Shown here: positions 1-39,464 of the stretch, piece after piece | Position numbering within the stretch: the stretch's first letter is position 1 | How the letters are laid out: each line of letters starts with the position of its first letter | The notes under the pieces: generated by a model | Database searches by the model: none | Told to the model about the DNA's origin: nothing | Seen by the model: the letters and a program-made list of their open reading frames with translations, nothing else | Made by a program: the position numbers and the translations under genes | NCBI GenBank assembly: GCA_026418195.1 | Contig: JAOABU010000044.1 | Span: 1-39,464 of the forward strand | Source: Spirochaetota bacterium | Lineage (GTDB): Bacteria; Spirochaetota; Spirochaetia; DTKZ01 | DNA length: 39,464 nucleotides | Reading direction: 5' to 3'

Positions 1-413
1 TTCGAGAGGACGAAGTAGCGGCATCCCACATGGGAATCCATCTCTTCGGGTATAAAACCCTCGCCTTTACCCTATCCTGTGCCATCGCTGGCCTAGTTGG
101 TGCTTTCTATGCTCACTTCGCTCGGTTCATCAGTGCCGATCAATTTGGAGGAAACGAATCCTTTGCGATCCTAACTATGGTAGCGTTGGGGGGTACAGGA
201 TCCATTATTGGGCCGTTGCTAGGAGCAGCCGTGTTAATTATCTTTCCTGAGGTGTTCCGGTTTTTGGCCCAATTCCGTATGGTGATCTATGGAGCGATCC
301 TGATCTTCGTTATCGTAGTGAAACCGGGGGGAATTGTTGGAGTGCGAGGAGTGTTCGAAAAACCCGTTCAGGCTATTCGAGCCAAGCGTAGCCACCAGAA
401 AGGAGGACGGTAG
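1..413 (+). CDS. LivM-type ABC transporter permease, C-terminal part
   Basis: This is the last ~136 residues of an inner-membrane permease of the branched-chain amino acid (HAAT/Liv) class; the gene begins left of the window. The frame is open from base 3 and reads REDEVAASHMGI, matching the cytoplasmic loop of LivM proteins just before the last membrane helices, so the ATG at base 30 is internal and not the start. Hydrophobic segments follow at about bases 60-120, 165-250 and 265-340, and a basic tail ends the protein. The stop TAG shares one base with the GTG start of the next gene (TAGTG), so it is in operon with livG and livF. The family carries branched-chain amino acids but also amides, urea and other small solutes; the substrate cannot be read from this fragment. 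Confidence 0.88.
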   Translation, partial: REDEVAASHMGIHLFGYKTLAFTLSCAIAGLVGAFYAHFARFISADQFGGNESFAILTMVALGGTGSIIGPLLGAAVLIIFPEVFRFLAQFRMVIYGAILIFVIVVKPGGIVGVRGVFEKPVQAIRAKRSHQKGGR

Positions 414-1174
414 TGTTCTTCCAAATGAGAAAGGTCCGTAAATCCTTCGGGGGACTCGTAGCTGTAAACGATGTGGATTTAAACGTCCAGCAGGGTACCA
501 TTCATGCCGTGATTGGTCCCAATGGAGCAGGGAAAACGACCCTGTTCAACTGCATCACCGGACTTCGAAGGGCCGATGCAGGTGAGATCCTGTTTGAAGG
601 AGAGAACATCACAGAACTTCCTACCCATCGGATTGCAGCCAAAGGGATCGGTAGAACCTTCCAGAATATTCGGCTATTCCCGTACCTTTCGGTATTGGAT
701 AATGTAAAGGTAGGAACGCACCTGTTGAATCAAACCACCCTGTGGGATACGGCCCTAAAAAGTTCTAGGTTCCGAAAGGTAGAAAAGGAAGTGCAAGATC
801 TTTGCATGGATCTATTGCACCAGACAGGACTCTCAGAAAAGAAGGACCTATATGCACGTAATCTTCCCTATGGGGAACAAAGAAAGCTGGAGATTGCTCG
901 AGCATTGGCTTCAAAACCGAAACTTCTCCTTTTGGATGAGCCAGCCGCAGGTATGAATCCCGCAGAAACGGCCGAACTGGACGATTTTATTCGATCTCTT
1001 AAAGCCAAAGGGATTACCATCCTTTTGATCGAACACGATATGAAGTTGGTAATGAGCATTGCCGATACCATTTCAGTGATTGATTATGGGGTAAAAATCG
1101 CCGAAGGAACTGCTTCTGAAATCCAATCCAATGAGCGGGTAATTGAAGCCTATCTGGGAAAGAGGAGGAACTAG
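413..1174 (+). CDS. livG: LivG-type ABC transporter ATPase
   Basis: Cytoplasmic ATPase subunit, 253 residues, of the Liv-type importer whose permease precedes it. Walker A is GPNGAGKTT near residue 37, the signature region reads LPYGEQRKLEIARAL near 152 and Walker B is LLLLDEPAAGMNP near 173, followed by the switch His in LLIEHDM. The Pro-Tyr form of the signature and the AAGMNP stretch are typical of LivG rather than LivF. The start is GTG at 413, with AGGAGG at 400-405 seven bases upstream, which favours GTG over the ATG four codons later. LivF follows two bases after the stop. Class assignment is secure; the substrate is unknown. Confidence 0.93.
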   Translation: MFFQMRKVRKSFGGLVAVNDVDLNVQQGTIHAVIGPNGAGKTTLFNCITGLRRADAGEILFEGENITELPTHRIAAKGIGRTFQNIRLFPYLSVLDNVKVGTHLLNQTTLWDTALKSSRFRKVEKEVQDLCMDLLHQTGLSEKKDLYARNLPYGEQRKLEIARALASKPKLLLLDEPAAGMNPAETAELDDFIRSLKAKGITILLIEHDMKLVMSIADTISVIDYGVKIAEGTASEIQSNERVIEAYLGKRRN

Positions 1175-1176
1175 CC

Positions 1177-1893
1177 ATGCCCCTGTTGGAGATCGAGAAT
1201 CTGGTGGTGCAGTATGGAGCGATTCGAGCCTTAAAAGGAATCTCTCTTACAGTAGAAAAAGGTGCATTGGTTACGTTGATTGGATCGAACGGAGCAGGGA
1301 AAAGCACCCTATTAAATACCATCACTGGAGTTGTAAAAGCGGTGGATGGTACGATCCGTTTCGATGGGATCGATATCACCAATTGGGATTCCCATGAAAT
1401 CGTACGGTGTGGTATCTGCCAGGTACCAGAAGGACGAAAGATCTTCTCCGAACTGAGCGTGGAAGAGAACCTATTTGCGGGAGCGTATATTCTGAAAGAC
1501 AAGAATGAGGTAAAGAAGAATCTCCAGATGGTGTATGACCTGTTTCCCCGATTAGCGGAACGGAGAAAGCAGGAGGGGGGGACTCTATCCGGAGGGGAGC
1601 AGCAGATGCTAGCTCTGGCTAGGGGTATTATGTCCAACCCTCAACTTTTACTCCTGGATGAACCGAGTTTGGGACTCGCTCCTCTGATTGTAGACAAGAT
1701 TTTCGAGTTCATTCAGCAGATCAACCAGTTGGGTAAAACCATCCTATTGGTTGAGCAGAATGCCAATATGGCACTACAAGTAGCTTCCTATGGATACGTG
1801 TTGGAAACGGGGATGATTCGGTTCCATGATGCTTCAGAAAACCTGCGAAACAATGACCTAGTGAAGAAGGCCTACCTAGGGATCACAGGGTGA
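1177..1893 (+). CDS. livF: LivF-type ABC transporter ATPase
   Basis: Second ATPase subunit of the importer, 238 residues. Walker A is GSNGAGKST near residue 35, the signature is LSGGEQQMLALARG near 136 and Walker B is LLLLDEPSLGLAP near 156, with the switch His position read as Gln (LLVEQN), which is usual for LivF. Length fits the family. A Shine-Dalgarno GAGGAGG lies about eight bases before ATG 1177. The stop at 1891-1893 is followed within 20 bases by the FGGY kinase start, so transporter and kinase genes are probably co-transcribed. The LivG/LivF pair supports a complete Liv transporter whose substrate-binding protein and LivH lie off the left edge. Confidence 0.93.
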   Translation: MPLLEIENLVVQYGAIRALKGISLTVEKGALVTLIGSNGAGKSTLLNTITGVVKAVDGTIRFDGIDITNWDSHEIVRCGICQVPEGRKIFSELSVEENLFAGAYILKDKNEVKKNLQMVYDLFPRLAERRKQEGGTLSGGEQQMLALARGIMSNPQLLLLDEPSLGLAPLIVDKIFEFIQQINQLGKTILLVEQNANMALQVASYGYVLETGMIRFHDASENLRNNDLVKKAYLGITG

Positions 1894-1913
1894 GGTTTAG
1901 AGGTGGTTCTCGG

Positions 1914-3395
1914 ATGTTGCTCTGCGTGGATGTAGGGACTTCATTCTGTAAGGCTTGTCTGATAAACGAAAACGGCGAGATCCTTGCTCTGGAAAAACAT
2001 TCCTATCGGATCACACTGGATGGAAGGAAAGCGGAGATACATCCCGATACAGTATGGGAAGTAATGGTGGAAACCATACACGCCTTGTTGAATACCCATT
2101 CTGTCGATCGAATCCTTGGGGGGGGAATCAGTACGGTATTGGGATTTGTGTTTCTAGATTCAAAGGGAAGACCTGTACGGCCAGCGATTCTTTATTTAGA
2201 CTCCCGGGCAGAGGATGAATGCCAGAAAGCCCTCCAACGGGAGGAGATTTCTTCTCGCTTCAAACGGACAGGTAGGCGATTCACGCCCGAACTCTTAGCT
2301 TCCCAGGTACGTTGGATTCGCATACACGAGGGAGATTGTATGGCCCGAATCCATCGCATTCTGGGTTTGAAAGACTATCTGGTGTTCCAGTTGACAGGGG
2401 AGATGGGAACAGATTATGCCCATATGAACTATTCTGGACTGTACGATATCGAAAAGGGTCACTTTGATCCAGTTCTTCTATCCTGGATTGATCTTGATGA
2501 AGAAGTGTTTCCTCCTTGCTGCTATCCCTACGAAGTAGCGGGTCTTGTACGGAAGTCTGCATCCGAAGTTACCGGGATCCCTCTGGGGACACCAGTTATA
2601 CGGGGGAGTACGGATGGGACTACAGCCATGTACGGAGGGGGAATTGCAGAATCAGGGACTGCGGTATGGGTGAGTGGAACGACCGATGTATGCATGTGTT
2701 TGAATGCTCACCCGATTCCAGACCCCTCAGGAATCTTGAACCAAAACACAGGTATGATTCCTGGAACCTTCGCCCTCGGGGGAGCTACAGGTCTTTCGGG
2801 AGGTACCCTTTTAAAGTTTTTAGAACTATTCCCGTTGCAATGGGAAAATATACTGTTGTCCATCCCAGCGATTCCTCCAGGTTCGGAAGGATTGACTTTT
2901 TTCCCGGGACTCACGGGTGAACGTTCTCCCTATTGGATTCCCTCCGCAACAGGTTCCATTTTTGGATGGAGAATGAACCACACACCTGCCCATTTCCTTA
3001 GAGCTTGGATAGAAGGATCCACGTACAGAATCTTCCGGATCCTATATACTCTTGTATCCGCAGGAGTGGAGGTACATACTCTTCATCTGGTAGGAGGAGG
3101 GGCAATTTGGGATACGGTAAACCAAGTCCGAACGGACATACTTGGAAAACCTATGAAGCGATTGTCCCAGTTGGAAGGGACGCTTCTAGGGGTTGCACTT
3201 TTTACCGCTGTAGGCATAGGACTATTTTCATCCCTTTCGGAAGGGTCAAGGGAGTGGGTCCGAATCCAACATGAATATTCACCAGATCTGGAGAAAACGT
3301 CCCACTACCAGGTACTGTTCCATCAGTTTGAGGAACTACTCTACAGATTCTATACAGGCTCTATATCCGAATCAAAGAGAGAGGTGATTGCATGA
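1914..3395 (+). CDS. FGGY-family carbohydrate kinase
   Basis: Predicted ATP-dependent sugar or polyol kinase of the xylulokinase/glycerol kinase superfamily, 493 residues, the usual length. The N-terminal phosphate-binding loop is DVGTSFCKACL (residues 6-16), the probable catalytic Asp is D234 in RGSTDGTTAMYGG, and the second ATPase domain contains LVGGGAIWDTVNQV. The frame is open from a GTG at 1890 that overlaps the livF stop, but ATG 1914 is preferred: it has AGAGGTGG at 1899-1906 and gives the canonical MLLCVDVGTS start. The stop overlaps the next start as ATGA. The substrate cannot be assigned; xylulose, other ketoses and polyols are all possible. Its place directly behind a Liv importer suggests that it may phosphorylate an imported compound, which is inference. 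Confidence 0.88.
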   Translation: MLLCVDVGTSFCKACLINENGEILALEKHSYRITLDGRKAEIHPDTVWEVMVETIHALLNTHSVDRILGGGISTVLGFVFLDSKGRPVRPAILYLDSRAEDECQKALQREEISSRFKRTGRRFTPELLASQVRWIRIHEGDCMARIHRILGLKDYLVFQLTGEMGTDYAHMNYSGLYDIEKGHFDPVLLSWIDLDEEVFPPCCYPYEVAGLVRKSASEVTGIPLGTPVIRGSTDGTTAMYGGGIAESGTAVWVSGTTDVCMCLNAHPIPDPSGILNQNTGMIPGTFALGGATGLSGGTLLKFLELFPLQWENILLSIPAIPPGSEGLTFFPGLTGERSPYWIPSATGSIFGWRMNHTPAHFLRAWIEGSTYRIFRILYTLVSAGVEVHTLHLVGGGAIWDTVNQVRTDILGKPMKRLSQLEGTLLGVALFTAVGIGLFSSLSEGSREWVRIQHEYSPDLEKTSHYQVLFHQFEELLYRFYTGSISESKREVIA

Positions 3396-3895
3396 GTATG
3401 AAGAAAGAAACTCGCGAAGATCAATTGGTTCCCAAAGAAGAGATGCTCGAGAAGATTAGAGCAGCTATCAAGGATCGGGCAACCTGGTTTGCCCTTCTGT
3501 TCGAAGAGTTTTCCAAAGTCCTGCCCGAACAGACTGTGGAAGAGGTGAGTCGCCGGGCTATCTATCGATTCGGGCTCCTGAAGGCACAGAAAGATCCTGA
3601 ACCTTTTCGCCCTAAAGACTGGGTGATTAAGCACAAGGAGAAGGGATCAGCTGACGTGTTTCAGTCGGAGGTTTCCTATACAGAGGAGTGGGCCGAGCAG
3701 AGAATGACCCATTGCCCATTGGTGGATGCATGGAAAGAATTGGGTCTTTCGGACAAGCGGATCCAACTCCTCTGTGATATCGCTATGGAGGGAGATCGGG
3801 GCAGGGCAGAGGGACATCCGGGAATTACGATGGATCTGCATGAAACCATTGGAAAAGGATGTAGTTTCTGTCGATTGGTGATACGATATACGTAA
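3392..3895 (+). CDS. ATC-hydrolase-family protein (L-2-amino-thiazoline-4-carboxylate hydrolase-like)
   Basis: A 167-residue protein that I place in the L-2-amino-thiazoline-4-carboxylic acid hydrolase family. The supporting signature is the C-terminal third: CPLVDAWKELG followed by LLCDIAMEGDRG and MDLHETIGKGCSFC. The conserved Cys, His and Asp residues there resemble a metal or catalytic site. The N-terminal ~100 residues are helical and charged. The founding members hydrolyse L-ATC to S-carbamyl-L-cysteine on the way to cysteine, but most relatives are uncharacterised and occur beside corrinoid or URO-D-type genes. The ATG overlaps the kinase stop (ATGA) and has GAGAGGTG upstream, so it is tightly co-translated. 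There is no signal peptide, so a cytoplasmic location is expected. Family call fairly sure, substrate unknown. Confidence 0.75.
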   Translation: MSMKKETREDQLVPKEEMLEKIRAAIKDRATWFALLFEEFSKVLPEQTVEEVSRRAIYRFGLLKAQKDPEPFRPKDWVIKHKEKGSADVFQSEVSYTEEWAEQRMTHCPLVDAWKELGLSDKRIQLLCDIAMEGDRGRAEGHPGITMDLHETIGKGCSFCRLVIRYT

Positions 3896-3922
3896 CGACA
3901 CCGCAGAGAGGGGTATGGAAGG

Positions 3923-4468
3923 ATGAATATCTACTTCTGCGGAATGATCGGGTCGGGTAAGACCTCTATCGGAAAGGGATTGGCCAAGGAATTGGGGCTT
4001 TCTTACTACGATCTGGACTGGGAGATGGATTCCATCCTGGGCTATTCCTTCCATCGTCTTGTGCAGGAGCAGGGATGGGTAGCTTTCAGGGAACTGGAGT
4101 ATTCCATTTGCAAGAGTTTTGCCCAACGAAAGAATGCCATTATTGGCTTGGGGGGAGGCACTATCCGGTATGAATGGAATCGGGATGCTCTTCGAGGCTC
4201 TGGAATCATCATTCTTCTGGAGGCTTCGATCCCAGAACTGGTTCGGAGGGTGTCATTGGCAGATAGACCGAGGGTAAATCCCGGAACCTCCATAGAGGAA
4301 GACATCCGGATCATCTGGGATAAGTATCGGGATCGGTACGAGGGATCTGCCGACATCATTTACCGCACGGATCAGAAAACCTTGGAAGAAGAGATCCGTG
4401 AGCTTGCACTGATGGTAAAAACGGATCCAAGGTTCCATGCGTTGGAATTACCGTTGAAAACCCAATGA
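3923..4468 (+). CDS. aroK: shikimate kinase-like protein
   Basis: A 181-residue P-loop kinase of the shikimate kinase family. Walker A is GMIGSGKTSIG (residues 7-17). The shikimate-binding Asp is probably D32 in YYDLDWEMD, the FRELE motif supplies the conserved Arg near 56, GLGGGT near 75-80 is the glycine-rich substrate loop, and RPRV near 115 is the lid Arg. The C-terminal YRDRYEGSAD corresponds to the RxxLYxxxA segment of AroK with the Arg shifted by one position. True AroK would phosphorylate shikimate in the chorismate pathway. No other aro gene is present, and the neighbours are a sugar kinase, an ATC-hydrolase-like protein and a URO-D relative, so a related substrate is possible. GGAAGG just upstream and GAGAGGGG further up support ATG 3923. 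Confidence 0.72.
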   Translation: MNIYFCGMIGSGKTSIGKGLAKELGLSYYDLDWEMDSILGYSFHRLVQEQGWVAFRELEYSICKSFAQRKNAIIGLGGGTIRYEWNRDALRGSGIIILLEASIPELVRRVSLADRPRVNPGTSIEEDIRIIWDKYRDRYEGSADIIYRTDQKTLEEEIRELALMVKTDPRFHALELPLKTQ

Positions 4469-4494
4469 ACAATGAGATTGAAGAGGAGGACAGA

Positions 4495-5430
4495 ATGACA
4501 AAGATCGAGCGTGTAGATGCCGTACTCGCGGGCAAAGAGCCAGACCGACCTCCCGTTTCTCTTTGGTACCATTTTGGCCATCAACATTTGAGTGGAGAAA
4601 AGTTCGCTTCCCTTGCGCTGGACTTCTTCAATTACTATGACTTTGATTTCCTGAAATTGATGAACGACTATTTTTATCCTATGCCCGATGGGTACGAAGA
4701 GGTAGCTACCGGGCGGGATCTACTGAAACTTCCTAGATTCGAACCGGAACGGTGTGAATGGAAGGAACAGCTCAAGGCGATACGAATCCTGAGTAAAGCT
4801 TTAAAAGGCCAAGCATACCTGATCGACACGGTGTTCGATCCCTGGCAGAGCCTACAACGGAATGTCTGCGGGGAACATCTACCTCAATTAGCGAAAGAGT
4901 ATCCTAAGGAATTAACGAAAGCACTGAATATCGTGGCCGACAACTTAATCGATTATTGTCGCAAGTCGATTCAGAGCGGAGCTCATGGGATATTCATGTC
5001 TGTGTTAGCCAGCAAGGAACACGTGGATAGGAAAACCTACCTTTCTTTCATTAAGCCTGCGGCCATGAAAGTATTCGACAGTATCAAGTCCCTAGCTCCC
5101 ATGAATGTGGCTCATATCCATGGTACCCAGATCTATACAAAGGATGTGTTAGATTTTCCCGTCCCCATTCTAAGTTGGGAAGATCGACTCCCGAAGAATC
5201 CTTCCTTGGAGGAGATGAAAAGACTTTTCCCGGGCGTGGTAATGGGAGGAATCGACAACACGATCGTTACCCGACATACCCCTGCATTCATTAAGCGGAA
5301 TGTGCTAGAGGGAATTCAGATGGGAGGGAAGAGCCGATTCATTCTTGCAAACGGCTGCAGTATTCCCTCCTGGATGAGTTCCAAAGTGCTGAAGATGATC
5401 GTGGAAACAGCGAAGAAGACACCGACCTAA
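4495..5430 (+). CDS. URO-D superfamily protein, possible methyltransferase
   Basis: A 311-residue protein of the uroporphyrinogen decarboxylase superfamily. The N-terminus MTKIERVDAVLAGKEPDRPP is the common start of this group. The Arg-rich motif of true HemE is not seen, so heme synthesis is unlikely. Methyltransferase relatives such as MtaA bind zinc with an H-x-C and a later Cys; here the matching places read AHIHG (H207, H209) and NGCSI (C288), so the first Cys ligand is replaced by His. I chose ATG 4495 because AGGAGGA lies just before it, although the frame is open from ATG 4465 overlapping the upstream stop. It is the last gene of the Liv-kinase operon and overlaps the convergent slyD gene by four bases. 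Corrinoid or thiol methyl transfer is a guess from family members. Confidence 0.78.
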   Translation: MTKIERVDAVLAGKEPDRPPVSLWYHFGHQHLSGEKFASLALDFFNYYDFDFLKLMNDYFYPMPDGYEEVATGRDLLKLPRFEPERCEWKEQLKAIRILSKALKGQAYLIDTVFDPWQSLQRNVCGEHLPQLAKEYPKELTKALNIVADNLIDYCRKSIQSGAHGIFMSVLASKEHVDRKTYLSFIKPAAMKVFDSIKSLAPMNVAHIHGTQIYTKDVLDFPVPILSWEDRLPKNPSLEEMKRLFPGVVMGGIDNTIVTRHTPAFIKRNVLEGIQMGGKSRFILANGCSIPSWMSSKVLKMIVETAKKTPT

Positions 5431-5927
5431 ACCGGAGATTCGTCTTCCTCTTCCTCCTCGCCCGTATGCACGTGCCCATGGGAGAGCTCTTCCGGGGTTG
5501 CTTCCCGAACTCCTTCCACCTGAACATTAAAGGTGAGGGTCTGTCCCGCTAGGGGGTGATTTCCGTCTACTTGAACGGATTCCGCATCTACATGGAGCAC
5601 CCGAAAGATATGGTACGATCCATCCCGAGTCTGACCGGCAAACTCCATTCCTTCCTGAATAGAATCCGCATTCTCGAACCGATCCCTCGGGAGAGTGAGC
5701 ACTAACTGCTCATCGTAGTACCCATACCCCTCCTCGGGAGAGAGGGTTACCGAAATCTGATCCCCCACAGATTTTCCCTCCAACACTTTCTCTAGTCCGG
5801 GGATCAGCTGACCGATCCCATGAATGTAGGAGAGCGGATCCCGACCCAAAGAGGAATCGAGTTCCAATCCTTCCTCCGAGAACAAGGTGTAATGGATACT
5901 CACTACACAATTCTTACCAATTTGCAC
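5427..5927 (-). CDS. slyD: SlyD-like FKBP-type peptidyl-prolyl isomerase
   Basis: Cytoplasmic prolyl isomerase and chaperone of the SlyD class, 166 residues. FKBP residues surround an inserted flap domain: HYTLFSEEGLELDSS and GIGQLIPGLEKVLEGKSVGD at the start, PEEGYGYYDEQLVLTLPRDRF in the middle, then NHPLAGQTLTFNVQVEGVREAT near the end, the last being a SlyD hallmark. The tail is acidic (a Glu-run) with only three His, so the nickel-binding His-rich tail of Escherichia coli SlyD is missing. The start is GTG at 5927 with GGAAGGG eight bases upstream. It lies 33 bases behind bpt on the same strand and is probably in its operon. Confidence 0.93.
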   Translation of the reverse strand: MQIGKNCVVSIHYTLFSEEGLELDSSLGRDPLSYIHGIGQLIPGLEKVLEGKSVGDQISVTLSPEEGYGYYDEQLVLTLPRDRFENADSIQEGMEFAGQTRDGSYHIFRVLHVDAESVQVDGNHPLAGQTLTFNVQVEGVREATPEELSHGHVHTGEEEEEDESPV

Positions 5928-5960
5928 GATTTATCCCTTCCTTTCGCAATAAAAGATCTG

Positions 5961-6713
5961 TTAGTGTACCGCATCCTTCGATATGTGGCAACCCATCTGC
6001 TCGAATGTTGGTGTTTGCCATTGACCATTTATAAGGAGCTCATATGGTTTAAAACGGGCTTTGTAGGACATTTTCGGTGAATTGGGAACGTAGAACCCAA
6101 GATAGTAAAAATCCTTACCTAAATTCTTCGCGATTTCTAGTTCTTTCAAGACCGAAAACGTTCCTAGACTTCTCTTGGCTTCTTCCGGTTCAAATGCGAA
6201 GTATACACTCGATAGGGAATGGGGAAGGTAGTCTATCCAGCTCACACCTACTAGTTTCCCGTGAACAAAGTACCTCAGCATGCGGGTATCGATGGGTGAG
6301 GCACAGAGGAACCGCCGAAATCCCTCTTCTTGAATGGAGGGTTCCTCTTTTTCATGTTTATAAATATTGTAACGACGATACAGGGCAAATACTTCAACGT
6401 CGAAGGAAATGCTGGTTTCTACAATTTCTACATCGCGGTTTCGTCTGAGGCATTTTCTCATGCTTACGGAGGGTTGGAACTTGGATACCGGTATTCGTAA
6501 GGGGATGCAAGATGTGCAGTTTTCGCAATGATTTTGGTAGAAGATGTACCCGCTCCTTCGAAACCCTTCGGAAAGCAAGGATTCGTACAATACGGAGGGA
6601 AACTTTCTCGCTACGAAGAGGTGGGTAGTCCAAGTCTTTCCTTCTAGATATGGGCAAGGGGAAGGATTCCCTCGATAAAGAATGATGGATTTAGCATGAT
6701 CCATCCGCTTCAT
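5961..6713 (-). CDS. bpt: Aspartate/glutamate leucyltransferase Bpt (N-degron pathway)
   Basis: A 250-residue aminoacyl-tRNA-protein transferase of the Bpt/Ate1 type, which adds Leu from leucyl-tRNA to proteins with N-terminal Asp or Glu and marks them for the ClpS-ClpAP route. The N-terminal domain carries the Cys cluster NHCENCTSCIPLRIPVSKF (residues about 61-79), preceded by a typical SGYIFYQNHC. The C-terminal GNAT-like domain has VGVSWIDYLPHSLSSVYFAFEP, LGTFSVLKELEIAK and YYLGFYVPNSPKMSYKARFKP. The start ATG overlaps the stop of the decarboxylase gene as ATGA, so the two are coupled. A second ATG three codons in is possible. Bacterial Bpt versus eukaryote-like arginyl specificity is taken from family knowledge. 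Confidence 0.92.
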   Translation of the reverse strand: MKRMDHAKSIILYRGNPSPCPYLEGKTWTTHLFVARKFPSVLYESLLSEGFRRSGYIFYQNHCENCTSCIPLRIPVSKFQPSVSMRKCLRRNRDVEIVETSISFDVEVFALYRRYNIYKHEKEEPSIQEEGFRRFLCASPIDTRMLRYFVHGKLVGVSWIDYLPHSLSSVYFAFEPEEAKRSLGTFSVLKELEIAKNLGKDFYYLGFYVPNSPKMSYKARFKPYELLINGQWQTPTFEQMGCHISKDAVH

Positions 6714-7888
6714 TCGCTTAAAATATATCCCCTTAGAGGAGGAAACCCGTTGAAGTTTACCGACGAGTAACTTTGCGTGTAGGCTCCGGTAGTGAAAATG
6801 TACACTCGGTCACCCATCGTCACGGTATGAGGCATAGTGTACCGATGATGCTCATAGAGGATATCAATACTATCACACGTAGGACCTGCTAGGATGATTT
6901 CTTCGGCGGTTCCTTTCTTGGGGAAATAGATGGGATATTTAATTGCCTCACCCAAGGTTTCGATCAACCCTCCGAATACTCCGATATCCAAGTAGACCCA
7001 TCGGTACAGGTCATTCTTTGCCTTGCGAGAGATCAACACGACTTCCGATACGATTATGCCCGCATCTCCGACAAGGGCCCTTCCGGGTTCGATCCAGATT
7101 TCTGGCATCTCATCCCCAAAGTCTTCGTACAGGAAGCGATGGATTTCGCTAGCATAGATGGAAAGAGGAAGGGTAGGTTCTAAGTAGTTAGCAGGTAATC
7201 CTCCCCCTAGGTTGATCATCTTTAGTTTTATTCCTTGAGAAGCAACAGACTCGAAGAGATACCTACATTTAGAAATAGCATCGTCCCACTGGCCAATGTC
7301 CCGTTGCTGGGACCCCACATGGAAGGATAGACCGAACGGTTCAAGACCCCAATCCCGGGCCTGAAGGATCATGGTATATACGATGTCTGTGTGGGCTCCA
7401 AACTTTCTGGATAACGGCCAATCGGAACCTAACCCTTCTGTATAGGTACGAAAGAACACCCGGGATCCTGGTGCTGCTCGAGCGATCTTTTCCAAATCTT
7501 CGGGAGAATCGGTTACGAAAACTTTGACCCCTTGCTGATACGCGTAGGCTATCTCTCGTTCCTTCTTTATAGTATTTCCAAAGCTTATTTTTTCGGAAGG
7601 GATTCCTAGTTTCAATAGTTGGTCCAATTCGTAGCAAGAGGCTACATCGAAATGGGATCCCATACGATGTAAGAAGAGGATAACCTCATCCATCGGGTTA
7701 GCCTTGACCGAGTAATAGATCTTCGCAAAGGGTAGGAATTGTTGGATTTCCTCGTACCGTTTCTGCACCATAGAGAGATCGATAACGAGGAATGGGGTTT
7801 CTTTGTCCTTGGAAAAGTCCACAATTTTTTCGAATCGTCTTCGCGGAATGAAACGTTCTAAGTTGAAAGCGTATTGTGTTTTTTTCAT
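6710..7888 (-). CDS. Type III PLP-dependent ornithine/lysine decarboxylase
   Basis: A 392-residue alanine-racemase-fold decarboxylase that would make putrescine or cadaverine. The PLP lysine is K62 in YYSVKANP, the His stacking on PLP is H190 in GLSFHVGSQ, the glycine loop is NLGGG (227-230), EPGR is at 267-270, and the cross-subunit catalytic Cys is C339 in GPTCDSIDILYE. CDS with a following Asp matches ornithine/lysine decarboxylases rather than diaminopimelate decarboxylase (CESGD) or carboxynorspermidine decarboxylase. Substrate preference for ornithine over lysine cannot be settled. GGAG lies five bases before ATG 7888. It leads a three-gene operon with bpt and slyD and faces the FAH-family gene across a 46-base gap. 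Confidence 0.9.
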   Translation of the reverse strand: MKKTQYAFNLERFIPRRRFEKIVDFSKDKETPFLVIDLSMVQKRYEEIQQFLPFAKIYYSVKANPMDEVILFLHRMGSHFDVASCYELDQLLKLGIPSEKISFGNTIKKEREIAYAYQQGVKVFVTDSPEDLEKIARAAPGSRVFFRTYTEGLGSDWPLSRKFGAHTDIVYTMILQARDWGLEPFGLSFHVGSQQRDIGQWDDAISKCRYLFESVASQGIKLKMINLGGGLPANYLEPTLPLSIYASEIHRFLYEDFGDEMPEIWIEPGRALVGDAGIIVSEVVLISRKAKNDLYRWVYLDIGVFGGLIETLGEAIKYPIYFPKKGTAEEIILAGPTCDSIDILYEHHRYTMPHTVTMGDRVYIFTTGAYTQSYSSVNFNGFPPLRGYILSE

Positions 7889-7934
7889 GGATGCTCCGGA
7901 TACTCTTGTATAAAATTAGGGAGTATTCTACAGT

Positions 7935-8687
7935 ATGAGGCTGTCACATACAATAGCTTTCGGGAGGTATTCTGTGATTACACTACCAGTTTTTCGGACA
8001 AATACACTCTACACCATTCAACCTACTAAAATTATTGCACTAGGATTGAACTATCGGGAACATGTGAAAGAAAGTGTGAGCGCTCAATTCGTCCAAGTTC
8101 CCCTAGAGGAACCAAAGGAGCCTGTTCTTTTTCCTAAGACCCCTAACTGTCTCATTGGACCAGATGAGCCCATCCTTATTCCAGCAATTCTCTCGTCCTA
8201 CAATTTCGAATCCCCCAGAACCGATTATGAAGCGGAATTGGCCTTCATCATCAAAGAAACATGTAAGCATGTCCCTCCGGAGAAGGCCTACGATTATATC
8301 TATGGATTTACCTGTATGAACGATGTAAGTCAGAGGAACATCCAGACCTCGGATAAATCCGGTTGGTTTCGGGGCAAGTCTTTCGATACCTTCGGTCCGA
8401 TCGGGCCCCAGATCGTCCTCATGAAAGATATTGGCGACCCCCAGAATCTCTCTATTCAGTGTCGAGTGAATGGAAAGGTAGTACAATCGGGAAATACGAA
8501 GGATATGATTTTCTCTATTCGGGAGATACTATCTTTCATTTCTAAAAACATGACCCTTTATCCAGGAGACATTATTACCACCGGAACTCCTCAAGGAGTA
8601 GGTCCAATCAAACCTGGAGATATCGTGGAGGTGGAAATCGAGAGGATAGGGATCCTTCGGAATCCAGTGGCCCTGGAGAAAGTATAG
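7935..8687 (+). CDS. Fumarylacetoacetate hydrolase (FAH) family protein
   Basis: A 250-residue enzyme of the FAH superfamily, which cleaves or decarboxylates beta-diketo or oxo acids with a divalent metal. KIIALGLNYREHVKES, EPVLFPKTPNCLIGPDEPI, the metal-binding Glu pair in DYEAELAFII, GFTCMNDVSQRNIQ and the C-terminal GDIITTGTPQGVGPIKPGD are all in the usual order. Substrates vary (acylpyruvate, oxaloacetate, homoprotocatechuate intermediates) and none can be chosen. GGGAG sits 11 bases before the ATG, while a TATTCT hexamer ends five bases before it, so a short or absent leader is possible. Phosphopentomutase follows after 21 bases, suggesting an operon. Confidence 0.88.
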   Translation: MRLSHTIAFGRYSVITLPVFRTNTLYTIQPTKIIALGLNYREHVKESVSAQFVQVPLEEPKEPVLFPKTPNCLIGPDEPILIPAILSSYNFESPRTDYEAELAFIIKETCKHVPPEKAYDYIYGFTCMNDVSQRNIQTSDKSGWFRGKSFDTFGPIGPQIVLMKDIGDPQNLSIQCRVNGKVVQSGNTKDMIFSIREILSFISKNMTLYPGDIITTGTPQGVGPIKPGDIVEVEIERIGILRNPVALEKV

Positions 8688-8708
8688 AACTCTCAAAACC
8701 TTTTCGCC

Positions 8709-9911
8709 ATGATAGAAGCTGAACGTACTCATCGGTGTATTTTAATTGTGATCGATAGCTTTGGGATAGGAGCGATGCCCGATGCGGCCAGTTATGGAGA
8801 TGAGGGAGCGGATACCGCTTTCCATATCTGCCAGGCGGTGTCGGGTCCTAAATGGCCTACCCTGCAAGCCCTCGGGCTAGGGAATTGTGCCCAACTTTTA
8901 GGGAAGATCCTGCCAGGTTGTGAACCCGCCATAAATCCTCAAGCTTCCTTTGGAATACTGGAAGAGAAGTCACCCGGAAAGGACACTACTACGGGACATT
9001 GGGAGTTAGCTGGTATTGTTCTCCATCGACCCTTCTTCACTTTCCCACCCACCTATCCTTCTTTTCCTTCTGATCTTGTTCGAGCGTTTGAGAAGGAAAC
9101 TGGAAGAAAGGTCCTTGGAAACAAGGCAGCATCGGGTACAGAGATCATACAGGAATTAGGAGCGGAACATATTCGGACGGGAAATCCCATCTGTTATACT
9201 TCTGCGGATTCGGTGTTTCAGATCGCTGCCCATGAAGAGGTAATCCCTTTGGAGGAACTCTATCGAATCTGTATGATTGCCCGAAGACTTTGCGATCCGT
9301 TGAACGTTGCCCGGGTAATTGCGCGCCCCTTTGTTGGGCAACCTGGATCCTTTATTCGGACCAAGAACCGAAAAGATTTCAGCCTGTCCCTACCTGCTCC
9401 TTCTGTATTGAATGTACTACAGTCTGCAGGAGTACGAACCATCGGTATAGGGAAGATAGGGAACATCTTCAACGATTCAGGTCTCGATGAGAATTATCCG
9501 GATAAGGGAAACCTTGCTTGTCTGGAACGAACCCACTCCCTTGTACAACGGGAAAGGACCAGAAAAGAGTTTCTTTTTGTCAATTTAGTGGATACTGACA
9601 TGGTATATGGGCACCGGAGGGATGTGCGGGGGTATTTTCATGCAGTGAGCGAGATCGATAAAGCTTTAAACCGTTTGCTGCCCTATGTAGAAGTAGGGGA
9701 CTCACTGATTGTAACAGCCGATCATGGATGTGATCCCACTTTCAGAGGAACGGATCATACGCGGGAATATGTGCCTCTCCTTGTATATCAAAAAGAGAGA
9801 AAAGGCGTTTCCCTAGGAATACGGAAGACCTTTGCGGATGTAGCATCCTTTGTGTGCCAATTTTTCGGTCTTCCCAATTCCTTCCCAGGGACATCTTGGA
9901 GCTATGGATGA
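8709..9911 (+). CDS. deoB: Phosphopentomutase DeoB
   Basis: A 400-residue alkaline-phosphatase-superfamily mutase that interconverts ribose-1-phosphate (or deoxyribose-1-phosphate) and the 5-phosphate in nucleoside salvage. Metal and active-site motifs are in order: VIDSFGIGAMPDA (Asp ligand), SPGKDTTTGHWELAG with the phosphorylated Thr, YTSADSVFQIAAHEE, GKIGNIFNDSG, FVNLVDTDMVYGHRRDV and VTADHGCDPTFRGTDHTREYVPLLVY. Length fits the family. No Shine-Dalgarno sequence is visible before ATG 8709 and no better start exists, so translation may depend on the upstream gene. Its stop overlaps the next start (ATGA). Confidence 0.96.
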   Translation: MIEAERTHRCILIVIDSFGIGAMPDAASYGDEGADTAFHICQAVSGPKWPTLQALGLGNCAQLLGKILPGCEPAINPQASFGILEEKSPGKDTTTGHWELAGIVLHRPFFTFPPTYPSFPSDLVRAFEKETGRKVLGNKAASGTEIIQELGAEHIRTGNPICYTSADSVFQIAAHEEVIPLEELYRICMIARRLCDPLNVARVIARPFVGQPGSFIRTKNRKDFSLSLPAPSVLNVLQSAGVRTIGIGKIGNIFNDSGLDENYPDKGNLACLERTHSLVQRERTRKEFLFVNLVDTDMVYGHRRDVRGYFHAVSEIDKALNRLLPYVEVGDSLIVTADHGCDPTFRGTDHTREYVPLLVYQKERKGVSLGIRKTFADVASFVCQFFGLPNSFPGTSWSYG

Positions 9912-10831
9912 AACGGGATAGACTGTTTGGAAGTATAGAAGCCGGTGGTACCAAGTTCACTTGTGCTGTCGGCGAGGACCCTTTTCGTATGGTAGCGCAA
10001 AAAACCTTCCCTACCACTACTCCATCAGAGACGTTGGGAAGGGTAATCGAGTTTTTTCATTCAGTGGAAGAGGAGTTCGGAAAGATCGAAGCATTTGGAA
10101 TCTGCTCGTTTGGGCCTGTAGATCTTCGCCATGGATCCCCAACGTATGGTTGTATCACTTCTACCCCGAAAAAAGGATGGGAACAGACTCCCATTGTTCA
10201 GAATTTGGAAGCTGAGTTCAGGGTTCCTATTGGATTCGATACCGATGTGAACGGAGCTGCGCTTGGAGAAAGAAGATGGGGGGCTGGACAGGGGAAGGAT
10301 ACCATCCTGTACATTACCGTAGGAACGGGAATTGGTGGTGGAGCCTTGGTGAATGGACAACCGATCCATGGATTGGTGCATCCCGAGATGGGGCATGTGC
10401 GAATCCCCCATGATCATGCAAAGGATCCCTTTCCTGGATCCTGTCCTTACCATGGAGATTGCCTGGAAGGGTTGGCATCGGGAGCCGCTTTGAACGCCCG
10501 GTGGGGTAAACCTGCTTCAGCGTTAGAATCTGGTCACCCTGCCTGGGACCTTGTGGCAGAGTATCTGGGTTTCGGTATAGTGAATTACATTCTTACCTTG
10601 TCTCCGGAAGTGGTGATCCTGGGAGGAGGGGTGATGAAAGCCTCCCATCTTTTCAATCGGATCAGAAGAAAGGTTACTACCCTTCTCAACCAGTATGTGA
10701 AATCCCCTATGGTGGAGGAGAAGATCGAAACCTATATAGTGCCCCCAGCCCTTGGGGATTGGGCGGGAATCGCGGGCGGGTTCGAGTTAGCCCTAAGGGC
10801 TTGTACGGAAGGCTCCAATCTTCACCGTTAG
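9908..10831 (+). CDS. ROK-family kinase, fructokinase-like
   Basis: A 307-residue ROK sugar kinase. The N-terminal ATP loop is SIEAGGTKFTCAVG, the catalytic segment is FDTDVNGAALGERRWGAGQG with Asp, the phosphate loop is ITVGTGIGGG, and the zinc site is GHVRIPHD, then SCPYHGDCLEGLASGAAL. That spacing of His and Cys resembles bacterial fructokinases of the YdhR/GmuE type, so fructose is the best substrate guess. The frame is open from 9854 inside deoB, but ATG 9908 overlaps the deoB stop and has GGAG eight bases before it. The 3' end overlaps the convergent rex gene by 39 bases. With deoB it forms a small sugar-phosphate operon. Confidence 0.9.
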   Translation: MKRDRLFGSIEAGGTKFTCAVGEDPFRMVAQKTFPTTTPSETLGRVIEFFHSVEEEFGKIEAFGICSFGPVDLRHGSPTYGCITSTPKKGWEQTPIVQNLEAEFRVPIGFDTDVNGAALGERRWGAGQGKDTILYITVGTGIGGGALVNGQPIHGLVHPEMGHVRIPHDHAKDPFPGSCPYHGDCLEGLASGAALNARWGKPASALESGHPAWDLVAEYLGFGIVNYILTLSPEVVILGGGVMKASHLFNRIRRKVTTLLNQYVKSPMVEEKIETYIVPPALGDWAGIAGGFELALRACTEGSNLHR

Positions 10832-11434
10832 AACTGCATATCCTGAAGATAGATCTTCCTGTTGCACAATCACTTGGGAGGGAACTTTCAATTTCACATT
10901 GGTAAAGTTCCAAATGGCTGTGATCCCCGCTCGAACTATCTGCTCTGCTACCTCTTGAGCGGCACTAGAGGGTACCGTCAGGATGGCGATTTCTATCCCT
11001 AGTTCTTGTTTCACTTGAGGGAGCACATCCATAGAATAGATATCGATTCCATGGATCTTTTTCCCAATTTTATCGGATTCCACGTCGAATCCCGCACAGA
11101 TCCGGAGACCATGTTTCAGAAACTCCTTGTTTCCCATCAATGCCTGTCCTAGATGACCAGCTCCTACGATGGCAGCCTTTTTATCGGTATCCCAGTGCAG
11201 GAATCGATTGATGGCAATATAGAGGTCTTTTACCGAATATCCGATTCTTGGCTTTCCTGCGATCCCTGTTAAAGCAAGGTCCTTGCGAACTTGGATGGGT
11301 TCCAGCTCAAGTTCTTGAGCAATCACGGTACCTGAAATGTATTCTATACCCTCATCCAACGCTTGCTGTACCAAAACCAAGTATGAAGGGAGCCTGCGGA
11401 TGGAAGGCAAACTGGTAAGTTTACTTGTTTTCAT
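10793..11434 (-). CDS. rex: Redox-sensing transcriptional repressor Rex
   Basis: DNA-binding repressor that senses the NADH/NAD+ ratio, 213 residues. An N-terminal winged helix (SIRRLPSYLVLVQQALDEG, then VIAQELELEPIQVRKDLALTG) is followed by GKPRIGY, the Rossmann motif VGAGHLGQAL, FDVESDKIG and a C-terminal dimerising helix with IWNFTNVKLKVP. All are typical of Rex. I prefer ATG 11434 because AGGAG lies six bases upstream; an ATG five codons earlier (11449) would contain that ribosome site. No TTGTGAAA-type Rex operator was seen near its own start. It faces rlmD across a short divergent region and overlaps the ROK kinase gene tail to tail. Confidence 0.95.
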   Translation of the reverse strand: MKTSKLTSLPSIRRLPSYLVLVQQALDEGIEYISGTVIAQELELEPIQVRKDLALTGIAGKPRIGYSVKDLYIAINRFLHWDTDKKAAIVGAGHLGQALMGNKEFLKHGLRICAGFDVESDKIGKKIHGIDIYSMDVLPQVKQELGIEIAILTVPSSAAQEVAEQIVRAGITAIWNFTNVKLKVPSQVIVQQEDLSSGYAVLTVKIGAFRTSP

Positions 11435-11512
11435 TGGTTGCTCCTGCATCTCTTCCCATGGGATACAATCTCTTTTATCATACTTCTAGAATTTTTGCGA
11501 GAGAGAATTCAC

Positions 11513-12631
11513 ATGTTTTTTGTTGAAATTGAAAAGATAGTCCAAGGTGGTTTTGGAATCGGTAGGGTTCAAGGAAAGGTGATCTTTGTCCCTTATACAC
11601 TGCCCGGAGAGAGGGTTCAGGTGGAAACCACAAAGGCAAGAAAGGATTATGAAATTGCCCAGACCTTTCATATTTTACAGCCTTCCCCCTACCGTATTAC
11701 GTCTCTTTGTCCATATTTCCCCCAATGTGGGGGATGTCAATTCCATCATATCGGGTATGATACTGAATTAGGGATCAAAAGAGAAATGTTCCAGGAAACC
11801 CTTAGGCGGATTACCGGTCTATCTTCTATTCGATCAGATTTTTCTATTGGGTTCATACATTCCTATCCCCTAGCCTGCCGGAATCGAGTTCGATTACATT
11901 TCTCGGAAGGGCAGATAGGATTTTTAACCGCAAAGGGAAATTCCCTGGTACCCATAGATCGTTGCATTGTATGCGTAGAGGAGATAAATCGATTCCTACA
12001 GGATGTCTGGGATCACAGAATTCCGTTGAGATCTAGCGGAGAAGCAACTGTCTTTGGGTATGGAGGAAACTATTTCTGGGAAGGGGGAAGTAGAGAAGTC
12101 ACAGTGGAGTTACTAGGAAAACAAGTATCGTTCCCCATAGACTCTTTTTTTCAAAGCAACCTGTCAGTTTTAGAACGATTGATTCAAACTCACATTTTGC
12201 CTTTGCAGGGTTCAAGGATCCTAGAATTGTACGCTGGAGTGGGTACTTTTGGCGTCTTTTTAAAAAACAATTGTACTCACTACACGATGGTGGAAGAGTA
12301 TCCTACTTCCGTGCAATTCGCTCGGAAGAATTTAGGAAAAGGACGGGTGAAGGTAGTGCAGGGGAAGGTGGAACAATGGATTCATCAACGAGACATGTAC
12401 GATACAGTGGTGATAGATCCACCTCGGGCTGGACTATCTCTCCCTGTACGGGAGTTCTTGCTACGAATGTCTCCCAAGACAATCCTGTATATATCCTGTA
12501 ACCCAGTTACCTTTGCTCGGGATTTAAAATCCTTTTTAACCGGAGGGTACGAAATCAAATTCTGCACTCTATACGATTTCTATCCTCGGACGACCCATCT
12601 TGAGGTGGTATGCCAGTTAGAAAAACAGTAA
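11513..12631 (+). CDS. rlmD: 23S rRNA (uracil-C5)-methyltransferase, RlmD/RumA type
   Basis: A 372-residue SAM-dependent enzyme that makes m5U in 23S rRNA. An N-terminal TRAM domain (EIEKIVQGGFGIGRVQGKVIFV) is followed by the iron-sulfur cluster Cys set CPYFPQCGGCQFHH and a later Cys near DRCIVC. SAM-binding motifs are LELYAGVGTFG and MVEEYP, the catalytic region is VIDPPRAGL and YISCNPVTFARDL with the nucleophilic Cys, and a general base lies in the terminal TTHLEVVCQLEK. The longer frame starting at 11438 adds 25 residues unlike the family; ATG 11513 gives the standard start with GAGAGAG seven bases upstream. RlmD versus RlmC specificity is not resolved. Confidence 0.92.
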   Translation: MFFVEIEKIVQGGFGIGRVQGKVIFVPYTLPGERVQVETTKARKDYEIAQTFHILQPSPYRITSLCPYFPQCGGCQFHHIGYDTELGIKREMFQETLRRITGLSSIRSDFSIGFIHSYPLACRNRVRLHFSEGQIGFLTAKGNSLVPIDRCIVCVEEINRFLQDVWDHRIPLRSSGEATVFGYGGNYFWEGGSREVTVELLGKQVSFPIDSFFQSNLSVLERLIQTHILPLQGSRILELYAGVGTFGVFLKNNCTHYTMVEEYPTSVQFARKNLGKGRVKVVQGKVEQWIHQRDMYDTVVIDPPRAGLSLPVREFLLRMSPKTILYISCNPVTFARDLKSFLTGGYEIKFCTLYDFYPRTTHLEVVCQLEKQ

Positions 12632-14151
12632 TCCTTCTTGTGTTGGTAGCTCTTTGGTACAGGATGGGTGCAGAGGCCCAGGATAGGGACGCTTTCTACA
12701 TAAAGTATGCTTTGGATGGGAAACCCCTTGCAATTCTACATTCTGCTCAAGGGGATGAAGTATGGGTGGTGACGGATGCAAACTCTTTAGTACGGGTGAG
12801 GTGGCAAGGGGGTATCCAGAAACAGGTACCTTTGCCTAGGGGAGTGAAAGGAGCCTTCCCAAGGTTTCAGGGTGGAGTCCTGATTTGGTTCAGCAGCAAC
12901 GAGATTCAATGGTACAATTCCAATGGAGGTCTGGTGCGTCAGTTTAGGGTAGAGAACGACGCTGTGCGTTTAGTGCAAGAAACAATGGGAGGCTACGCCC
13001 TGGTAGAGACGGAAGAAAGCAAGGCAGTTCTCTATAGTCTTGCTGGAAACAAGCTGCTCGAATGGAAACGGGAAGGGGCACCTTCGCTACCCCTCCAGAT
13101 AAGCGATCAGGATACGATTCTAGATGCACAGACTACGGGACATTGCGTGGTGCGGAGGATAGACGGAACGATACTGACCAAACTCCATTTTCCCCATCCT
13201 TTACTCCTCGTATCCTGGGTTGGAGACAGAATCCTCTTGGGGGTGTCTCCAGACGGGAAGGCAACCCTTCTGAATCAGGATGGAAAAGAGCTAGGGAGTA
13301 GAATTCTGTTTCCCACCCAAACCTTACTGTATCCTTCTATGATCCAGATCAGTCGAGGGGGAACCGTATCCTATCTCGATCTTAATGGATACTTTCATGT
13401 AAGTTCCTTGGAAGAAGGATCGGATGGTTTGCCTCGTTCCTATCCGTTGAACCTTCAAAACAGTCAACCGACGGCACTGGGTGTTTCTAGTACCGGAATC
13501 TCCATCTGCGTAGGAGATTCCCAATGGATCCTTCACTGGATCCGGGTTCCTGATGAGAAGCTGCCTCGGACTTCTCGTAAAGCAGTGTTGCAGTATTCCG
13601 TTCCTAATACTTTCCTACTTAACCCTGCAGAGCAATATTTTATGGACCTTGTCAAAAGTCCTTTTCCTCGGAAAAATCTCCAACTCCTAGAAGAAACGAA
13701 GAATTACCTCCGAGATGGAAATCTCCATTGGATTCTTCTGGAGGTAAAGAAAGGGCTGCAAGCACTCATTACCAGGGAGGAACTAGGAGCTACCCTTAGG
13801 GTAGATGCAGTGCTTCTACTGGGCAGGATCGGGGATGGATTCGATGGAGAGTGGTTAGGGAAGAGATTGATCGAGGAAAAGGAACAAGTTGTTCGGAGAA
13901 GTATTCTGGAAGCCCTCTATCCTTTGTCGGTTGCCCCTAACGAAATAACGAGAAAGGATCTTTTCACATACCTTAGAAGTAAGCGCAAGACTCTAGATCT
14001 CCTCGATCTTCGATTGTCTCTGGTACTTCTGGATAACTGGATAAAAAGTTCCGGCTTTCCTCTTCGGCAGGATGAAATGGAGACCCTATCCTCCCTCGCA
14101 GCTGAGAACCCTCAGTTTTCCAGACCGATTGTCGAGTTTATTCGGAGGTGA
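12610..14151 (+). CDS. Exported beta-propeller/helical-repeat protein, unknown function
   Basis: I do not recognise a named family. The 513-residue protein begins with a signal peptide (MPVRKTVILLVLVALWYRMGAEAQ). Residues ~30-320 consist of repeated short beta-strand units with Gly, Asp and Trp turns (for example GDEVWVVTDANSLVRVRW and GDRILLGVSPDGKATLLN), which looks like a WD/PQQ-type propeller. Residues ~340-513 are helical and resemble HEAT-like repeats (RVDAVLLLGRIGDG, VVRRSILEALYPLS). It overlaps the 3' end of rlmD by 22 bases, with GAGGTGG just before ATG 12610. It lies directly before the P83/100 gene, so a shared envelope role is plausible but not shown. Confidence 0.82.
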   Translation: MPVRKTVILLVLVALWYRMGAEAQDRDAFYIKYALDGKPLAILHSAQGDEVWVVTDANSLVRVRWQGGIQKQVPLPRGVKGAFPRFQGGVLIWFSSNEIQWYNSNGGLVRQFRVENDAVRLVQETMGGYALVETEESKAVLYSLAGNKLLEWKREGAPSLPLQISDQDTILDAQTTGHCVVRRIDGTILTKLHFPHPLLLVSWVGDRILLGVSPDGKATLLNQDGKELGSRILFPTQTLLYPSMIQISRGGTVSYLDLNGYFHVSSLEEGSDGLPRSYPLNLQNSQPTALGVSSTGISICVGDSQWILHWIRVPDEKLPRTSRKAVLQYSVPNTFLLNPAEQYFMDLVKSPFPRKNLQLLEETKNYLRDGNLHWILLEVKKGLQALITREELGATLRVDAVLLLGRIGDGFDGEWLGKRLIEEKEQVVRRSILEALYPLSVAPNEITRKDLFTYLRSKRKTLDLLDLRLSLVLLDNWIKSSGFPLRQDEMETLSSLAAENPQFSRPIVEFIRR

Positions 14152-14159
14152 AATTCCCT

Positions 14160-14188
14160 TTGTCAAGGATCGATCCCTGTGGCATACT
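14160..14188 (+). promoter_or_regulatory. Putative promoter of the P83/100 gene, close to the start codon
   Basis: TTGTCA (14160-14165) and CATACT (14183-14188) are separated by exactly 17 bases. The -10 box ends six bases before ATG 14195, so transcription would begin at or next to the start codon. No ribosome-binding site is visible between the boxes and the ATG. Call made from sequence only. Confidence 0.45.
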
Positions 14189-14194
14189 TACCGT

Positions 14195-15790
14195 ATGAGA
14201 TCTTTCTTTTTTTTCCTGTTCGTCTGTCTGGGGGCACCGATTCTTATCGGAGAAGAGCTACGGGTAGATACAGAAGAACTACAAGGAGCCCTGAAAGAAG
14301 GCATCGTATTTGAAAACTATGAAGGGGTACCAGAGAAGATCGAAACCCTAGCCCAGATTCGGGGGATCGGAACTGCCTTGGCAGGTGAAGGGAGAAGGGC
14401 TTCTACGGGCAAGTATACCGTGATCCGAGCAGTGGATCCTTCCACCCCAATAGGATTGGATGCAGATATTTTCATCCTTGAACCCGATGCATCGGTGGAT
14501 CATATTCGAAACCTTCGGTGGATCTTAGGAAGTTATTTGGAAGCCCAATACGGATATGGTAGGGCCGATGCCGACCTTCTGTCCCAGTTCATCACCCTAT
14601 ACAATGCTGTGTATCGAAAGAATATTCCTTATTTCAAAGAACGGTATAAACCTGTTGTGCTCTCCTACCTGGATCCCGCAAAAGTGGGATTGGCTCTTAG
14701 GTATCGAGAGTGGCCAGGAAATACCCAACTGTTGATCCCCCTCTCTGGACCAAAAAAGAAAGGGATTCTGAGCATTGAAACAGGCACTTTGACCGAAAAA
14801 CCGGTGGTGGAGGAACTTCGCAAAGAAGAAGACCGGGGTATCCCTCTCCGGAAAGAAATGGTGGAGTTGAAAGAACGACAACTAAAAGAAGAGGAACGGC
14901 AGCTGGAAGTTGAAAAAAAGGCTCTTCAGGTGGAAAAAGAGAAGCTTAAAGCAGAAGAGAACCTAGATACATCCCAAAGAAAACAGGTATCTCAACCTTC
15001 CCGAGCGGAACCTTCTTTAAAAGACATCCCTTCAAGCCATCCTCAACCCAGTGCAGCAACTCAGCCGGTACGTTCTTCAGAACAAGGTCCAAAGACATTA
15101 GCACCATCTTCGACTCCTACTTCAACGACTTCCCCATCGGTACCAGCAGTGGAACCGACTCCCTCTTCCACCCTAGAAACGAAATCTTCTCAACCCTCTA
15201 TTGCAGCCAAAGAGGAAGAGTTGAAAGAAAAAGAGAAACAGATTCAGGAAAAACAACAAGCCCTTCGGGAGGAACGGATAGCGATTGCGAAGGATCAGCA
15301 GGAACTGCTAGCAGGCAATGCGCTTCAGGTAGCGAAAATGGTGCCTTTTCTATTCATGGAGAAAGAAGGTCCTAGACTCGTGCTTTTAGAGGAGAACTCA
15401 GGTGTTGTTACCGTACGGTCCAACGAGTATCCTTTGAAGCAACCCATATTTCATTCCTTCGGAGGGGGATACCTGGTGATCCTTGATAGAGGAGGCAAGG
15501 GAGGTAAGCTTGCCATATTGGATCCCGCTAGTTTACAAGTCCGTGTTACATCCCGCGAAGAAATCTATGGACCAGGGAAGGTAAGAGTGCACGAATCCGT
15601 CTGTTTTGCCGTCCTTCGGGAAGGTAACGCATGGTTTGTAGGAAAGTTTGATTCCACGTTGGCCCTCCTTGCTCGTTCCCGAGTATCTGTAGTTCCGGAA
15701 ACCGATCTTGCAATTCAAGGGGGAAAGCTCTACGTTCAAACCTCCGATGGAAAGGTAGCGGTATTGAGTCTCGAGCTTACATCACCATGA
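14195..15790 (+). CDS. P83/100-type antigen (spirochaete exported protein)
   Basis: A 531-residue exported protein of the Borrelia P83/100 type. After a signal peptide (MRSFFFFLFVCLGAPILIG), residues ~20-190 carry the family's conserved region with NYEGVPEKIETLAQIRGIG, LRWILGSYLEAQYGYGRADADLL and TLYNAVYRKN. A charged coiled coil (~210-265) follows, then a Ser/Thr/Pro-rich linker (~268-345), a second short coiled coil (~346-385) and a beta-rich C-terminal domain. The family occurs in Borrelia and Treponema, where it is immunogenic; its molecular role is unknown. The frame is open from 14072, but ATG 14195 begins the signal peptide. No Shine-Dalgarno sequence precedes it; a promoter-like pair ends six bases upstream. 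Confidence 0.85.
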   Translation: MRSFFFFLFVCLGAPILIGEELRVDTEELQGALKEGIVFENYEGVPEKIETLAQIRGIGTALAGEGRRASTGKYTVIRAVDPSTPIGLDADIFILEPDASVDHIRNLRWILGSYLEAQYGYGRADADLLSQFITLYNAVYRKNIPYFKERYKPVVLSYLDPAKVGLALRYREWPGNTQLLIPLSGPKKKGILSIETGTLTEKPVVEELRKEEDRGIPLRKEMVELKERQLKEEERQLEVEKKALQVEKEKLKAEENLDTSQRKQVSQPSRAEPSLKDIPSSHPQPSAATQPVRSSEQGPKTLAPSSTPTSTTSPSVPAVEPTPSSTLETKSSQPSIAAKEEELKEKEKQIQEKQQALREERIAIAKDQQELLAGNALQVAKMVPFLFMEKEGPRLVLLEENSGVVTVRSNEYPLKQPIFHSFGGGYLVILDRGGKGGKLAILDPASLQVRVTSREEIYGPGKVRVHESVCFAVLREGNAWFVGKFDSTLALLARSRVSVVPETDLAIQGGKLYVQTSDGKVAVLSLELTSP

Positions 15791-15796
15791 ACTTTG

Positions 15797-16204
15797 TCAA
15801 GGGAGGAACCGTTTCCGTTTTCTGCGAAAGAGTTTCCGAAAGCATTGAATCAGTTTCAACCAGATTCTATAAAAGAATCCTGGGTTGCGCAGCTTTTCCA
15901 ACCGATCGGACCCCATAGACAATTCATCCAGGGTAAAGTCTTTTCGTTGGATGTTTTCCTCTATCTCCATCTCCAACTGATCGATATCCTCGGTTCTATT
16001 CACTACCACTACCGGGATGGTTTTCCAACCCAGCTGTTTCGCAGCCATGAGTCTTCGATACCCTGCAATGAGGGTGTATTCGGGATCGACCACGATCGGT
16101 TGAAGAAGTCCGTACTTTCGCATGCTATCCATTAGAGAGGAAAGATCCCCCAAAGACTTGCGCAGTCGTTTCCTGACCTTTATCTCCTCGATTCGTACCT
16201 GCAT
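15797..16204 (-). CDS. Stand-alone ParB/sulfiredoxin-fold protein with basic amphipathic tail
   Basis: A 135-residue protein with the ParB N-terminal domain: MQVRIEEIKVRKRLRK, SLMDSMRKYGLLQPIVV, LIAGYRRLMAAKQLGW and IEENIQRKDFTLDEL are the conserved boxes in order, including the GxRRxxAAK and ENIQR segments associated with CTP binding in ParB. The helix-turn-helix and dimerisation domains of chromosomal ParB are absent. Instead the last ~25 residues form a strongly basic stretch with regularly spaced Phe, Trp, Leu and Ile that would make an amphipathic helix. ATG 16204 is preferred, with GAGAGGT six bases upstream, over the TTG at 16219. It follows PBP1A by 11 bases on the same strand and ends six bases from the convergent P83/100 gene. 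Confidence 0.8.
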   Translation of the reverse strand: MQVRIEEIKVRKRLRKSLGDLSSLMDSMRKYGLLQPIVVDPEYTLIAGYRRLMAAKQLGWKTIPVVVVNRTEDIDQLEMEIEENIQRKDFTLDELSMGSDRLEKLRNPGFFYRIWLKLIQCFRKLFRRKRKRFLP

Positions 16205-16215
16205 CAGGATACCTC

Positions 16216-18723
16216 TCAATCGAGTAAAGGATTGCGGCTTTCCTTCTTTCCCGTAGAAGGTTGAGTTGTTGGCATCGAGGGTTTTAAAGCAGGAGAGGAA
16301 GATCCTGTTAGAATACGTGGATCGATCTGTAAACCCACACTAGGCATTGTATCTTCTAAGGGTACTTCCTGGGGAAGGATGGCATTCCGTAGACGGTCTA
16401 GGGTAATCTGGTTTCTCTCTGTTTCAAACTCATGTAAGTCATCGAATTTTTTAGGTTCAGTTCCAGCAATGAAAATCTCCTGAATCGTCTTCCCCGTGTA
16501 TCCAGGAGGAGGAATTAGGCCAGATCGGGCAGTTACAGTCATGCTTACGATACCGTCTGGTCGTGGAAAATCTTTTGGAGGAAGGTTCGTGTGTATATCC
16601 TTCATGAACCGAGCCCAGATTGGACCGGGAACGGTAGCTCCTGTTTGATTGATTCCCAAACTGTTCCCAGGTTGATCGAATCCGAACCAAATGGCGGTTG
16701 TGTAGTAGGGAGAATACCCTACAGTCCAAATATCCGACCAGTTCTGAGTGGTTCCAGTTTTACCGGCCATTGGCATGGGAAGGCCATCTACCGTATTCTT
16801 TGCGTACGCCAGGGTCCCATATTCTATGGTGGATTTCATGATATCCGTCATGATGTACGCCGTTTGTGGGCTTATGATTTGGGCAGCCTTCCCTTTCTTT
16901 CGCTGGGCGTTCCTTAGTTCTTTTTCAGGTTCAAGGATAATCTTCCCATTCCTGTCTTCAATGTATCGGATGGCCAGGGGCACAACCTCTTTGCCCTGAT
17001 TCGCAATAGTAGCAAACGCTCGAGCCATCTGGATGGGAGATATACTGATAATTCCCAGCCCTAAGGGATACTTCCTTGGGAAGGTGCGATCGATTTCATT
17101 CGGATCTTCGATTCCAAGCAATGCTGCTGCCGTCTGTATAGCTGCATCGAACCCTACCGCATCGAGAATTTTCAAGGAAGGAACGTTCATCGATTTTGCC
17201 AGAGCGGTGCGCACCAGAACCGGCCCCTGCCATTCACCCTTGTAGTTCATGGGTGTATAGGGGGTACCGTCGTCATTCCAGAATACCACAGGACCATCGT
17301 ACAGCATGGTTGCAGGGGTGATCTTTTTCCGTTCTACCGCCGCTGCATAGTACAGAGGCTTAAAGGCGGAACCTGGCTGTACTTTCGCTTGAACGGCTCG
17401 GTTAAACTGATTGATACTTTCGAAGCGGCTTCCCCCGACCATTGATAGAATGTACCCGGTGGAATTTTCAAGGGTAATTAAGGCTCCCTCTACAGTGTTT
17501 TTTTTGGCGCTTTTTTGTGCTTTTGAGTATCCGATTCGGGCTGCAAACTTTAGATCGTCTGACCCCATCAACATGGAAGCGATATCCAACACGGGATTGA
17601 TCCTTTTTTGGTAGTGAGCCATCGATTTTTGTCGGCTCTTGGTTCCCGCAACCCGGATGTCTTCGATGTTGAAGGTGAGCGAGATTAGGTCAACGATGGG
17701 GATGAACTTTTCCTCTGCAAATACCATCCGGTTCGCAGAGGAAGCCTGATAATCGGCATTGGCTTTGGTAATTCCCTCCCTCATGAGTTGATCAGCTCGT
17801 TCCTGAAAGTCTAGATTGAGGGTGGTATGAACGATGAAGCCATCCTTGTAGATGTCCAGCGAACCGTAAAGCAATTCGTTCAACTCTTGCCGCACGTATT
17901 CACTGAAATAGGGGGCCTTATCTTCCCGTTCTAAGAATGCAGTGGAGGAACTGCTACGGGTATAATCATAGTTACTCCAGTATTCTTCGAAAGACTGATC
18001 CGCATCCTCCTGGGTCGCATATCCTAAACGAACCATTTGCTGAAGCACTTCGTATTGGATTTTTTTCAGTCGATTGGGGTATCGGATAGGGTTGTACCGC
18101 ACAGGGTTTGCCAGTTGAATCACTAACGCTACCGATTCTGCCAGAGTCAAATCCCGAGCTGAGTGGTTGAAGTAGAACCTGCTAGCCGCCTCTACCCCAT
18201 ACACTCCTGAACCAAAGTACATTTTGTTCAGGTACAATTCCAATATTTCGTACTTCGTGAGACTTCGTTCCAACTGCAGTGCCCACCAGAGCTCCTTCAA
18301 TTTTCGAGTAAAGGAAATTTCGGCACGATTCGCATAAAGATGTCCTGCGATCTGTTGGGTAATGGTGCTTCCACCAGAAAAGTAACGTCCTAACAGCAAG
18401 TTCAATCCTGCCCTCACCGTACCTCGAAGACTAAACCCGTGGTGGTTAAAAAAGTCTTGATCCTCCCTCGTGATGAGGGCGTAGATCAAATGGCGGGGAA
18501 GTTCATCTATCGAGACGATCTCTCGTTTTTCATCGGAAAAGAACTCTGTGATAAGCCTATCTTTGATATCCAAAATCTGCGAAGGAACTGCGGGTTTATA
18601 ATCCCCAATATTTTCGAAGTTCTGAATATTCTTTGTGGCCCCAATTGCGATTCCGATTCCAATTCCTATGAGAACAGCGCAACAGGCTGTAATGATCAAC
18701 ACTAAGCGTACCTTTTGGATCAT
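16216..18723 (-). CDS. Class A penicillin-binding protein 1A
   Basis: Bifunctional peptidoglycan glycosyltransferase and DD-transpeptidase, 835 residues, anchored by one N-terminal membrane helix (VLIITACCAVLIGIGIGIAIG, ~9-29) with the rest in the periplasm. The GT51 domain has REDQDFFNHHGFSLRGTVRA, GGSTITQQ and LYLNKMYFGSGVYGVEAASRFYF. The transpeptidase domain has the SxxK box GSAFKPL, the SxN box SMNVPSLK and the KTG box GKTGTTQNW. The C-terminal ~110 residues are Pro-rich and poorly conserved. The frame is open upstream to 18885, but that would place a terminator inside the coding region and add an unrelated N-terminus, so ATG 18723 is preferred. No clear ribosome site is seen; a promoter pair ends seven bases upstream. 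A ParB-fold gene follows in the same unit. Confidence 0.93.
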   Translation of the reverse strand: MIQKVRLVLIITACCAVLIGIGIGIAIGATKNIQNFENIGDYKPAVPSQILDIKDRLITEFFSDEKREIVSIDELPRHLIYALITREDQDFFNHHGFSLRGTVRAGLNLLLGRYFSGGSTITQQIAGHLYANRAEISFTRKLKELWWALQLERSLTKYEILELYLNKMYFGSGVYGVEAASRFYFNHSARDLTLAESVALVIQLANPVRYNPIRYPNRLKKIQYEVLQQMVRLGYATQEDADQSFEEYWSNYDYTRSSSSTAFLEREDKAPYFSEYVRQELNELLYGSLDIYKDGFIVHTTLNLDFQERADQLMREGITKANADYQASSANRMVFAEEKFIPIVDLISLTFNIEDIRVAGTKSRQKSMAHYQKRINPVLDIASMLMGSDDLKFAARIGYSKAQKSAKKNTVEGALITLENSTGYILSMVGGSRFESINQFNRAVQAKVQPGSAFKPLYYAAAVERKKITPATMLYDGPVVFWNDDGTPYTPMNYKGEWQGPVLVRTALAKSMNVPSLKILDAVGFDAAIQTAAALLGIEDPNEIDRTFPRKYPLGLGIISISPIQMARAFATIANQGKEVVPLAIRYIEDRNGKIILEPEKELRNAQRKKGKAAQIISPQTAYIMTDIMKSTIEYGTLAYAKNTVDGLPMPMAGKTGTTQNWSDIWTVGYSPYYTTAIWFGFDQPGNSLGINQTGATVPGPIWARFMKDIHTNLPPKDFPRPDGIVSMTVTARSGLIPPPGYTGKTIQEIFIAGTEPKKFDDLHEFETERNQITLDRLRNAILPQEVPLEDTMPSVGLQIDPRILTGSSSPALKPSMPTTQPSTGKKESRNPLLD

Positions 18724-18730
18724 GAAACCT

Positions 18731-18759
18731 AGGGTACGATTCAGTACTATCTTTGTCAA
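18731..18759 (-). promoter_or_regulatory. Putative promoter of the PBP1A gene, close to the start codon
   Basis: On the minus strand TTGACA (complement of 18754-18759) and TACCCT (complement of 18731-18736) are 17 bases apart. The -10 box ends seven bases before ATG 18723, which would give a leaderless or nearly leaderless transcript. The -35 box is perfect and the -10 box is weak (3 of 6). Confidence 0.5.
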
Positions 18760-18795
18760 GCTATGGATATTCCTTTGTTGATTGCTCGTGGGGAG

Positions 18796-18826
18796 AAAAA
18801 AAAAGACCGGTTCCGAAGAACCGGTC
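18796..18826 (-). terminator. Rho-independent terminator of the Mla-envelope operon
   Basis: On the minus strand GACCGGTTC and GAACCGGTC form a perfect nine-base-pair stem (18805-18826) closed by a TTCG loop, followed by nine T residues (complement of 18796-18804). The C(UUCG)G tetraloop is a known extra-stable loop. It lies 89 bases beyond the stop of the PEGA-protein gene and before the PBP1A promoter, so it closes the eight-gene operon. The A-run on the other side of the stem gives no terminator for the plus strand. Confidence 0.95.
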
Positions 18827-18914
18827 ACCTCATGGGTATCGGCCTTATATAGTAAACTGGGAGGGGAACTATATGCAGCCGACACCTACATTATCGAACG
18901 TTCTAGAAAAAAAT

Positions 18915-19937
18915 TTAGTCCTCATTTATCAAAATGTCAAGATAAAGGGAAACACCATAGGATTTGCCCTGCTCCATATAGAATCGTTTGCTTACTTGGT
19001 AGTCTCCCAAGCGAAAACTGAAAGTATGTTCTCCTGGTTCCAATGTAAACTCTCCTTGGCTGAGAGGTATGGGTTTGCCATCCACAAATACATGGGTCCC
19101 AAGGGGAGCATTGATGTGAACCGTGACTTCCTTTTTCACAAAGGTAGCCTCTACGGTAACTACTTTTCCCTTTTCTAGGGCAACTGTGGTCTGAAAAGGA
19201 GGAAATCCATCAATCTCTATCCGAAAATTTTTTAACCCAGGTTCCATATTGAGGCTCTCTTCCTTCAGTTGAAGAGCTTGGTCGTTGTGAAAAATACGGG
19301 TCTTTTCGATAGGTACCGGACCTTTAGGCGATTTTATTAAAAAGCGTACTTTTCCTAGATCCTTGAACAGAGGGCGCACCTGAACCTTGAACTCGGCTTT
19401 TAAGGCTAGTTCGGGGATTCCTTTCATGATCGGAAGAAAGGTGAACAGAAGGGGAAACATCCCTTTTTCTACTGGCTTGTCAAGAATCACGGTATCAGGG
19501 GCCAAGGAAAAGCTCGTCCTTGTTTGTAAGGGTATTTGCACGTACAGTTTGCGTTCATAAACAAAAGGTTTGAAGTATAGGAGGGTTCCTTCATAGGATT
19601 GTGGAAGGGATGGTGAGGACAGTACAGGGGAAGGGGAAAGTTTTCCGAACAGGTAAAACGCATAGGTTCCACGGTATGTTTGGGCTTCCTTAGGAGTTTC
19701 GATAAATATCTCTACTCCTTTGAGGAGGTCTTGCTCATCCTCGAGGGAAATCAACCATAGATCTTCCAATTTTACGGATAGCACAGGGGATTCGGGGGCT
19801 CCATTGCCCATTCTGCTGGATTGCAGGATCCTACCCCTCACAATATCCGCTTCACTGTTGACTGAAAATCCGGAAAGTATCAGCGTCCAGAGCAGGAATA
19901 CCATTGGTTTCCACTGTATTTGCATGTGTGTCATCAT
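18915..19937 (-). CDS. Exported PEGA-domain protein, unknown function
   Basis: A 340-residue protein with an N-terminal hydrophobic export signal (~12-30, ending SEA). It is mostly beta-strand. The C-terminal part, ~268-335, matches a PEGA domain: VTVHINAPLGTHVFVDGKPI, then GEFTLEPGEHTFSFRLGDYQ. PEGA domains are found in surface or cell-wall-associated proteins. The rest has no recognised family. It is the last gene of the operon led by PHP and mlaE, overlaps the M23 peptidase stop by four bases, and is followed by a strong terminator. Several start codons are possible; ATG 19937 (MMTHMQIQW) overlaps the upstream stop, and the third Met, four codons in, would give a more compact signal peptide. 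Confidence 0.8.
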   Translation of the reverse strand: MMTHMQIQWKPMVFLLWTLILSGFSVNSEADIVRGRILQSSRMGNGAPESPVLSVKLEDLWLISLEDEQDLLKGVEIFIETPKEAQTYRGTYAFYLFGKLSPSPVLSSPSLPQSYEGTLLYFKPFVYERKLYVQIPLQTRTSFSLAPDTVILDKPVEKGMFPLLFTFLPIMKGIPELALKAEFKVQVRPLFKDLGKVRFLIKSPKGPVPIEKTRIFHNDQALQLKEESLNMEPGLKNFRIEIDGFPPFQTTVALEKGKVVTVEATFVKKEVTVHINAPLGTHVFVDGKPIPLSQGEFTLEPGEHTFSFRLGDYQVSKRFYMEQGKSYGVSLYLDILINED

Positions 19938-20860
19938 GGTTTTGATTCGATCCTCTTCGGAAGCAATCGTTCAGGGTCCACAGGTCTTCCTTTTTGTCTC
20001 ACTTCGAAATGCAGATGCGGACCTGTAGTGGCTCCGGTCATACCCACTGTGCCCACCATCATACCGGATTCTACCGATTGATTCAATTGTATCGATTTAG
20101 AGTCTAAGTGTCCGTAGACAGTTTGATAGTCCCCCGCATGTTGAATAATCAGGTAGGACCCAAGAATAGGATCCACACCACTTTCGATTACCTTCCCATC
20201 CCTGGCCGCAAAGATAGGAGTACCCCGTGGGGCTGCCAGATCGATCCCTGCGTGAAAATGAGGTTGACCCGTTATGGGACTAATTCGTTTCCCATAGGAG
20301 GAGGAAAGGGTGACCTGCTTCAATGGAAACACGAACAGGATCTGGAGAAAGAATGCTCGTTCCACTGAATGAAACCGTTCCTGGGCTAGAAAGCGAAAAG
20401 TCCGTCCTTCCACTTCAATGGAGGCACCTTCCAGTTTCCTCCAAGAAAGCATGATTCGCTCCATTTCGTTCCTGGGTGTCTCTGGAAGGAACAATCCAAC
20501 CTGATTCGGTATAAGGAGTCTACGTCTCCCAAGAGGAAGTCCAGAAGATTCTATTGAGTTGAGGGTTGCAATCGATTCGTAGGGGAGGTTGAACCGTGCG
20601 GAAAGAGAAAATATGGTATCCTCCTCTGTTGTAAAGTACTGATAGAGGATAAGAGGGGGGAGGGGTAACCCTTGTTTCATTCTCTCGTACGAGCGAGTAA
20701 CGTCTTCCTGTTGTTGTCTATAGAGAGGATCTTCCAAGTTCAACGCTCGGATATGGGGATAATCGGAGTATAGGAAAGAGAGAGACATGGATCCGCAAGC
20801 GAACCAGAGCCAATAGAACAACCGAAAAAAATACCCTAGAAAGTTACCGCTCACGTTCAT
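19934..20860 (-). CDS. LysM-like/M23 (LytM) metallopeptidase
   Basis: A 308-residue envelope peptidase with an N-terminal hydrophobic segment. WLWFACGS around C22 could be a relaxed spirochaete lipobox. Residues ~73-118 look like a LysM module (EDTIFSLSARFNLPYESIATLN, then LLIPN). The C-terminal M23 domain is intact: HFHAGIDLAAPRGTPIFAARDGKV gives zinc ligands H203 and D207, VYGHLD gives H251, and PHLHFEVRQKGRPVDP gives H282 and H284. Members cut peptide cross-bridges in peptidoglycan. It overlaps the preceding membrane-protein gene by 17 bases and the PEGA gene by four, deep inside the Mla operon, which hints that wall remodelling accompanies assembly of the transporter. Confidence 0.9.
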   Translation of the reverse strand: MNVSGNFLGYFFRLFYWLWFACGSMSLSFLYSDYPHIRALNLEDPLYRQQQEDVTRSYERMKQGLPLPPLILYQYFTTEEDTIFSLSARFNLPYESIATLNSIESSGLPLGRRRLLIPNQVGLFLPETPRNEMERIMLSWRKLEGASIEVEGRTFRFLAQERFHSVERAFFLQILFVFPLKQVTLSSSYGKRISPITGQPHFHAGIDLAAPRGTPIFAARDGKVIESGVDPILGSYLIIQHAGDYQTVYGHLDSKSIQLNQSVESGMMVGTVGMTGATTGPHLHFEVRQKGRPVDPERLLPKRIESKP

Positions 20861-21332
20861 GGCACCTGTGCAACCCTATCCCAAGCACAAAAAGAAACAG
20901 GAAACAAATCCCGACAGCAACCGTTCGGTTACCCTCTTGGTAGAAACGAAATGCACCCAAGAGCAGGAATAATTCTATCAGGAAAAATGCTGATCCACGA
21001 AATTTTGTACCTATTCGAGGGTGCAGTGCTTTCTGTAAAGGGTTCTTAGAACCCCTGAGGAATCGAAGGAAAAGAGGAATGAAGAGGCAACCAACCACGA
21101 TTCCAATCACTAAATAGCCATACAAGGTAGGATATGTGGTAGAAAGGTACCAGAGGGGAATCACAATGAGACTCACAGCAAGAAGTAGGGAGAGCAGAAA
21201 TAGGGCTACTTTTCCTAGGGTGCTTAAGAACCACCCATACCCTAAAAGGCAGTCACGGAATAGACGGTAAAGGCTATGGCGTTTTTTTTGTGGTTTCAAG
21301 GGCTTCTCTTGCTTCACGATAAAGTTTTGCAT
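20844..21332 (-). CDS. Small multi-spanning membrane protein, unknown function
   Basis: A 162-residue protein of unrecognised family. After a basic N-terminus there are about four hydrophobic helices: VALFLLSLLLAVSLIVIPLW, LYGYLVIGIVVGCLFIPLF, AFFLIELFLLLGAF and TVAVGICFLFLFVLGIGL. The tail is short and charged (HRCHERER). The frame from ATG 21332 overlaps the end of the TPR lipoprotein gene by 59 bases; a TTG at 21299 in the same frame would shorten this to 26, so the start is uncertain. It lies between the lipoprotein and the M23 peptidase in a gapless operon. Confidence 0.72.
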   Translation of the reverse strand: MQNFIVKQEKPLKPQKKRHSLYRLFRDCLLGYGWFLSTLGKVALFLLSLLLAVSLIVIPLWYLSTTYPTLYGYLVIGIVVGCLFIPLFLRFLRGSKNPLQKALHPRIGTKFRGSAFFLIELFLLLGAFRFYQEGNRTVAVGICFLFLFVLGIGLHRCHERER

Positions 21333-22203
21333 CTATTGATTTTCCTGATTTTTCCGCAGCCTCTTCCAGCCGTTTCAGGGAACGTTCCATTCCCGAACGA
21401 TGGTTCAGTGCTCTGTATACCAAGTAGGATCGAGAATAGAGATCGAAAGCTTCTAACGGATTACCGGATCTTTCTTTTAAAAATCCTAAAAGGAGAAGAT
21501 CCTGTGCAATACCCATGCTATTCTCCATCTGTTTATCGTACTTAAGGGCAGTCTCCGCATCGCTCATCGCTTGGGAAAGGTTTCCCTGGGTTTGGTGAAT
21601 CAGGGCAAGCAAGTAATAGTTGGAAGCCAATTCCCCGAAGTTCTTGAGTTCCAAGTTCATTGCTACTGCTCGAGATATCGCTTGTTCCGCTTCCTGGGAT
21701 CTCTTAAGAGCTTGTAAAGCTGCACCCAAGTTATGATAGTAAACACTATACTCCACGGCCCAGGGAGGTGTCTGGGGGATTAGGGAACGGTACTCCTCTA
21801 GCAAGGATTGAGCTTGTGAAAAAGCTCCCCTTTGTAAAAGAACCCCTGTTAGGTGATTCACCGTTTGTAGGATGAACCGATCCTTCCGGCTTGATTTGGC
21901 GATATCTAGGGCAAAAGAAATATGAGCTTCTGCTTCGGAAGGCATCCCTAGTTGAAGGTAAGTTTTACCCAAGGCGTTGTAGGCTCCAATAATTCCCTCC
22001 GTGTCGTCTACCGAGGCAAAATAGTTCTTTGCCAGCAGGTACAGTTGAAGGGCTTGTTGATAATCCGCATCTTGGTAGTAACGATTTCCAAACTCCATGT
22101 ATTGGGTGGCTAGGTTACGCTTGTCAAACACCTCCTCCTTTGGAGGGGGAACGGAAGAGCAAGCGCTTAAAAGAATTAGAATCAGGGAAATCCAGTATCT
22201 CAT
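21274..22203 (-). CDS. TPR-repeat lipoprotein
   Basis: A 309-residue lipoprotein. The signal peptide ends in LILLSACSS, with C15 as the probable lipidated residue. From ~30 on the sequence is a run of tetratricopeptide repeats, for example FGNRYYQDADYQQALQLYLLAKNYF, GIIGAYNALGKTYLQLGMPSEAEAH and ALIHQTQGNLSQAMSDAETALKYD. TPR lipoproteins usually act as periplasmic scaffolds. It begins two bases after the mlaD stop. In Gram-negative Mla systems a lipoprotein (MlaA) handles lipids at the outer membrane, but this one has no MlaA features, so a scaffold role is the safer inference. Confidence 0.86.
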   Translation of the reverse strand: MRYWISLILILLSACSSVPPPKEEVFDKRNLATQYMEFGNRYYQDADYQQALQLYLLAKNYFASVDDTEGIIGAYNALGKTYLQLGMPSEAEAHISFALDIAKSSRKDRFILQTVNHLTGVLLQRGAFSQAQSLLEEYRSLIPQTPPWAVEYSVYYHNLGAALQALKRSQEAEQAISRAVAMNLELKNFGELASNYYLLALIHQTQGNLSQAMSDAETALKYDKQMENSMGIAQDLLLLGFLKERSGNPLEAFDLYSRSYLVYRALNHRSGMERSLKRLEEAAEKSGKSIDAKLYREAREALETTKKTP

Positions 22204-22205
22204 GG

Positions 22206-23282
22206 TTAAAACTCCTCCATCCTGTACCCTTTCTGGGTAGTGGGAATGGGTTGCTTGGGAGGTATTCCGCCCCGTAGAAAGGGATTGTTCCGCAACCCTT
22301 CCAGTACGTCCTGTCCTTTCCGGATCGCCTGCCTACCTTCTTCAAGGGCTCCAAGAATGCGAGGTTGTGTGGTATTGAGGAAAGAGGCAAACTGCCTCAG
22401 TTCTGCAAGGTTTGACTGAACTTCCTTCAGGATCCCTTCGATCTGATCGAACAGACGGTTATTATCATCAAGAAAAGTTGCAATAGAACCCTTCGGATCC
22501 AGTAATTTTTGGACCAATCCTGTAGGATCTTTCAACACCTCTGTACCTTCCTTGAGATTGCTGGTGATATCATTAAGATTTGTGGTAATCCCCGTAGCAT
22601 TCATTAAAAGCTGGTCGATGGACTGGCTTAGACTCTTTGTGGTAAGAGCGATATGTTCCGTAATTTTTTCAGATTGACGGAGCGTACCTGCCAGAGGGCT
22701 TCCACCCTTTCCTTCTAGGGAAGCTGTGACAGTACCCAAGAGAACATGAACGGAAACCAGAACTCGATTTAGGTTTTCTAGAATGGGATCTATTTCTCCT
22801 AATAGGCGAGTAACAGCGTCATCGGTTTTAGGGATCTCTACTAGTTTCGCCTCTAAAAGATACTTTCCTTCAGGGGTATCGAGGGAAGGAATAAAGGAGT
22901 TCTCCGGGATGGGTTCGGTAGGTTTTTTCCCCTGATGGAACACCAGTCCTCCTCCTAATCCAAGAGGATTGGTTTGCAGTTGTAGGATAGAGTGTTCGTA
23001 TACCTTGGGATAGAAGGTGTCTTGGATATAGAAATCGATCTCGACGTCATTTTCTGGAGAAAGGGAAAGTTTCGTGATCTTGCCAATAGTGAATCCTTTG
23101 AATGTGATGGGCATCCCTACACTCAAACCATTGGCTGTTGGGAATCGACTCTTGAAATAGTAATTTTTTGCAAACCATCGTTGATTTATCCCCATCAAGA
23201 CTAGGACGATCGTTATGAATAGGACTCCTACAACGACGAAGACTCCCACGATCTGGCTGGCAAATCGAATTTTAAACTTCAT
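22206..23282 (-). CDS. mlaD: MCE/MlaD-family lipid transport protein
   Basis: A 358-residue periplasmic lipid-binding component of an MCE-type transporter. One N-terminal membrane helix (QIVGVFVVVGVLFITIVLVLMG) is followed by the MCE domain: YYFKSRFPTANGLSVGMPITFKGFTIGKITKLSL and DVEIDFYIQ up to ~115, including the LQTNPLGLGGG region. Residues ~150-330 are a long helical stretch, and the last ~20 are Pro-rich with no second membrane segment. MlaD proteins form hexamers bound to MlaE and MlaF. MlaD of Escherichia coli is about half as long, so this protein is of the longer type with an extended helical region. The gene starts six bases after mlaF. Confidence 0.92.
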   Translation of the reverse strand: MKFKIRFASQIVGVFVVVGVLFITIVLVLMGINQRWFAKNYYFKSRFPTANGLSVGMPITFKGFTIGKITKLSLSPENDVEIDFYIQDTFYPKVYEHSILQLQTNPLGLGGGLVFHQGKKPTEPIPENSFIPSLDTPEGKYLLEAKLVEIPKTDDAVTRLLGEIDPILENLNRVLVSVHVLLGTVTASLEGKGGSPLAGTLRQSEKITEHIALTTKSLSQSIDQLLMNATGITTNLNDITSNLKEGTEVLKDPTGLVQKLLDPKGSIATFLDDNNRLFDQIEGILKEVQSNLAELRQFASFLNTTQPRILGALEEGRQAIRKGQDVLEGLRNNPFLRGGIPPKQPIPTTQKGYRMEEF

Positions 23283-23288
23283 AGGCTC

Positions 23289-24095
23289 TTACTCCGTATT
23301 AGAATCCTGCAAAAGTTCCAGGATGTCTGTATCGTACACCGCTGCTTCACTCAAAACTTCAGAAATAACCTCGATCACATCTGGATTCTTACTCCTTACG
23401 ACTTCTCTGAAAAGTCCCTGCTCTACGATTTTCCCACCCTTGAGAATCACCAAGCGGTCCGCCAACTGGGAAGTCAATTCTGGACTATGGGTAGCGATGA
23501 TAAGAGTTTTGCCTTCCTGTTTTTGAGTTTTCAGCGTTCGGAGAATTCGTTCTACAGTGACATTATCTAGAAAGCTGGTAGGCTCATCCAGAAACAGGAT
23601 AGAGGGTTCCAGAACTAGGGCGCGGAGAAGAGAAATAAGCTTTCGTTCCCCTGCAGAAAGTTGCGCTGGTCGGAATTGGGGATCATCTTGGAAATCGAAC
23701 TCGGCAAGAATTCGGTGGATTTTTCGATCCAACTGTTCGATGGGTATGTTTCGGCGGTGGAACTGTAGGGGAAGAAGCAGGTTCTGGTATACCGTAAGGT
23801 TGGACCATAATGCCGCATCCTGAAAAGCGAATCCACACTGGCTTCGAAACTCGAGGAGTTCCTTTTCATTCATCCTCGAGAGGGGTTTATTGTTCACCCG
23901 CACCACTCCCTCATTGGGCCACAAGATTCCTGCTGCCACTTTCAGAAGGGTAGATCTGCCACTTCCGGAGAAACCCATTACCACGGTGCACTGGTGCAAG
24001 GGAAAGGTCATTGAAATCGAATCTAGGATTTTGATGTCTCCCCCAAAGAGACTCACAGCCTCCAGGGTAATACCGTTTTTTTCCCCTTCAGACAT
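23289..24095 (-). CDS. mlaF: MlaF-type ABC ATPase with non-canonical Walker A
   Basis: A 268-residue ATPase that should power the MlaE/MlaD transporter. Walker A reads GFSGSGRST (residues 41-49): the nucleotide-binding Lys is replaced by Arg (R47, codon AGA on the minus strand at 23955-23957). The rest looks functional: Q-loop FAFQDAALW, signature LSAGERKL, Walker B ILFLDEPTSFLD and switch IIATHSPEL. The C-terminal ~30 residues (VVRSKNPDVIEVISEV...) match MlaF homologues. It overlaps the mlaE 3' end by eight bases. A canonical Lys-to-Arg change usually weakens ATP hydrolysis in P-loop proteins, so activity is uncertain. Confidence 0.92.
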   Translation of the reverse strand: MSEGEKNGITLEAVSLFGGDIKILDSISMTFPLHQCTVVMGFSGSGRSTLLKVAAGILWPNEGVVRVNNKPLSRMNEKELLEFRSQCGFAFQDAALWSNLTVYQNLLLPLQFHRRNIPIEQLDRKIHRILAEFDFQDDPQFRPAQLSAGERKLISLLRALVLEPSILFLDEPTSFLDNVTVERILRTLKTQKQEGKTLIIATHSPELTSQLADRLVILKGGKIVEQGLFREVVRSKNPDVIEVISEVLSEAAVYDTDILELLQDSNTE

Positions 24096-24879
24096 AGTAC
24101 ACCAGCGTAATTATCGCATCGGCTAGGATACAGAGAATGAAACTTCTACCTACCGCTTTGATCGCCACCTGGGGAATCTCTGTGGTGGAACGCTCCACTT
24201 TGAATCCATAGTAAGTGGCAGTAGTAGAAATGATAATTCCAAAAGTAATGCTTTTTACAAGAGAAGAGATAACGTCCTGGGTTTTCAGGGTATTCAGTAA
24301 GTTGTATAGATACTCCTGTATTTGTAGAGGACTGATGAATTGGGTCACAAGGAAAGAGCCCAGTAATCCAAACAGATTAAAATAGAGATTCAATAAGACT
24401 AACGATATCGTGACTCCCAGGAATCGTGGAACGATTAAGTAGGCGATCGGATTGATACCAAAAGAAATGTACGCTTCAATCTCATGGGATACAATAGCGT
24501 TCCCTAGTTCCGTTGCGATGGCTGTTCCCGATCGGGCAATGATGATAAAAGCTGTGAGAATGGGTCCTAATTCCCGAGTAATGATCGTGATGAGGATGGT
24601 GTACATCAGTTTCCCCTGCCCAAATTGGGGAAGGATGCTGGACCCTTGTACGATGATCACCACTCCCAATGCCAAGGAAATGATGGCAATCACACTTAAA
24701 GCCTCTACCCCCGTGAACAGGATTTGCATGACCAGAACCCGGTATCCATATCCGAATTGCCTTTTTCGAATGAATCGACCTGTTTCGATGAGGATTTCCC
24801 AAAAATAACCAGCCGCGTAGAACGCTTGAGAAATCCCTACCAAAACGCGGTTCCCAATCTGTTCTAGGATCCTGCTCAT
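24088..24879 (-). CDS. mlaE: MlaE-type lipid transporter permease
   Basis: A 263-residue inner-membrane permease of the MlaE family. The conserved core is ITRELGPILTAFIIIARSGTAIATELGNAIVSHEIEAY, followed by INPIAYLIVPRFLGVTISLVLLNLYFNLFGLLGS and a C-terminal KSITFGIIISTTATYYGFKVERSTTEIPQVAIKAV. About five hydrophobic segments are visible. ATG 24879 is preferred over the TTG at 24897; it overlaps the PHP stop (ATGA). No MlaB (STAS) or MlaC gene is present nearby. TGGTATACT ends six bases before the ATG, so an internal promoter is possible. Confidence 0.93.
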   Translation of the reverse strand: MSRILEQIGNRVLVGISQAFYAAGYFWEILIETGRFIRKRQFGYGYRVLVMQILFTGVEALSVIAIISLALGVVIIVQGSSILPQFGQGKLMYTILITIITRELGPILTAFIIIARSGTAIATELGNAIVSHEIEAYISFGINPIAYLIVPRFLGVTISLVLLNLYFNLFGLLGSFLVTQFISPLQIQEYLYNLLNTLKTQDVISSLVKSITFGIIISTTATYYGFKVERSTTEIPQVAIKAVGRSFILCILADAIITLVYYV

Positions 24880-25727
24880 ACCTTCAGTATACCACAAGAG
24901 TTAGGGAGGAAGGGTTTGGCAAAGGAATCTTCGATCCACATTCCTTCTGAAGACCGGCCCAGGGATCGATCGGGAATCGAAGGGCCATGGAAATCAGAAC
25001 CCGCACTGACTAGAAGTCCTAACCGGTCTGCCATGGCTTCCCATTGGGCTCCCACTGCCTTTGTAACCCTAGGATGATACGCTTCAATCCCGTCGACTCC
25101 CATATCTTTGTACATACGGAGCACGGTTTCTGCTTGTTGGGATCCAAGACATAGGGTATCAGGATGGGCTATGAGAGCTTTCCCACCTCCGGAATGGATC
25201 AAGTCCACCCCTTCTTTGAGAGAAGGTGCTTTTTTCTTGGCGTAGTACGGTTTTCCCGGTGAAATAAACCGATGGAAAGCGTCCTCAATGGAATAGGCGA
25301 TTCCCTTCTGTACTAGATATTGAGCGATGTGAGGTCTTCCCACAATAGCTCCCCCCGCTAACTTCTTGATCTCCTCGTATTCTACAACAATTCCATCGGC
25401 TTGCATTTTAGCAAGAATGAGTAGGTTACGCTCCAATCGCTGAGCTTGAAGAACTTGTAGTTTTTTCCAGAAAGCTCCTTTCCAATCCCAGATCCCCAAC
25501 CCTAGTAGATGGAATTCTCCCCCCTCATACTCGATTTCGATTTCTATGCCTGGAATAAAGGTAATGCCTTTTTCGCTACAGACCCTCTCGGCTTCCAATA
25601 GACCGTCTATGGTGTCATGATCCGTTATGGCCAATACGTTCAATTTAAGACGGAGAGCCTCTTCCACCAGTTGTGTGGGAGTATAGGTACCATCCGAAGC
25701 ACTGGTATGGGTATGCAGGTCTATCAC
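24876..25727 (-). CDS. PHP-domain phosphoesterase
   Basis: A 283-residue protein of the PHP family (polymerase and histidinol phosphatase fold), likely a metal-dependent phosphatase or nucleotidase. Metal ligands are in DLHTHTSASDGTYTP, LAITDHDTIDGL, GIEIEIEYEGGEFHLLGLG, ALIAHPDTL and SAGSDFHGP; these five boxes cover the usual trinuclear site. Relatives such as the 3',5'-nucleoside bisphosphate phosphatase/RNase AM type have the same length. The frame is open from 25829 and an ATG exists at 25736, but GTG 25727 gives the family's usual start (IDLHTHTSASDG at once) and stands seven bases after a -10-like box. The stop overlaps the mlaE start. Why a PHP enzyme leads a lipid-transport operon is unclear. 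Confidence 0.88.
   Translation of the reverse strand: MIDLHTHTSASDGTYTPTQLVEEALRLKLNVLAITDHDTIDGLLEAERVCSEKGITFIPGIEIEIEYEGGEFHLLGLGIWDWKGAFWKKLQVLQAQRLERNLLILAKMQADGIVVEYEEIKKLAGGAIVGRPHIAQYLVQKGIAYSIEDAFHRFISPGKPYYAKKKAPSLKEGVDLIHSGGGKALIAHPDTLCLGSQQAETVLRMYKDMGVDGIEAYHPRVTKAVGAQWEAMADRLGLLVSAGSDFHGPSIPDRSLGRSSEGMWIEDSFAKPFLPNSCGILKV
24886..24894 (-). promoter_or_regulatory. Possible extended -10 promoter before mlaE
   Basis: On the minus strand TGGTATACT (an extended -10 motif, TGn plus TATACT) ends six bases before ATG 24879, inside the last codons of the PHP gene. No good -35 box lies 17 bases upstream. It could give mlaE its own leaderless transcript, but coincidence with the coding sequence is quite possible. 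Confidence 0.25.
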
Positions 25728-25734
25728 ACGACCC

Positions 25735-25763
25735 ATTGCACCGGAAAAACCCTTTTCCGTCAA
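25735..25763 (-). promoter_or_regulatory. Putative promoter of the PHP-mla operon, close to the start codon
   Basis: On the minus strand TTGACG (complement of 25758-25763) and TGCAAT (complement of 25735-25740) are 17 bases apart. The -10 box overlaps the ATG at 25736 and ends seven bases before GTG 25727, so the transcript would begin near the GTG and exclude the ATG. No ribosome-binding site is seen. Confidence 0.45.
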
Positions 25764-25816
25764 GGCATTCAGAAAAAATGTTCCGTTTTTAAGTCCTTTC
25801 GCCGATACTAGAAAGC

Positions 25817-27043
25817 GTGGAATACTCACTTACCAAAGCAACAGTGGTACTCAATTCGACTCACATCCTTCATCAACCCATTGCCATAAAAGGGAAGAGA
25901 ATCGCTGCTGTGGGTAAAGTCGAAGGGATTCCGATCGATCTGCAGAATGAATGCATTGTGTATCCTGCCTTGATCAATATCCATGATCACCTGCGAGGAG
26001 ATTACCTCCCTAGAGTAGGGCCGCCTGAAGGGACTTTCTATTTAAATTGGTCTGAATGGGACAAAGATTTAAAAACCTCTAGGGTGTTCCAGGAACGGGC
26101 AAACATCTCCTTGATGGATTCCTATCTGTTAGGAGCGTACAAGAACCTTTTCTCGGGGGTCTGTACAGTGAACGATCATTTTCCCCATGAGTTCAACGAA
26201 CCCTTTCTGGATAAACTACCTATTCGGGTGATACGAGAGTATGCCCTTGCCCATGAATGTTCTTCTTTCGATCTGAAGTGGGGGGATGGGATTGTGACCG
26301 AGCATCGAAGGGCCTTGAAACGGGGGCATCCGTTCATTACGCACCTGGAAGAAGGGTTCGACGAAGAATCTCAACAGGGGATCGAGATTCTTCTGGAAAC
26401 AGGAAGCCTCGATGAGCATGCGGTATTGATCCATTGTATTGGATTTTCCGATGAGGATATTCGAAGAGTTAGGAAGGCCGGTGCCCATGTGGTTTGGTGT
26501 CCAGCTTCCAATATGTTCATGTTCAACGTAACCTGTAAGATTCGAAAAATTCTGCGAGCGGGCGTCAATGTCAGTATTGGAACCGATTCGACCCATACAG
26601 GTTCCATAAATCTTCTAGAGGAATTACGGTACGCTCGATCTCTTTACCGAACCATGTACGGAGAGGATCTTCCTGCCAGAACTCTTTTCGAGATGGTGAC
26701 GCAGAATCCTGCAAAAGCTTTACGTAGGGAGGATTCGATAGGGACCCTCGAAATAGGAAAGTGGGCAGATATTTTGGTAGTGAAACAGATCGAAGAGGAC
26801 CCCTTCGAGACGTTACTAAAAATGAACCTAGAAGATATTGAGCTATTAGTTCTAGCCGGTATACCGATCCTTGGTTCCGATCGATGCATAGCTCTTTTCC
26901 AGAAAAAAGAAAAAGATTATACTAGCATTGCATTGAAAGGATGTAAGAGAACGGTCATAGGGGATCCCATGGCTTTGCTGCAACGGGTTCGGGAAAAGGT
27001 AGGTTACCCAAAAGTCCTAGACTATATGCCGTTGCAAGGGTAA
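25817..27043 (+). CDS. Amidohydrolase-superfamily protein (cytosine/adenosine deaminase-related)
   Basis: A 408-residue metal-dependent hydrolase of the TrzN/SAH-deaminase-like group. Metal ligands: the first His pair is in NIHDHLRGD, a later His in FITHLEEGF, another in VLIHCIGF, and the Asp in IGTDSTHTGSINLLEELRYA. The N-terminal strand domain (IAIKGKRIAAVG) and C-terminal GTLEIGKWADILVVK are typical. The first motif reads HDH rather than the usual HTH. The start is GTG 25817, the only start close to the family N-terminus, with no clear Shine-Dalgarno; GATACT ends seven bases upstream. It is divergent from the PHP gene. A cNMP-binding/TPR gene follows after 12 bases. Likely a deaminase or chlorohydrolase-like enzyme; substrate unknown. 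Confidence 0.85.
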   Translation: MEYSLTKATVVLNSTHILHQPIAIKGKRIAAVGKVEGIPIDLQNECIVYPALINIHDHLRGDYLPRVGPPEGTFYLNWSEWDKDLKTSRVFQERANISLMDSYLLGAYKNLFSGVCTVNDHFPHEFNEPFLDKLPIRVIREYALAHECSSFDLKWGDGIVTEHRRALKRGHPFITHLEEGFDEESQQGIEILLETGSLDEHAVLIHCIGFSDEDIRRVRKAGAHVVWCPASNMFMFNVTCKIRKILRAGVNVSIGTDSTHTGSINLLEELRYARSLYRTMYGEDLPARTLFEMVTQNPAKALRREDSIGTLEIGKWADILVVKQIEEDPFETLLKMNLEDIELLVLAGIPILGSDRCIALFQKKEKDYTSIALKGCKRTVIGDPMALLQRVREKVGYPKVLDYMPLQG

Positions 27044-27055
27044 ATAGAGGAGACT

Positions 27056-28081
27056 ATGGCACCAAAAGCGATGACTTTCAAAGCAAACTCAGTCATCTAT
27101 TTTAAAGGGGACATCAGCGACAAAATCTACATCCTTAAGTCCGGCAAAGTGAGTATGAACTCGGAGGATATCGAAACAGGCCAAGAAGTACGGGATCTTA
27201 TTCAAACCGGAGAGTTTTTCGGGGTAAAGTCAGCTTTAGGAAAGTATCCTCGCGAGGAAAGTGCAGTAGTATTGAGTGATGCGGAAGTGATCCAATTCAC
27301 TGTACCTGAGTTCGAACAATTCGTGGCTCAGAACACCCGTGTGATCATGAAGATGTTAAAGGTTTTTTCGAACCAACTGCGTAGGATCCATGCAAGGGTC
27401 AGTAGTCTTCTGGTCACAGAGGAAAAGACGGATCCAGAGAGCGGCCTTTTTGGAATCGGACAGTACTACCTAAATAAAAAGATGTATGCTCAAGCCCTTT
27501 ACGTGTTTCGTCGATACTTGACCTACTATCCATCAGGTAAGTTTGCTAGGGAAGCTGCCAATAATATCGCTTTGGCCGAACAGTATGCTCAAAAGTATGG
27601 CCAAGGCAAAGGACCTGAAATCGGATCATCTACTCCTGTTCCAGAGAAACATCCCACAGGGCCTACTCCCGCTGCTGCACGTGCGGAACTATCGGATGTG
27701 GCCAAAGTTTTCTACAATGGAGTTAGTTTGTTTGGGCAAAACAAGTTCCAAGAAGCTTTGGATGAGTTTAAAAAAGTAGCGGAGCAGAGGGAAGATGAAG
27801 AGTATTCGGTGAAGGCTCTCTTCGAAATTGGAAGGTGCCTATTCCAATTGAAACAATTCGATGCTGCTATTCGACAGTTTTCGGGCTTGATACAAAAGTA
27901 TCCTAAATTACCGGACCTACCAGAGGCCCTCTATTACATCGGCCAATGTTACGAGGGAAAGGGTGAGGGGGATCGAGCAATAGGCTTCTATAAAAAGATC
28001 CTTACTATGACGACCGAAGCTGATCCGGTCCAACGAAAGGTGAAGAAAGCCTTACGAGCATTGGAGGAAAAGTCCAAATGA
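27056..28081 (+). CDS. Cyclic-nucleotide-binding domain fused to TPR repeats
   Basis: A 341-residue cytoplasmic protein. Residues ~1-115 are a cNMP-binding (Crp-like) beta-barrel: FKANSVIYFKGDISDKIYILKSGKVSM, then GEFFGVKSALGKYPREESAVVLSDAEVIQF. No winged helix follows; instead tetratricopeptide units lie at ~135-185 (GQYYLNKKMYAQALYVFRRYLTYYPSGKFA) and ~215-335 (FYNGVSLFGQNKFQEALDEFKK, LFEIGRCLFQLKQFDAAIRQFSGLI, ALYYIGQCYEGKGEGDRAIGFYKKIL), separated by a Pro-rich linker. The barrel lacks an obvious RxAx(T/S) cAMP-contact motif, so the ligand is uncertain. GAGGAG precedes ATG 27056. It overlaps the next, DNA-binding, Crp-like gene by four bases, suggesting that the two proteins work together. 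Confidence 0.87.
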   Translation: MAPKAMTFKANSVIYFKGDISDKIYILKSGKVSMNSEDIETGQEVRDLIQTGEFFGVKSALGKYPREESAVVLSDAEVIQFTVPEFEQFVAQNTRVIMKMLKVFSNQLRRIHARVSSLLVTEEKTDPESGLFGIGQYYLNKKMYAQALYVFRRYLTYYPSGKFAREAANNIALAEQYAQKYGQGKGPEIGSSTPVPEKHPTGPTPAAARAELSDVAKVFYNGVSLFGQNKFQEALDEFKKVAEQREDEEYSVKALFEIGRCLFQLKQFDAAIRQFSGLIQKYPKLPDLPEALYYIGQCYEGKGEGDRAIGFYKKILTMTTEADPVQRKVKKALRALEEKSK

Positions 28082-28725
28082 ATTTGAATTTGGCAGCCTT
28101 CGAACGGTTCGCTGTCCGGTTTCAGAAAGGGGATATTATCTTTGTCGAGTATGAACCAGGGGATAGTTTCTACCTAATCCAGTCGGGAAGGGTTCAAATC
28201 TCCAAGATCATGGGGAATATAGAGAAAACCCTCGATATTCTTTATCCGGGGGAGATCTTTGGCGAGATGGCGATTCTGGAGGAAGCCCCTCGCTCTGCTA
28301 ACGCAATCGCGTTGGATAACGTGAAAGCTCTTGAGTTCAACCGAGCGAACTTCGAGATCCTCATGCGAGGGAACCCTGCGATCGCATTGAAACTTCTGAA
28401 ACTTTTCACCAAACGAATCTACGATCAGAGAAGGCGTTTCATGATTCTTACCCTGGACGACATTCAGGCGCGAGTGATGGATGTGTTCTTGATGCTAGCA
28501 GAAACCGACGCGGGGGGTCAGCAAGAAGGAGAAAAGCGGGAGTTCAAGACTACGATTGACGATATTGCCCACTGGGCTGGCTTACCTACGGAGAAGTGCA
28601 GGGAAGTGATCAATCACTTCATGAATCAACGCCGAATCGAAGTGCTCCCGGATAAGATCATCGTAAAGAACCTGAACGAGTTTGCCCGGTTCGTGAACTC
28701 TCGGAGAAAGACTTTGGCTACGTAA
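28078..28725 (+). CDS. Crp/Fnr-family transcriptional regulator
   Basis: A 215-residue regulator. The cNMP-binding barrel includes GDIIFVEYEPGDSFYLIQSGRVQISK and LYPGEIFGEMAILEEAPRSANAIA, where the GEMAxLxxxPRSANA stretch matches the phosphate-binding cassette of Crp proteins. A long helix (ALKLLKLFTKRIYDQRRRFMIL) leads to a winged-helix domain (~155-200) containing TTIDDIAHWAGLPTEKCREVINHFMNQRRIEV. A cyclic nucleotide is therefore a plausible ligand, unlike for the upstream partner. ATG overlaps the upstream stop, with AGGA about eight bases before it. Targets are unknown. Confidence 0.92.
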   Translation: MNLNLAAFERFAVRFQKGDIIFVEYEPGDSFYLIQSGRVQISKIMGNIEKTLDILYPGEIFGEMAILEEAPRSANAIALDNVKALEFNRANFEILMRGNPAIALKLLKLFTKRIYDQRRRFMILTLDDIQARVMDVFLMLAETDAGGQQEGEKREFKTTIDDIAHWAGLPTEKCREVINHFMNQRRIEVLPDKIIVKNLNEFARFVNSRRKTLAT

Positions 28726-28765
28726 GTTTTCGGCTACTTCGATTCTATCCTTTTCAGGAGAACCT

Positions 28766-30433
28766 GTGGCAAAAGCGCATCGCCCCTATTACTGGAAAAC
28801 CCAACGACATTTAAACCGATACAAGGAAATCATTTCTGTCTTAATAAAATACGGGTTTGGGGACATTCTTCAGCATCCAAAAGTTCTGGTTCGACCAGTG
28901 AACGTGATTCGAAACCTGAAGATTTCCCGTTGGGAGCGGATCCGGCGTGTATTGGAGGAACTTGGAATTACCTTTATCAAACTTGGTCAACTGTTGAGTA
29001 ACCGACCCGACCTCCTTCCCCCAGAACTGGTAGAAGAACTGGAAAAACTCCAATCTGATGTTCCTCCCTTTCCCACCGAGGAAGCCATTCGATTGATCGA
29101 ATCGGAGTATGGTGTACCCCTCGAAAAACGCTTCGTAGAGTTCTCGACCACCCCCATTGCAGCAGCTTCCATTGCCCAGGTTCATACTGCAGTACTTCCT
29201 ACCGGAGAATCGGTAGTAGTCAAGGTTCAACGACCAGGCTTGGAAGAAGTAATCCGAACCGACTTAGAAATCATGCGGACCTTTGCCCATCTGATTCAGG
29301 GGCTCTTCCTTAAGTCGGAAACCATCAACCCATTGGCAATCATCGATGAGTTCGGTCGTTCTTTGGAAAGGGAAATTGACTTCTGGGTGGAAGCTGCCCA
29401 TTTGGAACGGTTCGCCAACCTGTTTGCCGACAATCCCCATGTGTACGTTCCTCGCTTATATAAAGAATACACCACTCGTCGCGTACTTGTGATGGAGAGA
29501 ATTCAGGGGATTCGAATTACCGATGTTCCGGCATTGCTCGCCTCTGGAAACCATCCCAAGCGGATCGCTCGGTTTGGTGCGGAAGTCGTTTTGGAACAAG
29601 TGTTTAGGTTTGGGTTCTTCCATGCGGATCCGCATCCCGGGAACATGTTCGTGCTGGAGAACGACCGAATCTGTTTCATTGACTTTGGGATGATGGGGGT
29701 AATTCTACCAAGGCACAGGGAAATCCTCAACGAGATCATGGTAGCCATGATCGATCGGGATGAGAGACGTATGGCACGTGGACTGTTGGAATTAGCGAGT
29801 CGAAAGACGATCCCCAATCTAGCGCAACTGGAATACGATCTGTATGAATTGTTAGAATTATATGGGAACCGTCCGTTAAAAGACATTCAATTAGGGGAAC
29901 TCATCCAGAAACTCCTTCGACTGATCCTCTTCTACCATATTCCCTTGCCGCCGGGCTTTTTCCTGCTTTCCAAGGCACTGGTTACAATGGAAGGGGTTGG
30001 GCTCCAGCTAGATCCAGAGTTTAACCTATTACTCCAGATGGAACCTATTGTGCGAAAGATGTTTCGGATGGAATTCTCACCGGAATCGGTATATCAGGAA
30101 GTGAGGAGACAGTCTCTGCAGATTGTGGCCCTTTTGCGGAACTGGCCTTTCGATCTTAAGGAGATTGTAGAGAAGGTGAAAGAGGGGAGGCTGGTCCTCG
30201 AGTTGGATTCTAAGAACCTCGTCCCCATTCTTCGAGAATGGGATATCATCTCCAATAGACTTAGCTTTTCTATTGTGCTAGCCGCGCTAGTGGTTGGGTC
30301 TTCCATCGTGATCAATGCAAAAGTACCTCCTCTCTGGGGAGATTTTTCCGTGATCGGGGTGTTAGGATTTCTAGTAGCAGGTTTGATCGGATTCTGGCTT
30401 CTTTTATCAATTTTAAGGAAAAAGAAGATGTGA
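28766..30433 (+). CDS. ABC1/UbiB (AarF) family protein kinase-like protein
   Basis: A 555-residue member of the UbiB/ABC1/ADCK family of atypical kinases linked to quinone and lipid metabolism. The KxGQ motif is FIKLGQLLSNRPDLLPPEL (~71-89), the Ala-rich loop is AAASIAQVHTA, the Lys is in VVVKVQRPG, the ExD motif in REIDFWVEAAH, the catalytic loop is HADPHPGNMF and the metal motif is IDFGMMG. Two C-terminal hydrophobic helices (SIVLAALVVGSSIVI and IGVLGFLVAGLIGFWLLLSIL) anchor it in the membrane. GTG 28766 has CAGGAG five bases upstream. No ubiquinone or menaquinone genes are in the window. It lies 40 bases after the Crp-like gene, probably in the same unit. Confidence 0.94.
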   Translation: MAKAHRPYYWKTQRHLNRYKEIISVLIKYGFGDILQHPKVLVRPVNVIRNLKISRWERIRRVLEELGITFIKLGQLLSNRPDLLPPELVEELEKLQSDVPPFPTEEAIRLIESEYGVPLEKRFVEFSTTPIAAASIAQVHTAVLPTGESVVVKVQRPGLEEVIRTDLEIMRTFAHLIQGLFLKSETINPLAIIDEFGRSLEREIDFWVEAAHLERFANLFADNPHVYVPRLYKEYTTRRVLVMERIQGIRITDVPALLASGNHPKRIARFGAEVVLEQVFRFGFFHADPHPGNMFVLENDRICFIDFGMMGVILPRHREILNEIMVAMIDRDERRMARGLLELASRKTIPNLAQLEYDLYELLELYGNRPLKDIQLGELIQKLLRLILFYHIPLPPGFFLLSKALVTMEGVGLQLDPEFNLLLQMEPIVRKMFRMEFSPESVYQEVRRQSLQIVALLRNWPFDLKEIVEKVKEGRLVLELDSKNLVPILREWDIISNRLSFSIVLAALVVGSSIVINAKVPPLWGDFSVIGVLGFLVAGLIGFWLLLSILRKKKM

Positions 30434-30444
30434 AAACTGAAGAT

Positions 30445-30516
30445 AGCCAGAAGTGGGAATCGAACCCACGACCCACGCTTTACGAGAGCGTTGCTCTGCC
30501 CCTGAGCTATTCTGGC
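30445..30516 (-). tRNA. tRNA-Thr (CGT anticodon)
   Basis: The minus strand folds as a standard 72-base tRNA: acceptor GCCAGAA pairs with TTCTGGC, D-stem GCTC/GAGC, anticodon stem ACGCT/AGCGT around loop CTCGTAA, and T-stem GTGGG/CCCAC around TTCGAAT. The anticodon is CGT, reading ACG (Thr). The discriminator base is T and CCA is not encoded. A good sigma70-type promoter lies about 28 bases upstream. Confidence 0.95.
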
Positions 30517-30543
30517 ACGTAATTCTATCCGCTGTTTCGGGAT

Positions 30544-30571
30544 ATTATCAAACGAAGGGGTTGAATGTCAA
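30544..30571 (-). promoter_or_regulatory. Promoter of tRNA-Thr
   Basis: On the minus strand TTGACA (complement of 30566-30571) is followed after 16 bases by GATAAT (complement of 30544-30549). Transcription would begin about 20 bases before the tRNA 5' end. It lies between the LysM gene stop and the tRNA. Confidence 0.75.
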
Positions 30572-30592
30572 TTCAAAGGGTCGGAGGTGAGC

Positions 30593-31513
30593 TTATATCC
30601 TTGGTGCCTCTTCTGGACGTACGGGTTTTCCGTCCTTATACACCAGGAAATAGAGATCCGGTGTCTGATTGTATGGGTTCACCCCCAACGTACCGATTCG
30701 CTGACCTTTTTCCACCAAATCCCCGGGTTCCACGTTGGTAGTTTCGTTACCGGCATATACATAGAGGTACCCTTGATCGGATTGAATGATTACCACTTTC
30801 CCGAAACCCCGATACGGCCCAACCCAAGCTACCTTTCCTGAGGACACGGAATACACAGGATCCCCTGCTTTCCCTTGGAAGGAAATTCCTTCTAGCTTCC
30901 CGGTCAGTTCCTTTCGGGTGCCTGGATGGGGCCAATAGATGTTTTTTACCTGCGGAGAACTTTCCTTCGAACTAACCGTGCTAACTCCCGTTCCAGATGG
31001 ATCGCCGAGTACACCCTTCTTCTGTTGGGGATCTTCCGATCTCTGTTTCACGATTTTTTCAGGAGGTTGTGAAGAGGTAGCTTTTTCTTTTGTGACATTC
31101 GCTGGTTGCGATACTTCTGCATGTTTCCCTTCTAGGATTTTCGGTACATAGAGAGTGTCCCCTGGTTTAATGGTGGCCTGTGGCTGAAGGTTGTTGAGGG
31201 ACAGGAGGACTTCTACTTTGACTCCCATCTTTCTCGCGATCCCATACAGGGTATCTCCCTTTTGTACTAGGTATACGTTGGGGATGATAAGGTTCGTTCC
31301 TACTCGTACCTTGGAAGGATCGTTGATCCCATTGGCTTTCAATATCGCTTCCAGGGGAACCTTGAATTGTCGGGAGATGCTGTAAAGAGTCTCTCCCTCT
31401 TTAATGGAGTACTGGTAGGTTTCCTGTGCTTGCAAAGTAAGGGAGAACAGGAAAAAGAACATGGAAATGAGGAGTCCCAACAAACCGAAGTATCCCGACT
31501 CAGTATTCTTCAT
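30593..31513 (-). CDS. LysM protein with degenerate M23 (LytM) domain
   Basis: A 306-residue exported protein: signal peptide (~1-30, ending LQAQ), two LysM peptidoglycan-binding modules (~34-79 with EGETLYSISRQFKV and ~81-125 with KGDTLYGIARKMGV), a Ser/Pro-rich linker, and an M23-type domain (~206-303). The fold signature remains (GDPVYSVSSGKVAWVG, GKVVIIQS, GDLVEKGQRIGTLG), but the zinc ligands are gone: the HxxxD site reads LEGIS, the GH position reads YAGN and the HxH motif reads DLYFLV. It is probably a non-catalytic LytM factor like the EnvC or NlpD activators of amidases. Start choice is open between ATG 31513 and ATG 31528; neither has a clear ribosome site. Confidence 0.88.
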   Translation of the reverse strand: MKNTESGYFGLLGLLISMFFFLFSLTLQAQETYQYSIKEGETLYSISRQFKVPLEAILKANGINDPSKVRVGTNLIIPNVYLVQKGDTLYGIARKMGVKVEVLLSLNNLQPQATIKPGDTLYVPKILEGKHAEVSQPANVTKEKATSSQPPEKIVKQRSEDPQQKKGVLGDPSGTGVSTVSSKESSPQVKNIYWPHPGTRKELTGKLEGISFQGKAGDPVYSVSSGKVAWVGPYRGFGKVVIIQSDQGYLYVYAGNETTNVEPGDLVEKGQRIGTLGVNPYNQTPDLYFLVYKDGKPVRPEEAPRI

Positions 31514-31525
31514 AGGTATTAATAC
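31514..31525. repeat. 12-base perfect palindrome at the LysM gene start
   Basis: GGTATTAATACC is a perfect inverted repeat lying between the two possible start codons of the LysM/M23-like gene. It could be an operator or chance; no second copy was noticed. Confidence 0.3.
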
Positions 31526-31588
31526 CATCGGTGTTTTGGAAGGTATATTTTAGATGAAAGGGAGGGAGTTTAGAGATTTATTCCGCTA

Positions 31589-31661
31589 TCGGGCTGGGGG
31601 GACTTGAACCCCCGGCCTCTTGGTCCCGAACCAAGCGCGCTAGCCACTGCGCTACAGCCCG
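31589..31661 (-). tRNA. tRNA-Pro (CGG anticodon)
   Basis: The minus strand gives a 73-base tRNA: acceptor CGGGCTG pairs with CAGCCCG, D-stem GCGC/GCGC, anticodon stem CTTGG/CCAAG around TTCGGGA, T-stem GGGGG/CCCCC around TTCAAGT. The anticodon is CGG (Pro), the discriminator is A and CCA is not encoded. The T-run of the upstream terminator-like hairpin ends exactly at its first base, leaving no room for its own promoter. Confidence 0.95.
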
Positions 31662-31691
31662 AAAAAAAGAAACCCCCGCGTATGCGGGGGT
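31662..31691 (-). terminator. Terminator-like hairpin between tRNA-Asp and tRNA-Pro
   Basis: On the minus strand an eight-base-pair GC-rich stem (ACCCCCGC/GCGGGGGT, 31672-31691) with a four-base loop is followed by TTCTTTTTTT, which runs directly into tRNA-Pro. Form and T-run fit a Rho-independent terminator for the tRNA-Asp transcript. Confidence 0.8.
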
Positions 31692-31695
31692 GTGA

Positions 31696-31769
31696 CGGGA
31701 GCGACGGGACTTGAACCCGCGATCTCCGGCTTGACAGGCCAGCGCGATAACCAGCTTCGCTACGCCCCC
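31696..31769 (-). tRNA. tRNA-Asp (GTC anticodon)
   Basis: The minus strand folds into a 74-base tRNA: acceptor GGGGGCG with CGCTCCC (one G-T pair), D-stem GCGA/TCGC, anticodon stem CTGGC/GCCGG around CTGTCAA, T-stem GCGGG/CCCGT around TTCAAGT. The anticodon is GTC (Asp) and the discriminator G73 is the Asp identity base. CCA is not encoded. Confidence 0.95.
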
Positions 31770-31782
31770 TTGGGTGGACTGC

Positions 31783-31811
31783 AATATACAGAATTTCCGC
31801 CGTCCTGTCAA
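31783..31811 (-). promoter_or_regulatory. Promoter of the tRNA-Asp (and perhaps tRNA-Pro) transcript
   Basis: On the minus strand TTGACA (complement of 31806-31811), a 17-base spacer and TATATT (complement of 31783-31788) make a near-consensus sigma70 promoter 13 bases before the tRNA-Asp 5' end, so the 5' leader would be only about six bases. Confidence 0.85.
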
Positions 31812-31824
31812 TATAGCACGGATA

Positions 31825-31853
31825 TTGATTCTTTCCCTTGTTTTTGATTAACT
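31825..31853 (+). promoter_or_regulatory. Possible promoter of pdxS
   Basis: TTGATT (31825-31830), a 17-base spacer and TTAACT (31848-31853) precede pdxS by 22 bases. The -35 box is moderate and the -10 box weak. The leader would contain the GGGAGGA ribosome site. Confidence 0.35.
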
Positions 31854-31875
31854 AGATGTACCGGGAGGAAAAACT

Positions 31876-32781
31876 ATGAGTGAAATTCTCTGGTCAGAAA
31901 AGCAAAAAGCGACCTGGCGAAATAAAGTAGGATTGGCTGAAATGCTGAAAGGCGGGGTCATCATGGATGTGGTAAACGCCGATCAGGCTAAGATTGCAGA
32001 GGAAGCGGGAGCAGTTGCCGTGATGGCTCTGGAGAGAGTTCCCGCAGACATACGGGCTCAGGGAGGAGTAGCTCGGATGTCGGATCCCAAACTGATCCGA
32101 GAAATCCAGGATGCGGTCAGTATCCCTGTAATGGCCAAGTGTCGGATCGGACATTTCGTAGAGGCCCAGATCCTGGAAGCTCTGGGAGTGGATTTCATCG
32201 ATGAAAGTGAAGTGCTAACCCCTGCGGATGACCGGTACCACGTGTACAAACACGATTTCAAGGTTCCCTTCGTATGTGGCTGTAGAAACCTTGGGGAAGC
32301 CCTGAGGCGAATCGCGGAAGGGGCAGCGATGATCCGAACCAAGGGAGAAGCGGGAACAGGGGATATTGTGGAGGCGGTTCGACATATGCGTACTGTTATG
32401 GATGAAATCCGTAGGATCCAGCATCTCCCCATCGAGGAATTGATGACGGTAGCGAAAGAGATGGGAGCGCCCTTCGAATTGGTTCTGGAAGTAGCTCGCA
32501 AGGGGAAACTTCCTGTGCCGAACTTTTCTGCAGGCGGAATTGCTACCCCTGCCGATGCAGCTCTCATGATGCAGTTAGGTGCCGAGGCAGTGTTCGTTGG
32601 TTCGGGAATCTTTAAATCAAAGGATCCTGCAAGAAGAGCACGTGCCATCGTAGAGGCAGTCACATACTACGACGATCCGGTGAAATTAGCAGAAATATCT
32701 ACCGATCTTGGCGAACCGATGATGGGTATCAGTGCCCGGTCTTTACCAGAAGCGGAACAATTGGCCGTTAGAGGATGGTAA
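31876..32781 (+). CDS. pdxS: Pyridoxal 5'-phosphate synthase subunit PdxS
   Basis: A 301-residue (beta/alpha)8 synthase that makes PLP from ribose-5-phosphate, glyceraldehyde-3-phosphate and the ammonia delivered by PdxT. The sequence follows the family almost without gaps: [39 protein letters not shown], then [54 protein letters not shown] and [32 protein letters not shown]. The C-terminal segment present in active assemblies is kept. GGGAGGA lies about six bases before ATG 31876. It is followed after 30 bases by pdxT. Confidence 0.98.
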
Positions 32782-32811
32782 CAGCGAGAAAAGGATACAA
32801 AGAGGTTTGTA

Positions 32812-33384
32812 ATGGTAAAAGTTGGAGTGTTGGCTCTTCAGGGGGATTTCGAGAAACATATCGAAACGTTGGATCGCCTACAAGTCTCTTCCGTAGAAGT
32901 TCGAGAGAAGTCCCAGCTGGATAAAATCGATGGCTTGATCATTCCTGGTGGGGAAAGTACCACCATAGGAAAACTTCTCGTGCGGTACGAACTGATGGAA
33001 CCTTTGAGGAACTTTGCGAAGGCTGGGAAACCCATATTCGGTACTTGTGCTGGTGCGATCCTCCTAGCGAAGGAAATCGAAGGAAGCAATCAGGATCGAA
33101 TAGGGGTACTGGATATAGCGGTGAAACGAAACGCGTACGGCAGACAGATCGAGAGTTTCGAAGCGGATATTTTCGTACCCAAGATTGGAGAACTCCCTGT
33201 TCGTGGAGTGTTTATCCGCGCACCTATCATCAAGCATGTGAAGGATGGGGTAGAAGTGTTATCCCGATTTGCGGATAATCCCGTGCTGGTAAAACAGGGA
33301 AAGATACTGGCAGCTACCTTTCATCCAGAGCTGACTAACGATACACGGATCCATGCCTTTTTCCTTAGCTTATTCTCCGCCTAG
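32812..33384 (+). CDS. pdxT: Pyridoxal 5'-phosphate synthase glutaminase subunit PdxT
   Basis: A 190-residue class I glutamine amidotransferase that frees ammonia from glutamine for PdxS. Characteristic boxes are GVLALQGDFEKHI, the PGGESTTIGKL loop near 45-54, the nucleophile C79 in IFGTCAGAILLAK, RNAYGRQIESFE, RGVFIRAPII, and the His-Glu pair in TFHPELTND. AGAGG lies upstream of ATG 32812. With pdxS it forms the complete DXP-independent PLP pathway; ispH follows 26 bases later. Confidence 0.97.
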   Translation: MVKVGVLALQGDFEKHIETLDRLQVSSVEVREKSQLDKIDGLIIPGGESTTIGKLLVRYELMEPLRNFAKAGKPIFGTCAGAILLAKEIEGSNQDRIGVLDIAVKRNAYGRQIESFEADIFVPKIGELPVRGVFIRAPIIKHVKDGVEVLSRFADNPVLVKQGKILAATFHPELTNDTRIHAFFLSLFSA

Positions 33385-33410
33385 AGGCATACAGTGCAGG
33401 TAGGGAATTG

Positions 33411-34277
33411 ATGCAGGTGATCGTCGCAAAGTACTCTGGGTTCTGTCCTGGGGTGATGCAAGCGGAGGATGCCATCCTTGCCACCAAGGAGAAAACGAAA
33501 GAAAAGATCTACGTATACGGATACTTGATTCATAATCAAATTTATATCGATTACCTTTCTTCCCTTGGGATAGAAACTGCGGAGGATCTAGAATCGGTGA
33601 AACCTGGAAGTCTCCTCGTAGTGCGTACCCATGGGATTGATCGTACCTTGGAACAGACGCTACGGGAGCGGTATTCCCTCCTGGACCTCACCTGTCCGAA
33701 AGTGAAAAGGGTGCAGAAAATCATACAGTCCTTTGCCCAAAAAGGGTACTTCATAGTAATCACGGGAAAACGGGAGCACCCAGAAGTAAAAGGGTTGGTG
33801 AGTTATGCGAATCGGTTTACCGTGATTGAGAAAGAGTTTCAGATTCCTATAGAAATCGAACAATTGGCAACGGAACCAAACCTTTCCATTCTGATCATTT
33901 CCCAGACCACAGGGGATCGTTCCCTCTTCGAGTCAACCATCAAAGCATTCCAAGAGGCGGGTTCGGTATATAGATGGACCATCGAGATTCACGATTCCAT
34001 CTGTTCCATCACGGCTCTCCGGGAGCGGGAGGCTCTGAGAAATCTGGAAAAAGTAGATGTTACCTTTGTGGTAGGAGACAAGCTTTCATCCAACGCCACG
34101 AAGCTCTTCAATACTTTACGTGCATACACGCCTCACGTGTATTTCATCAGTACCCTGAAAGATTTAAACGCGTTAGGGCTGGACTATTCTAGCTGGAGAA
34201 CCGTGCAGGTAGTTTCTTCCTCCTCTACCCCTGCCTTCGTAGAAAAGGAGATCGTAACCTACTTGGAATCCCTTTGA
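33411..34277 (+). CDS. ispH: 4-hydroxy-3-methylbut-2-enyl diphosphate reductase IspH (LytB)
   Basis: A 288-residue iron-sulfur enzyme for the last MEP-pathway step, giving IPP and DMAPP. The three cluster Cys are in FCPGVMQA (Cys near residue 11), DLTCPKV (near 96) and DSICSIT (near 199). Substrate residues are in RTHGID, GKREHPEVKG (with the catalytic Glu), SQTTGD and VVGDKLSSNATKL (the SSN motif), and the final SSSTPAF. The third Cys region is less typical (SICSITALREREAL rather than the common TICxATxxRQ), so it is a divergent member. ATG 33411 is preferred over the TTG three bases earlier; AGGGA lies four bases before it. The stop is 13 bases from the convergent prenyl synthase gene. Confidence 0.9.
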   Translation: MQVIVAKYSGFCPGVMQAEDAILATKEKTKEKIYVYGYLIHNQIYIDYLSSLGIETAEDLESVKPGSLLVVRTHGIDRTLEQTLRERYSLLDLTCPKVKRVQKIIQSFAQKGYFIVITGKREHPEVKGLVSYANRFTVIEKEFQIPIEIEQLATEPNLSILIISQTTGDRSLFESTIKAFQEAGSVYRWTIEIHDSICSITALREREALRNLEKVDVTFVVGDKLSSNATKLFNTLRAYTPHVYFISTLKDLNALGLDYSSWRTVQVVSSSSTPAFVEKEIVTYLESL

Positions 34278-34290
34278 AGATTTTTAAACT

Positions 34291-35361
34291 TTACTTCTCC
34301 CGGTTACGGTTATACTCCACAAGCTGTATAAGTTTTTCCTTCCATTCGGGATCTACTTCCAACTGTTGAATGATAGTTCTTGCTTCTTGTTCCATCCGAT
34401 TCATCAACCTTTCCATGCTCTCTTGTACCTTTGTTTCTTTTATCAATGTACGAAGGTACAGAAGATCCTCCGGATGCATTCGCTTGGCACCGAAGAGTTC
34501 TTCTATTCGTGTTCGATCCTCGCCCTTCGCGATCTGAAACAGATAGTAACGATAAAGAGTTTTTTTATTGGAAATTACATCGGAGCCAACGGGTTTCCCT
34601 ACTTCTTCCGTATCACCAAAGATACCGAGTTCGTCATCCTTCAACTGAAACAGGATTCCCATTCGTTCACCCAATCGGGAGAGTGTGTTTAGAATGGCAG
34701 GCTGAGCGTCTGCCAGGATTCCACCCGCCATGAGGGGTAACGAGAAGGTGTAACGCCCGGTTTTATAGGTATACAGGGAAAGGATCTGTTCTTCTGATGG
34801 AGAATCCTCCATCCCACCAAAGTACACATCCTCCATCTGAGCGAACCCTACATATAAGAGTTCGCGGGTAAATAGTTTCAATAATGTTTGTAGAACGGGT
34901 AAGGAAACTTCAATGGATCCTAACAATTCGAAGGCCAGGAATAGGGCTATATCTCCCACACAGATCCCTAAGCTATCCGCTATATGTTCCCATGGTAAGC
35001 TTGCTGAAGTTCCGAGTTTTGATTTCAATAGATCCCTATACTGAGCATGTATGGAGGGTTTACCCCTTCGGTACAGGTCCTGATCCATGATGTCGTCATG
35101 AATAAGAAACGCTGCTTGAAACAGTTCCATCGCTGCCCCGATTTGCAGAGCCTGAGGAAGTCTCGTTCCTCCACACATCTCGTGACCGAAGGACACCAAG
35201 GATCCCCGGATCATTTTCCCTCGGGATAGGTATTCCTGCAGTCGATTCAAGGCATCGGGGCCCCAAGAATTGATCCTACTCACATCCTGTTTTGCCTGCA
35301 GCAGGTAGGATTGGAAGAGATCGTTGATCTCGGATTTCTTTTTCGCTAGATAGGTAAGCAT
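34291..35361 (-). CDS. Polyprenyl (isoprenyl) diphosphate synthase
   Basis: A 356-residue trans-prenyltransferase that condenses IPP with an allylic diphosphate. The first Asp-rich motif is HDDIMDQD (~90-97), preceded by GAAMELFQAAFLI; the second is DDELGIFGDTEEVGKPVGSD, with ISNKKTLYRY after it. The large N-terminal GKMIRGSLV region is typical. Chain length (C10 to C20 or longer) cannot be read safely from these motifs. It consumes the products of IspH, encoded convergently next door. No ribosome site is clear before ATG 35361; a promoter pair ends five bases upstream. Confidence 0.92.
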   Translation of the reverse strand: MLTYLAKKKSEINDLFQSYLLQAKQDVSRINSWGPDALNRLQEYLSRGKMIRGSLVSFGHEMCGGTRLPQALQIGAAMELFQAAFLIHDDIMDQDLYRRGKPSIHAQYRDLLKSKLGTSASLPWEHIADSLGICVGDIALFLAFELLGSIEVSLPVLQTLLKLFTRELLYVGFAQMEDVYFGGMEDSPSEEQILSLYTYKTGRYTFSLPLMAGGILADAQPAILNTLSRLGERMGILFQLKDDELGIFGDTEEVGKPVGSDVISNKKTLYRYYLFQIAKGEDRTRIEELFGAKRMHPEDLLYLRTLIKETKVQESMERLMNRMEQEARTIIQQLEVDPEWKEKLIQLVEYNRNREK

Positions 35362-35366
35362 AGCCT

Positions 35367-35395
35367 ATCTTAATCGATTCTTAGGCTTTTTCCAA
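35367..35395 (-). promoter_or_regulatory. Putative promoter of the prenyl synthase gene, close to the start codon
   Basis: On the minus strand TTGGAA (complement of 35390-35395), a 17-base spacer and TAAGAT (complement of 35367-35372) are followed five bases later by ATG 35361. The mRNA would begin near the ATG. Both boxes match consensus at four of six places. Confidence 0.45.
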
Positions 35396-35546
35396 GACGA
35401 TATTATTGCATGGTTTTCGATTATTTAACCCAGAGAAAAGGGTAATATTGGCCTAAATTTCGCTTATTATATAGATAAAAAAATATAGTATTTCATAAAA
35501 TGCAGATAAATCAATATTTTCTTAACCTTTATTCCATAAGAAAGGA

Positions 35547-35575
35547 TTGACATTGCTCGATTTATTGCGTATATA
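35547..35575 (+). promoter_or_regulatory. Promoter of ilvBN
   Basis: TTGACA (35547-35552), a 17-base spacer and TATATA (35570-35575) form a near-consensus sigma70 promoter. About 85 bases of A/T-rich sequence upstream (35455-35540) could act as an UP element. The transcript would start about 16 bases before ATG 35598 and include GGAGGAAGG. No leader peptide, attenuator or T-box fits in this short leader. Confidence 0.8.
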
Positions 35576-35597
35576 GTGAGTATTCATGGAGGAAGGT

Positions 35598-37316
35598 ATG
35601 ATAAAAAAGCAACGTACTGGGGCAGAGGTGATCATCGAAACCATCGAGCAGCATGACGTATCCTACATATTTGGACTTCCCGGTGGAAGTGCCATACCAA
35701 TCTTCGATGCGCTGGTGGATTCTTCGATAAAACTGATTCTTGCTAGACACGAACAAGGAGCAACCCACATGGCGGATGGGTATGCTCGCGTTTCTGGAAA
35801 GCCTGGAGTAGTATTAGTTACGTCTGGCCCTGGGGCTACGAATACGATAACCGGGATTTTCACTGCCCAGATGGATTCCGTACCTTTAATCGTAATCTGT
35901 GGTCAACAGGTAACTTCCAATCTAGGTATGGATGCGTTTCAAGAGGCGGATATCTTTGGTATCTCCTTTCCCATTGTGAAGCATAGCTACTTGATCAAAA
36001 ATCCCCACGATATTCCTCGAATCGTTAAGGAAGCCTTCTATCTATCCAACAGTGGTCGACCCGGCCCGGTGGTGATCGATGTTCCCAAGAACGTGTCCAG
36101 CGCCCTGATCGAACCTTCCTTCAATGAGGAATTCCATTTACCGGGGTATAAAGTGGCGAAAGGAGGGGATAGTTCTCTAATTGAGGAAGCAGCACGACTT
36201 TTAGAAAGGGCGGAACGTCCTGTCATCCTTGCGGGGCATGGAATCGTGATCTCGGGAGCTGAACGGGCGCTATTGCATCTGGCTGAAAAAATGCGGATTC
36301 CCGTGACCAATACTCTTCTTGCCAAGGGAGCGATTCCAGAGACCCACGAACTTAGTTTAGGAATGCCGGGTATGCACGGAACCGCGTATGCGAACATGGC
36401 ATTGAATAACTGCGATTTGGTGATGGCTGTTGGTTCCCGATGGGACGATCGTATTGTTGGGGATATCAAGAAGTTTTGTGTCAATGCAAAAAAGATCCAT
36501 ATCGATATCGATCCTGCGGAGATCAACAAGGTAGTCAAAGCAGATGTAGCGATCGTAGGAGATGCGAAACTAGTTCTGGAAGAAATGATCGGATACCTGA
36601 ACCGGGGGAAAACCGAACCATGGCTCAGACAGATTGCGAAATGGAAGAAACTATACCCCCTTAAGTACAAGAAGGAAGGGAAATTAAAAGCCGAGCATGT
36701 GATCGAGGAGCTATACACCCTTACTCAAGGAAAAGCGATCGTGGTCACCGATGTGGGGCAGCATCAAATGTGGGCTGCCCAGTACTACCTGGTATCCAAT
36801 CCCCGACACTGGGTTACTTCTGGAGGAGCGGGGACCATGGGGTTTGGACTGCCCGCAGCCATTGGGGCACAATTTGCGGAGCCGGAAAAAACAGTTATCG
36901 CCATCGTAGGGGATGGCGGGTTTCAGATGACCCAGTATGAACTGGCCACAGCGGTGATCCATAAGTTGCCTATAAAAATCCTCATCATCAACAACAAGTA
37001 CTTGGGAATGGTACGTCAGTGGCAGCACCTGTTCTATGACAATCGTTTGTCTGGAGTTGATTTGGAGGGAAACCCCAACTTCGTAAAGCTAGCGGAAAGT
37101 TATGGATGCAAGGGGTTCCGAATCAAACGAAGCGCCGATGTGCGAAAGGTCCTATCTGCTGCCCTCGAATACAATGACGGGCCCTGCGTGATCGATGCGG
37201 AGGTAGAAAAGGAAACCAACGTGTTTCCCATGATCCCCGCTGGAGCCGGGTTGGGAGACATGATTCTGGAACCACCGAAGGCTACAAAATTGGCAAAACC
37301 GGTAGGAGGAACGTAA
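35598..37316 (+). CDS. ilvB: Acetolactate synthase large subunit
   Basis: A 572-residue thiamine-diphosphate enzyme for the first common step of valine, leucine and isoleucine synthesis. The catalytic Glu is in [22 protein letters not shown] and quinone-like binding segments are [12 protein letters not shown] and [17 protein letters not shown], and the ThDP-magnesium motif is [16 protein letters not shown], ending in INN. The biosynthetic form is supported by its partner ilvN directly downstream and by the [17 protein letters not shown] region. ATG 35598 is preferred over ATG 35586 because GGAGG is five bases before it. Spacing to ilvN is three bases. Confidence 0.97.
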
Positions 37317-37319
37317 GGT

Positions 37320-37841
37320 ATGGAAGCAGTTGCAACGAACAACAACAACGTAAAGAAACATACAATTAGTCTGTTAGTCAGCAATAAGCCGGGTGTGCTG
37401 ATTCGGATCGCCTTGGTATTCGCTCGCAGAGGGTACAATATCGACAGCCTCGTGGTTTCCGAATCACCAGATCCCGCCTTCTCTACCATGAATATTTCCG
37501 CTACAGGGGATGCCAAGACTCTTGAACAGATTTTGAAACAACTCAACAAGCTGGTAGACGTGATCCATGCCCGAGATCGAACGGACGAGGACATTATCCA
37601 GCGGGAACTGGCTCTGATCAAGGTACGATGCGCCCCTGAGGTGCGTACGGATATTCTGCAGATCGCGAGGGCCTTCGACTGCAAGATTCTGGACTTGTCC
37701 GAAAAGACGGTGATTCTCCAAGTTGCGGGAAAAACGGAAAAAATTGATGCAGTGAACAAGATCTTCGAACCCTATGGGATCATCGAAACTATGCGAACTG
37801 GTAAGGTGTTGATGGCCCGCGGAGAGGAATATACTCCCTGA
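37320..37841 (+). CDS. ilvN: Acetolactate synthase small (regulatory) subunit
   Basis: A 173-residue regulatory subunit. An N-terminal ACT domain (HTISLLVSNKPGVLIRIALVFARRGYNIDSLVV, ~14-46) gives valine feedback binding in the family. The C-terminal domain (ALIKVRCAPEVRTDILQIARAFDCKILDLSEKTVILQVAG) is the usual second half. It begins three bases after ilvB with AAGGT as a weak ribosome site. The two genes form a two-gene unit; the next gene is on the other strand 47 bases away with no obvious terminator. Confidence 0.96.
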   Translation: MEAVATNNNNVKKHTISLLVSNKPGVLIRIALVFARRGYNIDSLVVSESPDPAFSTMNISATGDAKTLEQILKQLNKLVDVIHARDRTDEDIIQRELALIKVRCAPEVRTDILQIARAFDCKILDLSEKTVILQVAGKTEKIDAVNKIFEPYGIIETMRTGKVLMARGEEYTP

Positions 37842-37888
37842 TGGTCGAAACAGGTGAGTAGGAGGAGGCCCATATCCTGCGTAGCGCC

Positions 37889-39094
37889 CTAGGGTTCAGC
37901 GGGTCGTGTTCCGTAAGAACCGGCTACTATATTGAACCCTACGAGTTTACAATCGAGGGGTCCGTTTTTTAACGAATATTTCTTGAAGGGACGAAGTCCA
38001 ATATGCTTTAACCCTTCTGGGTTACCGCTAAAAATCCAAGCTTGGGTTCCGGGGTAGCGTTGTTTCAGGGTATTCCCTATGGATTGATAAAGGGCGACGA
38101 TGGATGGATCTTGAAGCCGTTTGCCGTAGGGGGGATTCATGAGAAAGATTCCCCTCTGTTCGGAAAATTGAGGGGGTAGATACTCTCCGAACTTTGCAAT
38201 GCGGAGGGTAACCTTGCCGTCTAAGCCAGCCCGTTCCAGGTTCCGCTGGGCAATCTGGAGGGCGTTAGGATCCTTGTCGCTTCCATAGAGGATCAATGGA
38301 TGGGTAGTCTTGTTCGCTGAGATAGACTCCCTCAATCCGTTACGAATCCTATCGTACAGTTCCCTATCGAACAGTTTCCAGTTCTGGAACGCGAAACGCT
38401 TCCGAAGAAGACCGGGGGGAATGTTACACCCCATGAGCCCTGCTTCTATCAGAAACGTACCTGACCCACACATGGGGTCGTACAGGGGAACACCCGGATG
38501 CCACCCAATCAGCTTCAGAATGCCTGCAGCGAGTACCTCGCTTAACGGTGCTTCGGTTTTTTCTATTCGGTACCCCCTTCGATGGAGGGATTCCCCAGAA
38601 GTGTCTACAGAAAACGTAGCTTCGTTCCCATCGATATGCAAATGGATAGGAAGGTGAGGAGTATGAGTATCAACAGATGGGCGTTTACCACATCGTTGGG
38701 TGAATCGGTCAGCTACTGCGTCTTTTACTAAGAGGGGAGCGTACTTAGGACTGATCCAGCCTAGAGGTAAGGACGTGAAGGTAACAGAAATCGTTTTGTC
38801 AGAGTCAATGAAGGACTCCCAAGGAATTCTGTTTGCTTCCCGGTACAGATCCTGGTTGCTCGAAACAACAGCTCGATGTACTTCCCAGAGTACCCTTAAA
38901 CCAGTTCGAACTGAAAGATTCAATCGGTACACTACCGATAGGTCTCCAGAACAACGTACTACCTGCGAACCTATCTGGATCGGTTCTATTCCTAATTGAA
39001 CCAATTCTTCTGCTAGAACTAATTCAAGGCCCGATAGAGTGGAAATCGTGATCCATTGGGGAGAAAAAGTGTGTTCGTTATTGGTATCCCTCAT
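37889..39094 (-). CDS. rlmL: THUMP-domain RNA methyltransferase, RlmL type
   Basis: A 401-residue class I SAM-dependent methyltransferase related to the N-terminal half of Escherichia coli RlmL and to Bacillus YpsC, probably making m2G in 23S rRNA. An N-terminal ferredoxin-like and THUMP region (~15-165; LSGLELVLAEELVQLG, SVRTGLRVL) is followed by SVDTSGESLHRRGYR, SAM motif I in YDPMCGSGTFLIEAG, GSDKDPNALQIAQRNLERAG and the catalytic NPPYGKRL. The C-terminal RlmK-like half is absent, as in most non-proteobacterial members. No ribosome site is clear; TACCAT ends seven bases before ATG 39094. Confidence 0.88.
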   Translation of the reverse strand: MRDTNNEHTFSPQWITISTLSGLELVLAEELVQLGIEPIQIGSQVVRCSGDLSVVYRLNLSVRTGLRVLWEVHRAVVSSNQDLYREANRIPWESFIDSDKTISVTFTSLPLGWISPKYAPLLVKDAVADRFTQRCGKRPSVDTHTPHLPIHLHIDGNEATFSVDTSGESLHRRGYRIEKTEAPLSEVLAAGILKLIGWHPGVPLYDPMCGSGTFLIEAGLMGCNIPPGLLRKRFAFQNWKLFDRELYDRIRNGLRESISANKTTHPLILYGSDKDPNALQIAQRNLERAGLDGKVTLRIAKFGEYLPPQFSEQRGIFLMNPPYGKRLQDPSIVALYQSIGNTLKQRYPGTQAWIFSGNPEGLKHIGLRPFKKYSLKNGPLDCKLVGFNIVAGSYGTRPAEP

Positions 39095-39101
39095 GAATCA
39101 G

Positions 39102-39131
39102 ATGGTATCCTATATATACAGTTTTGAACAA
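39102..39131 (-). promoter_or_regulatory. Putative promoter of the RlmL-type gene, close to the start codon
   Basis: On the minus strand TTGTTC (complement of 39126-39131), an 18-base spacer and TACCAT (complement of 39102-39107) precede ATG 39094 by seven bases. The -35 match is weak. Confidence 0.35.
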
Positions 39132-39215
39132 TCCATTTTGTTATTCTTGTTGTCTATTTTTTCTTTCAATAATATGATTTTATTGGTTATTATATTTTAT
39201 TTAATAAAGCAATAG

Positions 39216-39464
39216 ATGTTTGAGAGTTTTACAGAGATTCAATCTAGTGCAAAACCTCTTAAACGTATCCTTTTGGTAGAAGACGAACCTATCATTGCAT
39301 TATCAGAATCCTGAACATTGATAAAGGCAGGGTACGAATGTCTGGTTGCCCATACAGGTGAACGGTCCATCGAGTTGGTTGAAAAGGGAGAACCGATTGA
39401 CTTGATCCTCATGGATATCAACCTGGGAAAGGGAATGGATGGGACAGAAGCAGCTCGGAGAATT
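39216..39464 (+). pseudogene. Response-regulator receiver domain interrupted by TGA
   Basis: From ATG 39216 the frame reads a short leader and then ILLVEDEPIIALSES, a TGA stop at 39312-39314, and continues in the same frame as TLIKAGYECLVAHTGERSIELVEKG, then LILMDINLGKGMDGTEAARRI to the window edge. Both sides match one CheY-like receiver: acidic pair E22-D23, phospho-acceptor Asp in LMDINLG, and the GMDGTEAARRI helix. Only the stop breaks it. It may be a pseudogene, a sequencing error or, less likely, a recoded codon. No ribosome site precedes the ATG; the 120 bases upstream are A/T-rich. The output domain lies beyond the window. Confidence 0.75.

Follow-up and report, generated by a model that had tools for sequence, protein, structure and literature searches.

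How phospholipid reaches an LPS-free outer membrane, for example in spirochaetes, is an open question, and one that is raised by a group of eight genes in the window, a 39,464-nt stretch of DNA (contig JAOABU010000044.1) from a Spirochaetota bacterium. The preliminary description of this locus took the group for a MlaE-MlaF-MlaD operon extended by four envelope proteins and a PHP enzyme, and proposed for it a spirochaete-specific way of crossing the periplasm, with local opening of the wall.

A one-strand cluster composed of two modules

All eight ORFs lie on the minus strand, in the order previously described and, as claimed, overlapping or at most 6 bases apart. The first encodes a PHP-domain phosphoesterase (24876..25736, Pfam PHP 51.7 bits), for which the ATG at 25736 is a more likely start than the one proposed at 25727; the product scores below cut-off against both NF041577 (201.9 bits) and NF047791 (194.7 bits), and appears 3',5'-nucleoside bisphosphate phosphatase/RNase AM-like. 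Its gene overlaps by 4 nt that of the MlaE permease (24088..24879, PF02405 195 bits), which in turn overlaps by 8 nt that of the MlaF ATPase (23289..24095, ABC_tran 97.9 bits). The largest gap, of 6 nt, separates MlaF from the 358-residue MlaD (22206..23282, PF02470 40.9 bits), and after 2 nt follows the gene for a 309-residue lipoprotein with seven TPRs and the lipobox LLSAC (21274..22203, TPR_12 58 bits). Taking its first ATG as the start, the gene for a 162-residue small membrane protein (SMP, 20844..21332), with no match in Pfam or NCBIfam, overlaps the TPR gene by 59 nt and that of an M23 metallopeptidase with a LysM domain (19934..20860; M23 111 bits, LysM 21.6 bits) by 17 nt. The M23 active-site residues H203, D207, H251, H282 and H284 are invariant in 21 of 21 alignment rows. 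A final overlap of 4 nt leads to a 340-residue PEGA-like exported protein (18915..19937), which falls slightly below the PEGA cut-off (20.2 against 20.8 bits) and belongs to a conserved family (alignment A2). Family matches thus bear out the earlier gene identities, SMP being without a family, and the co-encoded MlaE, MlaF-like ATPase and MCE-domain MlaD, all above cut-off, identify an MlaEFD/MCE transporter.

The cluster ends, as previously stated, in an intrinsic terminator (18805..18826, minus strand), with a 9-bp stem holding six G-C pairs followed by nine T. Its stem is the longest among 11 terminator-like sites between 15.7 and 27.2 kb, a region for which shuffled sequences yield 11.4 such sites. 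The eight-gene, one-strand cluster and its terminator are confirmed as real. Past the terminator, the minus strand continues with a gene, overlooked in the preliminary description, for a class A PBP of the PBP1A family (16216..18723, TIGR02074 609 bits, above cut-off), which is found there in relatives too.

This cluster is made of two modules and is not a single machine. Module 1 comprises MlaE, MlaF, MlaD and the TPR lipoprotein; module 2, comprising PHP, SMP, M23, PEGA and the class A PBP, is a separate wall module that hosts the MlaEFD-TPR cassette. M23 is found downstream in just 41 of the 65 named loci whose downstream sequence spans 2.5 kb or more, and MlaEFD-TPR is kept without the M23 block in 24 of them; PBP is present in 28 of the 49 named loci that span 6 kb or more on that side. 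Genomes without MlaEFD retain SMP-M23-PEGA-PBP or most of this block, with M23-PEGA-PBP retained in the absence of this MlaEFD type in G026, G031, G047 and G051 and located apart from MlaEFD-TPR in G034, G054 and G035. SMP is recognizable in 33 of 60 genomes searched, some of them lacking MlaEFD. The PHP gene lies immediately upstream of M23 in genomes that lack MlaEFD or carry it elsewhere, and the 44 loci that extend far enough in both directions contain PHP and M23 (14), M23 only (13) or neither (17). A role of PHP in the lipid pathway was rejected because PHP goes with the M23 block; it accompanies MlaEFD without M23 in 0 of these 44 loci. Lodging of module 1 within module 2 is probably the ancestral arrangement, as judged from a comparison that left out loci L034 and L050 because PBP is missing or cut in them.

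These distributions bear on the earlier reading of all eight genes as one machine, in which the bridge would pass the wall via openings cut by M23, with SMP and the PEGA protein as parts. Gene order conserved in many families, together with the M23 and PBP counts above, is in keeping with such a machine, and both PEGA (31/33 vs 5/27, above 160 bits) and M23 (31/33 vs 15/27, above 230 bits) are commoner in MlaD-bearing than in other genomes. Each module, however, exists without the other, as the seven genomes named above and the 24 block-free loci demonstrate, and the wall-opener reading is for this reason lowered to an improbable one. From the original proposal, an envelope-crossing role stands as likely and the TPR protein as invariant within the class, while wall opening, and the inclusion of the four extra genes and PHP in one machine performing it, are not supported.

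The TPR lipoprotein as the partner of MlaD

Of 80 named spirochaete loci fetched, 77 have 500 nt or more of downstream sequence, and in all 77 the TPR gene comes directly after mlaD; it also stays behind mlaD where the pair is located elsewhere. One carrier of the cassette is the free-living, culturable Alkalispirochaeta alkalica (L108). In the 60 genomes, MlaD (above 100 bits) and the TPR orthologue (above 120 bits) occur in an identical set of 33, and the TPR protein is missing from the other 27, including G017 and G026, which carry only MlaE of other types. Conservation of the TPR gene in relatives therefore holds without exception within the class (33/33 vs 0/27 genomes), and the seven-TPR lipoprotein is a dedicated partner of MlaD there. 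Literature searches, covering openly licensed PMC papers, did not turn up any account of a TPR lipoprotein accompanying MlaEFD.

The TPR gene lies beside mlaD also in other classes of the phylum. Of 198 genomes sampled from across the phylum (E<=1e-20 for MlaD, 1e-30 for TPR), 60 have a detected MlaD; among these, 35 have an adjacent TPR gene at E<=1e-30, a further eight have one at lower score, 16 have none and one is cut by a contig end. Adjacency is complete in the window's own class (13/13), and all 16 genomes without a TPR neighbor lie outside it; the TPR protein is therefore not required by every MlaD of the phylum. Inspection of genomes below the cut-offs covered 25 loci (L166-L190), drawn from G071 and the 24 genomes that have MlaD but no TPR match, and loci were also fetched for 15 of the 35 genomes with adjacent TPR (L191-L205). 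No MlaD ORF was seen on inspection of L204; the genome searches nevertheless place MlaD and TPR side by side in its genome, G118.

The lipoprotein's Cys15 is conserved in 65 of 65 alignment rows, and its structural model (pLDDT 95, pTM 0.88) is an all-helical TPR fold. Among the matches listed, the best is LGN (3ro2; Z 28.2 over 277 residues), and comparison with KLC1 bearing C-terminal cargo peptides yields Z 20.7-20.8. The concave A helices are more conserved than the B helices (1.90 vs 1.51 bits), giving the conserved concave surface of TPR folds of the LGN, KLC and Rap type. Through its likeness to peptide-binding LGN and kinesin light chain, the modeled protein matches a peptide-binding fold class.

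A possible ligand is encoded immediately upstream. The AlphaFold2 model of MlaD comprises a transmembrane segment (residues 8-36), the MCE domain (40-132), long helices (156-331) and a disordered tail (332-358), with pLDDT of about 95 in the TM/MCE part, 45-68 in the helices and 39 at the end; with an overall pTM of 0.42, the helical part is of low confidence. The model has no C-terminal beta-barrel: the helices run to residue 331 and the 27 residues that follow contain no strands. Despite its predicted disorder, the C-terminus (NNPFLRGGI...YRMEEF; 22206..22289, minus strand), a candidate docking peptide, is as conserved as the MCE domain (mean 2.68 bits for residues 331-358 vs 2.59). Conservation solely through the downstream ribosome-binding site was rejected for Arg354, Phe358 and NNPLLRGGI because the conserved Arg is encoded by every one of the six Arg codons and the terminal Phe by either of its two; the acidic residues overlap the likely ribosome-binding site of the TPR gene and may therefore be conserved for that other reason. 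NNP conservation among the named loci is biased, since the fetch pattern contained part of the tail, and is equally present in alignment A1, built from whole-genome matches. The tail sequence is a different one outside the class.

E. coli LpoA and NlpI are models for lipoproteins that regulate wall enzymes, and the TPR protein, whose gene shares a cluster with those of PBP1A and M23, might by analogy regulate one of these enzymes, its position after mlaD being incidental. LpoA and NlpI are not among the 50 structural matches listed for the TPR model, which leaves room for a likeness. Yet the PBP1A/M23 cluster occurs without the TPR protein in G026, G031, G047, G051 and other genomes, and wherever the modules are apart (G034, G054, G035 and the 24 named loci) the TPR gene stays with mlaD. 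Outside the class it again adjoins mlaD, and M23 follows in a single inspected locus, L184, which has no TPR gene. We consider regulation of the wall enzymes improbable.

Mere co-expression, with MlaD and the lipoprotein serving one pathway (such as lipid or lipoprotein delivery) without touching and the tail conserved for hexamer assembly or secretion, would accord with the indirect derivation of their contact, and the hexamer could be capped by the NNPLLRGGI stretch, in the manner of the single-strand mini-barrels modeled for barrel-less MlaDs elsewhere (PMC10665443). Against this stand the strict one-to-one linkage and the juxtaposition of a peptide-binding fold with a free, conserved tail, and we deem it unlikely. 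Binding of the tail by the TPR protein is suggested by fold class and conservation.

A candidate bridge to an outer membrane without LPS

MlaA and MlaC, the components that mark the six-component Mla system of E. coli, were found in 0 of 60 genomes each, with controls detected, and are absent from the window's own genome, so that their reported absence from the locus extends genome-wide; MlaB is missing from the cluster, none of its eight genes encoding a STAS protein. The absence of MlaA, MlaB and MlaC outside Proteobacteria is an already reported rule, and the 2023 survey that reports it attributes the missing Mla of Treponema and Borrelia to their having no LPS (PMC10665443). LpxC was found in 0 of the 60 genomes, in a search that detected it in 4 of 14 controls, and asymmetry with respect to LPS, judged by this gene search alone, is not indicated. 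With LpxC, MlaA and MlaC all missing, the transporter would thus serve a membrane without LPS; and since 33 of the 60 genomes carry MlaEFD and none LpxC, MCE transport is not tied to LPS asymmetry in the phylum.

We slightly favor a functional unit of MlaE-MlaF-MlaD and the TPR lipoprotein that acts as an envelope-crossing, ATP-driven phospholipid conduit for an LPS-free outer membrane, docked through the MlaD tails. MlaD, presumably a hexamer, would be carried by MlaE and MlaF in the inner membrane, and its MCE ring would extend into a long helical needle without a terminal beta-barrel; a lipid-anchored TPR superhelix, positioned at the outer-membrane end of the needle, would capture the conserved C-terminal tails and so dock it. 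Here we infer the hexamer, the outer-membrane location of the lipoprotein, the binding of the tail in its groove and the phospholipid cargo. The far end of the bridge is probably held by the TPR lipoprotein, which provides a definite, knock-out-ready candidate for this missing part.

Comparison with known transenvelope systems

Mycobacterial Mce1 is a heterohexamer with other accessory proteins, and in this differs from the window system. The likeness, seen in a structural match to PDB 8fed, lies in an MCE domain followed by long needle-forming helices. Like the window system, the minimal MlaEFD of Veillonella parvula lacks MlaABC and has an elongated MlaD proposed as an envelope bridge (PMC10665443); that MlaD ends in a beta-barrel, whereas the modeled window MlaD has none. 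A barrel-like version of this type is present as a second system in the window's genome (L003), without a TPR neighbor.

In PqiABC of E. coli, an outer-membrane lipoprotein receives the C-terminus of the MCE needle, as the docking proposed here would require; PqiC, however, forms an octameric ring, PqiA and PqiB are not MlaE and MlaD, and the system is not known to include a TPR protein (PMC10897342). The Mpc system of Brucella (MpcE-F-D-A) shares an MlaEFD-type transporter, a needle MlaD, the lack of MlaC and an operon-encoded outer-membrane lipoprotein proposed as needle cap, but MpcA is a PqiC homologue (PMC12436622). The seven-TPR superhelix matches only TPR-type and other repeat families in Pfam and NCBIfam, and neither these searches nor its model indicate a PqiC-family lipoprotein; the setting also differs, in that the examined spirochaetes are without LpxC. 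By analogy with PqiC and MpcA in proteobacteria, the TPR lipoprotein may dock the MlaD tail at the outer membrane. The system could then represent, with a chance that we put at not quite even, a spirochaete type of transenvelope lipid bridge, in addition to those that end in a barrel of their own or in a ring of PqiC. In this third type, which operates in LPS-free cells and coexists in one genome with a barrel-type bridge, the MlaD needle would lack a barrel, and a TPR superhelix lipoprotein dedicated to it would grip its C-terminal peptides at the outer membrane.

Organization of the gene cluster

The genome carrying the window (3.13 Mb, 158 contigs, 98.6% complete) has uncultured Spirochaetales as its closest named relatives. 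Analysis of ORFs and protein families confirmed the preliminary description of an eight-gene, one-strand cluster ending in a strong terminator. The minus-strand genes encode, in order, a PHP protein, MlaE, MlaF, MlaD, a TPR lipoprotein, a small membrane protein (SMP), an M23 peptidase with LysM and a PEGA-like protein, with no intergenic gap above 6 bases, and the terminator follows at 18826-18805 (-). The M23 peptidase is intact, as proposed, its active-site residues being retained in 21/21 relatives. A LysM protein encoded at 30593-31528 (-) has an M23-like end that is probably degenerate and non-catalytic, since the HxxxD and HxH motifs are missing from its translation, read by eye.

Beyond the terminator lies a class A PBP gene (16216-18723, -), with a gene for a short ParB-domain protein immediately 3' of it (15797-16219, -); several relatives present an ORF of similar size (about 123-135 aa) after PBP on the same strand. 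Where the PEGA gene ends, a promoter-like sequence (10 of 12 matching; 18940-18912, -) lies upstream of the terminator and PBP. With the terminator it could form a leader with attenuation, or it could be due to chance; promoter-like sites numbered 13, against 14.6 expected.

Two modules with separate distributions

We compared the order of the genes flanking mlaD across 32 further genomes and 80 named loci. Conservation of the operon in relatives held for the TPR gene, found directly after mlaD in 77/77 named loci whose downstream sequence reaches 500 nt or more, and was not constant for M23 (41/65) and SMP (35/65; both with at least 2.5 kb downstream) or PEGA (33/56; at least 4 kb). PBP lies downstream in 28/49 loci (6 kb or more available) and PHP upstream in 18/55 (3 kb or more on that side). 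Where both flanks were long enough (44 loci), PHP and M23 occur together in 14, M23 alone in 13 and neither gene in 17, with no case of PHP alone; PHP therefore travels with M23, not with MlaEFD.

The wall genes also stand on their own. M23-PEGA-PBP is contiguous in four genomes (G026, G031, G047 and G051) although these lack MlaEFD of the window type, with SMP preceding it in G026 and G047. The order PHP-M23-PEGA-PBP (G034, G054) or M23-PEGA-PBP (G035) occurs with MlaEFD-TPR at another genome site, and two further genomes present PHP-SMP-M23-PBP (G028) and PHP-M23-PBP (G055). The cluster thus comprises two modules, MlaEFD-TPR and the wall genes, and its earlier reading as a single eight-gene machine is not supported. 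In a tree of PBP from 31 genomes, the three arrangement states require 7 changes, and the deepest split has the joined arrangement on either side. The simplest reading is an old joined order followed by several losses or relocations of MlaEFD-TPR, a reading that midpoint rooting and several long branches keep from being firm. Upstream of the wall module, several relatives present divergent ORF pairs (about 316-343 and 212-226 aa) resembling in size two neighboring window genes (27056-28725, +) whose products resemble Crp-like, cyclic-nucleotide-binding proteins; the first product also has TPRs.

Genomic linkage of MlaD to the TPR lipoprotein and proposed docking

Across 60 genomes of the same class, MlaD (>100 bits) was detected in 33, leaving out a 34th match in G028 (E 7.6e-4), and the TPR orthologue (>120 bits) in exactly the same 33, counting a contig-end fragment in G009, and in none of the remaining 27. 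PEGA (>160 bits) occurs in 31/33 MlaD-bearing genomes versus 5/27 others, and M23 (>230 bits) in 31/33 versus 15/27. MlaE was not found in one MlaD-bearing, 80% complete genome (G006), and is present in G017 and G026, which lack both this MlaD type and the TPR orthologue.

In a phylum sample of 198 genomes, MlaD (E<=1e-20) was found in 60 and a TPR match (E<=1e-30) in 38, of which 35 adjoin MlaD by position; those of G071, G179 and G228 lie within long ORFs not adjoining MlaD. We inspected the 24 MlaD-bearing genomes without a TPR match at this threshold and, in addition, G071. A lower-scoring TPR protein adjoins MlaD in eight loci (L166, L167, L168, L169, L172, L175, L178 and L182), 16 inspected loci outside the class have no adjacent TPR protein, and the G071 locus stops at a contig end just past the start of a lipoprotein-like ORF. 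The pair is hence present in 13/13 own-class genomes among the 60 and in 30/47 outside the class, with one further case cut off. M23 follows mlaD in just one inspected outside locus, L184 (G162, a different class), where an M23-family gene takes the place of the TPR gene.

The MlaD model, built from a 57-row alignment, comprises a TM helix (8-36), an MCE domain (40-132, pLDDT about 95) and helices at 156-189, 201-251 and 276-331 (pLDDT 45-68), with no strands beyond them. If the helices stack end to end, as they do in other MCE needles, their 141 residues would span about 210 A (1.5 A per residue). Residues 331-358 are predicted to be disordered despite conservation at the level of the MCE domain (mean 2.68 versus 2.59 bits; helices, 1.85), with Arg354 retained in 53/56 rows and Phe358 in 51/54. 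All six Arg and both Phe codons are used at the conserved positions, so that selection acts on the protein, although the acidic residues of this tail coincide with the probable ribosome-binding site for the TPR gene. Judged by eye, many MlaD tails in outside-class loci with TPR carry Arg beside acidic or aromatic residues, whereas many in loci without TPR end in Lys runs or right after the helix.

Lipobox Cys15 is present in 65/65 TPR lipoprotein rows, and the predicted structure (pLDDT 95, pTM 0.88) has 14 helices past the signal, forming seven TPRs. In a profile search of solved structures, LGN/Pins, kinesin light chain and Rap were among the best relatives once engineered TPRs were set aside. 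Among the structural matches listed, LGN (3ro2) ranked top (Z 28.2, rmsd 3.4, 277 residues), and KLC1 bound to C-terminal cargo peptides matched at Z 20.7-20.8. Conservation is higher in the A helices, which form the lining of the groove in TPRs, than in the B helices (1.90 versus 1.51 bits; Mann-Whitney p 5e-4, with non-independent residues). By analogy with PqiC and MpcA of proteobacteria, the most probable role of the TPR lipoprotein is to dock the needle of MlaD, whose tails it would bind; linkage, predicted fold and conservation are what the data establish.

Relation to known MlaEFD systems

The same genome encodes a second system (contig C97, locus L003, 7059-10385, +) with MlaE, MlaF and an MlaD of 543 residues. 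Judging by sequence, its last 190 residues look beta-rich and barrel-like (beta moment 0.326 > alpha 0.260; helical part, 0.277 < 0.396), and the gene after mlaD is an unrelated DUF gene, with no TPR gene there; the genome so appears to combine a bridge that ends in a barrel and has no TPR partner with a barrel-less bridge that has one. Both bridges can share one cluster, because a second MlaEFD set lies in tandem directly after MlaEFD-TPR in L115, L122 and L201.

MlaA and MlaC, reported missing in the preliminary description, are absent from all 60 own-class genomes (controls positive, 2/14 each), as is LpxC (controls positive, 4/14). Grasekamp et al. (PMC10665443) report MlaABC absence as the rule outside Proteobacteria, with which the present sample agrees, and ascribe the lack of Mla in Borrelia and Treponema to lack of LPS. 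Missing LPS is an insufficient reason for missing MlaEFD, since 33/60 LpxC-free genomes carry it. Two loci named as Treponema sp. (L103, L115) and one as Gracilinema caldarium (L122) contain MlaEFD-TPR, which many genomes of one family (f25) lack. We found no description of a TPR lipoprotein with MlaEFD in the openly licensed PMC literature. We class the system as a variant of the MlaEFD transporters, and the TPR lipoprotein is its notable part.
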